From: Geminicoccaceae bacterium
GTDB taxonomy: Bacteria; Pseudomonadota; Alphaproteobacteria; Geminicoccales; Geminicoccaceae
DNA length: 50,954 nt
Direction of reading: 5' to 3'
NCBI GenBank assembly: GCA_025062095.1
Contig: JANXAZ010000026.1
Location: forward strand, 1 to 50,954
The notes beneath the pieces were generated by a model. The model was not told where the DNA came from, did not search any database, and saw only the letters and a program-made list of their open reading frames with translations. Shown one piece after another: positions 1 to 50,954 of this stretch; positions within the stretch are counted from its first letter, which is position 1; the number at the start of each line of letters is the position of its first letter. The translations under genes were made by a program, and so were the position numbers.

Positions 1-331
1 GATCCAGCGGAGGTTGCCCCCTTCGAGAGTGCAGCCGAGGGGACCGGCGCGGACTTCGCGTCGTTCCGGTACGAGTTCTTCCGTTCTTCGAAGACAGATG
101 GCACGCGATGAGACCTCGATCTTTTCGCCTCTTCGATGCCGCGGTTTTCGGATCCCGCCGCCGGGGGCCCTCGATGCCGCTCGAGTCCTGCCACCGCGAC
201 GCGCCTCCTGCGATCGGGCGCGCGGCAGACCCGCCGTTCGCCGCCTCGACCGCCACTTTGGGCGGTGCTACGCGCGGAAGAGAGCGAAAACGGGGGAGGA
301 AACGTACGCTCGTCGTGCAGGGAGGACGTCC
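1..331. other. Gene-free stretch at the window start
   Basis: I see no recognisable gene here. A reading frame is open from position 14 into the dehydrogenase that follows. Its translation before position 332 is arginine- and proline-rich, resembles no protein I know, and is best read as untranslated upstream DNA. A ribosome binding site, GGAGG at about 321-325, lies just before the dehydrogenase ATG. Confidence 0.5.
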
Positions 332-1381
332 ATGGCCCGCTATCGCGTGGCACTCAGCGGCGATTTCAGGAAGCCCGACGGGACGCCGACCTACCCGATG
401 TTCGACCTTTCGCCGCTTGCGAGCCGCGAGGACGTCGAGATCGTGTACGTCGATCCCGTCGATGGCGAAATGCCGGCCGAAGGGCTCGAAGGCTGCGACG
501 CGTTGATCCTGCTCTTGCCGCGTTTCACCCGCAAGTCGATACCCAAAGACGGCAAGCTCGCGCTCGTCGCGCGTTTCGGCGTCGGTTACGACAGCGTGGA
601 CGTCGACGCCTGCACCGAGGCCGCAATCGCCCTCGCCATCACTCCGGAGGGCGTGCGCCGGCCGGTGGCCGTTTCCATCGTCACCTTCGTCCTCGCGCTC
701 TCCCAGAAGCTGTTGATCAAGGATCGGCTGTGTCGTCAGGGCCCGGCCGGTTGGGCCAAGCGCGCCGATCACATGGGGATCGGGCTCGTCGGGCGGACGC
801 TCGGACAACTCGGCCTGGGCAATATCGGTACCGAGGTCTTTCGTCTCGCCGCGCCTTTCGGCATGCGTCACATCGCCCACGATCCTAATGTCGATCCGGC
901 GATGGCGCGCGAACTCGGCGTCGAACTCGTCGACATCGAGACCCTTTTCCGCGAAAGCGATTTCTTGTCGATTTCGGTTCCGCTTTCTCCCGCGACGTAC
1001 CACCTCGTGGACGCCGACAAGCTCGCGCTCATGAAGCCCACCGCTTATCTCATCAACACTGCGCGTGGCCCGGTGGTCGACCAGAAAGCCTTGTATCGGG
1101 CGCTCGTCGAAGGGCGCCTCGCCGGTGCCGGGCTCGACGTGTTCGAAGAAGAGCCGTGTCCGGCCGACGAACCGATCCTCGCGCTCGACAACGTCATCGT
1201 GACCCCGCACGCGCTGTGCTGGACCGATCAGTGCTTCGCCGGCAACGGCGCGGCCGACGTCCGCCACGTGCTCGACCTGCTCTCGGGCCGCCCGCCGAGC
1301 TCGGTCGTCAACCGCGCGGTGCTCGACTCGCCGGCCTTCCGGGCCAAGCTCGCCTCCCTCGCCGCCCGAGCCCGGGCGTGA
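332..1381 (+). CDS. D-isomer-specific 2-hydroxyacid dehydrogenase
   Basis: This 349-residue protein belongs to the NAD-dependent D-2-hydroxyacid dehydrogenase family (phosphoglycerate, glycerate and formate dehydrogenase relatives), cytoplasmic enzymes that interconvert 2-oxo and D-2-hydroxy acids. Visible motifs are the Rossmann dinucleotide loop GLGNIG near residue 163, the catalytic arginine in NTARGP near 245, the acidic partner in DVFEEEP near 270 and the catalytic histidine in TPHALCW near 292. The length is close to that of single-substrate family members, with no C-terminal ACT domain as in long SerA proteins. The ATG is chosen because GGAGG sits six bases upstream and the family fold begins there. 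It stands alone, with more than 400 bases to the next gene, so the neighbours do not reveal the substrate. Family assignment is firm; substrate is unknown. Confidence 0.9.
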   Translation: MARYRVALSGDFRKPDGTPTYPMFDLSPLASREDVEIVYVDPVDGEMPAEGLEGCDALILLLPRFTRKSIPKDGKLALVARFGVGYDSVDVDACTEAAIALAITPEGVRRPVAVSIVTFVLALSQKLLIKDRLCRQGPAGWAKRADHMGIGLVGRTLGQLGLGNIGTEVFRLAAPFGMRHIAHDPNVDPAMARELGVELVDIETLFRESDFLSISVPLSPATYHLVDADKLALMKPTAYLINTARGPVVDQKALYRALVEGRLAGAGLDVFEEEPCPADEPILALDNVIVTPHALCWTDQCFAGNGAADVRHVLDLLSGRPPSSVVNRAVLDSPAFRAKLASLAARARA

Positions 1382-1789
1382 ACCTCGCCCCCGAGCCTCC
1401 GCGCTTTTTTCGAGCCGTGCAAAAGTGAAACGGCACGCGGTCCGGCACCCGATCCGCGGCCGAGCCGCGCGCGAAAATCGCGGGCTTCCTTCTGCACCCG
1501 ATGTGGTCGATCGCGCGCGGCGACGTCCGGGGTCGCGCGCGGCAGGAAGACGGGCCGCATCCGCGCTCCCGGCTCTTCCGAGACGCGGCCCCAGCCGCGT
1601 CGGACGCCTCTTTCCTCGCCACGACCGAAAGAGAGTGGTCCGGTCGCGCGTTTCTCCCCCTCCGAGCCCGCCCGATTTTTGCTCTACGGAGCGCTCGGCG
1701 GCATTCGCGCCGGTCTGGGCAGGAAAGGGGACTCGATTTAGCTCTCGCGCAGAACGTTGTCGGGAGCTCCGAGGCCCGCGGAGGACGCC
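1382..1789. other. Gene-free stretch
   Basis: About 400 bases between the dehydrogenase and the exporter gene hold no protein I recognise on either strand. A run of six T at about 1405-1410 follows the dehydrogenase stop, but I see no convincing stem before it. The last ten bases carry the ribosome binding site of the exporter, GGAGGA at about 1779-1784. Confidence 0.4.
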
Positions 1790-3583
1790 GTGGCGCAGAC
1801 GACACCGGGCTTCGTCGCGCTGTACAGAAGGGTCTTGGGCTTGCTGCGGCCCGAGCGCGGGGTCGTAGCGATGCTTCTCGTCGCCAATCTGTTCGCGGCT
1901 GCGCTCGGCTATGTCGAGCCGATCCTGTTCGGCCGCGTGGTCGACTTGTTGACGGGGTCGGGACGTGCCGAGCCGTTCGATACGACCGGAACTCTCCTCG
2001 CCTCGTGGGCGGTGGCGGGTCTCGGCGGCATCTGTCTTTCGATCGCGGTCGCCTGGCAAGCGGACCGGCTCGCGCATCGGCGTCGGCTCGCCGCGCTCTC
2101 CGCCTTTTTCGAACACGTGCTGCAACTGCCTCCGGCTTTCCACGATGCCACCCATTCGGCGCGTCTTCTGAAAATCATGCTCACCGGAACGGACCATCTC
2201 TTCGCCGTCTGGCTGGGCTTTTTCCGCGAGCACTTCGCCAATCTGATCGCGCTCTTCGTCCTGCTGCCGCTCACTCTTCTTTTGAACTGGCGCTTGGGGC
2301 TCCTCTTGATCGGGCTCGTCGCCGTCTTCGCGATCGTGACCGGTGCCGTCATCCACCGCACGCACACGCTCCAGTGGGAGGTCGAGCGGCACCATTCGGA
2401 CCTCGCGCAGCGGGCCGGCGACGCGCTCGGCAACGTGGTCTTGATCCAGAGCTTCGTACGGCTGGGAGCCGAGGTGCGCGCGCTCCGGGAAGTCGCGGAT
2501 CGCCTGTTGGCGGCTCAGTTTCCCGTGCTCGGCTGGTGGGCGCTTCTGAGCGTGCTCACCCGCGCCGCCTCGACCGTGGCCACGCTCGCGATCTTCGCGC
2601 TCGGCGCCTTCCTCGTGCGCAACGGCGCGGCGAGCGTGGGCGAGATCGTCACGTTCATGGGCTTCGCGACGTTGCTCATCGGCCGGCTCGAATCGGTGCT
2701 CGGCTTCTTCCGCGCTCTTTTCTTCCAGCGGCCGGCGCTGGCCGAGTTCTTCTCGGTGCTCGACACCGCGAGCACCGTGGTCGAGCGACCGGACGCGATC
2801 GAACTGCCGCGCCTGCGAGGGGAGATCGTCTTCGACCGCGTCTGTTTCGCCTATCGACCTGGTAAGCCCGCGCTCTTCGATCTCTCGGTCCGCATCCCGG
2901 CGGGCACCAGGGTGGCTATCGTCGGGAGCTCGGGTGCGGGGAAGAGTACGATGCTCGCGCTTCTCCTTCGCCTCTACGATCCGGATTCGGGTCGGATCAC
3001 GATCGATGGGTACGATATCCGCGATGCGACCCTCGCCTCTCTGCGGCGCAACATCGGCGTGGTCTTCCAACACAGCACGCTCTTCCAACGCTCGATCGCC
3101 GAGAACCTCAGGATCGGCAAGCCCGATGCCTCCGCGGCCGAGCTCGAGACGGCGGCTCGGCTCGCCCAGGCGCACGAGTTCGTGCGCGCCCTGCCCGAGG
3201 GTTTCGAGACGGTGTTGGGCGAAGGGGGCGCGCGGCTTTCGGGTGGAGAACGGCAACGGCTCGCGATCGCGCGCGCTCTCCTCAGGGATCCGCCGATCCT
3301 GCTCATGGACGAGGCGACGAGCGCCCTCGATGCGCGGACCGAGGAAAGGCTGCGGGCGGCGCTCGCGGCCGTGATGCGCAACCGGACGGTGTTGATCATC
3401 GCGCATCGTCTCTCGACGATCCGCGACGTCGACCTCGTCCTCGTCCTCGACCGCGGCCGGCTGGTCGAACAGGGAACCTACGAGGAACTCGTGCGCAAAG
3501 GAGGCGTCTTCGCCGATCTCGTCCGCGCCCAGCACTTCTCCGAAGCAGAAACGCAGGCGCTCTTGCCCCTCGGCTCCGCTTGA
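1790..3583 (+). CDS. ndvA: NdvA-like glucan ABC exporter, fused permease and ATPase
   Basis: This 597-residue half-transporter combines an N-terminal six-helix membrane domain (roughly residues 15-320) with a C-terminal ATPase. The ATPase has Walker A GSSGAGKST near 379, signature LSGGE near 483, Walker B ILLMDEATS near 503 and the H-loop IIAHRLST near 536. Its length and sequence pattern match the ChvA/NdvA family, which exports cyclic beta-1,2-glucan to the periplasm in rhizobia and brucellae. The GTG start is preferred over a TTG 33 bases upstream because GGAGGA lies five bases before it. It is convergent with opgH, four bases apart, and opgG follows, so a periplasmic-glucan role is supported by context. 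No cyclic glucan synthase (NdvB) is in the window. It could instead be a generic lipid or polysaccharide exporter. Confidence 0.75.
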   Translation: MAQTTPGFVALYRRVLGLLRPERGVVAMLLVANLFAAALGYVEPILFGRVVDLLTGSGRAEPFDTTGTLLASWAVAGLGGICLSIAVAWQADRLAHRRRLAALSAFFEHVLQLPPAFHDATHSARLLKIMLTGTDHLFAVWLGFFREHFANLIALFVLLPLTLLLNWRLGLLLIGLVAVFAIVTGAVIHRTHTLQWEVERHHSDLAQRAGDALGNVVLIQSFVRLGAEVRALREVADRLLAAQFPVLGWWALLSVLTRAASTVATLAIFALGAFLVRNGAASVGEIVTFMGFATLLIGRLESVLGFFRALFFQRPALAEFFSVLDTASTVVERPDAIELPRLRGEIVFDRVCFAYRPGKPALFDLSVRIPAGTRVAIVGSSGAGKSTMLALLLRLYDPDSGRITIDGYDIRDATLASLRRNIGVVFQHSTLFQRSIAENLRIGKPDASAAELETAARLAQAHEFVRALPEGFETVLGEGGARLSGGERQRLAIARALLRDPPILLMDEATSALDARTEERLRAALAAVMRNRTVLIIAHRLSTIRDVDLVLVLDRGRLVEQGTYEELVRKGGVFADLVRAQHFSEAETQALLPLGSA

Positions 3584-3587
3584 GGGT

Positions 3588-6128
3588 TCAGGCGGCTACG
3601 CCCACCCCGCGCCCGGGCTCTTCCGGCGGCCGCGACGGCTCGGCGCCGGCGCGGGCGCGATCGCGTCGCAAGAACGCGAGGAGCTCGGGCTGCTCCTCGG
3701 GCCAATGCACCCAGGCCTCGAGGTGCAAACGTTCGAGGAGTTCCGGATCTTCGAGAATCGATCGGCGCTCGGCCGCTTCCAGGTGCTCCGGCCCGAGATG
3801 GACGGCTTTGCGTTCGAGGAGCCTGCGTTCTTTGGGCGGGATCGGAGGCCGAGTGCTGAAGGCGCGCACGAGCCGCAGATGCAGAGCATGGGCTTGCGGC
3901 TCCATGACGGTACGCACGAAGCGCGCGAGGGGAGGTTCGTGTTCGGCCACGAAGCGGCGGTGATCGAGTTCCCACATCACCGTCGGCGGCTCGCTGTCCT
4001 CGCGCACGAGCAGAAGGCGAGCGCGCGCAGCCGCCTCGCCCAACCGCTCGCTCGCCCCCAAAAGCGCGAGCGGCACCGCGAGCACGAGGCCGGCGGTGAC
4101 CGGCAACAGCCACCAGAACAAAAGCGGCGTCGCGATCCAAGCCGCGATCGCAGCGCCAGCTCCGATCGCCGTGGGCCAGAAGAAGGTCCGCACGGCGGTG
4201 GCCAGCGCGCTCGCGCCGGCTCTGCGCCGCTGCGGCTTCCACTCGATGGACACGCCCGAGAGGATCGAAAGCACGAACCAGCTGTGCAGCACCATCATGA
4301 CCGGTGCCAACAGCGCCGAATAGAGCGTTTCGATGAGTGCACTCGCGATCAACCGCGCCCCGCCGCCCAGGGCTCGCCTACGCGGGCCGTCGAGCAGGGC
4401 GAGGAGGAGGCCCAGCAATTTGGGAACGAACAGAAGCCCGAGCGTGACGGCGAGCAAGAGCAGCGCTTCGTTGGCGACCGACACCGGAAGGATCGGGAAG
4501 GGCCAGCCCTCGGCGAAGTAGATCGGTTCACGCTGGGTGAGTTCCCAGGCCTGCAGCGCAGACAGAAGAAGAAAGAGCGCCCAGAGAGGCGAGGTGATAT
4601 AGGACATGATCCCGATCGCGAGGTGCAATCGGCTCACCCAGTGCAAGTGACGAGCGACGAGCACCCGCGCGTGTTGGAGATTGCCCTGGCACCAGCGCCG
4701 ATCGCGCACCGCGAAGTCTTCGACGGTGGGCGGCGGCTCCTCGTAGGATCCCCCGAGGTCGTCGGCGATCCACACCTGCCAGCCGCCCCGGCGCATGAGC
4801 GCCGCCTCGACGAAGTCGTGGCTCAGAATCGGCCCGCCCAGCGGTGCGCGCCCCGGTAGAGCGGGCAAGCCGCACAATTCCATGAACGGGCGGATGCGGA
4901 TGATCGCGTTGTGGCCCCAATAATTGCCTTCGCCACGTGCCCAGTAGGCGAGACCGGTCGCCGAAAGCGGCCCATAGAGTTCGCCCGCGGTCTGCAAGAT
5001 ACGGGCGAACAGCGTCTTGCCGCGGACGAGTTTCGGCGGAGCCTGAATCAGTCCGACTCTCGGGTTCTCGTCCATGCGGCGGATGAGTTCCAGGATGGAC
5101 GCCCCGGTCATCAGACTGTCGGCGTCCAAGACGACCATATAAGCGTAATTGGCGCCGAAGCGCGTGAGGAAATCCTCGATGTTGCCCGTCTTGCGGCCCA
5201 CGTTGCGGTCGCGCCGCCGATAAAAGATGCGGTCGGTGTCGCCGACGAGCTGCCTCAGACGCCGCCACGCTTCGATTTCGGCGAGCCAGATGTCGGGATC
5301 GGTCGTATCGGACAAGACGAACAGATCGCAGCGGCGGTCTTCGGGAGCGGTGCGCCGCAGGTCCTGCCACATGGCGAGCAGACCGTTGAACACGCGCTCC
5401 GTGTCCTCGTTGTAGATCGGCATGACGATGGCCACCCGACCCGCCGCATCGCTCGGATCGGGAAGCGCCATCGGCTGCGGCCGTCGACGCAGCCAGCGCA
5501 AGAGGAGCACGACGAAGCCCGCCGCCAGGGTCCAGAACGACTGGGCCAGCCAGAGCATCAAGAGCGAAAAGACGCCGAGATGCGCGAGATCGACCGCCGA
5601 CAGGCCGTTCACGCCCAAGATCTGGGCGAGCGTCCAGGTCCCCCAGACGGTCGTCGCGACGATCAGGACGAAGAAGGTCGCCCGACGACGACGGGCAACG
5701 GGGTCGATGGCCGGTGGTACGAACCGCCCGCGCGCCGTGCGGCTCGCGCCTTCGCGCGTCTCGCGGGGGATCAGGACGGGGCGCGGGAGCCAACGCCCCC
5801 GGCGCCATCGCAGAGCGGGCGCCAGCGATTGCCGTCGGATGGCACCAGGCGCACTCGACGGGGCGAGGCGCTCCTCGCCCGTGACGACCGGTGCGCGCGC
5901 GAGCGCCCGCTGCGCCTCCTCGAGCGCGAGCCGGACCGCTTCGGCCTCGCTTTCGGGCCGCTGTTGAGCGGCGAGAGGGGCGATCAGCTCCGCCGCGGTC
6001 GCCTCCGCCTCGGCCCGCTCGAGGCCGGCGGCTTCGAGATAAGCGCTCGTGCGCTCGAGAGCGACGCGCCAACGCTCCGCCCAGCGCGCTTCGAGGGAGC
6101 CGAGCTGATCCGAAGTGGCGGACGACAT
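3588..6128 (-). CDS. opgH: Glucan glucosyltransferase OpgH (MdoH)
   Basis: This 846-residue inner-membrane protein, almost the same length as E. coli OpgH, is a family 2 glycosyltransferase that polymerises glucose from UDP-glucose into the linear backbone of osmoregulated periplasmic glucans. The cytoplasmic catalytic region shows the early aspartate strand IVMPIYNEDTE, the DxD-type metal motif VLDADSLMTG near residue 334, and the acceptor motif RDRRWCQGN near 474. Hydrophobic segments flank it on both sides (two before, several after residue 500). The ATG has GAGGA six bases upstream. It lies 31 bases downstream of opgG on the same strand, the usual opgGH operon order, and ends four bases from the convergent NdvA-like gene. 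Confidence 0.95.
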   Translation of the reverse strand: MSSATSDQLGSLEARWAERWRVALERTSAYLEAAGLERAEAEATAAELIAPLAAQQRPESEAEAVRLALEEAQRALARAPVVTGEERLAPSSAPGAIRRQSLAPALRWRRGRWLPRPVLIPRETREGASRTARGRFVPPAIDPVARRRRATFFVLIVATTVWGTWTLAQILGVNGLSAVDLAHLGVFSLLMLWLAQSFWTLAAGFVVLLLRWLRRRPQPMALPDPSDAAGRVAIVMPIYNEDTERVFNGLLAMWQDLRRTAPEDRRCDLFVLSDTTDPDIWLAEIEAWRRLRQLVGDTDRIFYRRRDRNVGRKTGNIEDFLTRFGANYAYMVVLDADSLMTGASILELIRRMDENPRVGLIQAPPKLVRGKTLFARILQTAGELYGPLSATGLAYWARGEGNYWGHNAIIRIRPFMELCGLPALPGRAPLGGPILSHDFVEAALMRRGGWQVWIADDLGGSYEEPPPTVEDFAVRDRRWCQGNLQHARVLVARHLHWVSRLHLAIGIMSYITSPLWALFLLLSALQAWELTQREPIYFAEGWPFPILPVSVANEALLLLAVTLGLLFVPKLLGLLLALLDGPRRRALGGGARLIASALIETLYSALLAPVMMVLHSWFVLSILSGVSIEWKPQRRRAGASALATAVRTFFWPTAIGAGAAIAAWIATPLLFWWLLPVTAGLVLAVPLALLGASERLGEAAARARLLLVREDSEPPTVMWELDHRRFVAEHEPPLARFVRTVMEPQAHALHLRLVRAFSTRPPIPPKERRLLERKAVHLGPEHLEAAERRSILEDPELLERLHLEAWVHWPEEQPELLAFLRRDRARAGAEPSRPPEEPGRGVGVAA

Positions 6129-6159
6129 CGTGGTTCCTCGCGGACCTCTTCGGGGTCCT

Positions 6160-7677
6160 TCAACTCTTGTCCAAACGGTAGATCCACGTCTCGCTCACGG
6201 GCCGATCGCCCGCGAACAGGACGCAGCGCATCTCGACCGGTCCGGTGCCGGCCGGCTCGACGTCGAAGCTCACGCGCCAAGCGGGCACGAGCGGATGATC
6301 GCGCACGGAAACGGCTGCGAGTTTTCCGTTCGCCACGCCGACGCGCGCCGTGATGTCCGAAGCCGAAGGCGCACCGGGAGGACGCTCGAATTCGATCACC
6401 ACCCGGCGGCCAACCCCGCTCGGAACGGAGCCGATCCGAGTCGTCCGGGTGCGGCCGACCGAGAGCTCGATGGGCGGGCCCGACGACCAGACGAGACCAT
6501 ATGCGAAGCGCAACTCCTGCCCGGCGACGACCGGGTGCGCCGGCGTCCAGAAGGCGACGATGTTGTCGCGCCGCTCGTCTTGGCTCGGCACTTCGATGAG
6601 ACGAACCGAGCCCTTGCCCCAGGTACCGCGGGGAACGACCCACAGGTTGGGCTTGGTCTCGAACCGCCCGTCGAGGTCCTCGAAGGCTCGGAAGTCGCGG
6701 TTGCGCTGGAGAAGACCGAAGCCGCGCGGGTTCTCGTCGACGAGAACGGAAAGTCGGAGTTCGCTCGGATTGGCTACGGGCCGCCACAGGAGTTCACCCG
6801 CGGCGGTCCACATCGCGAGGCCCTCGACGTCGTGAACCGCCGGGCGGACATCGTCGACGCCCGTCCGATCGTGCGACCCGAACTGGAACATCGCGCTCAA
6901 GGGAGCGATGCCGACCTGCTCGACCGGAGCGCGGAAGAACAGGTTGACGTCGACGTCGATCCTGGTCTGCTCGCGTACCACGACCTCGAAGCGATAAGCG
7001 CCGGCGACGCGAGGACTGTCGAGCAACGCGTACAGAGTGAGCGGATCGAAGGGTTGCTGGGGCCGAACCAGGTAGAATTCGCGGAAGGCGGGGAACTCCT
7101 CCGGCCGGCCGAGCCCGGTGTCGAGCGCGAGCCCGCGTGCGCCGGCGCCGGGGCTCGTACCGCGGCCGACGGCACGGAAGTAACTCGCTCCCAGAAAGGT
7201 CAACAAAGGATCGAACTGATCCGCCGCGACCAGGGGAAAGTGGACGGAAAAGCCGGCCACGCCGAGGTCCTCGGCCGCCGCGGTGCGCGCGGCGAACTCG
7301 CCCAGCTCGAAATGGTCGGCCACCGCGGACCACAGTCGAGCGAGGCCGTCCTCGACCACGTAAAGCTGCACCGGGTGACGATAGATCCAACCGCAAGGAA
7401 AGGGACGAACGCGATAGCCCGGCGAGTCGCTCCAGATCGTCCACTCCGGCTTGAGCCGGATCTTGCGCCAAGCTTCCGCGGACAGGGCCGATTGCCATTC
7501 CGGCACCTCGCGCGGCGGCTGGTAGGAGCGCGCCGCGAGCTCCCGCGTCCGCTCGATCAACCGCTCGAACGAGAACGGCGTCGTCTGCGGGGACTCGGCT
7601 CCACGGATCGCGCGGACCGCCCAGGGGACGAGGGCCAAACCCGCGACCGCGCGTCGGGTCGTTCGCAGCTCGAGCAT
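6160..7677 (-). CDS. opgG: Periplasmic glucan biosynthesis protein, OpgG/OpgD family
   Basis: This 505-residue protein is the OpgG/OpgD partner of the downstream OpgH. The family works in the periplasm on the beta-glucan backbone as it is made. The chosen ATG gives an N-terminus with a twin arginine (TTRRAVAGLAL) and a hydrophobic stretch, which suggests Tat export. Tat export is typical of OpgD, whereas classical OpgG uses Sec. Family landmarks include FSFERLIERTRELA at the start of the mature domain, the region around GASYFRAVG, and the acidic run SVLVDENPRGFGLLQR. A longer reading with a start 39 bases upstream would put 13 residues before the signal. The opgG symbol rests mainly on its operon with opgH. 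A second paralogue is at 27193-28800. Confidence 0.85.
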   Translation of the reverse strand: MLELRTTRRAVAGLALVPWAVRAIRGAESPQTTPFSFERLIERTRELAARSYQPPREVPEWQSALSAEAWRKIRLKPEWTIWSDSPGYRVRPFPCGWIYRHPVQLYVVEDGLARLWSAVADHFELGEFAARTAAAEDLGVAGFSVHFPLVAADQFDPLLTFLGASYFRAVGRGTSPGAGARGLALDTGLGRPEEFPAFREFYLVRPQQPFDPLTLYALLDSPRVAGAYRFEVVVREQTRIDVDVNLFFRAPVEQVGIAPLSAMFQFGSHDRTGVDDVRPAVHDVEGLAMWTAAGELLWRPVANPSELRLSVLVDENPRGFGLLQRNRDFRAFEDLDGRFETKPNLWVVPRGTWGKGSVRLIEVPSQDERRDNIVAFWTPAHPVVAGQELRFAYGLVWSSGPPIELSVGRTRTTRIGSVPSGVGRRVVIEFERPPGAPSASDITARVGVANGKLAAVSVRDHPLVPAWRVSFDVEPAGTGPVEMRCVLFAGDRPVSETWIYRLDKS

Positions 7678-7859
7678 GCTGTGGTCCGAGGCTCCCTCCC
7701 CGACGTTGCCACACATCGCGCGACGAGCCGCTCCGAGTGCTCGCGCCTCGGTCAGGTCCCTCGCGTACGATCGTCAGGATCGCACTCTATATGGAGCCGC
7801 TCGTCGTCGCACTGAAGAGCGAGAGGACGGTTCGGCTCTGCTTTTCGCGCATCGGGGCT

Positions 7860-8207
7860 TCAGAACCGGCAACGCCCCGTGAGATCGACATTCGGCGGCC
7901 CGTCGACGCGCAAGGCCTCGAGCACGAGCCGTGCAGCGGCCAAGTCGACACAGCGCAGGACGAATCGCGGTTTCTGGTCGCGATCCATGGTGATCGAGAC
8001 GACGTGCTCCTGGCCGGCCGTCTTGTCGACCACGACCGTGGCGATCCTGTTGCGGTCGATCTGCAAGAGGACCCCGCCCGGCCGGTTGGGCTCGACCACC
8101 TGTTGCAGCTGCACCGGGTCGGGAGCGGCCCGGGCACGACCGCACAGTGCGACGAACACGCAGACCGAAGCGATCGAAGCGAAAAGACGCGAGGGGTACG
8201 AGCGCAT
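7860..8207 (-). CDS. Small secreted protein of unknown function
   Basis: A 115-residue protein with a clear Sec-type signal: two arginines near the N-terminus, a hydrophobic core (SIASVCVFVALCG) and an ARA-A cleavage site near residue 27. The mature part is short and mixed alpha/beta in character, with phrases such as QEHVVSITMDRDQ and a single pair of cysteines. I do not recognise the family. It sits between opgG and the divergent galM and could be transcribed with opgG, 182 bases downstream. There is no strong ribosome binding site, which lowers confidence in the exact start. The signal peptide and clean codon pattern make it a likely real gene. Confidence 0.6.
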   Translation of the reverse strand: MRSYPSRLFASIASVCVFVALCGRARAAPDPVQLQQVVEPNRPGGVLLQIDRNRIATVVVDKTAGQEHVVSITMDRDQKPRFVLRCVDLAAARLVLEALRVDGPPNVDLTGRCRF

Positions 8208-8279
8208 CGCGATCCCGATCGGCTGGCTCGACGACGACGAGACTGGCAGAACCGTGAAGCCGATCAAGCGGAGAGGTTC

Positions 8280-9281
8280 ATGGCTGTGCTCGTCGAACCG
8301 GCCGGAACGGTCGAAGAAGGCACGGTGATGCGCGCGTTGTTGCGCGGGCGCCGCGGTCTCGAGGCGGCGGTGTCGAGCTTCGGTGCGACCTTGCAGTGGC
8401 TGCGCGTTCCCGGATCGTGCGGCGAGCCGGTCGACCTCGTGCTCGGCTACGATCGCCCGGAGGAATACGCCCGCCGGCCCGGCTATCTGGGCGCGACAGT
8501 GGGACGCTTCGCCAACCGGATCGCCCACGGTCGCTTCTGGCTCGACGGCCGATTGTTCCGACTGCCGTGCAACCAAGACGGTCGGCACCATCTCCACGGC
8601 GGACCCGGGGCTCTCTCGCATCGGATCTGGTCGCTCGAGAGGGTGGCGGGCGCCGAGGCGGTCCGCCTCGCGATCGTCTCGCCCGATGGCGACAACGGCT
8701 ATCCCGGTCGCCTGGAGGTTTCTTGTACCTACGCGCTCGAGGAGGAAGGCCTGGCGATCGAGCTCGAGGCGACGACCGACGCCCCTACCCCGGTGAATCT
8801 CGTCCATCACAGCTATTGGAACCTCGCGGGCGGCGGCACCATCGACGACCATCACCTCGAGCTCGCGGCCGACCGCGTGCTGGAGGTCGACGCCGATCTG
8901 ATTCCGACCGGACGGATCCTCGCGGTCGACGGAACGCCCCTCGACTATCGCGCGCCGCGCCGGCTCGACGACCGCGGTCCGCCCGCGCTCGACCACTGCT
9001 TCCTCGTCCCGGGCGTCGGTTTCCGGCGCATCGGTACGCTCGAACACCGGCGAAGCCGTCGGGCCTTGGAGCTGTGGTCGGATCAGCCGGCGGTGCAAGT
9101 CTACAGCGCCATCCACCTCGACGTGCCCGGACGCGGCGGCGTCCGTTACGGCCCGCGCGCCGGTCTGTGCCTCGAAACCGAGGCGCTTCCCGACGCTCCG
9201 AACCACCCGCACTTTCCCTCCGCGATCTTGCGTCCGGGCGAACGATACCGCCATCGGATGCTGTTCCGGCTGCGCTTCTGA
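8280..9281 (+). CDS. galM: Aldose 1-epimerase (galactose mutarotase)
   Basis: This 333-residue protein is an aldose 1-epimerase, a cytoplasmic enzyme that interconverts the alpha and beta anomers of free hexoses. Family landmarks in order are GRFANRIAHGRF near residue 77, HLHGGP near 102, the catalytic-histidine segment NLVHHSYWNL near 174, YSAIHL near 278, and the catalytic-glutamate segment LETEALPDAPNHP near 297. The ATG is supported by GGAGAGG four bases upstream. An FAH-family hydrolase gene follows 89 bases downstream on the same strand, so the two may be co-transcribed in sugar or sugar-acid use. Length and motifs are complete. Confidence 0.92.
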   Translation: MAVLVEPAGTVEEGTVMRALLRGRRGLEAAVSSFGATLQWLRVPGSCGEPVDLVLGYDRPEEYARRPGYLGATVGRFANRIAHGRFWLDGRLFRLPCNQDGRHHLHGGPGALSHRIWSLERVAGAEAVRLAIVSPDGDNGYPGRLEVSCTYALEEEGLAIELEATTDAPTPVNLVHHSYWNLAGGGTIDDHHLELAADRVLEVDADLIPTGRILAVDGTPLDYRAPRRLDDRGPPALDHCFLVPGVGFRRIGTLEHRRSRRALELWSDQPAVQVYSAIHLDVPGRGGVRYGPRAGLCLETEALPDAPNHPHFPSAILRPGERYRHRMLFRLRF

Positions 9282-9370
9282 CGCGCAACGGGGATCGGCG
9301 CCGGCCGGGGTTGCCGGACGCGAAGGCGCGTGCTCCTTACCGTCGCCTCGGTCAGCGGGGAGAATCGGCG

Positions 9371-10216
9371 ATGAAGCTGTTGCGGTGGGGCCCCACGGGC
9401 GAGGAACGCCCCGGGATGCTCGACGCCGAAGGTCGTATTCGCGATCTTTCGGGCGTGGTACCGGACATCGGGGGGCAGACGCTCACGCCCGAAGGGCTCG
9501 CCCAACTACGCGCGCTCGACCCGAGCACCCTTCCGCTCGTTCCGGGTACGCCGAGGATCGGCCCCTGCGTGGCGAACGTCGGCAAGTTCCTGTGCATCGG
9601 CCTCAACTACTCCGACCACGCCGCCGAGACCGGAGCGAAAGTCCCGCCCGAGCCGGTACTCTTCCTCAAGGCCAACAGCGCGATTTCGGGACCCTATGAC
9701 GAGGTCCGGATCCCCCGCGGCTCGACGAAGACCGATTGGGAAGTCGAGCTCGGTGTCGTGATCGGCAAAAAAGGGAAGTACATCCCGCTCGAAGAGGCGA
9801 TGGACCACGTCGCCGGCTATTGCGTGGTCAACGACGTCTCCGAACGCGACTTCCAGCTCAATCGCCACGGCACCTGGGACAAAGGGAAATCCTGTGACAC
9901 CTTCGGTCCGATCGGACCTTGGCTGGTCACCGCCGACGAGGTGCCCGACCCGCAGAATTTGGATTTGTGGTGCGAAGTCAACGGGCACCGGTACCAGAAC
10001 GGCAACACGCGGACTATGGTCTACGGCGTGCGCTTCCTGGTTCACTATCTCTCCCAGTTCTTCACGCTCTACCCGGGCGATCTGATCTCCACCGGCACGC
10101 CGCCGGGCGTGGGCATGGGCGTCAAGCCCGAACCGGTCTTTCTCAAGCCGGGGGATCGCATGCGGCTCGGCGTACAGGGATTGGGCGTCCAAGAGCAGCT
10201 CTGCGTCGCCGACTGA
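9371..10216 (+). CDS. Fumarylacetoacetate hydrolase family protein
   Basis: This 281-residue protein has the FAH-superfamily layout: a short N-terminal domain (MKLLRWGPTGEERPG) followed by the metal-binding hydrolase domain. The latter includes CIGLNYSDHAAETG near residue 77, the acidic metal-ligand segment DWEVELGVVIGKKG near 123, and the C-terminal GDLISTGTPPGVG loop. Its N-terminal style resembles enzymes that cleave 2,4-diketo-3-deoxy sugar acids (fuconate or rhamnonate routes) or those annotated as ureidoglycolate lyase. The gene lies downstream of an aldose epimerase, which slightly favours a sugar-acid role. The precise substrate is inference. The ATG has GGGGAGAA about seven bases upstream. 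Confidence 0.88.
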   Translation: MKLLRWGPTGEERPGMLDAEGRIRDLSGVVPDIGGQTLTPEGLAQLRALDPSTLPLVPGTPRIGPCVANVGKFLCIGLNYSDHAAETGAKVPPEPVLFLKANSAISGPYDEVRIPRGSTKTDWEVELGVVIGKKGKYIPLEEAMDHVAGYCVVNDVSERDFQLNRHGTWDKGKSCDTFGPIGPWLVTADEVPDPQNLDLWCEVNGHRYQNGNTRTMVYGVRFLVHYLSQFFTLYPGDLISTGTPPGVGMGVKPEPVFLKPGDRMRLGVQGLGVQEQLCVAD

Positions 10217-10241
10217 TCGCGAAGCTGGCCCCGCCCCCAAT

Positions 10242-11369
10242 CTAGCGGCTGCGCAAGAGCAATTCGACCCGGTCGCCCGGTCCGGCGGCGCGCAGGCTCA
10301 CGCGCTCGGCCGGCGCGCCGGCTTCCAGCACCAGCCGGGCGACGGCACGCGCTCTTTCGAGAGCGAGGGCCGGATGGGCGCCGTGCCCCACGACCTCGAT
10401 CCCGCCTTCCGCCGTCCGCGCCTTGTCGACGGCTCGACGGACCTCCTCGCGCGCATCCGACATCGGGCTCGCCCCACCCGCGGGAAACGAGATCGCCGCG
10501 AGCACCGGCGACGGCCCGTTCTCGGGGCTCGCGCCGGCGTGTGGAGGTCGGGGTCGCGGGAGAGCCCGTCGTGCCTCTTCGCGATCGACGTGCTCCCCGC
10601 GCGAGACCACGGGCGCGACGGGAGCGTTCGGTGCGGTCGTCGGTGCCGCCCTCGCCGAGGCCGCGGCCGCCGGCTCGGCGCGCGCCGCGCTCGCGTCCGC
10701 GGCGGCATCCGGGGCCGGCTCGGGAGGTGCGGGGGTTCGACCGACGGCGAGCACGCCGCCGAGGAACTCGAGAAAGCGGTCGAGGGCCGGAGGCTCCTCG
10801 GCCTTCTCGGCTCGCGCGGGCGGCTTCTGCGGAGCGGGTTCTTTCTCGTCCTTCGCTGCCGAGGATGGCGGCGCTGCGGCTTCCGCCCGCCAAGACGGGG
10901 GTTCGTCGGGCTCTCGGGGCGTCGGACGGCCGTGCACGAGGCGGCGCAAGAAAGCGTTGAGGCTGCCGTCGTCGGTCTCGGCGCGCATGCGCTCGGCGAC
11001 GATCGCCGATTCGACGTTCACGGGCGGTCGTGGTGCGGGGGGCGGCTCGACGCGCGGCGGCGAGAGCGCGGGCCGGGCCGGTTCCGGGGGCGGTGGCAGC
11101 GCGGTCTTGCCGGTTCGAAACCGCAGCTGCTCGCCTTCCCAACGCGCCTCTTCGCGATCGGCGAGCAAGGCGTTGGCGATGTCGCGGCGCTGCTCGACGG
11201 TGTAGCCCATCCGCGGTCGCGACGGGACCTCGTGTAGCGAGGGCGTCCCCGGTGCCACAGCACAAGCGGAAAGAAACCCGCAGCCGAGGAACCACCAGCG
11301 CCACGAGCGGCCGCGTGTGCGACGGACCGGATATCGCGCAGCGGAGCGATGCCGGGACGCCCTCCGCAT
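10242..11369 (-). CDS. Proline/alanine-rich lipoprotein with degenerate OmpA-like end
   Basis: A 375-residue protein with a basic N-terminus, a hydrophobic stretch and a lipobox (GFLSAC, cysteine near residue 33), so it is probably lipidated and envelope-located. The middle (about residues 80-290) is low-complexity, rich in proline, alanine and charged residues, like linkers that span the periplasm. The last 60 residues (IEVVGHGAHPALALERARAV onward) recall an OmpA-like peptidoglycan-binding domain: a glycine-rich strand, then an ER-A-R-A helix and an RV-L strand. Some usual residues are missing. An upstream ATG would add 24 residues or more before the signal. The neighbours, convergent FAH hydrolase and divergent PHA synthase, give no functional clue. 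Confidence 0.65.
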   Translation of the reverse strand: MRRASRHRSAARYPVRRTRGRSWRWWFLGCGFLSACAVAPGTPSLHEVPSRPRMGYTVEQRRDIANALLADREEARWEGEQLRFRTGKTALPPPPEPARPALSPPRVEPPPAPRPPVNVESAIVAERMRAETDDGSLNAFLRRLVHGRPTPREPDEPPSWRAEAAAPPSSAAKDEKEPAPQKPPARAEKAEEPPALDRFLEFLGGVLAVGRTPAPPEPAPDAAADASAARAEPAAAASARAAPTTAPNAPVAPVVSRGEHVDREEARRALPRPRPPHAGASPENGPSPVLAAISFPAGGASPMSDAREEVRRAVDKARTAEGGIEVVGHGAHPALALERARAVARLVLEAGAPAERVSLRAAGPGDRVELLLRSR

Positions 11370-11501
11370 CGCCGGGTCGCGGTTGGCGTCGGCGCCCGGT
11401 TCGTCTACCTCTCGCGGGGGTCTGGCGCCCTTGGCTCGCATGTTCGGTGTCACCGTTTTTGGCCGGGCCGAGCTTCGGCGCGGATGTTAGGGGATCGTCC
11501 G

Positions 11502-13298
11502 ATGGCTGAGCAATCGGAAGCGGAACGCGGGGCGCAACCCGAGGAACTCGTCCGCATCATGAGCGAGATCGCGGCCAAGAGCCGGACGCTCGTCGAAGAG
11601 TTCCTGCGCCGCCAGCATCTCGTCGAACCGGCGGCGCCGCCGTTGGGCGCGGGTGCGATCGGCAGCGCGTTCCTCGAACTCCTCCAAGAGCTGATGACGC
11701 GGCCCGCGGATCTCTTTCGCGCGCAATTCGAACTCTGGCACGACTACCTTCGGTTGTGGCAGGCGACGACCCAGCGGATGTTGGGGCAGGACGTCGAGCC
11801 GGTGATCGTACCCGAGCGCAGCGATCGACGGTTCAAGGATCCGGCGTGGTCGGACAACGTCATCTTCGACTTCATCAAACAATCTTATCTTTTGGCTGCG
11901 CGCTTCCTGCTCCAGACGGCGAGCGAAGCCGAGGGCCTCGATCCCAAGACGCGGCAGAAAGTCGAATTTTACACGCGCCAGTTCGTCGACGCCCTGGCGC
12001 CTACGAATTTCGTTCTGACCAATCCGGAGGTCCTGCAAGCGACGCTGGAGACCCGCGGCGAGAACTTGCTCCGCGGGTTGAAGAACATGCTCGAAGATCT
12101 CGAGCGCGGGCGCGGTCGCCTGGCGATCAAGATGACCGATTACGACGCCTTCGAGGTCGGGCGCAACATCGCCACGACGCCCGGCAAGGTCGTCTATCAG
12201 AACGAGCTCGTGCAGCTGATCCAGTACGAGCCGGTGACACGGGAGGTGTACCAGAAACCCCTGCTCATCGTTCCGCCGTGGATCAACAAATACTACATCC
12301 TCGATCTCCAGCCTCAGAACAGCTTCGTCAAGTTCTGCGTCGATCGCGGCTTCACGACCTTCGTCGTCTCCTGGGTCAATCCCGACGAACGGTTGGCGCA
12401 CAAGACGTTCGAGGACTACATGCTCGAAGGTCCGCTCGCCGCGCTCGACGCGATCGAAAAGGCCACGGGGGAGAAACAGAGCAATGCCATCGGCTATTGT
12501 CTGGGCGGCACGCTGCTCGCCACCACGCTCGCCTGGATGAAAGCGAAAGGCGACGACCGGATCGGCGCCGCGACCTTCTTCACCACGCTGGTCGACTTCA
12601 AAGAGCCGGGCGAGCTCGGGGTGTTCATCGACGAAGAGCAACTCACGGCGCTGGAAGAGCTCATGGCCAAACGCGGCTATCTCGAAGGTTCGGAGATGGC
12701 CACCACCTTCAATCTTTTGCGAGCGAATGATCTCATCTGGTCTTTTGTCGTCAACAATTACTTGCTAGGCAAAGACCCCTTCCCCTTCGATCTGTTGTAT
12801 TGGAACTCTGACAGTACGCGCATGCCCGCTGCGATGCACAGTTTCTATCTGAGGAAATTCTATTACGAGAACAAGCTCGTCGAGCCCGGCGGAATTGTCC
12901 TCGCCGGAATACCCATCGATCTGCGCAGGATCGACCTGCCCGTGTACATCGTTTCGACCCGCGAGGATCACATCGCGCCCTGGAAGTCCACCTACGCCGC
13001 TACGCAGCTCTACCGAGGAGAAAAGCGTTTCGTCCTCGCGGGCTCCGGTCACATCGCCGGGATCATCAACCCGCCGGCTTCGAGCAAATACGGATATTGG
13101 ACCAATGACGAGCTACCGCCGGATCCCGACGCCTGGCTGGCCGGTGCCGTTCATCACAAAGGCTCGTGGTGGAACGATTGGGCGGAATGGATGGCAGCGC
13201 GCTCGGGCCCCATGGTACCTGCGCGCCGGCCAGGCGAGGGTGGCCTTCCCGTGCTCGAGGACGCACCCGGATCTTATGTCCGCGTGAAAGCCGCCTGA
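11502..13298 (+). CDS. phaC: Class I polyhydroxyalkanoate synthase
   Basis: This 598-residue enzyme polymerises (R)-3-hydroxyacyl-CoA into polyhydroxyalkanoate on the surface of storage granules. It has the long N-terminal domain of class I synthases, then an alpha/beta-hydrolase core. The core carries the modified lipase box GYCLGG with the catalytic cysteine at residue 333, the aspartate in STREDHIAP and the histidine in LAGSGHIAG. Conserved blocks such as NFVLTNPEVLQATLETRGEN and LLIVPPWINKYYILDL are intact. The ATG has AGGGGA seven bases upstream. No phaA, phaB, phaR or phasin is adjacent. It is divergent from the lipoprotein gene. Confidence 0.97.
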   Translation: MAEQSEAERGAQPEELVRIMSEIAAKSRTLVEEFLRRQHLVEPAAPPLGAGAIGSAFLELLQELMTRPADLFRAQFELWHDYLRLWQATTQRMLGQDVEPVIVPERSDRRFKDPAWSDNVIFDFIKQSYLLAARFLLQTASEAEGLDPKTRQKVEFYTRQFVDALAPTNFVLTNPEVLQATLETRGENLLRGLKNMLEDLERGRGRLAIKMTDYDAFEVGRNIATTPGKVVYQNELVQLIQYEPVTREVYQKPLLIVPPWINKYYILDLQPQNSFVKFCVDRGFTTFVVSWVNPDERLAHKTFEDYMLEGPLAALDAIEKATGEKQSNAIGYCLGGTLLATTLAWMKAKGDDRIGAATFFTTLVDFKEPGELGVFIDEEQLTALEELMAKRGYLEGSEMATTFNLLRANDLIWSFVVNNYLLGKDPFPFDLLYWNSDSTRMPAAMHSFYLRKFYYENKLVEPGGIVLAGIPIDLRRIDLPVYIVSTREDHIAPWKSTYAATQLYRGEKRFVLAGSGHIAGIINPPASSKYGYWTNDELPPDPDAWLAGAVHHKGSWWNDWAEWMAARSGPMVPARRPGEGGLPVLEDAPGSYVRVKAA

Positions 13299-13341
13299 AG
13301 CCGACGAGCAGAACCGAAGAACGATCCGCGCGCTCGCCCGC

Positions 13342-13842
13342 TCAGTCGCGCCAACCATACGCGATTTCTTCCACGCGCGCACCGCCCACGAGGGCGGTCG
13401 CCCGGCCCACCGGCTCCAAGCCGAGATGTTCGTAGAAACCGCGCGCGCGACGATTGGCGGCGAGCACCCATACGAGCATGTCGGGCCAGCCGGCCACCGC
13501 GAGCGCGTAGTGCACCGCGTCGAACAGAGCGCGCCCGATGCCTCGCCCCTGAGCGGCGCGGAGCACGTAGAGGAGATGGAGCTCGCCCGAGAAGCCGCGG
13601 AACGATCGGCACCGGCCACCGCTCGCGAGCCCGACCGGTCGGCCGTCGAGTACCGCGACGAAGGTCGCGCTCGGAGCGGCGAGCGTCCGGCGCCACAGGC
13701 GCTCGTGATCGGCATAGGAGAGAGCCCGGAGATAATGATCGGGGAGCATGCCGCGATAGGTCTCGCGCCAACTGTCGACTTGGATCCGGGCGAGATCCGC
13801 GGCGTCGGTCGCGCACGCGCGCCGTATCACGACGTCCTTCAC
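13342..13842 (-). CDS. GNAT-family N-acetyltransferase
   Basis: A 166-residue single-domain GNAT protein, predicted to transfer an acetyl group from acetyl-CoA to an unknown amine. The N-terminal strand VVIRRACATDAADLARI, the middle motif TFVAVLDGRPVGLAS, and the acetyl-CoA pyrophosphate loop AAQGRGIGRALFD are all visible. RARGFYEHLGLEPVG near the end is also typical. The start is uncertain. The GTG given here begins right at the conserved fold. An in-frame ATG at 13947 has a better ribosome binding site (GGAG four bases away) and would add 35 residues without family similarity. It is convergent with phaC. Confidence 0.8.
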   Translation of the reverse strand: MKDVVIRRACATDAADLARIQVDSWRETYRGMLPDHYLRALSYADHERLWRRTLAAPSATFVAVLDGRPVGLASGGRCRSFRGFSGELHLLYVLRAAQGRGIGRALFDAVHYALAVAGWPDMLVWVLAANRRARGFYEHLGLEPVGRATALVGGARVEEIAYGWRD

Positions 13843-14193
13843 GCCCGCGGTTTCCGGACCCACGCCGTTCACTCCGCGCTCGCCTCGTCCCGGCCAGGAG
13901 AACCCGAGAGCGCGTCCGTGGTCAACGACCACCTCCTCGACCCGCATCGGGCTCCGAGCACCTGGCCCGTGAACGGAAGGCGACGGCGGGGCGCACTCGC
14001 GCGCGGAGGGTTCGGTACGGAGCGCCGACACCGCACGCTCGCGTGCGGGCCGGCTCGGCGGTGTAACGATCGGGATCTCCGCAGAGGGGGACGGAATTGT
14101 TCGGGGCTCGTCATCGCGCGGTCGCGGATCCGCCACCTGTCGTCGCCAAGCTGCGGGTGGGTCGCCGGAACGGCGCGACGCGTGGAGGGCGCG

Positions 14194-15018
14194 ATGAGCC
14201 TGGTGGTGCGTTCGGGAGAACTCGAAGCGCGTCTGGCCGCCGACGAGCGCGAGGTGCGGGCGGCTCAAGAATTGCGCTATCGAGTGTTCTTCGAGGAACA
14301 GGGCGCGATCGCCGACCCTCGGACGCGGCAGCGTCGCTTGGACGTCGATCATTTTGACGCTTACGCCGATCACCTCGTGGTGATCGATCGTTCGCGCTCG
14401 ACGCTGCTCCGCCCCGCGGTGGTGGGCTGTTACCGGTTGTTGCGCGAGAGCGTCGCTCTGCCGACGGTGGGGTTCTACACCCAAGCCGAATACGACCTCG
14501 GCCCGCTACTTCTGCGCACGGCGGAGACGCGTGCCCGCGGCGAAATCCTCGAGCTCGGGCGTTCCTGCGTCGATGCGCGCTACCGGACCGGTGCGGTGAT
14601 GCAACTGATGTGGCGCGCGATCGCGCGTTATCTCGACGAACACCGGGTCTCGGTGATGATCGGCTGCGCGAGCTTGCCCGGTACCGATGTCGCCGCCGTC
14701 GCCGCGCAGATCCGCTGGCTGCACGAGCACCATCTCGCGCCGCTCCACCTCCGGCCGGTGGCGCTCGCCTCCCGCCGGGTGGCGCACGAGCCGTTCGCCG
14801 CCGAGAGCTTCGATCCGCACGCGGCCTTCCGAGCCCTGCCCCCGCTCGTCAAAGGCTACCTGCGCCTGGGAGCGATGATCGGCGAAGGCGCCGTTCTCGA
14901 CGAGATCTTCAACACCATCGACGTGTGTATCGTCTTGCCCACCGATCGGATTTCCGCCCATTATCGTCGCCACTTCGCGGCGCAGGTCGGCGAACGGACC
15001 GCGACCGAAGTCGCATGA
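14194..15018 (+). CDS. olsB: Ornithine N-acyltransferase OlsB
   Basis: This 274-residue protein fits the OlsB family, which acylates the alpha-amino group of ornithine with a 3-hydroxyacyl-ACP chain to make lyso-ornithine lipid, a phosphorus-free membrane lipid. Family features are the GNAT-type opening (VRAAQELRYRVFFEEQG), the core ILELGRSCVDARYRTGAVMQ, and the C-terminal PLVKGYLRLGAMIGEGAVLD with DVCIVLPTDRI. GGAGG lies about six bases before the ATG. The stop codon overlaps the start of the next gene (ATGA), and that gene is an OlsA-type acyltransferase, which confirms the pathway. Confidence 0.9.
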   Translation: MSLVVRSGELEARLAADEREVRAAQELRYRVFFEEQGAIADPRTRQRRLDVDHFDAYADHLVVIDRSRSTLLRPAVVGCYRLLRESVALPTVGFYTQAEYDLGPLLLRTAETRARGEILELGRSCVDARYRTGAVMQLMWRAIARYLDEHRVSVMIGCASLPGTDVAAVAAQIRWLHEHHLAPLHLRPVALASRRVAHEPFAAESFDPHAAFRALPPLVKGYLRLGAMIGEGAVLDEIFNTIDVCIVLPTDRISAHYRRHFAAQVGERTATEVA

Positions 15019-15830
15019 GCGCCTCTCGCCTTCGGGCCGTCTCGAGGCTCGCCGGATTCGGGCTGCTGACCTCGGTCCTCCTGGCCTGTTGGTTCGCCGC
15101 TCTGCCGCTCGGCGCGGGGCCGCGACGGCTCTTGCGGCGGTGGTGGTGCAAGGGCGTGCTTTTCTTGCTCGGTGTCCGCCTCGACGTGCGGGGCAGGCCC
15201 TCGCCTCTGCTCCCCGTCCTCTTGGTGCCCAACCACGTCTCCTACCTCGACGTCCCGATCCTGGGCGCCTTGTGCGATGCCGTGTTCGTCGCCAAGGCGG
15301 AGATCGCCGATTGGCCGCTCTTCGGCCTTCTCGCTCGCCTCGCGCGGACGATGTTCGTGCGACGGCACTGGCGGGAGGCGAAACGACAGCGCGATGCGCT
15401 CGCCGCGCGCCTGGCGCGGGGCGAATCCTTCGTCCTCTTCGCCGAGGGCACGAGTTCGAACGGCTTGGACGTCCTGCCGCTCAAGACCTCGCTGTTGTCG
15501 GTCGCCGAGCCGGACGTCGTCGACCGTCTGATCGCGATCCAACCCGTCGTCCTCGCCTATCGCCAGCTTCTCGACGGTGCGCCGATCGACGAGACCAACG
15601 CCGAACTCTACGCGTGGTACGGGGAAGCCGCGCTCCTGCCGCATCTTTGGCGGGTTCTCCAGCTTCCGGGCGTGGAAGTCGCGGTCCGCTTCGGAGAACC
15701 CGTGCCGTCCTGGTCGGTCACCAGCCGCAAAGTCCTGGGCTCGGAGCTCAGGGCCCGTCTTCGCGCAGGCCTCGAGGCGGCGCGCCTTCGGCCGCGCGCG
15801 GTTCTCGAACCGCGTCCGGCTCTCGCGTGA
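15015..15830 (+). CDS. olsA: Lyso-ornithine lipid O-acyltransferase, PlsC family
   Basis: This 271-residue membrane-associated acyltransferase carries the two PlsC/AGPAT signatures: NHVSYLD (the HX4D catalytic motif near residue 78) and FAEGTSSNG near 142. An N-terminal hydrophobic helix (GLLTSVLLACWFAALPLG) anchors it to the inner membrane. It starts inside the stop codon of olsB (ATGA overlap), so the two proteins are translationally coupled. OlsA adds the second acyl chain to form ornithine lipid. A general 1-acylglycerol-3-phosphate acyltransferase role is possible from sequence alone, but the pairing makes OlsA the better call. Confidence 0.9.
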   Translation: MSASRLRAVSRLAGFGLLTSVLLACWFAALPLGAGPRRLLRRWWCKGVLFLLGVRLDVRGRPSPLLPVLLVPNHVSYLDVPILGALCDAVFVAKAEIADWPLFGLLARLARTMFVRRHWREAKRQRDALAARLARGESFVLFAEGTSSNGLDVLPLKTSLLSVAEPDVVDRLIAIQPVVLAYRQLLDGAPIDETNAELYAWYGEAALLPHLWRVLQLPGVEVAVRFGEPVPSWSVTSRKVLGSELRARLRAGLEAARLRPRAVLEPRPALA

Positions 15831-15831
15831 A

Positions 15832-15859
15832 CAAAAAAGAAAGGAGGCGATGCCTCCTT
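15832..15859 (-). terminator. Intrinsic terminator of the sdh operon
   Basis: On the minus strand there is a perfect 8-bp stem (AAGGAGGC, loop ATC, GCCTCCTT) followed by TCTTTTTT. It lies about 100 bases after the sdhB stop and just past the end of the convergent olsA. The U-rich tail exists only on the minus strand, so it should end sdhCDAB transcription. Confidence 0.85.
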
Positions 15860-15955
15860 CGTCAGATCGGACCTGCGTGTGCGGGCTTACGCCTCTTTAT
15901 GTATCCTCGTTAATCCCATCTCGCTCCACCGCGCAAGCCCCCGATTGCGCGAATC

Positions 15956-16735
15956 TCACAAGCGTCTTTCTACTATCAGTTTTTTGATCTCCGCGATCGC
16001 CTTGGCGGGATTGAGCCCTTTCGGACAGGTGTTCGTGCAGTTGAGAATCGTATGGCAACGGTAGAGCTTGAACGGATCCTCGAGCGCCTCGAGCCGCTCG
16101 CCCGTCGCTTCGTCGCGCGAATCGGCGATCCATCGATAAGCTTGCAGGAGCACCGCCGGTCCGAGATAACGATCACCGTTCCACCAATAGGAAGGGCAGC
16201 TGGTCGAACAACACGCGCAGAGGATACACTCGTAAAGTCCGTCCAACTTCGCCCGTTCTTCGGGGCTCTGCAGCCGTTCCTTGGCCGGTGCGGGCGAGCG
16301 GGTCTTCAGCCACGGCTCGATCGACTCGTATTGCGCCCAAAAACCCTCGAGATCTACAACCAAATCCTTGACGACTTTCATATGGGGCAGGGGATAGATC
16401 GCGACCGCCCCTTTGATATCCTCGATGGCCTTGGTGCACGCTAGGGTGTTGTGGCCGTCGATGTTCATCGCACAGCTGCCACAAATGCCCTCGCGGCACG
16501 AACGACGGAAGGTCAAGGTGCTGTCGATCTCGCTCTTGATCTTGATCAGGGCGTCCAGCACCATGGGGCCGCAGTCGTCGAGATCGACGACGTAAGTGTC
16601 GAGACGAGGATTGCGCCCTTCTTCCGGCGACCACCGGTAGACCTTGAATTCGCGCGGTCGTTTCGGCTGCACCGCGGGCTCGTGACGCCGACCCAGCTCG
16701 ACCCGGCTGTTCCGGGGCAAAGAGAACGCGACCAT
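15956..16735 (-). CDS. sdhB: Succinate dehydrogenase iron-sulfur subunit
   Basis: This 259-residue subunit of respiratory complex II carries electrons from SdhA to quinone. The N-terminal ferredoxin domain has the [2Fe-2S] ligands CREGICGSC plus a later cysteine in NTLACTK. The C-terminal domain has the cluster motifs [16 protein letters not shown] and [17 protein letters not shown] for the [4Fe-4S] and [3Fe-4S] centres. The ATG has GAGGGAG six bases upstream. It is last in sdhC-sdhD-sdhA-sdhB, 29 bases after sdhA, and is followed by a terminator. It is complete, with no missing ligand. Confidence 0.98.
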
Positions 16736-16764
16736 GAGAACTCCCTCTTCGCCGGACCGCCCGC

Positions 16765-18555
16765 TCAATAGACGCGTGCCGCGGGCGGTATCGGCTCGAC
16801 CTCGTTGCTCAAGGTGAAGAGATGAACCGGACGGGTGTCGAGGCGCGGCCGGAACCGATCGTCGACCCAACACAGCGTGTGCTTGAGCCAGTTGACATCG
16901 TCGCGCCGCGGGTAGTCCTCGCGCGCGTGCGCACCGCGGCTCTCGGTGCGGAAGGCTGCGGAGTGCATCGTCGCGATCGCCTGCAGCATCAAGTTGTGGA
17001 GCTCGAGCGCCTCGATGAGATCGGTATTCCAGACGAGCGAGCGGTCGGAAACCTTGAGATCGTCGAGGCCGGCCGCGATCTCCGCGAGCTTGCGGCAGCC
17101 TTCCTCCAGGCTCCGCGCCTCGCGGAAGACGGCCGCGTGCCGCTGCATGGTCCGTTGCATCGCCGTACGGATCACCCCGACGCTCGAGCCGCCGTTGGCG
17201 TGCCGGATCCGATCGAGCCGATCGAGGGCCGCCTCGCCGGCGTTCTTGGGCAGTGGCCGCGGCGGACTGTGCGGGCGCACGAGTTCGGCCGCGCGCAGAG
17301 CCGCCGAACGCCCGAACACGACGAGGTCGGTGAGCGAGTTGCCGCCCAGTCGGTTGGCGCCGTGAACCGAGGCGCACGCCGCTTCGCCCACCGCGAGCAG
17401 GCCGGGCACCACGGCATCGGGATCGCCGTTCTTGGGGCAGACGACCTCGGCGCGCCAATTCGTCGGAATACCACCCATGTTGTAGTGGCAGGTGGGCACG
17501 ACCGGGATCGGCTCGCGCGTGACGTCGACGCCGGCGAAGATTTTCGCGGTCTCGGTGATCCCGGGCAGACGTTCCTTGATGATCTCGGGGTCCAAGTGCT
17601 CGAGGTGCAGCTCGATGTAGTCCTTGTTCGGACCGCAGCCGCGCCCTTCGTTGATCTCGATGGTCATCGCCCGCGCCACCACGTCGCGCGAGGCGAGGTC
17701 TTTGGCGGTGGGAGCGTATCGCTCCATGAAGCGCTCGCCGAGCGCGTTCGTGAGATAACCTCCTTCCCCGCGCGCGCCTTCGGTAATCAGGCAGCCCGCG
17801 CCGTAAATCCCGGTGGGATGGAACTGCACGAACTCCATGTCCTGGAGAGGCAGGCCGGCGCGGAGCACCATGGCGTTGCCGTCGCCCGTGCAGATGTGCG
17901 CGCTCGTGCAGGAAAAGTACACACGGCCGTAGCCTCCCGTCGCCAAACAGGTCAGATGCGCCGCGAACCGGTGGATCGACCCGTCCTCGATGCGCATGGC
18001 GATGACGCCGGCACAGGAACCGTCCTCGTCCATGAGCAGGTCGAGCGCGAAGTATTCGTTGAAGAAGCGGACTTTGTTCTTCAACGCCTGCTGGTAGAGC
18101 GTATGGAGGAGCGCGTGGCCGGTCCGATCCGCCGCCGCGCAGGTCCTATAGGCTTGTTCCTTGCCGTAGCGCACCGATTGCCCGCCGAAGGCGCGCTGGT
18201 AGATGCGCCCGTCGGCGGTCCGCGAAAACGGGACACCGTAATGTTCGAGCTCGTACACCGCGGCCGGCGCGTTCTTCGTCATGTACTCGATGGCGTCTTG
18301 GTCGCCCAGCCAGTCCGACCCTTTGACGGTGTCGTACATGTGGTAGCGCCAATCGTCCTCGTTCATGTTGCCCAGAGCCGCGTTGATGCCGCCCTGGGCG
18401 GCCACGGTGTGCGAACGCGTGGGATAGACCTTCGTGATGCAGGCGACCTCGAGCCCGGCTTCCACCATGCCGACGGCGGCCCTGAGCCCCGACCCGCCCG
18501 CGCCCACGACCACGCAGTCGAAATGATGATCCGTGATGGGATAGGCGCGACCCAT
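16765..18555 (-). CDS. sdhA: Succinate dehydrogenase flavoprotein subunit
   Basis: This 596-residue flavoprotein oxidises succinate to fumarate in the TCA cycle and respiratory chain. Visible are the FAD dinucleotide fold [15 protein letters not shown], the histidine that binds FAD covalently in [10 protein letters not shown], the active-site region [22 protein letters not shown], and [18 protein letters not shown] near the end of the FAD domain. The C-terminal helical domain is complete through REDYPRRDD. It starts four bases after sdhD, with GGGAGCTGAGG as ribosome binding site. Confidence 0.98.
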
Positions 18556-18559
18556 CGCC

Positions 18560-18946
18560 TCAGCTCCCGGTGAACACCGCCAACGTCGCGAGCACGCACG
18601 CCGTGGCGAGCGCGACGACCACGAAATCCAGCAACACCAACGACGCGACTTTCAGCGCGCGACCGTGGACGTAGTCCTCGATGATCACTTGGATACCCAG
18701 ACGGGCGTGCAAGAACGTCGAAAGGATCAACAGCACCATCATCGTGGCGTTGAACAGACCGCTCAACCACGCGCGCGCCTCTGCGTAGCCCGCTCCGGAA
18801 AGCGATACGAAGGAAACGACCAACCAGATGACCAGGGGAACGTTGGCGAGGGCCGTCAGGCGCTGCCGCCACCAGTGCTCCGCTCCGCTCTTGGCCGAAC
18901 CGCGAGCCCTGATTCGCGCGGCCTCCACACGAGCATCGGCGATCAT
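18560..18946 (-). CDS. sdhD: Succinate dehydrogenase membrane anchor SdhD
   Basis: A 128-residue membrane anchor of complex II with three hydrophobic helices ([32 protein letters not shown] and [17 protein letters not shown]). The haem-side motif [16 protein letters not shown] is characteristic of SdhD. The ATG is preceded by AAGGAAGAG. It lies 11 bases after sdhC and 4 before sdhA, a tight operon. Confidence 0.93.
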
Positions 18947-18957
18947 CGTCTCTTCCT

Positions 18958-19341
18958 TCACAACGCCAGAACCGTGATCCACACGACCGCGGTCGCGATC
19001 GCCGCCGCCGCCAGCGCCGCGACGCCGGACCGGAACGCCTGGTCTTTCTCGAGCCCGAAACCGAGATCCCAAACGAGATGACGAACGCCGTTGGCGAGGT
19101 GGTAGAAGAGCGCGAAGGTCCATCCGAACAGGAGCAACGACCCGATCCCGCTCCGCACGAACGCTTCGACCGGGGCGAAGGCTTCGGGACCGCGCGCGAG
19201 CGCCGTCAGCCACCACGCGAGAAACAACAGTCCGACCGCGAGCGCGACACCGGAGAAGCGGTGCGCGATCGACAAGGCCATCGTGAAATACCATCGATAG
19301 ATCTGCAGGTGCGGGGAGAGCGGACGATCGCTCCCGGCCAT
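18958..19341 (-). CDS. sdhC: Succinate dehydrogenase cytochrome b556 subunit SdhC
   Basis: A 127-residue membrane subunit that, with SdhD, holds the quinone site and haem b. The N-terminal signature RPLSPHLQIYRW, the S-x-x-HR motif in SIAHRFSGVAL and the haem-ligand region FYHLANGVRHLVWDLG are all present, with three hydrophobic helices. The ATG chosen has GAGGAGGG five bases upstream; an in-frame start 33 bases earlier has no such site. It is the first gene of the sdhCDAB operon. Confidence 0.95.
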   Translation of the reverse strand: MAGSDRPLSPHLQIYRWYFTMALSIAHRFSGVALAVGLLFLAWWLTALARGPEAFAPVEAFVRSGIGSLLLFGWTFALFYHLANGVRHLVWDLGFGLEKDQAFRSGVAALAAAAIATAVVWITVLAL

Positions 19342-19377
19342 GGTGCCCTCCTCTCGCGACGGGCCTCGCTGCATTGC

Positions 19378-19383
19378 ATCATA
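19378..19383 (-). promoter_or_regulatory. Possible -10 element for sdhCDAB
   Basis: Reading the minus strand, TATGAT (five of six matches to the sigma-70 -10 box) lies about 36 bases before the sdhC ATG. I see no good -35 box at the usual distance, so this is only a candidate. Confidence 0.3.
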
Positions 19384-19458
19384 GAGGCGTCAGCGACTTA
19401 GCAGGACGCCCCGCTCTCTGTCCATGCGGCCCGAGGGCGGCAGACCAACCGCTGCCCG

Positions 19459-20751
19459 TCAGCTTCTCGCGCGATCGACGATCACGATCCGACCCCGGGC
19501 GCCCGCGAGGGCGAGGCCGTCGGCGAAGGCGCGCACGATCGCCGCGCGGTCGACCTCCGCGAAGCGATCCGCTCCGGTCAGGCGCAGCTCGATCGATCGA
19601 GGCGACCAGGCGAGCTCGAGGCGGATGCGACCGAGAACCGGAAAGTCGATCTCGAGCAGGCTTCTCCCCTCCTCTTGGTTTCCCCGCCGGTCTTCTCCGC
19701 CCTTTTCCTCGTCCCCAACCTCCCGACAAAGGCCGAGCCTCCCGGCCAGCTCTTCGAGGACGAAGGCGAGCGGAAGGCTCGGGGGCTCGACACCGGCGAG
19801 GCGTGCGGGCAAAGAAGTCGCCGGACCGGAAACGGTCTGCGCTCGCATCGTTACCGAAGAGTCCTCGGGAACCGATCGGTTCGACCCCGGACCTTCGGTC
19901 GCCGACCGTTGCGTGCGCGGCTCCCCGAGCGGCTCCTGCGAGCCGCGCTCCTCGGTCGCCGTCCCGGCACCGCCCGTCGCGCCGTATACAGTGCGTTCGA
20001 GGGGGTTTTCCGTTTTCGCGCCGAGGGCGGCGAGCGCGACGGGAAAAGGTCCGGTGATCATCTCCGGGCCCGCTTCCCAGAAGACGAACACCTCCGCACC
20101 GATCGGAAGCTGCGGCGCGCCGCGCACCAAAACGAACAGATCCCCGGCGGCGAGGAGCAGCGATCCTCGACCGGCCGGTCCCCAGACGGTTGCGAAGACC
20201 CCGTCCGGGCGGCCGTTCGCGATCGCATTCGGCTCGGCACCGCCCGGCTCGGGTCGGGGCGGGGCCCCCGGGGTCGCAGAACCGGCGGGACGAACGAGCC
20301 CCGACGCGCCCGAGAAGGCGTTCTCGGTCACGAGCGGCAGTGCTGGCAGGACCCGCACGGTTCCTCGCAAGATTTCGGCTCGGCCGGCCGGTCCCTCTCC
20401 TCCGGCGCGCCAGGCGAGAGCCTCGAACGCGAGCCCTTCGATGCTCAATCGGATCGCCGGCGTCGACGCGAGCGAAGCGACCCCGGACGACGACGCCCCG
20501 GCCGACGGGAAGACGCGCGTCGCGGGGCCGAGCCGTACCGTGCGCTGCGGCGACGAGCCGTCGGCTGTGCTCGCCGCCGAGCCGGTGGGTCCGACGGTGG
20601 TCGCGATTTCGCGCACGCTCGGCCGGTCCGCACGTCTCTTTCCGTGCTCCTTAACGCGGAGAAGTTGAAAAATCGTTTTCCGGCCGGGCGCAGCCGTTCG
20701 CCGGTCGAGCCACGACGCTCGCTCGGGCTCCTCAAGCTCGGCTCGCGACAC
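19459..20751 (-). CDS. Uncharacterised protein with FliK-like C-terminal domain
   Basis: A protein of about 430 residues, of which only the C-terminal part is interpretable. A long, low-complexity middle (Pro, Ala, Gly, Ser) is followed by a structured end: PLAFVLEELAGRLGL, then LLEIDFPVLGRIRLELAW, SIELRLTGADRFAEVDRAAI and a final helix and strand. That pattern recalls the C-terminal domain of flagellar hook-length control proteins (FliK), including the LGRIRLEL strand. The central region has a beta-rich block (LFVLVRGAPQLPIGAEVFVF). The start is doubtful: the GTG given overlaps the end of the mesaconyl-CoA hydratase gene by 20 bases and has no clear ribosome binding site. No other flagellar gene is in the window, so function is open. 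Confidence 0.5.
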   Translation of the reverse strand: MSRAELEEPERASWLDRRTAAPGRKTIFQLLRVKEHGKRRADRPSVREIATTVGPTGSAASTADGSSPQRTVRLGPATRVFPSAGASSSGVASLASTPAIRLSIEGLAFEALAWRAGGEGPAGRAEILRGTVRVLPALPLVTENAFSGASGLVRPAGSATPGAPPRPEPGGAEPNAIANGRPDGVFATVWGPAGRGSLLLAAGDLFVLVRGAPQLPIGAEVFVFWEAGPEMITGPFPVALAALGAKTENPLERTVYGATGGAGTATEERGSQEPLGEPRTQRSATEGPGSNRSVPEDSSVTMRAQTVSGPATSLPARLAGVEPPSLPLAFVLEELAGRLGLCREVGDEEKGGEDRRGNQEEGRSLLEIDFPVLGRIRLELAWSPRSIELRLTGADRFAEVDRAAIVRAFADGLALAGARGRIVIVDRARS

Positions 20752-21814
20752 CCGCGGCGACGGCGCGCCGGGGGACGAGGGCCCAATAGTCGAAATCGAG
20801 CAGAACCTCCGGCAGATACGCTCCGCTCGCGTCCTTGTACGGGAAACCCTCGGCGGAGCGATTCTTGAGGGCCACCAGACGCAGGCGCAGCGCACCCGTG
20901 TCTGGACGATCGTGGATCTCGGCCTTGTCGAGAACTTCGGACCAGGCGTAGATCGTATCGCCCGCGCGACACGGATTGACGTGTGTGCCGCCGTTGATCG
21001 CGAGGATCGGACACACATTGCCGAGACCATTGAAAGCGAGCGCGCGCGCGATCGAGATCACGACCCCGCCGTAGACGATGACCGCACCCAATCGACCTTG
21101 GCGTTCGACGTGATCGTTGAAGTGCACGCGGGCGGTGTTGCGATAGAGGCGCGTGGCCAGCCGGTGCTCGCTTTCCATGACCCCCATACCGTCGACATGG
21201 TCGATCCGCTCTCCGACCACGTAATCCTCGAAGAACCACGGCCCACCGGTTTCGGCCGGATCGACCGCGCGCGGCGCGAAACCCGAAGGAACGACGAGAC
21301 GCTCCGGTTCCACCACCGGAGGTAAGGTCGGTACCACCGGCTCCGGTGTCGGGCTCGCGGGATCGCGTTTGTTCACGAGCACCCAACGGACATAAGAGAG
21401 AACGGGCGTCCCGTCCGCCTTGAAGGCCTCGGTGCGAACCCAGACGATCCCGGTCCGCCGCGAGGAGGTCTCCTTGCGCCCGATGACGGTCGAGCGGGCG
21501 ACGAGCGTTTCGCCCGCGAAGACGGGTGCCAGAAAACGTCCGTCGGCATAGCCGAGGTTGGCCACGGCGTTGACCGAAAGGTCCGGGACCGATTGGCCGA
21601 AAACCAGATGGAAAACCAACAGCTCCTCGAGCGGGGTGGTCGGAAAGCCCCAGGCGCGGGCGAGCGGTTCGGCTGCGTAGAGCGCGTAGCGGGAGCCGGT
21701 GAGCGCCAGATACAGCCCGGCATCGGCCGCGGTCACGGTGCGCGGGCCGGCATGATGCAGGACCCGCCCGACCTCGAGATCCTCGAAGAAGTTCCCTTTC
21801 GAGCTCTTGTCCAT
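20732..21814 (-). CDS. mch: Mesaconyl-CoA hydratase (MaoC-like dehydratase)
   Basis: This 360-residue double-hotdog protein matches the MaoC-like 2-methylfumaryl-CoA (mesaconyl-CoA) hydratase type, which forms beta-methylmalyl-CoA in the ethylmalonyl-CoA pathway for acetyl-CoA assimilation. The opening FFEDLEVGRVLHHAGPRTVT repeats in the second half as FFEDYVVGERIDHVDG, as expected for two fused hotdog domains. The strand FNDHVERQGRLGAVIVYGG and the NGGTHVNPCRAGDTIYAW region are typical. GGAAGAGAC precedes the ATG. A malyl-CoA thioesterase/lyase-type gene lies 265 bases upstream on the same strand, and the window also has PHA synthase. Other acyl-CoA hydratase activities cannot be excluded. 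Confidence 0.82.
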   Translation of the reverse strand: MDKSSKGNFFEDLEVGRVLHHAGPRTVTAADAGLYLALTGSRYALYAAEPLARAWGFPTTPLEELLVFHLVFGQSVPDLSVNAVANLGYADGRFLAPVFAGETLVARSTVIGRKETSSRRTGIVWVRTEAFKADGTPVLSYVRWVLVNKRDPASPTPEPVVPTLPPVVEPERLVVPSGFAPRAVDPAETGGPWFFEDYVVGERIDHVDGMGVMESEHRLATRLYRNTARVHFNDHVERQGRLGAVIVYGGVVISIARALAFNGLGNVCPILAINGGTHVNPCRAGDTIYAWSEVLDKAEIHDRPDTGALRLRLVALKNRSAEGFPYKDASGAYLPEVLLDFDYWALVPRRAVAAGVASRA

Positions 21815-22079
21815 CGTCTCTTCCCGCGAAGAATACCCCCGTCCGCGCGGTCGCGAGGCGGGCTCGCCGCCGCGAGCGGGCGAAAGCGGCAACGGCGCGC
21901 GATTCCTTCCCGAGCCGCGGATCGACGATGATCGCCCGAGCAACCAAAAGGCGTTTCGGACGGCCGCCCCTTCCAGAGGGGACGAGCGCGACGCGCCCGC
22001 ACCGAAGCGGTCCTTCGGAGAGGGTAGCCGTCGCGACGGACCATCTGGGATCCGGCACGAGGAGTTCGCGCTCGCGCGC

Positions 22080-22952
22080 TCAGGCGCCACGCTCCGCGAT
22101 CGCCGCGGCGAGGGCGAGGATCCGCTCCGCCTCGCGCGCGTGCAGGGCTTCGACGAGCCTCCCGTCGACCACCGCCACCCCTGCGCCGGTTTCCCGCGCC
22201 GCCCGATAGGCGGCGAGAACCCGGCGGGCCTGCTCGAGCTCCTCCGGGCTCGGGCCGAAAGCGGCGTTGGCCACGGGGATCTGCTTGGGATGAATCAGCG
22301 TCTTGCCGTCGAAGCCGAGTTCGCGTCCCTGACGGCACGCGGCCGCGAATCCCTCGTCGTCGGAGAGATCGAGATGGACACCGTCGAGGATCGCGATCCC
22401 GGCGGCGCGCGCAGCGAGCACACAGATCCCGAGGGAGACCAGCATCGGCAGCCGCTCGCGCGTATGGAGCGCGTGCAAGTCCTTGGTGAGATCGGAGGTG
22501 CCCATGACGAGGCAACTCACCCGCGGATGACGCGCGATCTCTTCCGCGCGCAAGACCCCGAGCGGGGTCTCGATCATGCACCAGATCGGCAGGTCTTCGG
22601 GGGCGCCGACGGCCGCGAGAACGGCGAGCGCTCGCCGAACGGCATCGACGCTTTCGACCTTGGGCAAGAGCAGGGCGTCGGCACCGGCCCGCGCGAGAGC
22701 CGAAAGATCACCATACCCCCACGGGGTATCGAGCCCGTTCACGCGCACGACGAGTTCGCGACGGCCGTAGGAAGCCCTCTTTTCGAGCGCCGCGAGCACG
22801 GTGGCCCGCGCCTCCTCTTTCGCATCCGGTGCGACCGCGTCTTCGAGATCGAAAATCAATACATCGACCGGGAGTTCCTTGCCTTTCTCGAGCGCCCGGG
22901 TGTTCGAGCCGGGCACGTAAAGAGCGCTGCGGCGGGGGCGGATCGCTCCCAT
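22080..22952 (-). CDS. mcl2: HpcH/HpaI aldolase family, probable (3S)-malyl-CoA thioesterase
   Basis: A 290-residue TIM-barrel protein of the citrate lyase beta/HpcH family. Landmarks are RSALYVPGSNTRALEKGKEL at the start, the metal-site strand LIFDLEDAVAPDAKEEAR, VRVNGLDTPWGYGDL, ALLLPKVESVDAV, WCMIETPLGVL and GFDGKTLIHPKQIPVAN. From memory of Rhodobacter sphaeroides proteins, it looks nearer to Mcl2, the (3S)-malyl-CoA thioesterase of the ethylmalonyl-CoA pathway, than to the lyase Mcl1. It is upstream of mesaconyl-CoA hydratase on the same strand, which fits that pathway. GGAGG lies about six bases before the ATG. The exact activity, lyase or thioesterase, is inference. Confidence 0.75.
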   Translation of the reverse strand: MGAIRPRRSALYVPGSNTRALEKGKELPVDVLIFDLEDAVAPDAKEEARATVLAALEKRASYGRRELVVRVNGLDTPWGYGDLSALARAGADALLLPKVESVDAVRRALAVLAAVGAPEDLPIWCMIETPLGVLRAEEIARHPRVSCLVMGTSDLTKDLHALHTRERLPMLVSLGICVLAARAAGIAILDGVHLDLSDDEGFAAACRQGRELGFDGKTLIHPKQIPVANAAFGPSPEELEQARRVLAAYRAARETGAGVAVVDGRLVEALHAREAERILALAAAIAERGA

Positions 22953-23285
22953 GGTTCCTCCGGATCTGCTGCACCGCAGCGCATACCGAACGGCTCCGAT
23001 TCCGCCAAGGCGAACCGCGGGCTGGAGCCGTCCGAGCGGCCCGCGCGCCGATCGCGGTCGCGGAGAAGCAGCGAAACAACGAGACGGTCGGCATCGCATC
23101 CCGAGGCCCGGTGGGCGCGGTGTTTCGCCCTACCGCGAGCGTCCTTTGCGCCGAGGTCCGATTCGCGCTCCGCTGCGAAAGGCGTTAGGATTGTCGCGAG
23201 GTCGCGGGCGCAGTGCGCGCGGCGGGCGGAGGCGACCTTCGCGACGCACGCGGACCCGCGGCGAGCCCAGCGAGTCGAGCTCACG
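22953..23285. other. Divergent intergenic stretch
   Basis: About 330 bases separate the malyl-CoA enzyme (minus) from a small secreted protein (plus). I find no convincing gene in it. It should hold both promoters, but I cannot point to good -35/-10 pairs. Confidence 0.4.
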
Positions 23286-23570
23286 ATGTATCCTTTCGTT
23301 CTGGCCCTTGCCGTTGCGCTCCTGATGACGATCGCTCGTCCCGCTCCTGCCGGGTGGCAAGACGATCTGGCGGCCGAGATCCGTGCCGCGCACGGATGCA
23401 GCGTCGCTTATCTGACCCAGATCGTCGAACGGACCTTGGACGGACGGCAGGTGATCTTCGCCAAAGTCCACTGCGAGGACGGGCGGGTGTTCGATGCGTC
23501 GCGCACGAGCGCGCTCGAACCCTTCGCGTTCAAAGAGTGCCCGACGGGGCGCGAGCCGCAGGCCTGTTGA
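23286..23570 (+). CDS. Small periplasmic protein with four cysteines
   Basis: A 94-residue protein with a clear signal peptide (hydrophobic core VLALAVALLMTIA, cleavage after PAPAG or nearby). The mature part is about 70 residues and has four cysteines, in HGCSV, VHCEDG, KECPT and the C-terminal QAC, so two disulfides are possible in the periplasm. The strand pattern (GRQVIFAKVHCEDGRVFDASR) resembles small PepSY-like or SH3-like beta proteins, but I cannot name a family. It is convergent with the hydrolase that ends five bases away. Confidence 0.6.
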   Translation: MYPFVLALAVALLMTIARPAPAGWQDDLAAEIRAAHGCSVAYLTQIVERTLDGRQVIFAKVHCEDGRVFDASRTSALEPFAFKECPTGREPQAC

Positions 23571-23575
23571 GGCCT

Positions 23576-24514
23576 TCACCCGAGATTGCGGACGAGGAAA
23601 CCCGCGACCTCGGCGATGAACCGATCGGCCCTGGCCAGCATGCGGCTCATCTGGAAACAGCCGTGGGTCACCCCGCGCCACAGGCGCCAGTCGAAATCGA
23701 CCCGAGCCTCGACCAGGCGTCGCGCGAGCCGCTCGGAATCGTCGCGCAACGGATCGAACTCGGCGGCGCTCACGAAAAGCGGCGGCAGCCCCCTGAGATC
23801 GGCGAACAGAGGCGAAGCCAAGGGGTCGTCGCGTTCGGCGGGATCGGGCAGGTAGTGGTCCCAGAACCAACGCACGGTCGCGGTGGAAAGAAAATAGCGA
23901 CCGTCGCCGAAGGCGAGATGGCTCGGGCTCTCGAAATCGGAAGAATAACAACCGTAAACGAGCGCCGCCGCGCGGGGCAGCGGTTCCCCCAGATCGCGCA
24001 GACGCAGACAAGCCGCGAGCGCGAGATTGGCCCCGGCCGAATCCCCGGCCACGGCGATGGCGGTCGGCTCGATGTCCTCGCTCGCACCGTGCTCGAAAAG
24101 CCAGCGAAGGGTGTGGACCACATCCGCCAGACCCTGGGGAAAGGGATGTTCGGGGGCGAGGCCGTAGGCCACGCTCACCAGCCGCACCCGTGCGGCGCGC
24201 GCGAGCCTCCTGCAGACGTGGTCGTGGGTGTCGAGCGAGCCGAGAACCCAACCACCCCCGTGCACGTAGACGATAGCGGGAGAAGGTGTGGGGGCCCCTT
24301 CCGGTACGTACAGACGCAGGTGCAGCGGTCCGCGCGGGCCCTCGATCGTCACGTCCTCGATCTCGGGCAGCTGGGGTGGATCCGCGTTCCAGAACGCGTT
24401 CCGCACCTCGCATTCCGCCCGCGCCACGGCCGGTGGCATGGTCTCGTAAGGCGGCAGAGCTCGCCTTTCGAGCATCCTCAGGATCTCGGCCATCGCCGGA
24501 TCGAGTTCGGGCAT
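23576..24514 (-). CDS. Alpha/beta hydrolase, hormone-sensitive-lipase type
   Basis: A 312-residue esterase of the HSL (bacterial family IV) type. It shows the oxyanion-hole motif YVHGGGWVLGS, the nucleophile elbow GDSAGANLALA, the acid in AEFDPLRDD and the catalytic histidine in GVTHGCFQMSR. Such enzymes hydrolyse short-chain esters; the substrate here is unknown. The start used has GGAG eight bases before the ATG. The next gene upstream on the same strand is another alpha/beta hydrolase of a different subfamily, with a 61-base gap, so they may form an operon. Confidence 0.9.
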   Translation of the reverse strand: MPELDPAMAEILRMLERRALPPYETMPPAVARAECEVRNAFWNADPPQLPEIEDVTIEGPRGPLHLRLYVPEGAPTPSPAIVYVHGGGWVLGSLDTHDHVCRRLARAARVRLVSVAYGLAPEHPFPQGLADVVHTLRWLFEHGASEDIEPTAIAVAGDSAGANLALAACLRLRDLGEPLPRAAALVYGCYSSDFESPSHLAFGDGRYFLSTATVRWFWDHYLPDPAERDDPLASPLFADLRGLPPLFVSAAEFDPLRDDSERLARRLVEARVDFDWRLWRGVTHGCFQMSRMLARADRFIAEVAGFLVRNLG

Positions 24515-24575
24515 CGACACCGCTCCTCCGCTTCCCACCGGGCCCGGCCGAGAAACGCGTTCGGGCCGAACGCCG

Positions 24576-25451
24576 TCAAGGCTCGCCCGCGAGAAACGCC
24601 GCGATCCGCGGCGCCTCGTTGACCGCGACGGACACGTGCCCGGAATCGGGGACGATCTCGAGGCGCGCCGTCGCGATCCGTTCTGCGTACCAGAGCGCAT
24701 GCGCCACCGGTACCACGCGATCGCGGGCGCCGTGCAGCACGAGCGTGGGACATCGGACCTGGCTCGGGCTCACGTCCCATCGGCGGGTCAGGTTCTCGAG
24801 ATCCGCCTCGGCGCCGGCGATCCCGCGCCGCGTTCCCTCGCGCAAGGAACCGAGGAGGAGCCGCTCGAGCCGGTCCAGATCGATCCCGGGGCGGAAACAG
24901 GCCCGCTCCCGCATCAAAAGCAGGCGGACCACCCATTCGTCGAGACCGTGCCGCCGCAGGTTGCGCAAGACCACCGGGGCGAGCCCCAGAGCGAGCCGGC
25001 CGTGACGACGCGCCACGCGCAAGAGCCGCACGGCACCCCCCTCGCGCCTCAGGACTTTCTTGTTGGCGACCGCCGCCACCAGCGCCAGGCGTCGCACGCG
25101 CGGTCCGAGAACGACGGCGGCGGCCAGGGCGTAAGGGCCCCCGGCCGAGACGCCGACAGCGGCGATCTCGTCGAGCCCCAACGCATCGAGAAGCGTCCCC
25201 ATGTCCCGGCCGAAGCGGCTCAGGCTGTGCGCGGGCACAGGATCCGAGGCGCCGTAGCCGGGCCGGTCGGGCGCGAAGATCCGCAGCGGCAGCTCGCCGG
25301 CGATGCGGACCTCGAGACGACTACCGAGAAAGCCGTGGAGGTACAGAGCCGGTGGATCTTGGGGCCTGCCGTACTCGGCACAGGTCAGACGGCGGCCGTC
25401 GGCGAGCCGGATCCGGTGCTCCCGGACCGGATCGGTGCCGGTCATCGACAT
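24576..25451 (-). CDS. Alpha/beta fold hydrolase
   Basis: A 291-residue hydrolase of the epoxide hydrolase/esterase-like branch. The strand-turn [12 protein letters not shown] (oxyanion region), [11 protein letters not shown], the nucleophile elbow [12 protein letters not shown], the acid in [11 protein letters not shown] and the histidine in DSGHVSVAV form a complete catalytic set. Two ATGs six bases apart could serve as start; the upstream one is given. It is divergent from the DUF853 ATPase gene, 64 bases apart, and upstream of a second hydrolase. Substrate is unknown. Confidence 0.88.
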
Positions 25452-25515
25452 GATCCCGTCGCTCGCCTCACCGATCCGCACTATATCGGGGCGGGCGCAA
25501 GGAAGGAACGGTCCC

Positions 25516-27162
25516 ATGACGGAGAGTGCAGCGATTCTCGTCGGCAAGGGCGAAACGCCGGTTCACCTCCATCTACCGCTCGCAAACCGGCACGGTCTGA
25601 TCGCCGGGGCGACGGGCACCGGCAAGACGATCACGCTGCAAGTCCTGGCCGAAGGCTTTTCGCGCGCCGGGGTGCCGGTCTTTTGCGCCGACGTCAAAGG
25701 AGACCTGTCGGGTATCGCCGCCCCGGGTACGCCCAATCCCAAGATCGAGAAGCGCGCGCTCGAGTGCGGTCTCGCCGACTTCGCCTACGAGGCCTGCCCC
25801 GTCATCTTCTGGGACCTCCTCGGCGCCAAGGGGCATCCCGTACGGACCACGGTGGCGGAGATGGGCCCCCTTCTTCTGGCGCGTATCCTCGAGCTCAACG
25901 AGACGCAGGAAGGGGTCCTCAACATCGCTTTCAAGATCGCCGACGACGAAGGTCTTTTGCTTCTCGATTTCAAGGATTTGACCTCGATCCTCCAATTCCT
26001 GGCCGAGCGCGCGGATGTCGTCACGACGACCTACGGCAACGTCTCCAAAGCGACCGTGGGGACCATCCAGCGACGGCTCCTCACCCTCGAGCAGCAGGGG
26101 GGTGAGCGTTTCTTCGGCGAGCCGGCACTCGAACTCGAGGATCTGCTCTTGCAAGCTCCGGACGGGCGCGGAGCCGTCAACGTGCTGGTGGCCGAAGATC
26201 TCATTCACAGCCCGAGGCTGTACGCGACGTTCCTTCTCTGGCTCCTCGCCGAGCTCTTCGAAGAACTCCCGGAGGTCGGCGATCGTGACAAGCCCAAGCT
26301 CGTGTTTTTCTTCGACGAGGCGCATCTTCTGTTCAAGGACGCTCCCAGGGCCCTGATCGAGAAGATCGAGCAGGTGGTGCGGCTGATCCGCTCGAAAGGC
26401 GTGGGCGTCTACTTCGTCACCCAGAATCCCCTCGACATACCACCGACGGTGCTGGGACAGCTCGGCAACCGTATCCAGCACGCGCTGCGCGCTTTCACCC
26501 CCATCGAACAAAAAGCGGTGAGAGCGGCCGCCGAGACGTTCCGCCCCAACCCCAGGTTCAAAACGGCCGAGGTGATTACCCAGCTCGGAGTGGGAGAAGC
26601 GCTGGTCTCGGTCCTGGAGCCCGGGGGAGTACCGAGCGTCGTGCAGCGGGTGAAGATTTGTCCGCCGCGCTCGCGCATCGGCCCCGTCACCGCCGAAGAG
26701 CGCGCCGAGATCATCGCCTCGAGCCCGCTCGCGGGCAAATACGACGAGCCTTTGGACAGGGAGTCGGCCTACGAAATCCTCGCCGCCCGGGCCACGACGC
26801 CCATGGCGCACACGACCCCGCACAGCCCCTGGGGAGCCGGCTCGGCCCCGGTCAAGGTCGGTAGCCCCTGGGGCGCAGCGTCGGCCGGTGCCGCCCGACG
26901 GCTCGCGCGCGGCGCCGGCGCGGAAGCGACTCCCGCCTCCGGCACGGGGCGGCCGCGGATCCTCTCTTCGCCCGCGGAAGCGCCGCGCTCGACCGGTCTC
27001 GGGGGGATCTTGGGCGAGGTGCTCACCGGAGGCGGCGGGCGCCGTCAGGGATTGGCGGAAGCCGCGGCCAAGACCCTCGCGCGCTCGGTCTCGAGCCAGA
27101 TCGGCCGCCAGCTCGGTACCGCGATCGTGCGCGGCATCTTGGGCTCGATCCTCAAGAAGTGA
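25516..27162 (+). CDS. HerA-like ATPase, DUF853 family
   Basis: A 548-residue protein of the DUF853 group of HerA/FtsK-type P-loop ATPases (E. coli YjgR relatives). Walker A is GATGTGKTI near residue 31, followed by [11 protein letters not shown], and Walker B is [14 protein letters not shown] near 260. Conserved [20 protein letters not shown] and [11 protein letters not shown] confirm the family. The C-terminal 120 residues are Gly/Ala/Pro-rich, with two SPWGA repeats, and end in a helix ([19 protein letters not shown]) typical of the family. The biochemical role of DUF853 proteins is not established; DNA translocation is inferred from HerA. Confidence 0.9.
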
Positions 27163-27192
27163 GCCCGGCGCGGCGCCCGCGCGGGGCCGCGC

Positions 27193-28800
27193 TCAGAGAG
27201 CCGGCAAGAGTTCCGGATGGAGCTGGAACAGCCAGGTTTCGCTGATCGGCTTGCCGTCGAGAGCGAGGTGAGCGCGGAGCTCGATCGGATCGCGGCCTTC
27301 GACGGTCAGATCGAAAGTGCCGAACCAGCGCGGTGTGTGCCACACGGGCTCCGCCCGGCGCATCGAGACCTCGCCGCGCGAGGCCCAGACCACGACTTCC
27401 GGCCGCACACCCCAGGGTATGGACCCGAGGATCGCACCGTCGAACTCGATCCAGAATTTTACGACGCCGGGCGGACGGGGCTGGCCCGGGATGCCGCCGC
27501 GGCTCATCCGCGTGGCGACGACCCGCGCGAAGTCGACGACCGGGAAATAGGGATCGAACTCGAGCCAGTGGAGCCTGTAGGAATAGGATAGCGCGTCGCC
27601 CGCGCGCGCGGGGCGCTCGGATTGCCAATAGACGACGATGTTGTCGTGGATCTCGTCGTTGGTCGGGATCTCGACGAGCTGAACGGCGCCCTTGCCCCAA
27701 TCGCCTTTGGGCTCGACCCAGCCGGTGGGACGGTGGTGATAGTTGACCCCGTCGAGATAATGATCGTAGTTCCGGTCGCGCTGGGCCAGACCGTAGCCCT
27801 TGGGATTCTCGTCCAAGAAGCTCGAGGCGATGGTCCGCGGCGGATTGTTGAGCGGGCGAACGAGCCGCTCGCCGGCACCGTTCCACATCACGAGCGTATC
27901 CGAATCGTGCACTTCCGGCCGCCAATCGAAGCGATCGCGCGCCGGGTATTCGGCGAACCAGAACATGCTCGTGAGCGGGGCGATGCCGAGCCGATCGATG
28001 TCCCGCCGCAAGAACAAGCGGCAATCGATGTCCATGACGACGGCGCGGGTGCGCTGCATCGCGAAGCGATAGGCACCGACGATGCTCGGACCGTCCAACA
28101 GCGCATAGACCAGCTGGGGATCGCCTTCGCGGGCGCAGGGCTCGAACCAGAAATGGGTGAAGTCGGGGAATTCCTCGGGAAGGCCGCCGGGATGCGCCAC
28201 GTTGACGGCGATCCCGCGCGCCGAGAGACCCACCTGACCGAGCTCGCCCACCGCCCGGAAATAGGACGCGCCCGAAAAGGTGACCCAGGGCTCGCGCTTC
28301 CACCAGCTGCCGGCACGCCGGCTCTCGTGGATCCAGAAGCCGGCGAACGCCGAGGCGTCGGCCGGGAGCCGGGCGGCGACGTGATCTTCGGGGATCGTGA
28401 AGTAACGGCGGTTGTAGAGGATCTCGCGCGCTTGCGCTCCGTCGACCACGTGCAGACGCACGGTCTTGGGGAAGAACCGCCCCATGTGCACGTAGGCGAT
28501 CGGATAGACTCCACCCGATCGGCCCCACAGCGCGTACTCCGGGCGGGTCCTGAGCTTGCCGTGCGCGTCGTAGTCGATGGCATGGACGATCTCGGGCGCC
28601 GGGCGCGGCGGAGGGACATAGTCGCGTTTGGCGAGAACGCGAGCGTGCTCGACGAGCCAGTCGAAAGAGAAGGGGCGAGCCTCGCCGAGCTCGAGATTCT
28701 CGGTCTCCGCCCGGAGCACGGCCCGCGGCATCCACAGCAGGGCGGCGAGCTGCAAACCGGACGACAAGAGGCGACGACGGGTCGAGAAGGCCCGAGACAT
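27193..28800 (-). CDS. opgD: Periplasmic glucan biosynthesis protein OpgD (MdoD)
   Basis: A 535-residue OpgG/OpgD family protein, the second in the window. The N-terminus STRRRLLSSGLQLAALLW is a twin-arginine signal, as in OpgD, which controls glucan backbone structure in the periplasm. Landmarks shared with the 6.2-kb paralogue include FSFDWLVEHAR, GASYFRAVGELGQVGLSARG, SSFLDENPKGYGLAQRDR and WGKGAVQLVEIPT. The acidic segment around FLDENPKGYG matches the one in the OpgG/H-linked copy. It is not next to opgH. UbiX lies upstream on the same strand, 109 bases away. Length agrees with OpgD of E. coli (about 550). Confidence 0.9.
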   Translation of the reverse strand: MSRAFSTRRRLLSSGLQLAALLWMPRAVLRAETENLELGEARPFSFDWLVEHARVLAKRDYVPPPRPAPEIVHAIDYDAHGKLRTRPEYALWGRSGGVYPIAYVHMGRFFPKTVRLHVVDGAQAREILYNRRYFTIPEDHVAARLPADASAFAGFWIHESRRAGSWWKREPWVTFSGASYFRAVGELGQVGLSARGIAVNVAHPGGLPEEFPDFTHFWFEPCAREGDPQLVYALLDGPSIVGAYRFAMQRTRAVVMDIDCRLFLRRDIDRLGIAPLTSMFWFAEYPARDRFDWRPEVHDSDTLVMWNGAGERLVRPLNNPPRTIASSFLDENPKGYGLAQRDRNYDHYLDGVNYHHRPTGWVEPKGDWGKGAVQLVEIPTNDEIHDNIVVYWQSERPARAGDALSYSYRLHWLEFDPYFPVVDFARVVATRMSRGGIPGQPRPPGVVKFWIEFDGAILGSIPWGVRPEVVVWASRGEVSMRRAEPVWHTPRWFGTFDLTVEGRDPIELRAHLALDGKPISETWLFQLHPELLPAL

Positions 28801-28909
28801 GCCGAGATCTCCGATGCGGGACGTGCGACCGAGGCGAGGACCGGATTCGGCAACCGGCCCGGTTCGTCAACCCCGGAGCGAAATCGCGGCGAAGACCGTC
28901 GCGCCGACG

Positions 28910-29500
28910 CTACGCCCGCTTTCCTTGCCAACGCACGACCCTCGGGCAGTCGAGCCCGAAGAGATCGAGTGCGCGGCCGAGGATCTGATCGATCATCGCC
29001 TCCACCGAATCGCTGCCGGCGTAAAAGGCCGGCACGGGCGGCATGACGATGGCGCCCATCTCGGTGACCGCGACCATGTTGCGCAAATGACCGAGGTGGA
29101 GCGGCGTCTCGCGCGGCAAGAGCACGAGCCGCCTGCGCTCTTTGAGGACGACATCGGCCGCGCGGGTGAGCAAGGTGTCCGTGACGCCGGTGGCGATCGC
29201 GGCGAGCGTGCGCATCGAGCACGGAGCGACGATCATGCCTTCGGTCTTGAACGATCCCGAGGCGATCGCCGCCCCGACGTCGTGCGTTCCGTGGACCACC
29301 GAGGCGAGGGCCTTGACGCTCTCGTACGAGCGACCGAGCTCGTGCCCGATCGTGAGGATAGCCGCCCGCGTCGCAACGAGGTGGGTTTCGAGCCCGAGCT
29401 CGCGCAACAGCTCCAACAGCCGAACGCCGAGGACGACCCCCGAGGCGCCGCTGATCCCGACGATGATCCGTCGCGCGCTCACGGCCGATCTAAACCCCAT
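28910..29500 (-). CDS. ubiX: Flavin prenyltransferase UbiX
   Basis: A 196-residue protein of the UbiX/Pad1 family, which makes prenylated FMN, the cofactor of UbiD-type decarboxylases in ubiquinone synthesis and aromatic acid metabolism. The flavin-binding opening RIIVGISGASGVVLGVRLLE, the MIVAPCSMRTLAAIATG segment, LVLLPRETPLHLGHLRNM and VMPPVPAFYAG are all typical. The first ATG is used; a GTG 18 bases later, nearer the conserved start, is an alternative. No ubiD is in the window. Confidence 0.95.
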   Translation of the reverse strand: MGFRSAVSARRIIVGISGASGVVLGVRLLELLRELGLETHLVATRAAILTIGHELGRSYESVKALASVVHGTHDVGAAIASGSFKTEGMIVAPCSMRTLAAIATGVTDTLLTRAADVVLKERRRLVLLPRETPLHLGHLRNMVAVTEMGAIVMPPVPAFYAGSDSVEAMIDQILGRALDLFGLDCPRVVRWQGKRA

Positions 29501-30224
29501 CCGCCGACGGGCCGCGCGGAAGCGGCATCACCGACGCCCCCCTCGACGCCGGGGAAGCTCCGGTGAACTCTCTGCACTTCGCCGGCACCCGAAGCGCGAT
29601 CGCGGGTCCCGAGCGCAATGGACGGGTTCGCGCACCGAGCCTCGAGGCGAGCGCTCCGGCCCGAGCCGCCTGCTTCGGCGCGGCGGAGGGCTTCGCAGAG
29701 CGTCGAACGGAGGCTCGCATTCCGCCGGCGAGCTCTGCGACGGCCCGCGCATGCGCTCGGTCGGGATCCATGCCCGCTGCCCGCGTCCGCGAGGTCGCGC
29801 GAAAGGGACGCGCGAACCGGGGTCCTTTCACTGCCGATCCGGGCGTCAGAAGGTACGCTCGCGCCGCTCCCTTCGATCGGGAGCCGAGGCCGCTCGGAGC
29901 ATCGAAACACGCCCGATCCGTTGTCGAGGACGGAAAAGCCGCCCCACTCCTGCGCCGAGAGGCCCGCGGACAGGCTCCCCTCCAGCCTCGGCGCCGTGTA
30001 GGGAGCGCGAACGACGCCCCGGGCGGCCATTTCATCGGCCGGCCCGAGGCACGCACCCGTCTGCCGGATCTCGATTCTAAGGCGCGACGACGACAGAAGC
30101 GCGTTTCGAGTCGGAACGAAGCCGGCGCGGCGCAGCGAGCCCTGGATCGCCGAGGGCTCGCACGGCCGCGACAGACCAAGGCCTCGCGACGTCGCAGGAA
30201 AACTCTTCGCACCCCGCCGAAGGC
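29501..30224. other. Gene-free stretch of about 720 bases
   Basis: Between ubiX and zur I find no protein I can support. Both strands have open frames, as expected at this GC content, but the translations are arginine-, serine- and proline-rich, lack family motifs and conflict with each other. It may hold decayed coding DNA. Confidence 0.4.
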
Positions 30225-30737
30225 TCATGCCGCTTCTTGTCGCGCGCCGGAAGCAGCGCGGCAGCGTGCGCACACGCCTTCGAGCTCGACCATCCTCCGG
30301 GCCAGCGCGAAGCCGGTGCGGGCGGCGACGGCAGCGATCGCCTGTTCGAGAGCGGAATCCGCGATTTCGGCGACCGCGCCGCAGTCCCGGCAGAGAAGGA
30401 AGCAGGTCGGATGCGGTCCGTCGGCCCGCGCGCAGGCGACGAAGGCGTTCTTGGTGTCGAGCCGGTGGACCAGCCCCTGGGCGACGAGGAAATCGAGGGC
30501 TCGATAGACCGTCGGTGGAGCCACCCGCCCCCTTTCGCTCGCAAGGCGCTCGAGGATCGTGTAGGCGCCGACCGGCGCGTGTTGGTCGAGTACGATTTCG
30601 AGCACGCGGCGACGCAGCTCGGTCAGCTTGACCCCGCGTGCGGCGCACAGGGCCGCCGCCCGATCGAGCGCATCCGCCACGCAACGAGCGTGATCGTGCT
30701 CTGCGGCCGGAAACGGGTCGTCGGGCTCGCTCGTCAC
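30225..30737 (-). CDS. zur: Zinc uptake regulator Zur (Fur family)
   Basis: A 170-residue Fur-family repressor. The winged-helix segment (VKLTELRRRVLEIVLDQ, then PPTVYRALDFLVAQGLVHRL) contains the usual recognition helix. The C-terminal dimer domain has two CxxC pairs, CRDC and CARC, which hold structural zinc. It lies 28 bases after znuB and so ends a znuC-znuB-zur operon, which identifies the metal as zinc. The GTG start has GGAG seven bases upstream; a longer reading beginning at 30800 would overlap znuB. A Zur-type palindrome lies upstream of znuC, so the operon is probably autoregulated. Confidence 0.93.
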   Translation of the reverse strand: MTSEPDDPFPAAEHDHARCVADALDRAAALCAARGVKLTELRRRVLEIVLDQHAPVGAYTILERLASERGRVAPPTVYRALDFLVAQGLVHRLDTKNAFVACARADGPHPTCFLLCRDCGAVAEIADSALEQAIAAVAARTGFALARRMVELEGVCARCRAASGARQEAA

Positions 30738-30765
30738 CTGTCGGCTCCGCGAAGTCGATGCGAAG

Positions 30766-31608
30766 TTAGTGGGCGCGCTCGCGCGAAGCCAGTGCGGCAC
30801 GCGCGCGTTCGCGGCGATGGTCCCGCCAGCCGCGAAGGCAGTGAGAAAGCGCGAAGAGCGCGACGGCGACGGTCACGATCGCCGGACCCGAGGGGACGTC
30901 GACGGCGGCCGAAAGGAAAAGGCCGCCGGTGGTCGCCGCGGCGCCGACCGCGGAGCCGAGCAAGGCCATCTGCTCGGGCGTGCGGGCCCAAGGCCGCGCG
31001 GTGGCGGCCGGCACGACGAGCAGCGAGACCACCAGTACGATGCCCACGAGCTTCATGCCGAGTGCGATCGTGCCGGCGATCATCAGATCGAGCACCAGTC
31101 GGAGCGCTCGGACCGGTACGCCCTCGACACGAGCGATATCGGGATCGAGCGTGATCGACACGAGCGAGCGCCAACAAAATCCGATGACGACGACGACCAC
31201 GATCACGAGCCCCAGAACGAGCAAGAGGTCGCCTTCGCTCACAGCGAGAATATCACCGAAAAGATAGGCCAAGAGGTCGATACGAAGCCAGTCGACGAAA
31301 CTCAAAACGACGAGGCCGACCGCGAGCGCGCCGTGGGCGAGGGTGCTCAAGATCGTATCGGTCGGCAAGAGTCGCTGTTCCTCGAGGGTCCACAGCGCGG
31401 TCGCGAGCAGTGCCGCGAAAACGACGAGGCCGAGCGTGGGGTCGAGCTTCAAAAGCAGCGCGACGATCACTCCCAGAAGCGCCGAATGCGCCAGCGCCTC
31501 GCCGAAGATCGCGAGCCGACGCCAGACGACGAACGCGCCCAGGGGTCCGGCGACGAGCGCGATGCCGAGACCGGCCAAGAACGCGCGCAGGAGAAAGGCT
31601 TCGATCAC
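30766..31608 (-). CDS. znuB: Zinc ABC transporter permease ZnuB
   Basis: A 280-residue inner-membrane permease of the metal-ion ABC-3 family, with about eight hydrophobic segments. FLAGLGIALVAGPLGAFVVWRR, FGEALAHSALLG and the LKLVGIVLVVSLLVVPAATA coupling region are typical of ZnuB. The GTG start overlaps the znuC stop (GTGA), so translation is coupled. The basic C-terminal tail is cytoplasmic. Confidence 0.95.
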   Translation of the reverse strand: MIEAFLLRAFLAGLGIALVAGPLGAFVVWRRLAIFGEALAHSALLGVIVALLLKLDPTLGLVVFAALLATALWTLEEQRLLPTDTILSTLAHGALAVGLVVLSFVDWLRIDLLAYLFGDILAVSEGDLLLVLGLVIVVVVVIGFCWRSLVSITLDPDIARVEGVPVRALRLVLDLMIAGTIALGMKLVGIVLVVSLLVVPAATARPWARTPEQMALLGSAVGAAATTGGLFLSAAVDVPSGPAIVTVAVALFALSHCLRGWRDHRRERARAALASRERAH

Positions 31609-32393
31609 GGTCGAGGGAAGCGGCGCGAGAGATCGTCGTGCCGACGGGGGTGACGGTGCCGGTAGAGCGCGACGACGCTGCCGAACCGGTCGCCGAAGAG
31701 CCTCGCGAAGCGGGGATCGCGCGCGATCGTTTCCGGCGAGCCGGTACAACAGACGTGCCGGTCCAGGCACACGACCCGGTCGGTGGTCGCCATGACGATG
31801 TGCAGATCGTGGCTCACGAGCAGAACCGCGCAACGATAGCGCGATCGGATGGCCGCGACGAGTTCGTAGAGCTCGAACCGACCGTCGAGATCGACCCCGC
31901 TCAGAGGTTCGTCGAGAACCAGGAGTTCGGGACGTCGCAAGAGTGCCCGAGCGAGGAGGACGCGTCGGAGCTGGCCGCCGGAAAGCGCCGCGAGTTGCCG
32001 GCGCTCGATGCCCTCGAGGCCCACCTCGGCGAGGACCGCGCGCCGTTCCTCGAGCGATCGCCGGCCGGCGAGCGCGAGGAAGCCTTCGACGTCGATCGGG
32101 ATCGTTCGCTCGATCGGCAGGTGCTGCGGCGCGTAGCCGATGCGGACGCCGGGTCGAAGCGAAACCCGGCCCGCGCTCGGCGCGAGGAGGCCCAAGACCA
32201 CTTTGACGAGCGTCGTCTTGCCGGCGCCGTTGGGGCCGACGATGGTGACGTGCTCGCCTTCGCGCACGACGAGATCGACGTTCTCGAGGATCACTCTGCG
32301 ATCGAGAACGACCGTCACGTCCACGAGCTCGACCAAAGTCGCGCGCGCCGCGGGTGCCAAGGAGGGCGAGAGCGGAGCGGCTTGCCCAGGCAT
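31605..32393 (-). CDS. znuC: Zinc ABC transporter ATPase ZnuC
   Basis: A 262-residue ATPase that drives ZnuB. Walker A GPNGAGKTTLVK near residue 53, Q-loop GYAPQHLP, signature ALSGGQLRRVLLARAL, Walker B LLVLDEPLSGVD and the switch histidine LLVSHDLH are all present. The ATG lies only a few bases from the Zur box and has no room for a normal ribosome binding site with a leader, so the transcript may be leaderless. The stop overlaps the znuB GTG. Homologues serve zinc or manganese; the adjacent zur and the His-rich ZnuA favour zinc. Confidence 0.95.
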   Translation of the reverse strand: MPGQAAPLSPSLAPAARATLVELVDVTVVLDRRVILENVDLVVREGEHVTIVGPNGAGKTTLVKVVLGLLAPSAGRVSLRPGVRIGYAPQHLPIERTIPIDVEGFLALAGRRSLEERRAVLAEVGLEGIERRQLAALSGGQLRRVLLARALLRRPELLVLDEPLSGVDLDGRFELYELVAAIRSRYRCAVLLVSHDLHIVMATTDRVVCLDRHVCCTGSPETIARDPRFARLFGDRFGSVVALYRHRHPRRHDDLSRRFPRP

Positions 32394-32396
32394 GAT

Positions 32397-32409
32397 GTTA
32401 CTCTATAAC
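32397..32409. promoter_or_regulatory. Zur box between znuC and znuA
   Basis: GTTACTCTATAAC matches the GTTATANTATAAC core of Zur operators described in proteobacteria at most positions, with GTTA/TAAC arms. It sits in the 43-bp gap between the divergent znuC and znuA starts. The same bases read on the minus strand give TATAGA eight bases before the znuC ATG, a plausible -10, so repressor binding would block that promoter. Confidence 0.7.
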
Positions 32410-32436
32410 GTTGCACGTCCGCCGCGGGAGGGTGCC

Positions 32437-33396
32437 ATGGTCCGTTTCCCCTGTCACCTCGTTTTCTCGCTCGCCGTCCTGGTAATCGCTGCATGCGGGG
32501 CACGAGCGGCCGAGCCGCCGCGCATCGTGGCCTCGATCCTACCGCTGCACGGCCTCGCCGCCGCGGTGACGGAGGGTGTCACGGAGCCGAGCCTTTTGGT
32601 GCCACCCGGTAGTTCGCCGCACACCTTCCAACTCCGGCCCTCCGATGCCGAGCGTCTCGAGGGGGCGGATCTCGTCGTTTGGGTCGGCGAGGCGCTCGAA
32701 ACCTTTCTCGTCAAGCCGCTGCGCACGCTCGGCACCAAGCCCCGCATCCTCGCGGTGAGCGAGCTGCCCGGGGTGACCCTGCTGCCCGTGCGAGAAGGAG
32801 GCGTGTGGGCGAAGCACAGACACGACCACGGCCACGAGCACGAGCGCGCTCGAAGAGGAGGGAAGGAGCACGCGATCGACGGACATTTGTGGCTCGACCC
32901 CGAAAACGGGATCGCGATCGTCCGCGCCCTCGCGGGGATCCTCGCCGAGCGCGATCCCGAGCGCGCCGCGATCTATCGGGCCAACGCGCAACAAGAGGTG
33001 CGACGCATCGAGGCCTTGGATCGCGAACTCGCGGCCAAGCTGGCGGCGGTCAAAGACACACCGTACCTGGTGTTTCACGACGCGTATCAATATTTCGAGA
33101 AACGCTACGGACTTTCGGCCGTCGGCTCGATCACCGTCGCACCGGACCGCCAGCCCTCGGCCAAGCGGCTCGCGCAGCTGCGCAAGACGATCCAGGAGCG
33201 TCGGGCGGTGTGCGTTTTCGCCGAACCGCAGTTCAAAGCTCCCGTGATCGCGAGCATGGTCGAGGGCACCGGGGCTCGGACGGGCGTGCTCGATCCCGAA
33301 GGTGCTCCGCCGTTGCGCCCGGGCCCCGCGGCCTATCGAACCCTTCTGCGCAATCTAGGCGAAGACCTTCTGCGTTGCCTCGCCCCGGGCGCCTGA
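32437..33396 (+). CDS. znuA: Zinc-binding periplasmic protein ZnuA
   Basis: A 319-residue cluster A-I solute-binding protein that captures zinc in the periplasm for ZnuBC. The signal peptide has the core FSLAVLVIAACGARA. Metal ligands are visible as histidines in PPGSSPHTFQL, DGHLWLDPENG and LVFHDAYQYF, with the final acidic ligand near GVLDPEGAP. A histidine-rich charged loop (KHRHDHGHEHE) near residues 125-147 is the hallmark of zinc rather than manganese proteins. GGGAGG precedes the ATG. It is divergent from znuCB-zur, with the Zur box between. Confidence 0.96.
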   Translation: MVRFPCHLVFSLAVLVIAACGARAAEPPRIVASILPLHGLAAAVTEGVTEPSLLVPPGSSPHTFQLRPSDAERLEGADLVVWVGEALETFLVKPLRTLGTKPRILAVSELPGVTLLPVREGGVWAKHRHDHGHEHERARRGGKEHAIDGHLWLDPENGIAIVRALAGILAERDPERAAIYRANAQQEVRRIEALDRELAAKLAAVKDTPYLVFHDAYQYFEKRYGLSAVGSITVAPDRQPSAKRLAQLRKTIQERRAVCVFAEPQFKAPVIASMVEGTGARTGVLDPEGAPPLRPGPAAYRTLLRNLGEDLLRCLAPGA

Positions 33397-33568
33397 AGAA
33401 CGTGCCGGGACCCGAGGTCGGAGCGCATTAGAACAGGTCGTCGTCGCACGCGACCGCAGTTCCGAGCACACGCGCGATCTCTAATATCGGCGCGGGCGCG
33501 CTCTCGAAGAGAGCGGAGACGGTGGAGCGCCGGATAACGCGTGCGCACAGGCCGGTCCGCGCCCCGCT

Positions 33569-35113
33569 TCACGAAAGGACGGCTTCGATCACGCATGGTC
33601 CCGGCTCGGCGAGTGCGCGGCGCAGCGCCTCGACGAGCGCCTCGCCGGTGTCGACCCGGATCCCGGGAACACCGAGCCCCCTTGCCACCTGAACCCAGTC
33701 GATGGACGGATCCTCGAGGCTCGTGAGAGCCCGCGTCACCCTTCCCGTGGGCGCCTGGCCGGAACGCTCGAGCTCGAGGCGCAGGATGCGGTAGGCGCGG
33801 TTGGCGCAAACGATGGTCAGGATATCGAGCCGCTCGCGGGCCTGGGTCCACAGAGCCTGCAAGGCGTAAGCACCGCTGCCGTCCGCCTCGAGGTTGATCA
33901 CCTTGCGGCCGGGCGCAGCGAGAGCCGCGCCGATCGCGAGCGCCGGTCCTTCGCCGATCGCGCCTCCGGTGAGCGCGAGCTGCTCGTGCGGCCGCGCCCG
34001 TTCGGCGATGGCCGAGAAGGGATAGGAGTTGGTGACAGCCGTCGGCACGACGACCGCATCCTCGGGCAACTCGCGCACGAGGGCGGCTGCGAGCTTGGCG
34101 CCGTCGAGCGGACCCGTGGGCGCGGGGGGCGGGTCGTGGCGCGTACCGGGATGATCTTCCCGAGCGCCCAGGGCATCGGCGAGCTCGCGCAGAGCCGCGA
34201 CCGCATCCTCCTCGGTACCGGCCACCCAGATCACGCCTTCGCGGTCGTCGAGGTACCGCGAGGGCTTCCCGGGCCAGCCGAAGAAGGAGACGGGCGGCTT
34301 GGCGCCACAGCCTATGACGTGCGCGAAGCCGTCGAGAAGGGCCTGTGCCTGCTCGGGGAAGTAGGGCAAGCGTCGCACGGGCGGGCGGCCCGCACCGGTG
34401 GCCAAGCGCGCGAAGCCGGTCTCGCAAACGAGCACGGCACCGGTGGCACGCGCGATCCGCCCCGCCAGCCTCAGCCCCTCCCCCCAGAGCGCAGGGCCGC
34501 CCAGGAACAGGGCGCTCGCCGCGGAGCCGCGCAACAGCTCGGCGGCGGCCGCGATCGCCCCCGGATCGGCCGCGGGCGCCGGTTCGTATCGGGGCATCGG
34601 CGGAACGCCTTCGGCCACCTCCTCGAGCAGGAGATCGTGCGGCAGCACCAGAGTCGCCACGCCGCCGCGGCCGGCGCGCGCTCGGGTGATCGCCTCGGCG
34701 GTGAGCGAGCCGGCCTCGCTCGCCCGCACCATGCGCGCCGTCCAACGCGAGACCGTCCGTGCGAGAGCCTCGATGTCCATCGTCAAGGGTGCGTCGGCAT
34801 CGCGGTGCCAGCTCGCGTGGTCGCCGACGAGGTTGACCACCGGAGTTCGTGCCCGGCGCGCGTTGTGGAGATTGGCGAGACCGTTGGCGAGACCCGGTCC
34901 GAGATGGAGCAAGGTCAGGGCCGGCTTGCCGCTCAGACGCCCGTAGCCGTCGGCCGCACCGGTGCAGATCGTCTCGTGCAGACCGAGGACGCAGCGCATG
35001 CGCGCCCCATCCAGCGCCAACACGAGGGGCATCTCCGTCGTGCCCGGATTGGCGAAGCAGAGCTCGACCCCGGCCGTTTCCGCTGTCCGGATCACGCATT
35101 CGGCGGCGTTCAT
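33569..35113 (-). CDS. Thiamine-diphosphate enzyme, acetolactate synthase-like
   Basis: A 514-residue three-domain TPP enzyme. The catalytic glutamate is in LHETICTGAADGYG near residue 47, the central domain spans roughly 185-320, and the cofactor-binding region is EADGSGAYALQALW with the later asparagine in VCANRAY. The ADGS form of the GDG motif is common in this acetolactate synthase large-subunit-like subfamily. Such proteins are related to benzoylformate decarboxylase and sulfoacetaldehyde enzymes; the substrate is unknown. It ends next to znuA (convergent). No small regulatory subunit (IlvH) is nearby, which argues against a role in branched-chain amino acid synthesis. Confidence 0.85.
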   Translation of the reverse strand: MNAAECVIRTAETAGVELCFANPGTTEMPLVLALDGARMRCVLGLHETICTGAADGYGRLSGKPALTLLHLGPGLANGLANLHNARRARTPVVNLVGDHASWHRDADAPLTMDIEALARTVSRWTARMVRASEAGSLTAEAITRARAGRGGVATLVLPHDLLLEEVAEGVPPMPRYEPAPAADPGAIAAAAELLRGSAASALFLGGPALWGEGLRLAGRIARATGAVLVCETGFARLATGAGRPPVRRLPYFPEQAQALLDGFAHVIGCGAKPPVSFFGWPGKPSRYLDDREGVIWVAGTEEDAVAALRELADALGAREDHPGTRHDPPPAPTGPLDGAKLAAALVRELPEDAVVVPTAVTNSYPFSAIAERARPHEQLALTGGAIGEGPALAIGAALAAPGRKVINLEADGSGAYALQALWTQARERLDILTIVCANRAYRILRLELERSGQAPTGRVTRALTSLEDPSIDWVQVARGLGVPGIRVDTGEALVEALRRALAEPGPCVIEAVLS

Positions 35114-35227
35114 GCGATCGTTCCCTCCTGGTTCGCGCTCGCCCTTATCACGCGTGAAGGGGAGGGACAGCCATCGGCGTCGGCACGTTCCCCGGCGCGA
35201 AGCGCACCGCCGATCGCGATCCCCGGC

Positions 35228-35253
35228 AAAGAAAAGACCGGGACGACCCGGTC
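35228..35253 (-). terminator. Intrinsic terminator of the RiPP operon
   Basis: On the minus strand GACCGGG, loop TCGT, CCCGGTC forms a perfect 7-bp stem followed by TTTTCTTT. It lies about 40 bases after the stop of the TfuA-peptidase gene and before the TPP enzyme gene, so it closes the precursor-ycaO-tfuA transcript. Confidence 0.85.
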
Positions 35254-35293
35254 TCGGAATGACGAAGGGGATTTCCCTGGGAGGCGATATGCC

Positions 35294-37207
35294 TCATCCC
35301 ACCACCGTTTCGGCCGCGCGGTGACGGCGATCACAAGTGTTCTCGGCGTGGAAGGCGTCGAGAAAAGCGAGCCATCCCGCGCCCGGGCCGCGGATCGCCG
35401 GTCGCGACGCGTACTCGGCGCGGCCGCGCCGAAAGGCCCCGAGCTGAGCGGGAAACCAAAGGTTCGGGCCCGTCGGTGAAGAGCGCGCCGCCGGCTCGAC
35501 GGCACCCGCCTCGAGGACGCTGCCCGCGACCGCTTGCGCGGCCGAACGTGCCAAGAGCTCGAGCTCTCGATCTTCAGCGACCCGCGCGAGCCGATCGAGC
35601 AGATCGGCGGCGTCGACGAACTCGCCCGATCGAGGCGCGCGCGCCAACAACCGCGCGGCACGGATCGCGGGTCGGGCTCGCGGCAACGAGGCTCGCAACC
35701 GAAAGCCCACGCGGCCCACGGCTTCGAGCGCGTGCACGGCTTTCTCGGTTCGAACGAGAAGAAGGCGGGCGTGGCGCTGGCCGCGGGCGGCCGCGTCGTC
35801 GAGAAAGGCCGAGATCAGCTCGGATGCGGCGTCCTCGGGGAGCGCTCGCCGAGCGAGAGCCTCCACGACTTTCTGGTAGGGAAGGCCGCTCGCCGGCACC
35901 ACTTCGGGCGAGGCGACGACCAGTCGGGCGAAGGGGGCGAGATCGCTCGCGACTTCGAGCGTGGCCATGAGACAGGCATCGAAGACCGCGAGGTCGACCG
36001 GTGCCGCGGGCCCGAGCCCGGCCTCGAGCGCGGTCACGAGCTCCGAGACCGAAAGAGCGTCCTGCGCCCCGTCGTCGATCGCGAGACGCGACCCTTCGCC
36101 GTGGCCCCAGAACAACAAAGCCCTGCGCGCCGCCGGAAAGCGCGGCAGAGCCCAGCGCAGGAATTCGGCGAGCAACTCCGGTTCGCCCGTGTCGCGCGGG
36201 CCGCGAGGCTCGATCAGAACGCGCGGGCTTCGCCCGTCTCCGGCGGGAAGGATCGCGAAGCGGCCGCGCAGCGCGGGATCGCGCGAATCGGCTTCGCCGA
36301 CGAGATGCACCCGTTCGAGCCCGCGCGCGCTCGAGGCCTCCTCGAGGTCGTGAACGAATTCGCTCGCCAGATCGTTGTCGGCCGCCACATGAGCGAAAAC
36401 CGCCCAAACGCGAGGGTCGAGCGGGCGGGAGGGCAGACGCGACGGGAAGAGCGGCACGCGCGAGCGAGGCGGCGCGCTCCCGCGCGCCGTGTCGCGCAAG
36501 AGCGCCCGGAACGGCGCACTGCGCTGAACCCTCGTGCGCGACGGGGCCGCATCGACCCGGGATGCCACGAGCTGTCGCATCCGCCGCAAAAGACGGGCGG
36601 CATCGGCGCGCTTGGCGTCGACGAAGAGCCGTGCCGCACGACGGGCGACCGTCTCGGCTCGTTCGGGGCCCACGACGACGTGCAGCACCGCGCCGAAAGT
36701 GGCTCGCGTGCGCTCGGGGTAGAAACGCTCGGCGAGCATCCGGGCGATCCGGGCCGCCTCGTCGGGGCCGAGAAGCCCGTGGCGTTCGAGCCGAGCGAGC
36801 GTCGCGCGCCAATTGACCATGGGTTCGCTCAACGCCGGCCAGCCGAGCTCGGCCGGTCCGTGGACGAGAGCCACCTCGTCGTCGGCGAGGAGGAGGCCGT
36901 CGCGGTAGGCGGCGAAGATCGTGCCGATCCCTTCCATGCCGAAAGGATGGAGCTCGGCGGCGCGCAACGCGCCCATGCTCGCCGCTCCCAGAACGCGTAC
37001 GCCCCGCTCGAGCGCGAAGAGGATTTCCTTGTGCCAGACCGCCGGCTCGCGACCGAAAACACCGTCGACGAGACCGATCGTGCGGACGCCCGCCAGCACG
37101 GCCCGCAAGAGATCGCCCTGAGCCGCCGGCGGTCGAACCTCGATCCCGGGCACGGCGATGCGATGGAGGTGCGGGAAGCTGGGACCCACGAAAAGGACCG
37201 CGTTCAT
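35294..37207 (-). CDS. tfuA: TfuA domain fused to a C11 (clostripain-like) peptidase
   Basis: One uninterrupted 637-residue chain has two enzyme parts. Residues 1 to about 240 are a complete TfuA domain: LFVGPSFPH, IGLVDGVFGREPAVWHKEIL, LGAASMGALRAAEL, DDEVALVHGPAE and PMVNWRATLARL. TfuA proteins act with YcaO enzymes in RiPP maturation, notably trifolitoxin and thioamidation. From about 263 a C11-family cysteine peptidase follows: WAVFAHVAADNDL, the catalytic histidine in LFWGHGEGS (His369), and the catalytic cysteine in AVFDACLMATLEVAS (Cys412) with SPEVVPASGLPYQ after it. The 43-residue spacing resembles known C11 enzymes, which cut after Arg or Lys. The ATG overlaps the ycaO stop (ATGA), so translation is coupled. 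No signal peptide is seen. I know of no characterised protein with this fusion; that it releases the modified core is inference. Confidence 0.88.
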   Translation of the reverse strand: MNAVLFVGPSFPHLHRIAVPGIEVRPPAAQGDLLRAVLAGVRTIGLVDGVFGREPAVWHKEILFALERGVRVLGAASMGALRAAELHPFGMEGIGTIFAAYRDGLLLADDEVALVHGPAELGWPALSEPMVNWRATLARLERHGLLGPDEAARIARMLAERFYPERTRATFGAVLHVVVGPERAETVARRAARLFVDAKRADAARLLRRMRQLVASRVDAAPSRTRVQRSAPFRALLRDTARGSAPPRSRVPLFPSRLPSRPLDPRVWAVFAHVAADNDLASEFVHDLEEASSARGLERVHLVGEADSRDPALRGRFAILPAGDGRSPRVLIEPRGPRDTGEPELLAEFLRWALPRFPAARRALLFWGHGEGSRLAIDDGAQDALSVSELVTALEAGLGPAAPVDLAVFDACLMATLEVASDLAPFARLVVASPEVVPASGLPYQKVVEALARRALPEDAASELISAFLDDAAARGQRHARLLLVRTEKAVHALEAVGRVGFRLRASLPRARPAIRAARLLARAPRSGEFVDAADLLDRLARVAEDRELELLARSAAQAVAGSVLEAGAVEPAARSSPTGPNLWFPAQLGAFRRGRAEYASRPAIRGPGAGWLAFLDAFHAENTCDRRHRAAETVVG

Positions 37208-38409
37208 GGGCCCGCTCCGGCGGCGCGTGCACGAGGACCGGGCCGCCAACCGGGCAGGTCGACCCCGTCCTCGAGACCGGGGACGATCGTCTTGACGACC
37301 GGGACGCCGAGCTCGGGTCGAGCCAGATCGACCACCGCGACCTGATCGAGACCGGCGCGCGAAAGACGATCGAGCAAGAGATCGAGTTGCGTGGCGGCGG
37401 GGAGGCTCGGCGACCAACAGGGCGCCGGAAGATCCCGCCCGCCGGTCCGCCGCAGGAGCATGCGGTGGCGTTCGAGACGCGCCGAGGAGAGAACGGCGTA
37501 ACGCTCGCGGCCGATGTCGTCGCGGACGCCCACGATCTGCGTGAGCCTGGCCTGGACCGCTTCGAGGATCGCGGCGCGCAGGGCGGCCGAGGGACACGGG
37601 CGCGCGGCGCTTCCCAGTTCCCACCCGGCACCGTCGTGGCCGCGCGGCCGTTCGGGCATGAGGTGACAAAAGAAGGTCGGAATTCCGAGGTCCGTGGTCG
37701 CGTCCCAGGCCCCGAGGAGCATCCCGGCCGCGCGCAGACGCTCGATCAGAGCGCGGGTCACCGGGTCGCCTACGCGCTCGAGGTCGACCCGACGGGCGCT
37801 TTTCTCTTCGGGGTCGCGGAACCGGAAGAGGGTGAGCGCGTCGCGCTCGACGAGTTCGAGGAGCGCGTGGAGGACCGCCTCGGCCGGCGTGCGGCTGCTC
37901 GCCAATCCGCTCGAGCTCAAGGGAAAGCACCCGCGTCCCTCCTCGTGTCGGCGGGTCGAGTCGAGCTCGACCAACTCCGCCGGCACCGCGAGCTCGCGTC
38001 CCGAGGCCAGATCCCGACCCGGAAGCCAGGGAATCGCGAGCTCGGGCCGCAAGCGGCTGCCCCGATGAAGGGTCAGGCGGGAGAGATCGAGAAAGCGCCG
38101 ATCGCCCGCGACGCGGCGCGGCGCGATCCGAACTTCGGGCAGGGGAGGGACTTCGGCGTGCCAGGTTTCGATGCTCTCCATGGCGGCGCCGATGAACGCG
38201 CGCACCCGGTCGAGCCCTTTTCCTTGGCTCACCGAAAGCGATCGCGCGTTCGGCCGCACTGCCACGGCGACGGGAATGCCGAGGTGGTCGAGGCCGGTGA
38301 CGTCGGCGAGACGGGTGATGCCGAAAAGACCGAGGCGGTTGCGCAGCCAGCGCAAGAGCGTCTCGGGCGGGCCCGGCGGCAAGACCGGCCCGGCGGGAAG
38401 CCAGGGCAA
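37204..38409 (-). CDS. YcaO-domain RiPP-modifying enzyme
   Basis: A YcaO-family protein of about 401 residues. YcaO enzymes use ATP to activate peptide backbone amides, forming azolines or, with TfuA, thioamides or related groups. Diagnostic segments are GLFGITRLADVTGLDHLGIPV at the N-terminus, SSGLASSRTPAEAVLHAL then LELVERDALTLF near residue 185 (the ATP/Mg acidic residues), and LEAVQARLTQIVGVRDD. The C-terminus has a GWRPGPRA tail. The start is unclear: the only early start codon is a TTG with no ribosome binding site. The frame continues open to the precursor's UGA 17 codons upstream. It may start by reinitiation or by readthrough of that UGA. The stop overlaps the TfuA ATG. Confidence 0.9.
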   Translation of the reverse strand: MPWLPAGPVLPPGPPETLLRWLRNRLGLFGITRLADVTGLDHLGIPVAVAVRPNARSLSVSQGKGLDRVRAFIGAAMESIETWHAEVPPLPEVRIAPRRVAGDRRFLDLSRLTLHRGSRLRPELAIPWLPGRDLASGRELAVPAELVELDSTRRHEEGRGCFPLSSSGLASSRTPAEAVLHALLELVERDALTLFRFRDPEEKSARRVDLERVGDPVTRALIERLRAAGMLLGAWDATTDLGIPTFFCHLMPERPRGHDGAGWELGSAARPCPSAALRAAILEAVQARLTQIVGVRDDIGRERYAVLSSARLERHRMLLRRTGGRDLPAPCWSPSLPAATQLDLLLDRLSRAGLDQVAVVDLARPELGVPVVKTIVPGLEDGVDLPGWRPGPRARAAGAGP

Positions 38410-38428
38410 GGCCGTCGCGAGGATCGGC

Positions 38429-38452
38429 GGACCCCGACCGAAGTCGGGGTCC
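38429..38452 (-). promoter_or_regulatory. Strong RNA hairpin between precursor and ycaO
   Basis: On the transcript, GGACCCCGAC, loop UUCG, GUCGGGGUCC makes a perfect 10-bp stem with an extra-stable C(UUCG)G cap, beginning eight bases after the precursor stop codon. No U-tract follows, so it is not a normal terminator. Possible roles are mRNA stabilisation of the precursor part, partial attenuation, or stimulating stop-codon readthrough. Confidence 0.75.
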
Positions 38453-38460
38453 CCTGCGTG

Positions 38461-38799
38461 TCAGTCGCTCGGCGGGGTGGCGAAGCGCTGCTTGCCACCG
38501 ACCGGAACTTCCGGCTCGACCGCCTCGAACAGCTCGGCGGCGAAGCGCTGTTTGCCCCCGCTCGGCACCTCCGGATCGGGTTCCGCGACCACGATCCGAT
38601 CTCCCAAGATCGCGTTCTTGAGACCGCGCAGAGGGGCGCTGCGGTCGAGGATTTCGAGCACGGAGTCACCAGCCGGTGCTCCGCGCTGTTGGTCCTCCGG
38701 GAGGCGATAACGCGAGAGAAGGTCGGAAAGCGGCACGAAGAATAGGCTGTCGTCGCGGGTCCGGACGAGCAGGCCTTCGAGGAACTCGGGATGGTCCAT
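38461..38799 (-). CDS. Putative RiPP precursor with twin C-terminal core repeats
   Basis: A 112-residue protein just before ycaO. The N-terminal part (MDHPEFLEGLLVRTRDD, FVPLSDLLSRYRLPEDQ) is helical and charged, like a leader. The last 37 residues hold two near-identical 12-residue blocks, PEVPSGGKQRFA at 76-87 and PEVPVGGKQRFA at 96-107, exactly 20 residues apart, separated by AELFEAVE. The GGKQRF motif resembles the GGSRQ of the trifolitoxin core, recalled from the literature, whose locus also has YcaO and TfuA proteins. There is no cysteine, and serine and threonine are few in the repeats, so classic azole formation looks unlikely. The ATG has GGAG seven bases upstream and a promoter 50 bases before it; an upstream start would add 20 basic residues. 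Precursor status is inferred. Confidence 0.75.
   Translation of the reverse strand: MDHPEFLEGLLVRTRDDSLFFVPLSDLLSRYRLPEDQQRGAPAGDSVLEILDRSAPLRGLKNAILGDRIVVAEPDPEVPSGGKQRFAAELFEAVEPEVPVGGKQRFATPPSD
38479..38574 (-). repeat. Direct repeat encoding two PEVPxGGKQRFA blocks
   Basis: Two 36-base units (38539-38574 and 38479-38514) lie 60 bases apart within the precursor gene. The shared GGCGAAGCGCTG stretch encodes QRFA, followed by a K codon differing at one base. At protein level 11 of 12 residues agree; the only change is Ser/Val. Silent third-base differences show that the repeat is kept at protein level rather than being a recent duplication. Confidence 0.85.
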
Positions 38800-38850
38800 C
38801 GAACGTCTCCGGGCGGCCCGCGGCGAGAGGCGCTCGGGCCGCGCGGGGTC

Positions 38851-38879
38851 TAGGTACAAGATCCTAGGTTATTTTTCAA
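38851..38879 (-). promoter_or_regulatory. Promoter and inverted repeat upstream of the RiPP precursor
   Basis: On the minus strand, TTGAAA (38874-38879) and TACCTA (38851-38856) are 17 bases apart, about 50 bases before the precursor ATG. The -35 overlaps the bpt stop codon. The region is markedly AT-rich against its surroundings. CTAGG and CCTAG arms (38850-38854 and 38863-38867) flank an 8-base centre covering the -10, which could be an operator. The -10 match is weak. Confidence 0.45.
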
Positions 38880-39685
38880 GACCCTTCCGCGGGCGGGTCT
38901 TCGCGGCTCGCCGACAGAGCGACCCAACGCGTGCCCTCGAGCGCCTCGAGCGGCTCGAAACGGCGTTTGTAGGCCATCTTGCGGCAGTCGGCGATCCAAT
39001 AGCCGAGATAGACGTAGGGCAGTCCCATCTCTCGGGCGCGCTGGACGTGCCACAGGATTATGAACGTACCGAGAGAACGCTCCGGTTGCTCCGGGTCGAA
39101 AAACTTGTAGACACCCGAGAGCCCGCTGTCGATGTAATCGGTGAGGCTGGCTCCGATCAATCGACCATCGAAGTCGCGGAATTCGACCAGGCGCGTCGCA
39201 TTCGTGCCCTCTTCGACCATCTCGACATAATCTCGCCATCCCATTTCGGCCATTCCGCCGTCGCCGTGGCGGCTGGTGATGTAACGTCGGAAGAGCGCGA
39301 ACTGCTCGCGTGTCGCCTCCGCCGGACATTCTCGCGCGCGCAGATCGCCGTTCCGTTTGAGGATTTTGCGCAGATTGCGAGAAGCAACGAACTCGTTGAC
39401 TACGATTCTGGTCGGCACGCACGCCCGGCAATCGGGGCAGACCGGGCGATAGAGGAAACGTTGACTGCGCCGGAAGCCGGCCGCGGTCAACCGATCGAGA
39501 CAACGTTCTTCGTCGGCGGGTTCGAGGACGGTGACGAGCCGTCGTTCGAGCCGCCCCGGCCGATACGGACAAGGTGCGAGATCGGTGGCGTAGAACCTTC
39601 GGCTCGGTGTTCGAGGGTCCACGTCGGCCGTTCCCGGGCGCACGAACACGAGTCTGCCGATGCGCCATCGGCCGTCGCCCGTCAA
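38876..39685 (-). CDS. bpt: Aspartate/glutamate leucyltransferase Bpt
   Basis: A 269-residue aminoacyl-tRNA-protein transferase that adds leucine to N-terminal Asp or Glu of proteins, marking them for ClpAP through the N-end rule. The ATE N-terminal domain has CPYRPGRLERRLVT and the cysteine cluster CPDCRACVPTRI. The C-terminal domain has YRRGFRRSQ-type elements, SGVYKFFDPEQPERSLGTF, YVYLGYWIADCRKMAYKRRF and PLEALEG. The TTG start given overlaps the DUF6111 stop; a later start is possible because the conserved part begins near residue 28. It is upstream of, and perhaps partly co-transcribed with, the RiPP genes. Confidence 0.95.
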   Translation of the reverse strand: MTGDGRWRIGRLVFVRPGTADVDPRTPSRRFYATDLAPCPYRPGRLERRLVTVLEPADEERCLDRLTAAGFRRSQRFLYRPVCPDCRACVPTRIVVNEFVASRNLRKILKRNGDLRARECPAEATREQFALFRRYITSRHGDGGMAEMGWRDYVEMVEEGTNATRLVEFRDFDGRLIGASLTDYIDSGLSGVYKFFDPEQPERSLGTFIILWHVQRAREMGLPYVYLGYWIADCRKMAYKRRFEPLEALEGTRWVALSASREDPPAEGS

Positions 39686-39906
39686 GGCTCCTTACGCGAC
39701 CGCAATCGCGCGGACGCTAACAACCGACGGGCGAGGATCCGGGAACCTTCCCAAAGAACCAGAGGCGGGACGAAAAGAACGAGCCAGGTGAACAACGCTT
39801 CGAGAAGGAGAGGCGCACCATTCGGTACCCGATCGGCCCAGAGGAGGTAAAGACCGGAAACGAGAAGAGCCGAACCGCCGAGATAGACGACGACCCCGCG
39901 CTTCAT
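39682..39906 (-). CDS. Small two-helix membrane protein, DUF6111-like
   Basis: A 74-residue protein with two hydrophobic helices (VVVYLGGSALLVSGLYLLW and LFTWLVLFVPPLVLW) joined by a short loop and followed by a strongly basic cytoplasmic tail. This pattern fits the small alphaproteobacterial DUF6111 family, whose function is unknown. GAGG lies six bases before the ATG. Its stop overlaps the bpt TTG start, so the two are likely co-translated. Confidence 0.75.
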   Translation of the reverse strand: MKRGVVVYLGGSALLVSGLYLLWADRVPNGAPLLLEALFTWLVLFVPPLVLWEGSRILARRLLASARLRSRKEP

Positions 39907-40331
39907 GGAAGCCTCGATCGGATGCGCGGATCCGGATTCGCGGTGAGACCGGAAAGAAGGCTGCCGAGCCGGGGTGACGACGTCCATCCGGGGGCCGGAG
40001 GCTCCACGGCCGGCGAAACTCGGCGCCGCGCGGCCGTGCGCAAGCGCTGTGGGATGATGGCCGGGTGCCGTGCTTCGACGGCTCGTTCCCCGCCCTCCCG
40101 CGAAGCCGATCGCCCCGGCGCGGCCCCTCGAAAACCCGAGCGCGAGGCGGCACGGGCGGCGGCTTCGCCGAAAGGCCAACCGATCGGAGCAACGGCGACC
40201 GCGGCGCCGACACGGGCTGGCGAAATCGGTCCCACGACCCCCGACGCCGCCCGCCACCGGCCGCGCATCCGCGATCGAGCGCCGACACCCTCGACGATGT
40301 CGATGGCGGAACGCTCGACGGGCCGGGCCAT
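39903..40331 (-). CDS. Possible small protein of unknown function
   Basis: A 142-residue frame upstream of the DUF6111-like gene. In its favour, it opens with an ATG just after AGGAGG, its first 60 codons have the G/C-rich third positions of real genes here (DIVEGVGARSRM onward), and its stop overlaps the next ATG (ATGA). Against it, the second half is arginine- and proline-rich without recognisable features, and the GGAGG is only one base from the ATG. Nothing else is supportable in the roughly 570 bases between parE and the DUF6111-like gene. Confidence 0.3.
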   Translation of the reverse strand: MARPVERSAIDIVEGVGARSRMRGRWRAASGVVGPISPARVGAAVAVAPIGWPFGEAAARAASRSGFRGAAPGRSASREGGERAVEARHPAIIPQRLRTAARRRVSPAVEPPAPGWTSSPRLGSLLSGLTANPDPRIRSRLP

Positions 40332-40474
40332 GCCTCCTCAGTCTCCCCGTCCTCGGCATCGGATGCGACGGGAAGAGCATGCGCAGGCGGCGGAAGGGTT
40401 AAGAAAGGGTCAATCGGTGCGGGCTGGCGCTCTCGGTTGCGCCCGGCGTTCACCGATCGGAAAGGCGGAGCGCT

Positions 40475-42463
40475 TCAGATGTCGAGATCCCGAACGAGCG
40501 CGGCGTGTTCCTGGATGAAGGCGAGCCTGGTCTCGGGCCTGCGGCCCATCAGCCGTTCGACGAGATCGGCCGGGGAGCGCCCGTCCACGTCGTCGAGGCG
40601 GACCTGCAGCAGTTGACGCCGCCTCGGATCCATGGTGGTCTCTTTGAGCTGTTGCGGATTCATTTCGCCGAGACCCTTGAAACGGCTGATCTCGACGTCT
40701 TTTCGGCCCTTGAAAACGGTGGCCAAGAGGCGGTCGCGATCCCGCTCGTCGCGCGCGTAGACGATCTTGCCTTTGGCAGCGAGCCGGAACAGCGGAGGTT
40801 GCGCGAGATAGAGGTGGCCGTTTTCGATCAAAGGCCGCATTTCGCGGAAAAAGAACGTCAACAAGAGTGCAGCGATATGCGCTCCGTCGACGTCCGCATC
40901 GGTCATCACGATGATCTTCTCGTAGCGCAGATCCGATAGGCGGAAGTGTTTGCCCGTACCGCAGCCCAGAGCGGTCACCAAATCTTGCAGTTCTTTGTTG
41001 GCGGCGAGCCGATCGACGCTCGCCGAGGCGACGTTCAAGATTTTTCCTCGTACCGGCAGGATGGCTTGCGTCTCCCGGTCGCGCGCCTGTTTCGCCGATC
41101 CCCCGGCCGAGTCGCCCTCGACGATGAAGAGCTCGGTGCCTTCCCGGCCTTCGCGCGTGCAATCGGCGAGTTTGCCCGGCAAGCGCAGCTTGCGCGTCGC
41201 CGTCTTGCGGGCGACTTCGTCTCTGGCCCGGCGCCGCGCGAGCCGCTCTTCGGCCCGCGCGACGAGAGCGTCGAGGAGCCGCGTCGCCTCCGCGGGGTGC
41301 GCCCCCAGCCAGAGCTCGAAGCGATCTTTGAGAGCGGCCTCGACGAGCCGCGCCGCCTCGGGGCTCACCAGGCGGTCCTTGGTCTGCCCTTGGAATTGCG
41401 GCTCGCGCATGAAGAGCGAGAGCAGTACGACCGCACCCCCGAGCGCGTCGTCCGCGGTCAACAAGGATGCTTTTTTGTTGCCGAGCCGCTCGCCGTGTGT
41501 GCGCAGTCCCTTGACGATCGCGCTCCTGAGGCCGGTTTCGTGCGTGCCACCCGCGGGCGTGGGAACGGTGTTGCAATAATAGCCCGCGTAGCCTTGCTCG
41601 TCGGCCGGCCAGGCGATCGCCCAGGCGAGCCGTCCGCCGCCTTCGAGCTCCGCCTCGCCCGCGAAGGGCTCCTCGATCAGGCGTTCCCGCTCGGCGAGCA
41701 GGTTCTCCAAAAAGTCTTCGAGGCCGCGAGGGAAGTGGAACAGCTCTTCGGTCGGGACGCCCGAGCCCGGCTCGACGAGCGCGGGATCGCATCGCCAGAG
41801 GATCCGCACGCCGCGGAAGAGATACGCCTTCGAGCGCGCCATCTGGCGCAGGATCTCGGGGCGGAACCGCACCGTTTGCGGGAAGATCGAACGGTCCGGA
41901 ACGAAGCTCACCACCGTGCCGCGCCGCTCGCCCGCCGGTCCCACGCGCTCGATCGGCGCGAGCGGCTCGCCGCGCCGATAGCGCTGACGCCAGAGCACGC
42001 CCGAGCGGACGACTTCGACCTCGAGTTCCTCGGCGAGAGCGTTGACCACCGAGAGCCCCACCCCGTGCAACCCTCCCGAGGTGGTGTAGGCCTTCGCGGA
42101 GAATTTCCCTCCCGAATGCAATCGGGTGAGGATCACCTCGAGCGCGCTTTTGTCGGGAAATTTGGGATGCGGCTCGACCGGGATGCCGCGCCCGTCGTCG
42201 CGCACGGTGATCCGCTCCTCGAGCCCCAATTCGAGTTCGATGCGCCGGGCGTAGCCGGCTACGGCCTCGTCCATCGCATTGTCGAGGAGTTCGGCCACGA
42301 GATGGTGCAGCGCCCGCTCGTCGATCCCGCCGATGTACATCCCGGGCCGCCGACGCACCGGCTCGAGCCCTTCGAGGACTTCGATGTCCGCCGCCGTGTA
42401 CTCCTCCGACGCGGCGCGCGCGCTCCCCCGGGCCGCTTCGAGGCGGTCGAGCAGATCTGCCAT
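40475..42463 (-). CDS. parE: DNA topoisomerase IV subunit B
   Basis: A 662-residue ATPase subunit of topoisomerase IV, which unlinks daughter chromosomes. The GHKL ATP site is seen in LVAELLDNAMDEAVAGY, RDDGRGIP and SGGLHGVGLSVVNAL. The TOPRIM metal site is in ELFIVEGDSAGGSAKQARD and IIVMTDADVDGAHI. RFKGLGEMNPQQLKETTMDP is near the end. The ILPVRGKILNV continuation and overall length favour ParE over GyrB. The ATG at 42463 has GGAG seven bases upstream; a longer frame begins 60 bases earlier but adds no conserved residues. ParC is not in the window. Confidence 0.96.
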   Translation of the reverse strand: MADLLDRLEAARGSARAASEEYTAADIEVLEGLEPVRRRPGMYIGGIDERALHHLVAELLDNAMDEAVAGYARRIELELGLEERITVRDDGRGIPVEPHPKFPDKSALEVILTRLHSGGKFSAKAYTTSGGLHGVGLSVVNALAEELEVEVVRSGVLWRQRYRRGEPLAPIERVGPAGERRGTVVSFVPDRSIFPQTVRFRPEILRQMARSKAYLFRGVRILWRCDPALVEPGSGVPTEELFHFPRGLEDFLENLLAERERLIEEPFAGEAELEGGGRLAWAIAWPADEQGYAGYYCNTVPTPAGGTHETGLRSAIVKGLRTHGERLGNKKASLLTADDALGGAVVLLSLFMREPQFQGQTKDRLVSPEAARLVEAALKDRFELWLGAHPAEATRLLDALVARAEERLARRRARDEVARKTATRKLRLPGKLADCTREGREGTELFIVEGDSAGGSAKQARDRETQAILPVRGKILNVASASVDRLAANKELQDLVTALGCGTGKHFRLSDLRYEKIIVMTDADVDGAHIAALLLTFFFREMRPLIENGHLYLAQPPLFRLAAKGKIVYARDERDRDRLLATVFKGRKDVEISRFKGLGEMNPQQLKETTMDPRRRQLLQVRLDDVDGRSPADLVERLMGRRPETRLAFIQEHAALVRDLDI

Positions 42464-42600
42464 AGCTCGCTCCGAACCGCGGCTTCGGAACCCGCGCTTG
42501 ACCGGGTTCCGACCGCTGACCACGATCTCGTGGTGTTCGTCTAACGTCCGAGGCGAGCCGAGACCAGAGGTGGCGCGCTCTCGGTCCTTCGGGAGGAGCC

Positions 42601-44304
42601 ATGGTCGAGCCGCGACCCGAAACCGCCGCCGAAGCCCTCTTGCTGCGGCTCGCCCGGCACGGTGTCGCCTACCTGTTGGCGAATGCCGGGACCGATTTCG
42701 CTCCGCTCATCGAGGGCATCGTGCGCCTACGGATGCTCGGGGCGACGGTACCCGAGCCGCTGCCGATCGCGCACGAGACCTGCGCGGTCGCGATGGCGCA
42801 CGGCTATTGGCTGGTCAGCGGACGGCCGCTCGCCGTGGGTCTGCACACCAACGTCGGCCTCGCGAACGCGGTCATGGGATTGATCAACGCCGCCTCGGAC
42901 GAGATCCCGATGCTCGTGCTCTCCGGGCGCACCCCCGTCCTCGAGCGCGGCCGTCTCGGTGCCCGCGATCTTCCCATTCACTGGGGTCAGGAGATGCGCG
43001 ACCAGACCGCGATGGTCCGCGAAGTCGTGAAATGGGACTATGAACTCCGTTTCCCCGAGCAGATCGTCGAACTGATCGACCGCGCGTGCGCGATCGCGCA
43101 GAGCGCGCCTTGTGGTCCCGTTTACTTGAGCCTTCCGCGAGAAGTCTTGTGTGAACGCTACGAAGGCACCTTTCCTCGCGAGCCGCTGCAGAACCCGACC
43201 TCGTCGGCTCTCCCGGAGCTCGCCGCGATCGAAGAAACGGCTCGGGTCCTCGCCGAGGCCGAACGGCCGCTTCTCGTCGCCCAACGCAGCGGCCGCGAGG
43301 CCGCCGGTATGGCCGGGCTCGTGCGGCTGGCGGAAGCCCTCGGCGCACCCGTGGTCGAGCACTGGCCCGTTCGGATCTCGTTTCCGGCGAGCCATCCGCT
43401 GCACGCCGGCTTCGATCCGCATCCCCTCGTCACCGAAGCCGACGCGATCCTGATCGTCGATGCCATCGTTCCCTGGCTGCCGCACCGCGCGACACCTCCG
43501 CCCGGCTGCACGGTCGTCGCGCTGGGACCCGATCCGCTCCTGCGACGCATCCCGATCTGGGGTTTCCCGGTCCATCGCGCCCTCCCAGGCGAGCCCGCCG
43601 CCGTCCTCCACGCACTCGCGGAAGCGGTCGAAAGGCTGCCCGCGGCCGCGCGCGCCCGCTGCGCGGCGCGGCGCGCCGCTGTCGCGCGACGCCGGGGCGA
43701 ATGGCGCCTCGCCGCGCGAGCGCGCGCCCGCGAAGGATGCGGCGCGCCGATGACCGCCTCCTGGGCGAGCCTCTGTTTGGCGGAAGCGATCGGGCAAGAT
43801 GGTGTCGTGTTCACCGAGCTCGGGGCCGAGCCCGCGGTCGTGCAGCGCGATCGTCCCGGCAGCTGGTTCGGACACACGATGGCCGGCGGGCTCGGCTGGG
43901 CTCTCCCGGCCGCGCTCGGCGCCCAACTCGCCGACCGCGACCGATTGGTCGTGGCCGCCGTCGGCGACGGCTCTTATCTCTTCGCCAATCCGGTCGCCTG
44001 CCATCAGATCGCCGCCGCCAACGGCTTGGCGGTGCTCACGCTCGTTTTCGACAACGGCATGTGGAACGCGGTGCGCAAGTCGACCCTCGCCGTGTACCCG
44101 GATGGCCATGCCGCACGGACCAACCGCATGCCCTTGACCGCGCTCGAGCCGCGACTCGATTTCGCTGCGATCTGCCGGGCCTGCGGCGGCTTCGGCCGAC
44201 GCGTCCGCGACGGTCGCGAACTTCCCGCCGCCCTGACCGAGGCGCTTCGGGTCGTGCGCGAAGAGCGTCGACAAGCGCTGGTGCAGATCGAGGTGGCACC
44301 GTGA
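42601..44304 (+). CDS. Thiamine-diphosphate-requiring enzyme
   Basis: A 567-residue TPP enzyme of the acetolactate synthase/oxalyl-CoA decarboxylase-like superfamily. Landmarks are YLLANAGTDFAPL at the substrate end, the catalytic-glutamate segment IAHETCAVAMAHGYW near residue 58, a central domain from about 190 to 330, and the cofactor motif VGDGSYLFANPVACHQ with its later asparagine in VFDNGMWNAV. GGGAGGAGCC precedes the ATG. The last codon overlaps the GTG of a hotdog thioesterase gene, so an acyl-CoA substrate or product is plausible. The substrate is unknown. It is divergent from parE. Confidence 0.88.
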   Translation: MVEPRPETAAEALLLRLARHGVAYLLANAGTDFAPLIEGIVRLRMLGATVPEPLPIAHETCAVAMAHGYWLVSGRPLAVGLHTNVGLANAVMGLINAASDEIPMLVLSGRTPVLERGRLGARDLPIHWGQEMRDQTAMVREVVKWDYELRFPEQIVELIDRACAIAQSAPCGPVYLSLPREVLCERYEGTFPREPLQNPTSSALPELAAIEETARVLAEAERPLLVAQRSGREAAGMAGLVRLAEALGAPVVEHWPVRISFPASHPLHAGFDPHPLVTEADAILIVDAIVPWLPHRATPPPGCTVVALGPDPLLRRIPIWGFPVHRALPGEPAAVLHALAEAVERLPAAARARCAARRAAVARRRGEWRLAARARAREGCGAPMTASWASLCLAEAIGQDGVVFTELGAEPAVVQRDRPGSWFGHTMAGGLGWALPAALGAQLADRDRLVVAAVGDGSYLFANPVACHQIAAANGLAVLTLVFDNGMWNAVRKSTLAVYPDGHAARTNRMPLTALEPRLDFAAICRACGGFGRRVRDGRELPAALTEALRVVREERRQALVQIEVAP

Positions 44305-44696
44305 ACTCGGCGCGACATCCCTGCGAGCGGGGTCTGACCCCCGCGGTGCGGACGCTCGCCATGCCCGCGGACACCAATCCCTCGGGCGATATCTTCGGTG
44401 GTTGGCTGTTGGCGCAAATGGACATCGCCGCGGGTATCGTCGCGCACGAGCGTGCGCGCGGCCGGGTGGTGACCGTGGCGCTCGACGCGATGGCGTTCCA
44501 CGCTCCCGTCTTCGTCGGCGACCTCGTCAGCTGCTACGCCGAGGTCGTGCGCGTGGGCCGCACCTCCCTCACGCTCCATGTCGAAGCCTGGGCGCGACGC
44601 GGTCGCACCGGCGAGGAGGTCAAGGTCACCGAGGGACGGTTCACGATGGTGGCGGTCGACGCGGAACGACGCCCGCGGCCGGTGCCGACCGAATGA
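44301..44696 (+). CDS. Acyl-CoA thioesterase, hotdog family (YciA-like)
   Basis: A 131-residue single hotdog protein that should hydrolyse acyl-CoA esters. LAMPADTNPSGDIFGGWLLAQMD at the N-terminus, with the catalytic aspartate and glycine-rich turn, and VTVALDAMAFHAPVFVGDLV then VGRTSLTLHVEAW are hallmarks of the YciA/acyl-CoA hydrolase group. It starts with GTG inside the stop codon of the TPP enzyme (GTGA), so the two are made together. The chain length it prefers cannot be told. Confidence 0.92.
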   Translation: MNSARHPCERGLTPAVRTLAMPADTNPSGDIFGGWLLAQMDIAAGIVAHERARGRVVTVALDAMAFHAPVFVGDLVSCYAEVVRVGRTSLTLHVEAWARRGRTGEEVKVTEGRFTMVAVDAERRPRPVPTE

Positions 44697-44727
44697 GGTC
44701 CTGCCGATCGGCCCCTTTCCCGAGAGC

Positions 44728-46137
44728 TCAAATTCCGTAGTAGAGCTGGAGCTCGACGGGGTGCGGCGCACTGTCGACGAGTTCGATCTCGCGCCGCTTG
44801 AGTGCGATATAGGCCTGGATGAGGTCCGCCGACATGACTTCGCCCGCGAGCAAGAACTCGTGGTCGGCTTCGAGCGCTTCGAGCGCTTCTTCGAGAGAGC
44901 GCGCCACGGTCGGGAGGTCTTGGATCTCCTCCGGCCGCAGATCGTAGACGTTGCGGTCCATCGCGTCGCCCGGTTCGAGCTTGCGCTCGATGCCGTCCAA
45001 GCCCGCCATGAGGATGGCGGTGAAGGCGAGGTAGGGATTGGCGCTGGGGTCGGGAAAGCGGACCTCGATCCGCTTGCGCTCGGGCCGCGAGGCGTAAGGG
45101 ATGCGGATCGCCGCCGAACGATTGTGAGCGGCGTAGGTCAGGAGCATCGGCTCTTCCGCCCCGGGTCGCAAGCGTCGGTAGCTGTTCGTGGTGGGATTGG
45201 TGAAGGCGTTGAGGGCCCGGCCGTGCCGGATGATGCCGGCGATGAAGGAGAGGCAGAGAGGCGAAAGGTCCGCATAACCTTGGCCCGCGAAGACCGGCCG
45301 GTCGCCGCGCCAGAGAGCCTGGTGCACGCCCAGCCCCGAGCCCGGCTCTTCGGCCAGGGGCTTGGCCATGAAGGTCGCGGACTTGCCGTACGCGGCTGCC
45401 ACTTGATGGCAGACGTATTTGAAGGTCTGTAGCCGATCGGCCGTCTCGACGAGTCCTCCGGCGGCGAAGCTGGTACGGCACTGACCAGCTCCAGCCCCGT
45501 GGTCGTGCTGGATGCGGCTGAATCCCAACGTGCCCAGAATGGAGGCGATCTCGGCGCGGATGTCGGCGGCGTGATCGGCCGGAGGGAGAGCCAGCTGGGC
45601 CGCCCCGGGGTGCGGACGGTGCCCGGGGTTGCCGGGATGGTGAGCCTGCCAGGCGGCGGTGCGCGTCTCGCTGCCGGAAATCCGATAGCCGACGCCTCCC
45701 GGGCCCATCTCGATCCTGACGTCGTCGAACAGGAAATAGCTCACGTCGACCCCGACCGTGATCCGGTCGGCATAGGCGCGGCGCGCGAGCCATGCCTCGG
45801 CGCGTGCCGCGACCGAGCGCGGATCGCGCTCGTAACCGACGCCGGCGGCGGGATCGGCGGCATCGCACAGGATGACGAGGGTCGGCTGGGCGGCGAACGG
45901 ATCGACGAACGACGCGTCGAGATCCGGGCGAACCAGAAGATCGGCCTCGCTCACCTCGCGCCAGCCGGGCACTCCCGAGCCGTCGATCATGAGCCCGTGT
46001 TCGAGGATCTCGCGATCGACGCTCGCCGCATCGATGGTCGTGTGGCGCCAACGCCCCCCGAGATCGGTGAAGCGCAGATCGACCATTTTGATGCTTTCCG
46101 CGCGGATCCGCTCGAGAACCGCATCGACTTCGGCCAT
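44728..46137 (-). CDS. Glutamine synthetase homologue with degenerate metal site
   Basis: A 469-residue type I glutamine synthetase fold, complete from VDLRFTDLGG to the C-terminus. The active site is heavily altered. Where GlnA has GPEAEFF there is VGVDVSYF, HHEVA-AGQ-E becomes HDHGAGAGQCR, and NGSGMHVH becomes PGSGLGVH. Ligands equivalent to Glu129, Glu131, Glu212, Glu220 and His269 (Salmonella numbering) are thus changed, as are Asn264 and Ser53. By contrast NRSAAIRIP, IEVRFPDPSANPYLA and the adenylylation loop NVYDL (Tyr397 equivalent) remain. It is probably not a normal glutamine synthetase. It may be a pseudoenzyme, a subunit in mixed rings, or a ligase for another amine. GGAGGGGG precedes the ATG. 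It has no glnB neighbour. Confidence 0.88.
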   Translation of the reverse strand: MAEVDAVLERIRAESIKMVDLRFTDLGGRWRHTTIDAASVDREILEHGLMIDGSGVPGWREVSEADLLVRPDLDASFVDPFAAQPTLVILCDAADPAAGVGYERDPRSVAARAEAWLARRAYADRITVGVDVSYFLFDDVRIEMGPGGVGYRISGSETRTAAWQAHHPGNPGHRPHPGAAQLALPPADHAADIRAEIASILGTLGFSRIQHDHGAGAGQCRTSFAAGGLVETADRLQTFKYVCHQVAAAYGKSATFMAKPLAEEPGSGLGVHQALWRGDRPVFAGQGYADLSPLCLSFIAGIIRHGRALNAFTNPTTNSYRRLRPGAEEPMLLTYAAHNRSAAIRIPYASRPERKRIEVRFPDPSANPYLAFTAILMAGLDGIERKLEPGDAMDRNVYDLRPEEIQDLPTVARSLEEALEALEADHEFLLAGEVMSADLIQAYIALKRREIELVDSAPHPVELQLYYGI

Positions 46138-46894
46138 GCCCCCTCCGTTCCGGACGACGGATCTCTCTGGTACTGTCGGCGCGGACCGACGTGCGATCGG
46201 CGTTCGATCGAGCCGGGCCGAGCGCCGCGCCGCGACCCCCTCGGGCCGCGCGAACGGTGCGAGAGGACCGCACTGCCGCGGGACGACGAGTGTCGGTTCC
46301 GGGATCGCACCCGCCGACGCCGCACGGAGTTTCGAAGTCTCTCTGCGAGGATCGGAGGCGTCATCGACCCCTGTCGGCCGCTCGGGCCCGAGCGAGAACA
46401 ACCGAGCGCGAGAGGGATCGTACCGCTGTCCGCCGGGGTCTCGGTCGCGTCGCGTCGCCGCGCGCAGGCCTTCCGGCCGACCGCCGCGACGACGATTCGG
46501 GCGCACGGGGCGAACCGCTCGAGCCGGAGGCGCGAAAGCGAAAAGCGAAACGAGACATCGACGAACGCACAGCGCTCGGCCGAGACGAAGGGTCGGTGCC
46601 CGCGCGCAGCGGTCTCGCGGCCTTCGGGCCGGGCGCGGGCCGCGATCGCGACGGGGGCCGCGCCCCTTCCCCGCGCGCGACGCACGATCCCTGAACGCAC
46701 GAAGCCGGCCCGGGGGAGACCGGCGCGCGCGAGGTCCGGGGGCGCGTCAGCGACCAGCGGCCCGGCCGGGGCCGCGATCTTCTCGTCGAGCGTCCGGGCG
46801 ATCCGCCGCGTGGCGCGAGTGCGTGAAGCGGGCGTTGCCGGCCCGAACGAAATCTCGTCGCAAAGCGGGTCTGGGACGCCGATCGAGGGCTCGG
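46138..46894. other. Gene-free stretch of about 760 bases
   Basis: Between the glutamine synthetase homologue and the isochorismatase-like gene I see no supportable protein on either strand. Open frames exist but encode arginine-rich sequence with no motifs. The first 30 bases after 46137 hold the synthetase homologue's ribosome binding site. The rest may be promoter, unrecognised RNA or decayed DNA. Confidence 0.4.
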
Positions 46895-47458
46895 TCACGG
46901 AGGCCCGCCCGCGCGGATCCACGGGGCCAAGGTCTTGAACTCGGGCGTTCCCGCGCGGCCGAGCCATTCGAAGACCACCATCTCGCTGTCGACCACGTCG
47001 CAACCCGCCGAGCGCGCTCGCGCGAAAGCCAGCGATCGACTCTCTTCCCGTCGCGAGCCGGTGGCGTCGGCCACGACGACCACCGAGAGGCCGAGCGCAC
47101 GGAAGCCCACGGCAGTCTGGAGCACGCAGACGTGCGCCTCCATTCCGCCGAGCACGAGGGTATGCCGACCGGTGGCGCGCACGGCTTCGACGATGGACGG
47201 CACGGCGGCGCAAGAAAATTCGAGCTTGGCGAAGCGCGGAGCATCGCCCAGTTCGGCCGCGAGCGCCGCCACCGTCGGCCCGAGCCCTTGCGGATACTGT
47301 TCGGAGACGAGGATCGGTACACCGAGCGTACGCGCCGCGGCAGCGAGAAGCCGGCAACGCGCGACGACGCGCGCGTTGTCTTGGATCGCCGGGGCCAATC
47401 GCTCTTGCAGATCGACCAGGAGCAGAACGCAATCCTCGCGGACGAGAAGTGCGGACAT
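46895..47458 (-). CDS. Isochorismatase-family cysteine hydrolase
   Basis: A 187-residue protein with the catalytic triad of the isochorismatase-like hydrolases: Asp16 in VDLQERL, Lys78 in FAKLEFS and Cys111 in GGMEAHVCVLQTA. The HVCVLQTA block, with its preceding cis-peptide region, is typical of the YcaC/nicotinamidase branch. SEQYPQGLG is also typical of YcaC-type proteins. These cut amide or ether bonds in small molecules; the substrate is unknown. It stands alone and is divergent from the DEAD-box helicase gene. Confidence 0.92.
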   Translation of the reverse strand: MSALLVREDCVLLLVDLQERLAPAIQDNARVVARCRLLAAAARTLGVPILVSEQYPQGLGPTVAALAAELGDAPRFAKLEFSCAAVPSIVEAVRATGRHTLVLGGMEAHVCVLQTAVGFRALGLSVVVVADATGSRREESRSLAFARARSAGCDVVDSEMVVFEWLGRAGTPEFKTLAPWIRAGGPP

Positions 47459-47528
47459 CGGCGGCTCCTCGAACCGACCCTCAAAACACGGCGCTGCTCC
47501 TTCGACGTCAAGAGGCTCCCCTCCTGCG

Positions 47529-47556
47529 TTGACACGCGCGCCAGCGGGATTACCTA
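47529..47556 (+). promoter_or_regulatory. Candidate promoter of the helicase gene
   Basis: A perfect TTGACA lies at 47529-47534, with TACCTA 16 bases later (47551-47556). A further TATCAT is at 47565-47570 but too far from this -35. The helicase start is 40 bases downstream. The match at -35 is exact and that at -10 is weak. Confidence 0.4.
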
Positions 47557-47595
47557 AGAGCCGGTATCATAGGAAACAGACGGATCCACCATCCT

Positions 47596-49008
47596 TTGAA
47601 CGAAACCCACACGATCCGCTTCGAGGATCTCGGCCTGCGCGAGGAGATCTTACGGGCGGTGCGCGAGTCCGGCTATGTCGAGCCGACGCCGATCCAGGCT
47701 CGCGCCATTCCCGAAATCCTCGCACGCAAAGACGTGATCGGCATCGCGCAGACGGGCACCGGCAAGACAGCTTCCTTCGTTTTGCCGATGTTGCAGATCC
47801 TGTCCTCGGGTCGTGGTCGCGCGCGTATGCCACGCTCGTTAATCTTGTCGCCCACGCGCGAGCTCGCCACACAGACCGCTCGCAATTTCGAAATCTACGG
47901 GAAATACCTGCATCTGTCTATGGCCCTCCTGATCGGTGGCGTCGGCATGGGCGCGCAAGAGCGTTTGCTCGACAAGGGGGTCGACGTTCTCATCGCCACG
48001 CCCGGGCGACTGCTCGATTGGTACGAGCGAGGCAAGATTCTTTTGGGCGGCATCGAAATTCTGGTAATCGACGAGGCGGACAGGATGTTCGACATGGGCT
48101 TCTTGCCAGATGTCGAACGCATCGTTTCGCTGATCCTCGGCCGCAGACAAACGTTGCTTTTCTCGGCCACGATGCCGCCGGAAGTGCGTCGTCTCGCCGA
48201 TCGATTTCTTGTGAACCCGGTCGAAGTCCAGGTCGCGCGGCCGGCGACCACGGCGGAGACCGTCGACGACGTCGTCGTCGAAGTGGGCGCTGACGAGAAA
48301 AAAGACGCCCTCCTCGAAATCATCGAGCGCGAAGGCATCACCAAAGCCATCGTCTTCTGCAATCGAAAACGGGATATCGGCGCGGTGATGCGTCACCTGC
48401 ATCGAGCGGGGCTGAAGGTTCGCGATCTGCACGGAGACCTCGAGCAGTCTCAACGGCAGGCGACCCTCGATCAGTTCACGCGCGGCGAAATCGACTTCCT
48501 GGTGGCCACGGACGTCGCGGCCCGCGGCTTGGACATCACGGACATGCCGGCCGTGATCAACTTCGACGTGCCGCTCAATCCGGAAGATTACGTCCACCGC
48601 ATCGGCCGCACGGGTCGGGCCGGCCGCCGCGGACGCGCGTTCACGCTCGCCGCGCCCGAAGAGCAACGGTTCCTCGCCAATATCGAGAAGTTGACCAAAC
48701 GCAAAATCCCGCGGCTCGCTCGGGTCGGCGCGCGCGAGGAGGAGAAGGGCGCCGGCGAGCCGGTGCCGATGCGCCAGCCGGTCCCCCGGCCCGTCGAGGT
48801 CGGAAGGCGGCGCCGGAGCGCGGCCGCCGCGACGGCACCGCGGGAAACGTCGGTGGTGCGCTCGGCGCAGAAGACGCCTTCCGCGCGCAAGACCGGAGCG
48901 CGCTCCGCTTCCGCCCCGCAACGCGAGGCTCAGGTGCTCGCGTTCGGCGAGCACGTCCCGCGCTTTCTCGCCAACCCCGTACCGGTCCCGATGCGCAAGG
49001 CCTCCTGA
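47596..49008 (+). CDS. DEAD-box RNA helicase
   Basis: A 470-residue DEAD-box helicase. In order it shows the Q motif (RFEDLGLREEILRAV and EPTPIQ), Walker A AQTGTGKT near residue 50, PTRELA, TPGRLLD, DEAD in VIDEADRMFD near 158, SAT, the second RecA domain with VFCNRKRD, DVAARGLDI and HRIGRTGRAGRRG. The C-terminal 90 residues are basic and low-complexity, a common RNA-binding tail. It belongs to the RhlE/CshA-like group, acting in RNA decay, ribosome assembly or cold response. The TTG start has no clear ribosome binding site. Its stop overlaps the next gene (TGATG). Confidence 0.95.
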   Translation: MNETHTIRFEDLGLREEILRAVRESGYVEPTPIQARAIPEILARKDVIGIAQTGTGKTASFVLPMLQILSSGRGRARMPRSLILSPTRELATQTARNFEIYGKYLHLSMALLIGGVGMGAQERLLDKGVDVLIATPGRLLDWYERGKILLGGIEILVIDEADRMFDMGFLPDVERIVSLILGRRQTLLFSATMPPEVRRLADRFLVNPVEVQVARPATTAETVDDVVVEVGADEKKDALLEIIEREGITKAIVFCNRKRDIGAVMRHLHRAGLKVRDLHGDLEQSQRQATLDQFTRGEIDFLVATDVAARGLDITDMPAVINFDVPLNPEDYVHRIGRTGRAGRRGRAFTLAAPEEQRFLANIEKLTKRKIPRLARVGAREEEKGAGEPVPMRQPVPRPVEVGRRRRSAAAATAPRETSVVRSAQKTPSARKTGARSASAPQREAQVLAFGEHVPRFLANPVPVPMRKAS

Positions 49009-49250
49009 TGCAAACGATCTTCGTCCTCGTCAAATGTGAACTCGGTCGTGCCTACGACGTCGCCGATGCGGCCGTTCAGAAGATGGAAGAAGTCTCGGAG
49101 GTCTACTCGATCTCCGGCCAATACGACTTGTTGATGAAATTCCATTTGCCGAGCGACACGGACATCGGTCGCTTCGTGACCAGCAGAGTGCAGACACTGG
49201 AGGGTGTGAAGGATACCTTCACCCTCATCACTTTCAAGGCCTTCAGCTGA
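49008..49250 (+). CDS. Stand-alone Lrp/AsnC ligand-binding (RAM) domain protein
   Basis: An 80-residue protein that is only the ligand-binding half of an Lrp/AsnC regulator: QTIFVLVKCELGRAYDVADA, then EVYSISGQYDLLMKFHLPS and FVTSRVQTLEGVKDTFTLI. There is no DNA-binding helix-turn-helix. Such single RAM proteins form rings and bind small metabolites such as amino acids, and may modulate partner regulators. The ATG overlaps the helicase stop, so the two are translated together. Confidence 0.92.
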   Translation: MQTIFVLVKCELGRAYDVADAAVQKMEEVSEVYSISGQYDLLMKFHLPSDTDIGRFVTSRVQTLEGVKDTFTLITFKAFS

Positions 49251-49315
49251 ACACGACGCGAGACGAACGCGAGGATCCCACGGCCCGGGCGGTCGAGGTC
49301 GTCGCGCGCCGCCGG

Positions 49316-49903
49316 GTGCACGACGGATTCTACAAACTCGACGTGCTCGAACTCCGCCACCAGCGGTTCGACGGCAGCTGGACGCCGCGGTTGCGCCGCG
49401 AACTGCTCGTCCAGCGGGACGCCGTGGCCGTGCTGCCGTGGGACCCCGACACCGATCGCGTGCTCTTGGTCGAGCAGTTCCGGGTGGGCGCCTTGGACTC
49501 GGGAGAGAGCGCCTGGCTGCTCGAAGCACCCGCCGGTCTGCTCGAACCGGGCGAGAGCCCCGAGGCCTGCGCGCGCCGCGAACTCCGCGAAGAATGCGGC
49601 CTCGAAGCCGGGCGGCTGGAGCCGGCCCTGGTCTATCGCTCGAGCCCCGGAGGTACCACGGAGTGCGTGACGGTGTTCGTCGCCGAGGTGCGTCTTCCCG
49701 AGCACGGCGGCCTGTTCGCAACCGCGAGCGAGCAGGAGGACATCCGCGCCCACGTGCTGCCGACCGAGGAGGCCTTCGAGCGGCTCCGCCGTGGCCTCGT
49801 CACCGCCACCACCGGAGTCATCCCTCTTCTGTGGCTCGAGCTCAACCGAGCGCGCCTGCGCGCGCTGTGGCGACCTGAGACGGTGCCGAGTTCGTCGCCT
49901 TGA
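49316..49903 (+). CDS. Nudix hydrolase, ADP-ribose pyrophosphatase type
   Basis: A Nudix-family hydrolase of about 195 residues. The Nudix box is visible as PAGLLEPGESPEACARREL followed at once by REECGLEAG, and the N-terminal strand of the NudF/ADP-ribose pyrophosphatase group is present (DGFYKLDVLELRHQRFDG). It should split nucleoside-diphosphate-linked compounds such as ADP-ribose. The GTG given may be internal: the frame is open back to a CTG at 49247 that overlaps the preceding stop (CTGA) and would supply the missing first strand (RAVEVVARRRV). It follows the RAM gene by 65 bases. Confidence 0.9.
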   Translation: MHDGFYKLDVLELRHQRFDGSWTPRLRRELLVQRDAVAVLPWDPDTDRVLLVEQFRVGALDSGESAWLLEAPAGLLEPGESPEACARRELREECGLEAGRLEPALVYRSSPGGTTECVTVFVAEVRLPEHGGLFATASEQEDIRAHVLPTEEAFERLRRGLVTATTGVIPLLWLELNRARLRALWRPETVPSSSP

Positions 49904-49968
49904 AACCGTGGCGTCGGACCGCTAGCAGCGGAGTTCGCGAAGGCCCGGCAGGATCTCGGAGTACGGTC

Positions 49969-50256
49969 GTGCAGGCGCGCATCTACCAGCCCGCGAAAAC
50001 CGCGGTCTCCTCGGGTCGTTTCAAGACCAAGAAGTGGGTGGTAGAATACGAACCTCGTTCACCCAAGCTCCCCGATCGGCTCGTCGGCTGGGTCGGGTCG
50101 GACGATACCGATCAACAGGTCCGGCTTTTCTTTCCCACGCGTGAAGCCGCCATCGCCTACTGCGAGCGACACGGGCTCGCTTATACGGTGGACGAGCCGC
50201 ATCGTCCGATCGTCAGGCCGAAGTCCTATGCGGAAAATTTCATCCGGAAGACCTGA
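49969..50256 (+). CDS. NDUFS4-like respiratory complex I accessory protein
   Basis: A 95-residue protein of the ETC complex I subunit conserved region family, the bacterial counterpart of mitochondrial NDUFS4, found in alphaproteobacteria. QARIYQPAKTAVSSGRFKTK, WVVEYEPRSPK, GWVGSDDTDQQVRLFF and AIAYCERHGLAYTV are family features, with the C-terminal PKSYAENF. It acts at the peripheral arm of NADH dehydrogenase; the nuo genes are elsewhere. The GTG has GGAG seven bases upstream. Confidence 0.94.
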   Translation: MQARIYQPAKTAVSSGRFKTKKWVVEYEPRSPKLPDRLVGWVGSDDTDQQVRLFFPTREAAIAYCERHGLAYTVDEPHRPIVRPKSYAENFIRKT

Positions 50257-50359
50257 GAGGGAGGTTCTCGCCGACACGAGCCACTCGCGATCCGCGCCGC
50301 ACGAGCGGAACGAGCGCTTCGGTCGCGATGAAGGGGGCGTTCGCGCGACCCCGGGTCCC

Positions 50360-50954
50360 ATGAAATCGCGGGCGTTCGCTCTAGTTGTCGTAGGCAGTGG
50401 CATCGACGGCTGCGCGATCGCTCGCGATGCCGGCGGCCGAGGTCTGCGCGTGTTGCTCGTCGACCAGAACGATCCGAGGCGCCGACCTCCTCCGCTTCCT
50501 CGAAGCTCGTCCGCGGCGGACTCCGCTATCCCGAGCAGTCCGCGTTCTGGCTTGTGCCGCGAGGCCTCGGCCGAGCGCGAGATCTCGCTGCGTACTGCAC
50601 CCCGCATCGTGGAGCCCATGCGCTCCGTGCCGCCTCGACGCGCGGGAAGGCGACTGCGGTGGCTGCTGCGCCTCGGGCTCTTTCTCTCTGCGACCATCTC
50701 GGCGACCGCGCGATCCTGCCCGGATCCTCGCGCCTCGCTCTCCGCGGCGATTCCGCGGGCCGTGTACTGAAGCCGCATTTTCTTTTGCGTTCGAGTATCC
50801 GATTGCCGGGTCGACGACTCGCGCTTCGCGATCCTCGATGCGCGAGACGCCGCGGAGCGCGGCACGACGATCCGCATGCGGACCCGCTGCAGCTCCGCCC
50901 GGCGCGGCGAGGGATCTTGGCATCTCGTCCTCCACGATCAAAGCATCGGTGTTC
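50360..50954 (+). pseudogene. glpD: Frameshifted, decayed glpD (glycerol-3-phosphate dehydrogenase)
   Basis: The sequence opens as a good GlpD N-terminus: ALVVVGSGIDGCAIARDAGG with the FAD-binding dinucleotide fold, then RGLRVLLVDQND. It then breaks. The continuation SSASSKLVRGGLRYPEQSAF is in another frame from about 50487. Further GlpD pieces occur in changing frames: AEREISLRTAPRIVEPMRS, DHLGDRAILPGSSRLAL, and after 50800 DDSRFAILDARDAAERG. A plain reading in the first frame ends after about 136 residues. At least three frame changes are needed to follow the homology, and it runs off the window end. It is a remnant of an aerobic glycerol-3-phosphate dehydrogenase. Confidence 0.85.

What the first reader, a model, noticed from the sequence alone, without database searches (positions are those of the whole stretch)
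44728..46137. Glutamine synthetase pseudoenzyme keeping the adenylylation tyrosine
Positions equivalent to Glu129, Glu131, Glu212, Glu220 and His269 are changed to Asp, Ser, His, Arg and Gly, and Asn264 and Ser53 to Pro and Gly, while the whole fold, the arginine loop and NVYDL stay intact with no frameshift. Losing nearly all metal ligands while keeping the rest implies selection for a non-catalytic role. One possibility is a regulatory subunit mixing with active GlnA, or a sink for the adenylyltransferase/PII system. A new ligase chemistry is another possibility.
Basis: partly seen in the sequence, partly recalled or inferred. Interest (0 to 1): 0.75.

Follow-up and report, generated by a model that had tools for sequence, protein, structure and literature searches.

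The report
Displaced glutamine synthetase kept as pseudoenzyme
A group of bacteria keeps a disabled copy of its original nitrogen-assimilation enzyme alongside a working replacement, and the disabled copy has been preserved by selection, most likely as a regulatory partner of the working enzyme.

Summary
The gene is real: 46137..44728 (-), 469 aa, a full-length type I-beta glutamine synthetase (GS) with 5 of 6 metal ligands replaced.

It is not a one-off. 29 of 31 genomes held for this alphaproteobacterial order carry an orthologue. All 28 full-length copies lack Glu212 and Asn264; 27 of 28 lack Glu131. All 28 keep Asp50, Arg321, Arg339, Arg344, Arg359 and the adenylylation motif Tyr397-Asp-Leu. 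dN/dS within the genus is 0.06-0.18. The same genome has a canonical glnA; adenylyltransferase GlnE is in 31 of 31.

Tree, a one-residue indel and synteny agree that the pseudoenzyme is the resident alphaproteobacterial glnA, displaced by a glnA of another lineage that, where the genes still lie together, sits between glnB and it. Relatives show successive states: resident only, pair with intact resident, pair with Glu212His, pair with pseudoenzyme, resident lost.

Best mechanism (inferred, about 0.4): a non-catalytic subunit of mixed GS rings under adenylylation control. A GlnE decoy, a homomeric scaffold or sensor, and new chemistry are not excluded. My literature listings showed no bacterial GS pseudoenzyme; vertebrate lengsin is the nearest known case.

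The parts
44728..46137 (-). GS pseudoenzyme gene (469 aa, P0001), resident-lineage glnA
46142..46146 (-). GGAGG Shine-Dalgarno-like sequence upstream of the ATG
45982..45984 (-). codon of Asp52 (= Asp50 of Salmonella GS, loop donated to the neighbouring subunit), kept in 28 of 28 copies
45745..45747 (-). codon of Asp131 at the Glu129 position
45739..45741 (-). codon of Ser133 at the Glu131 position (metal site n1)
45496..45498 (-). codon of Gly214 at the Glu212 position (Glu lost in 28 of 28 copies)
45475..45477 (-). codon of Arg221 at the Glu220 position
45343..45345 (-). codon of Pro265 at the Asn264 position (Pro in 22 of 28 copies)
45328..45330 (-). codon of Gly270 at the His269 position
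44944..44946 (-). codon of Tyr398 (= adenylylation Tyr397), in D-R-N-V-Y-D-L; Tyr-Asp-Leu in 28 of 28 copies
44301..44696 (+). hotdog thioesterase, neighbour of glnA in some other Alphaproteobacteria too
40475..42523 (-). parE (DNA topoisomerase IV subunit B), neighbour of glnA in some other Alphaproteobacteria too
47596..49008 (+). DEAD-box helicase, part of the same neighbourhood

Best explanation
SHOWN: by tree, indel and synteny this protein is the resident alphaproteobacterial GlnA of this order, kept after a glnA of another lineage took the place beside glnB. It has lost catalytic groups of its C-domain half-site (n1 metal ligands Glu131 and Glu212, glutamate-binding Asn264, and in this genus Glu220 and His269) and stays under purifying selection. 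INFERRED: it works as a non-catalytic, regulatory subunit that assembles with the active GlnA into mixed GS rings. A GS active site is built from the C-terminal domain of one subunit and the Asp50-loop of its neighbour. The pseudoenzyme lost much of the first and kept the second, so it can still complete or latch a neighbouring active site but cannot run its own. Its Tyr397 loop would let GlnE/PII adenylylate it, so that composition and modification of the mixed ring tune the acquired GlnA. That it is a selected pseudoenzyme I hold at about 0.9; the mixed-ring mechanism at about 0.4.
For: (1) 29 of 31 genomes of the order carry it; GlnE is in 31 of 31. (2) dN/dS of 0.055-0.175 over 15 pairs within the genus, against 0.053-0.152 for the active glnA in 3 pairs. 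(3) Positions conserved in Alphaproteobacteria are kept at 71% overall but at 40%, 49% and 45% in segments 205-222, 258-275 and the central loop 150-188 (permutation P 0.0008, 0.017, 0.002). Asp50, Gly51, Gly56, Asp64, Arg321/339/344/359 and Tyr397 are kept in 28 of 28, as is Trp57. (4) Split active site: Asp50' comes from the neighbouring chain (PMC6199252, passages; PMC10799026, passages). (5) In 6 genomes it directly follows active glnA on the same strand, 120-310 bp between the matches, with glnB upstream (in G022 and G027 glnB is 2.0-2.3 kb off, with another gene between), so co-expression is likely. (6) The predicted fold superposes on dodecameric AMPylated GlnA (8v1y, TM 0.90, rmsd 4.5).
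Against: No interaction, oligomeric state or modification was measured. Asp50 and Arg339 may be kept as an inter-subunit latch inside a homomer; lengsin, the known GS pseudoenzyme, is itself a dodecamer (PMC2667176, passage). The strand of Glu129/Glu131 (125-135) is not significantly depleted (62%, P 0.27), and the adenylylation-loop segment is not kept better than average (72%): Lys394 is Arg in 28 of 28 and Pro400 is lost in 21 of 28. Tyr397 may be partly structural. In the window's own genus the gene is not linked to active glnA. It evolves much faster than the active copy (mean identity 52.5% against 75.4% over the same 136 genome pairs). At 27 fixed alpha/active-copy differences it keeps the alpha state more often (399 against 81 of 756 cells; single positions such as 342 and 302 do have the active copy's state), so there is no overall convergence towards the partner. 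At ligand level some copies are mild: G008 has lost only Glu212 of the six.
Confidence: 0.4

Rival explanations
1. Decoy or sink for the adenylylation cascade: a homomeric pseudoenzyme whose Tyr397 loop competes with active GlnA for GlnE, buffering or delaying adenylylation, without mixing into its rings.
For: D393, Y397, D398 and L399 in 28 of 28 copies; GlnE in 31 of 31 genomes. Two active relatives of the acquired lineage, in genomes (79% and 89% complete) without a GlnE match over the cut-off (G321, G488), have Phe at 397.
Against: K394R in 28 of 28 and P400 lost in 21 of 28; the loop as a whole is no more conserved than the rest. G327 (96% complete) keeps Tyr397 although no GlnE was found, so Tyr397 can persist without it.
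Confidence: 0.17
2. Homomeric ligand-binding or scaffold protein: a GS-shaped dodecamer that binds a nucleotide or an amino acid through the retained arginines and passes the signal on, or serves a structural role as proposed for lengsin.
For: R321, R339, R344, R359 in 28 of 28, R355 and E357 in 27 of 28, Glu or Asp at 129 in 27 of 28. Family-specific residues are conserved (G212, E263, P264 and E328 in 22 of 28 each, R394 in 28 of 28). Lengsin is a precedent: a remnant GSI, dodecameric, not catalytic, with a lens role (PMC2667176, passage).
Against: H269, H271, S273 and K352 vary, so nucleotide binding is not clearly kept. The retained arginines may be structural.
Confidence: 0.22
3. A ligase with new chemistry: the remodelled pocket (G212, E263-P264, acidic 327-328, A335) catalyses another ATP-dependent amide or phosphorylation reaction with fewer metals.
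For: The pocket changes are themselves conserved in most copies (22-24 of 28), as in a new function rather than plain decay.
Against: Glu212 is gone in 28 of 28 and Glu131 in 27 of 28; acids remain there otherwise only as Asp (131 in 2 copies, 212 in 1). His269 is variable. The set of changed ligands differs between genera (1 to 6 of 6), unlike a conserved catalytic site. I saw no genomic neighbour that suggests a substrate.
Confidence: 0.1
4. Slow decay: a redundant gene on its way to loss, with residual constraint only on folding.
For: Faster evolution than the active copy and stepwise ligand loss; relatives outside the order in which the resident gene is gone from the locus (G392, G327).
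Against: dN/dS of 0.055-0.175 within the genus; present in 29 of 31 genomes, 15 of 16 genera; no stop inside any of the 28 full-length copies; conserved family-specific residues.
Confidence: 0.06

Closest known systems
Type I-beta glutamine synthetase (GlnA, E. coli/Salmonella; PDB 8v1y, 7w85, 2gls)
   Same: Whole fold, both Pfam domains, active-site arginines, Asp50-loop, most conserved C-terminal residues, adenylylation motif; scores above the NCBIfam cut-off for type I GS (484.6 against 429.15).
   Different: n1 metal ligands and Asn264 lost; in this genus also Glu220 and His269. Coexists with a canonical GlnA of another lineage.
Lengsin (vertebrate lens pseudo-GS, PDB 2j9i)
   Same: A GSI remnant left after another GS took over, dodecameric, not catalytically active, put to another use (PMC2667176, passage). 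The evolutionary logic is alike.
   Different: Very distant in sequence (E 1.4e-8 over residues 202-453). Lengsin is a vertebrate protein and its replacement was GSII; this one is a bacterial GS I-beta with an adenylylation loop, displaced by another GS I.
Actinobacterial GlnA2/GlnA3/GlnA4 (gamma-glutamylpolyamine and ethanolamide synthetases)
   Same: Additional glnA-like genes in a genome with a true glnA.
   Different: Those are active ligases with another amine substrate (PMC5403932, PMC8998196, PMC6529630; starts of abstracts in the listing). This protein scores 180 against a cut-off of 650 on the gamma-glutamylputrescine synthetase model.
Pseudoenzyme partners such as the inactive S-adenosylmethionine decarboxylase homologue, Fam20A or TbPRMT1-PRO
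   Same: Inactive relative that regulates the active enzyme by hetero-oligomerisation (passages of PMC10211241): the proposed way of working.
   Different: Unrelated families, and there the partnership is experimental. Here it is a proposal, and the inactive copy is the resident gene displaced by one of another lineage.

Membership tests
Type I-beta glutamine synthetase (as a protein family) | beta-Grasp N-domain plus GS catalytic domain, full length | tested here: met
   PF03951 77.8 bits, PF00120 350 bits; TM 0.90 to 8v1y
Type I-beta glutamine synthetase (as a protein family) | Score over the TIGR00653 type I GS cut-off | tested here: met
   484.6 against 429.15 bits
Type I-beta glutamine synthetase (as a protein family) | Adenylylation motif with Tyr397 | tested here: met
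   Y397, D398 and L399 in 28 of 28 copies; that it is adenylylated was not tested
Catalytically active glutamine synthetase | Metal ligands Glu129, Glu131, Glu212, Glu220, His269, Glu357 | tested here: not met
   window protein keeps only Glu357 (Glu129 is Asp); E212 in 0 of 28, E131 in 1 of 28 copies
Catalytically active glutamine synthetase | Glutamate-binding Asn264 | tested here: not met
   0 of 28 copies keep it
Catalytically active glutamine synthetase | GS activity in vitro or complementation | not testable with these tools
   needs an assay
Dodecameric GS | Assembly into two hexameric rings | not testable with these tools
   only a monomer was modelled; C-terminal residues P457, P459, E461 and Y465 are kept in 93-100% of copies, Y466 in 61% and S467 in 29%
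Pseudoenzyme | Conserved catalytic motif lost while fold and purifying selection are kept | tested here: met
Lengsin family | Close sequence relationship to vertebrate lengsin | tested here: not met
   last of 38 PDB matches, E 1.4e-8; the tree, which held no lengsin, places it beside alphaproteobacterial GlnA
Gamma-glutamylpolyamine synthetase | Score over the NF045547 cut-off | tested here: not met
   180.1 against 650 bits

The most novel reading that the evidence does not exclude
An order of Alphaproteobacteria runs a hetero-oligomeric glutamine synthetase: the resident GlnA, displaced by a GlnA of another lineage inserted beside glnB, was turned into a non-catalytic ring subunit that donates its Asp50-loop, and carries an adenylylation site, to regulate its replacement.
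Probability: 0.33. Interest if true: 0.88.

Novelty: new variant of a known kind. Interest (0 to 1): 0.72.

Why it matters
Bacterial GS is a textbook homododecamer controlled by adenylylation. A selected, order-wide GS pseudoenzyme beside it would mean that its regulation can also be set by subunit composition. The locus preserves the steps by which an enzyme displaced by another lineage became a pseudoenzyme, which makes the origin of pseudoenzymes testable with real intermediates (intact, Glu212His, fuller loss). It also warns that the NCBIfam model for type I GS accepts this protein as an active enzyme.

Tried and rejected
Pseudogene or sequencing error: rejected (uninterrupted frame, 28 full-length orthologues without inner stops, low dN/dS). 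Sole GS of the genome: rejected (canonical glnA on contig C116). Recent duplicate of the genome's own glnA: rejected (tree, indel, synteny). Pseudoenzyme in other orders: 385 genomes of the class were searched with the 28-row profile; in the listed rows no hit outside the order stood clear of the canonical GS score range (the list was cut). I fetched 18 stretches, one of them a 10-base dummy; the other 17, from high-scoring outside genomes (not all of those listed), held 18 GS, of which 17 were intact at 13 positions and one (G471) had Glu212His. Distant pseudoenzymes could have been missed, since profile scores do not separate the two (lowest full-length family copy 650.7, outside hits up to 686.6). 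Sigma-54 (-24/-12) promoters upstream of the pseudoenzyme: none in 29, but only 1 weak site in 21 glnB upstream stretches used as control (one of these, G000c, had 0 bases), so the scan is uninformative. Literature: the listings (titles and starts of abstracts) showed no bacterial GS pseudoenzyme; I opened passages of 5 papers only, and this open-access library misses most subscription papers. On rechecking I lowered the main mechanism from 0.42 to 0.40 and raised the homomeric rival from 0.20 to 0.22, because of the lengsin passage.

Full report
THE OBSERVATION. The gene lies at 46137..44728 on the minus strand, 469 codons plus stop, without interruption, with GGAGG just upstream of the ATG. 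It has both GS Pfam domains, and its closest PDB relatives are type I GS. In an alignment numbered by Salmonella GS it has Asp at Glu129, Ser at Glu131, Gly at Glu212, Arg at Glu220, Gly at His269, Pro at Asn264 and Gly at Ser53. Kept are Glu357, Asp50, Trp57, Arg321, Arg339, Arg344, Arg355, Arg359 and Tyr397. The roles of these residues and the Salmonella numbering are recalled, apart from what the papers cited below say. Ser53 itself is a poor marker of inactivity, since Ser54Ala raised activity in Providencia GS (PMC6199252; passages). The AlphaFold2 monomer (mean pLDDT 84.6; under 50 at 162-173, 175-185 and 467-469) matches AMPylated GlnA 8v1y with TM 0.90 and rmsd 4.5.

THE GENOME AND THE ORDER. 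The window's genome (99.57% complete) holds three GS-like genes: a canonical glnA (contig C116, P0002, ligands present), this gene, and a GS-like protein on C110 (P0003) that reaches no NCBIfam cut-off. The order consists, among held genomes, of one family with 31 genomes in 16 genera. 29 of 31, in 15 genera, have the pseudoenzyme: 28 full length, and one (G010) in two pieces with unknown bases between. The misses are G015 (70% complete, no GS match) and G016 (86% complete, canonical type I gene only). A full canonical-type glnA was found in 24 of 31, a fragment in G010, none in G003, G015, G021, G026, G029 and G030 (70-95% complete). Residues were read in 18 of the 24, all intact at the ligands. 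All four genomes of at most 8 contigs (G005, G008, G017, G022) have both genes. GlnE is found in 31 of 31. Two contigs found by the named-genome scan have the lengths of G024 and G025 contigs and are titled Alphaproteobacteria MAGs; I did not establish the name of the order.

WHAT IS LOST AND WHAT IS KEPT. 127 positions are conserved in at least 98% of 133 non-pseudo GS. In the 28 full-length pseudoenzymes, Glu212 and Asn264 are kept in 0, Glu131 in 1, Ser53 in 4, His269 and Glu327 in 9 (Asp at 327 in 13 more), Glu220 in 15, Glu129 in 19 (Asp in 8 more). 43 positions are kept in all 28, among them Asp50, Arg321, Arg339, Arg344, Arg359, Tyr397 and Leu399. Asp398 and Trp57 are also kept in 28 of 28. 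By segment, of 208 positions conserved in 95 alphaproteobacterial GS, losses concentrate at 205-222, 258-275 and the central loop 150-188 (permutation P 0.0008, 0.017 and 0.002). The strand with Glu129/Glu131 (P 0.27), the N-domain, the arginine segment, the adenylylation loop and the C-terminus do not differ from the average, and 225-257, 276-320 and 361-387 are kept above it. The adenylylation loop is therefore kept, but not exceptionally: Lys394 is Arg in 28 of 28 and Pro400 is lost in 21 of 28. Family-specific residues exist: Gly212, Glu263, Pro264, Glu328 and Arg384 in 22 of 28 each, Ala335 in 24, Arg394 in 28. Metal ligands changed per copy: 1 (G008) to 6 (G018); the window's genus 4-5, counting Glu129Asp.

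SELECTION. Nei-Gojobori dN/dS was computed for 11 of the 28 copies. Between the six genomes of the window's genus it is 0.055-0.175 (15 pairs), against 0.053-0.152 for the canonical glnA (3 pairs). Within genus g2 it is 0.065-0.084, and between G019 and G029 0.126. Between genera g2 and g15 it is 0.29-0.38. dS is 0.5-1.0 in the window's genus, so the ratios are rough. Over 136 genome pairs the pseudoenzymes are less alike (mean 52.5%) than the canonical copies (75.4%) in every pair. So it is constrained, but evolves faster.

ORIGIN. (a) Tree of 88 GS: pseudoenzymes form one side of a branch (100/100) and attach at the alphaproteobacterial GlnA; the canonical copies of the order form another group (100/100) inside one with GlnA from other classes (100/98). 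The tree is unrooted and some branches are long. (b) A one-residue insertion between 212 and 220 is present in 18 of 18 canonical copies of the order and 20 of 20 GlnA from other classes. It is absent from 78 of 78 named and 17 of 17 unnamed GlnA of other Alphaproteobacteria, and from 28 of 28 pseudoenzymes. (c) Synteny: some ordinary Alphaproteobacteria show glnB-glnA-thioesterase-parE-hydrolase-DEAD helicase (L068, L130; parts of it in L066, L071, L098, L106, L120, L129; 8 of 78 named loci have parE near, many being short). In the order, parE lies within the fetched flank of the pseudoenzyme in 14 of 29 loci and the thioesterase in 11 of 29, while glnB precedes the canonical copy in 21 of 21 loci examined. 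In G008, G014, G018, G022, G023 and G027 the order is glnB, canonical, pseudoenzyme, with 120-310 bp between the two GS matches (in G022 and G027 another gene lies between glnB and glnA). In G012 the gap is 2.8 kb; in G011 and G013 the two are near but divergent. Hence the pseudoenzyme is most simply the resident glnA, and the active copy a lineage that settled between glnB and it.

INTERMEDIATES. The same acquired lineage occurs in at least 8 genomes of 5 other families among 385 of the class, in one clade with that of this order (100/100). At the same kind of locus: G293 has only an intact resident gene; G465 has glnB-acquired-resident with the resident intact; G471 has the pair with the resident changed, among 18 positions listed, at Glu212 (to His) only; G392 and G327 have glnB-acquired followed by the parE region without the resident gene. 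The G471 resident gene is sister to the pseudoenzymes (100/96), so loss of Glu212 may have been the first step. Full GlnE matches are present in G293, G465 and G471.

MECHANISM. GS active sites lie between the C-domain of one subunit and the N-domain of the next, with Asp50 from the neighbour (PMC6199252, passages; PMC10799026, passages). In an archaeal and the Bacillus GS the Asp50-loop locks or frees the catalytic arginine and the Glu-flap (PMC10799026). The pseudoenzyme lost key groups of its own catalytic half and kept the half it offers to a neighbour, plus the arginine loop. That asymmetry, and linkage to active glnA in 6 genomes, favour a mixed ring in which it modulates the active subunit. 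Inactive relatives that regulate by hetero-oligomerisation are known in other families (PMC10211241, passages). None of this shows mixing: the same residues could hold a homomer together, as in dodecameric lengsin (PMC2667176, passage), and positions that distinguish the two lineages show no overall convergence. The rivals are ranked in their field.

NOVELTY. The listings of ten searches of the open-access library showed no bacterial GS pseudoenzyme. Lengsin, a GSI remnant left where another GS took over, is the nearest known case and very distant in sequence. I file this as a new variant of a known kind: a pseudoenzyme of the GS family, with an origin (resident gene displaced by another GS I at the same locus) and a setting (beside an active GlnA and GlnE) that I have not seen described.

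Noticed in passing
G465, G471, G392, G327, G321, G488, G493, G205 (L232, L233, L246-L259): A GlnA lineage of non-alphaproteobacterial type recurs in scattered alphaproteobacterial families, downstream of glnB, with the resident glnA behind it intact (G465), changed at Glu212 (G471) or gone from the locus (G392, G327).
   Followed up: yes
L256, L257 (G321, G488; genomes of 1.0-1.1 Mb, 79% and 89% complete): Active-type GlnA with Phe in place of adenylylation Tyr397; no GlnE match over the cut-off in either genome.
   Followed up: partly
L193, L194 (G022, G027), between glnB and canonical glnA: An extra gene lies between glnB and glnA; its product best matches the GlnII model but below that model's cut-off (391.8 against 500 bits, G022 copy scanned).
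   Followed up: partly
window 46138-46894: The 757 bases between the pseudoenzyme gene and the isochorismatase gene gave no match to the alpha/beta-hydrolase-type gene that all five congeners have there (type from weak NCBIfam matches).
   Followed up: no
G000:C110 (L003), P0003: A third GS-like protein with only the catalytic Pfam domain, below every NCBIfam cut-off; substrate unknown.
   Followed up: no
NCBIfam TIGR00653 on P0001: The curated type I GS model accepts this pseudoenzyme above its cut-off (484.6 against 429.15), so automatic annotation is likely to call it an active glutamine synthetase.
   Followed up: yes
G003:C99:10579-11292: The GlnE match of this congener contains one in-frame TAG.
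   Followed up: no
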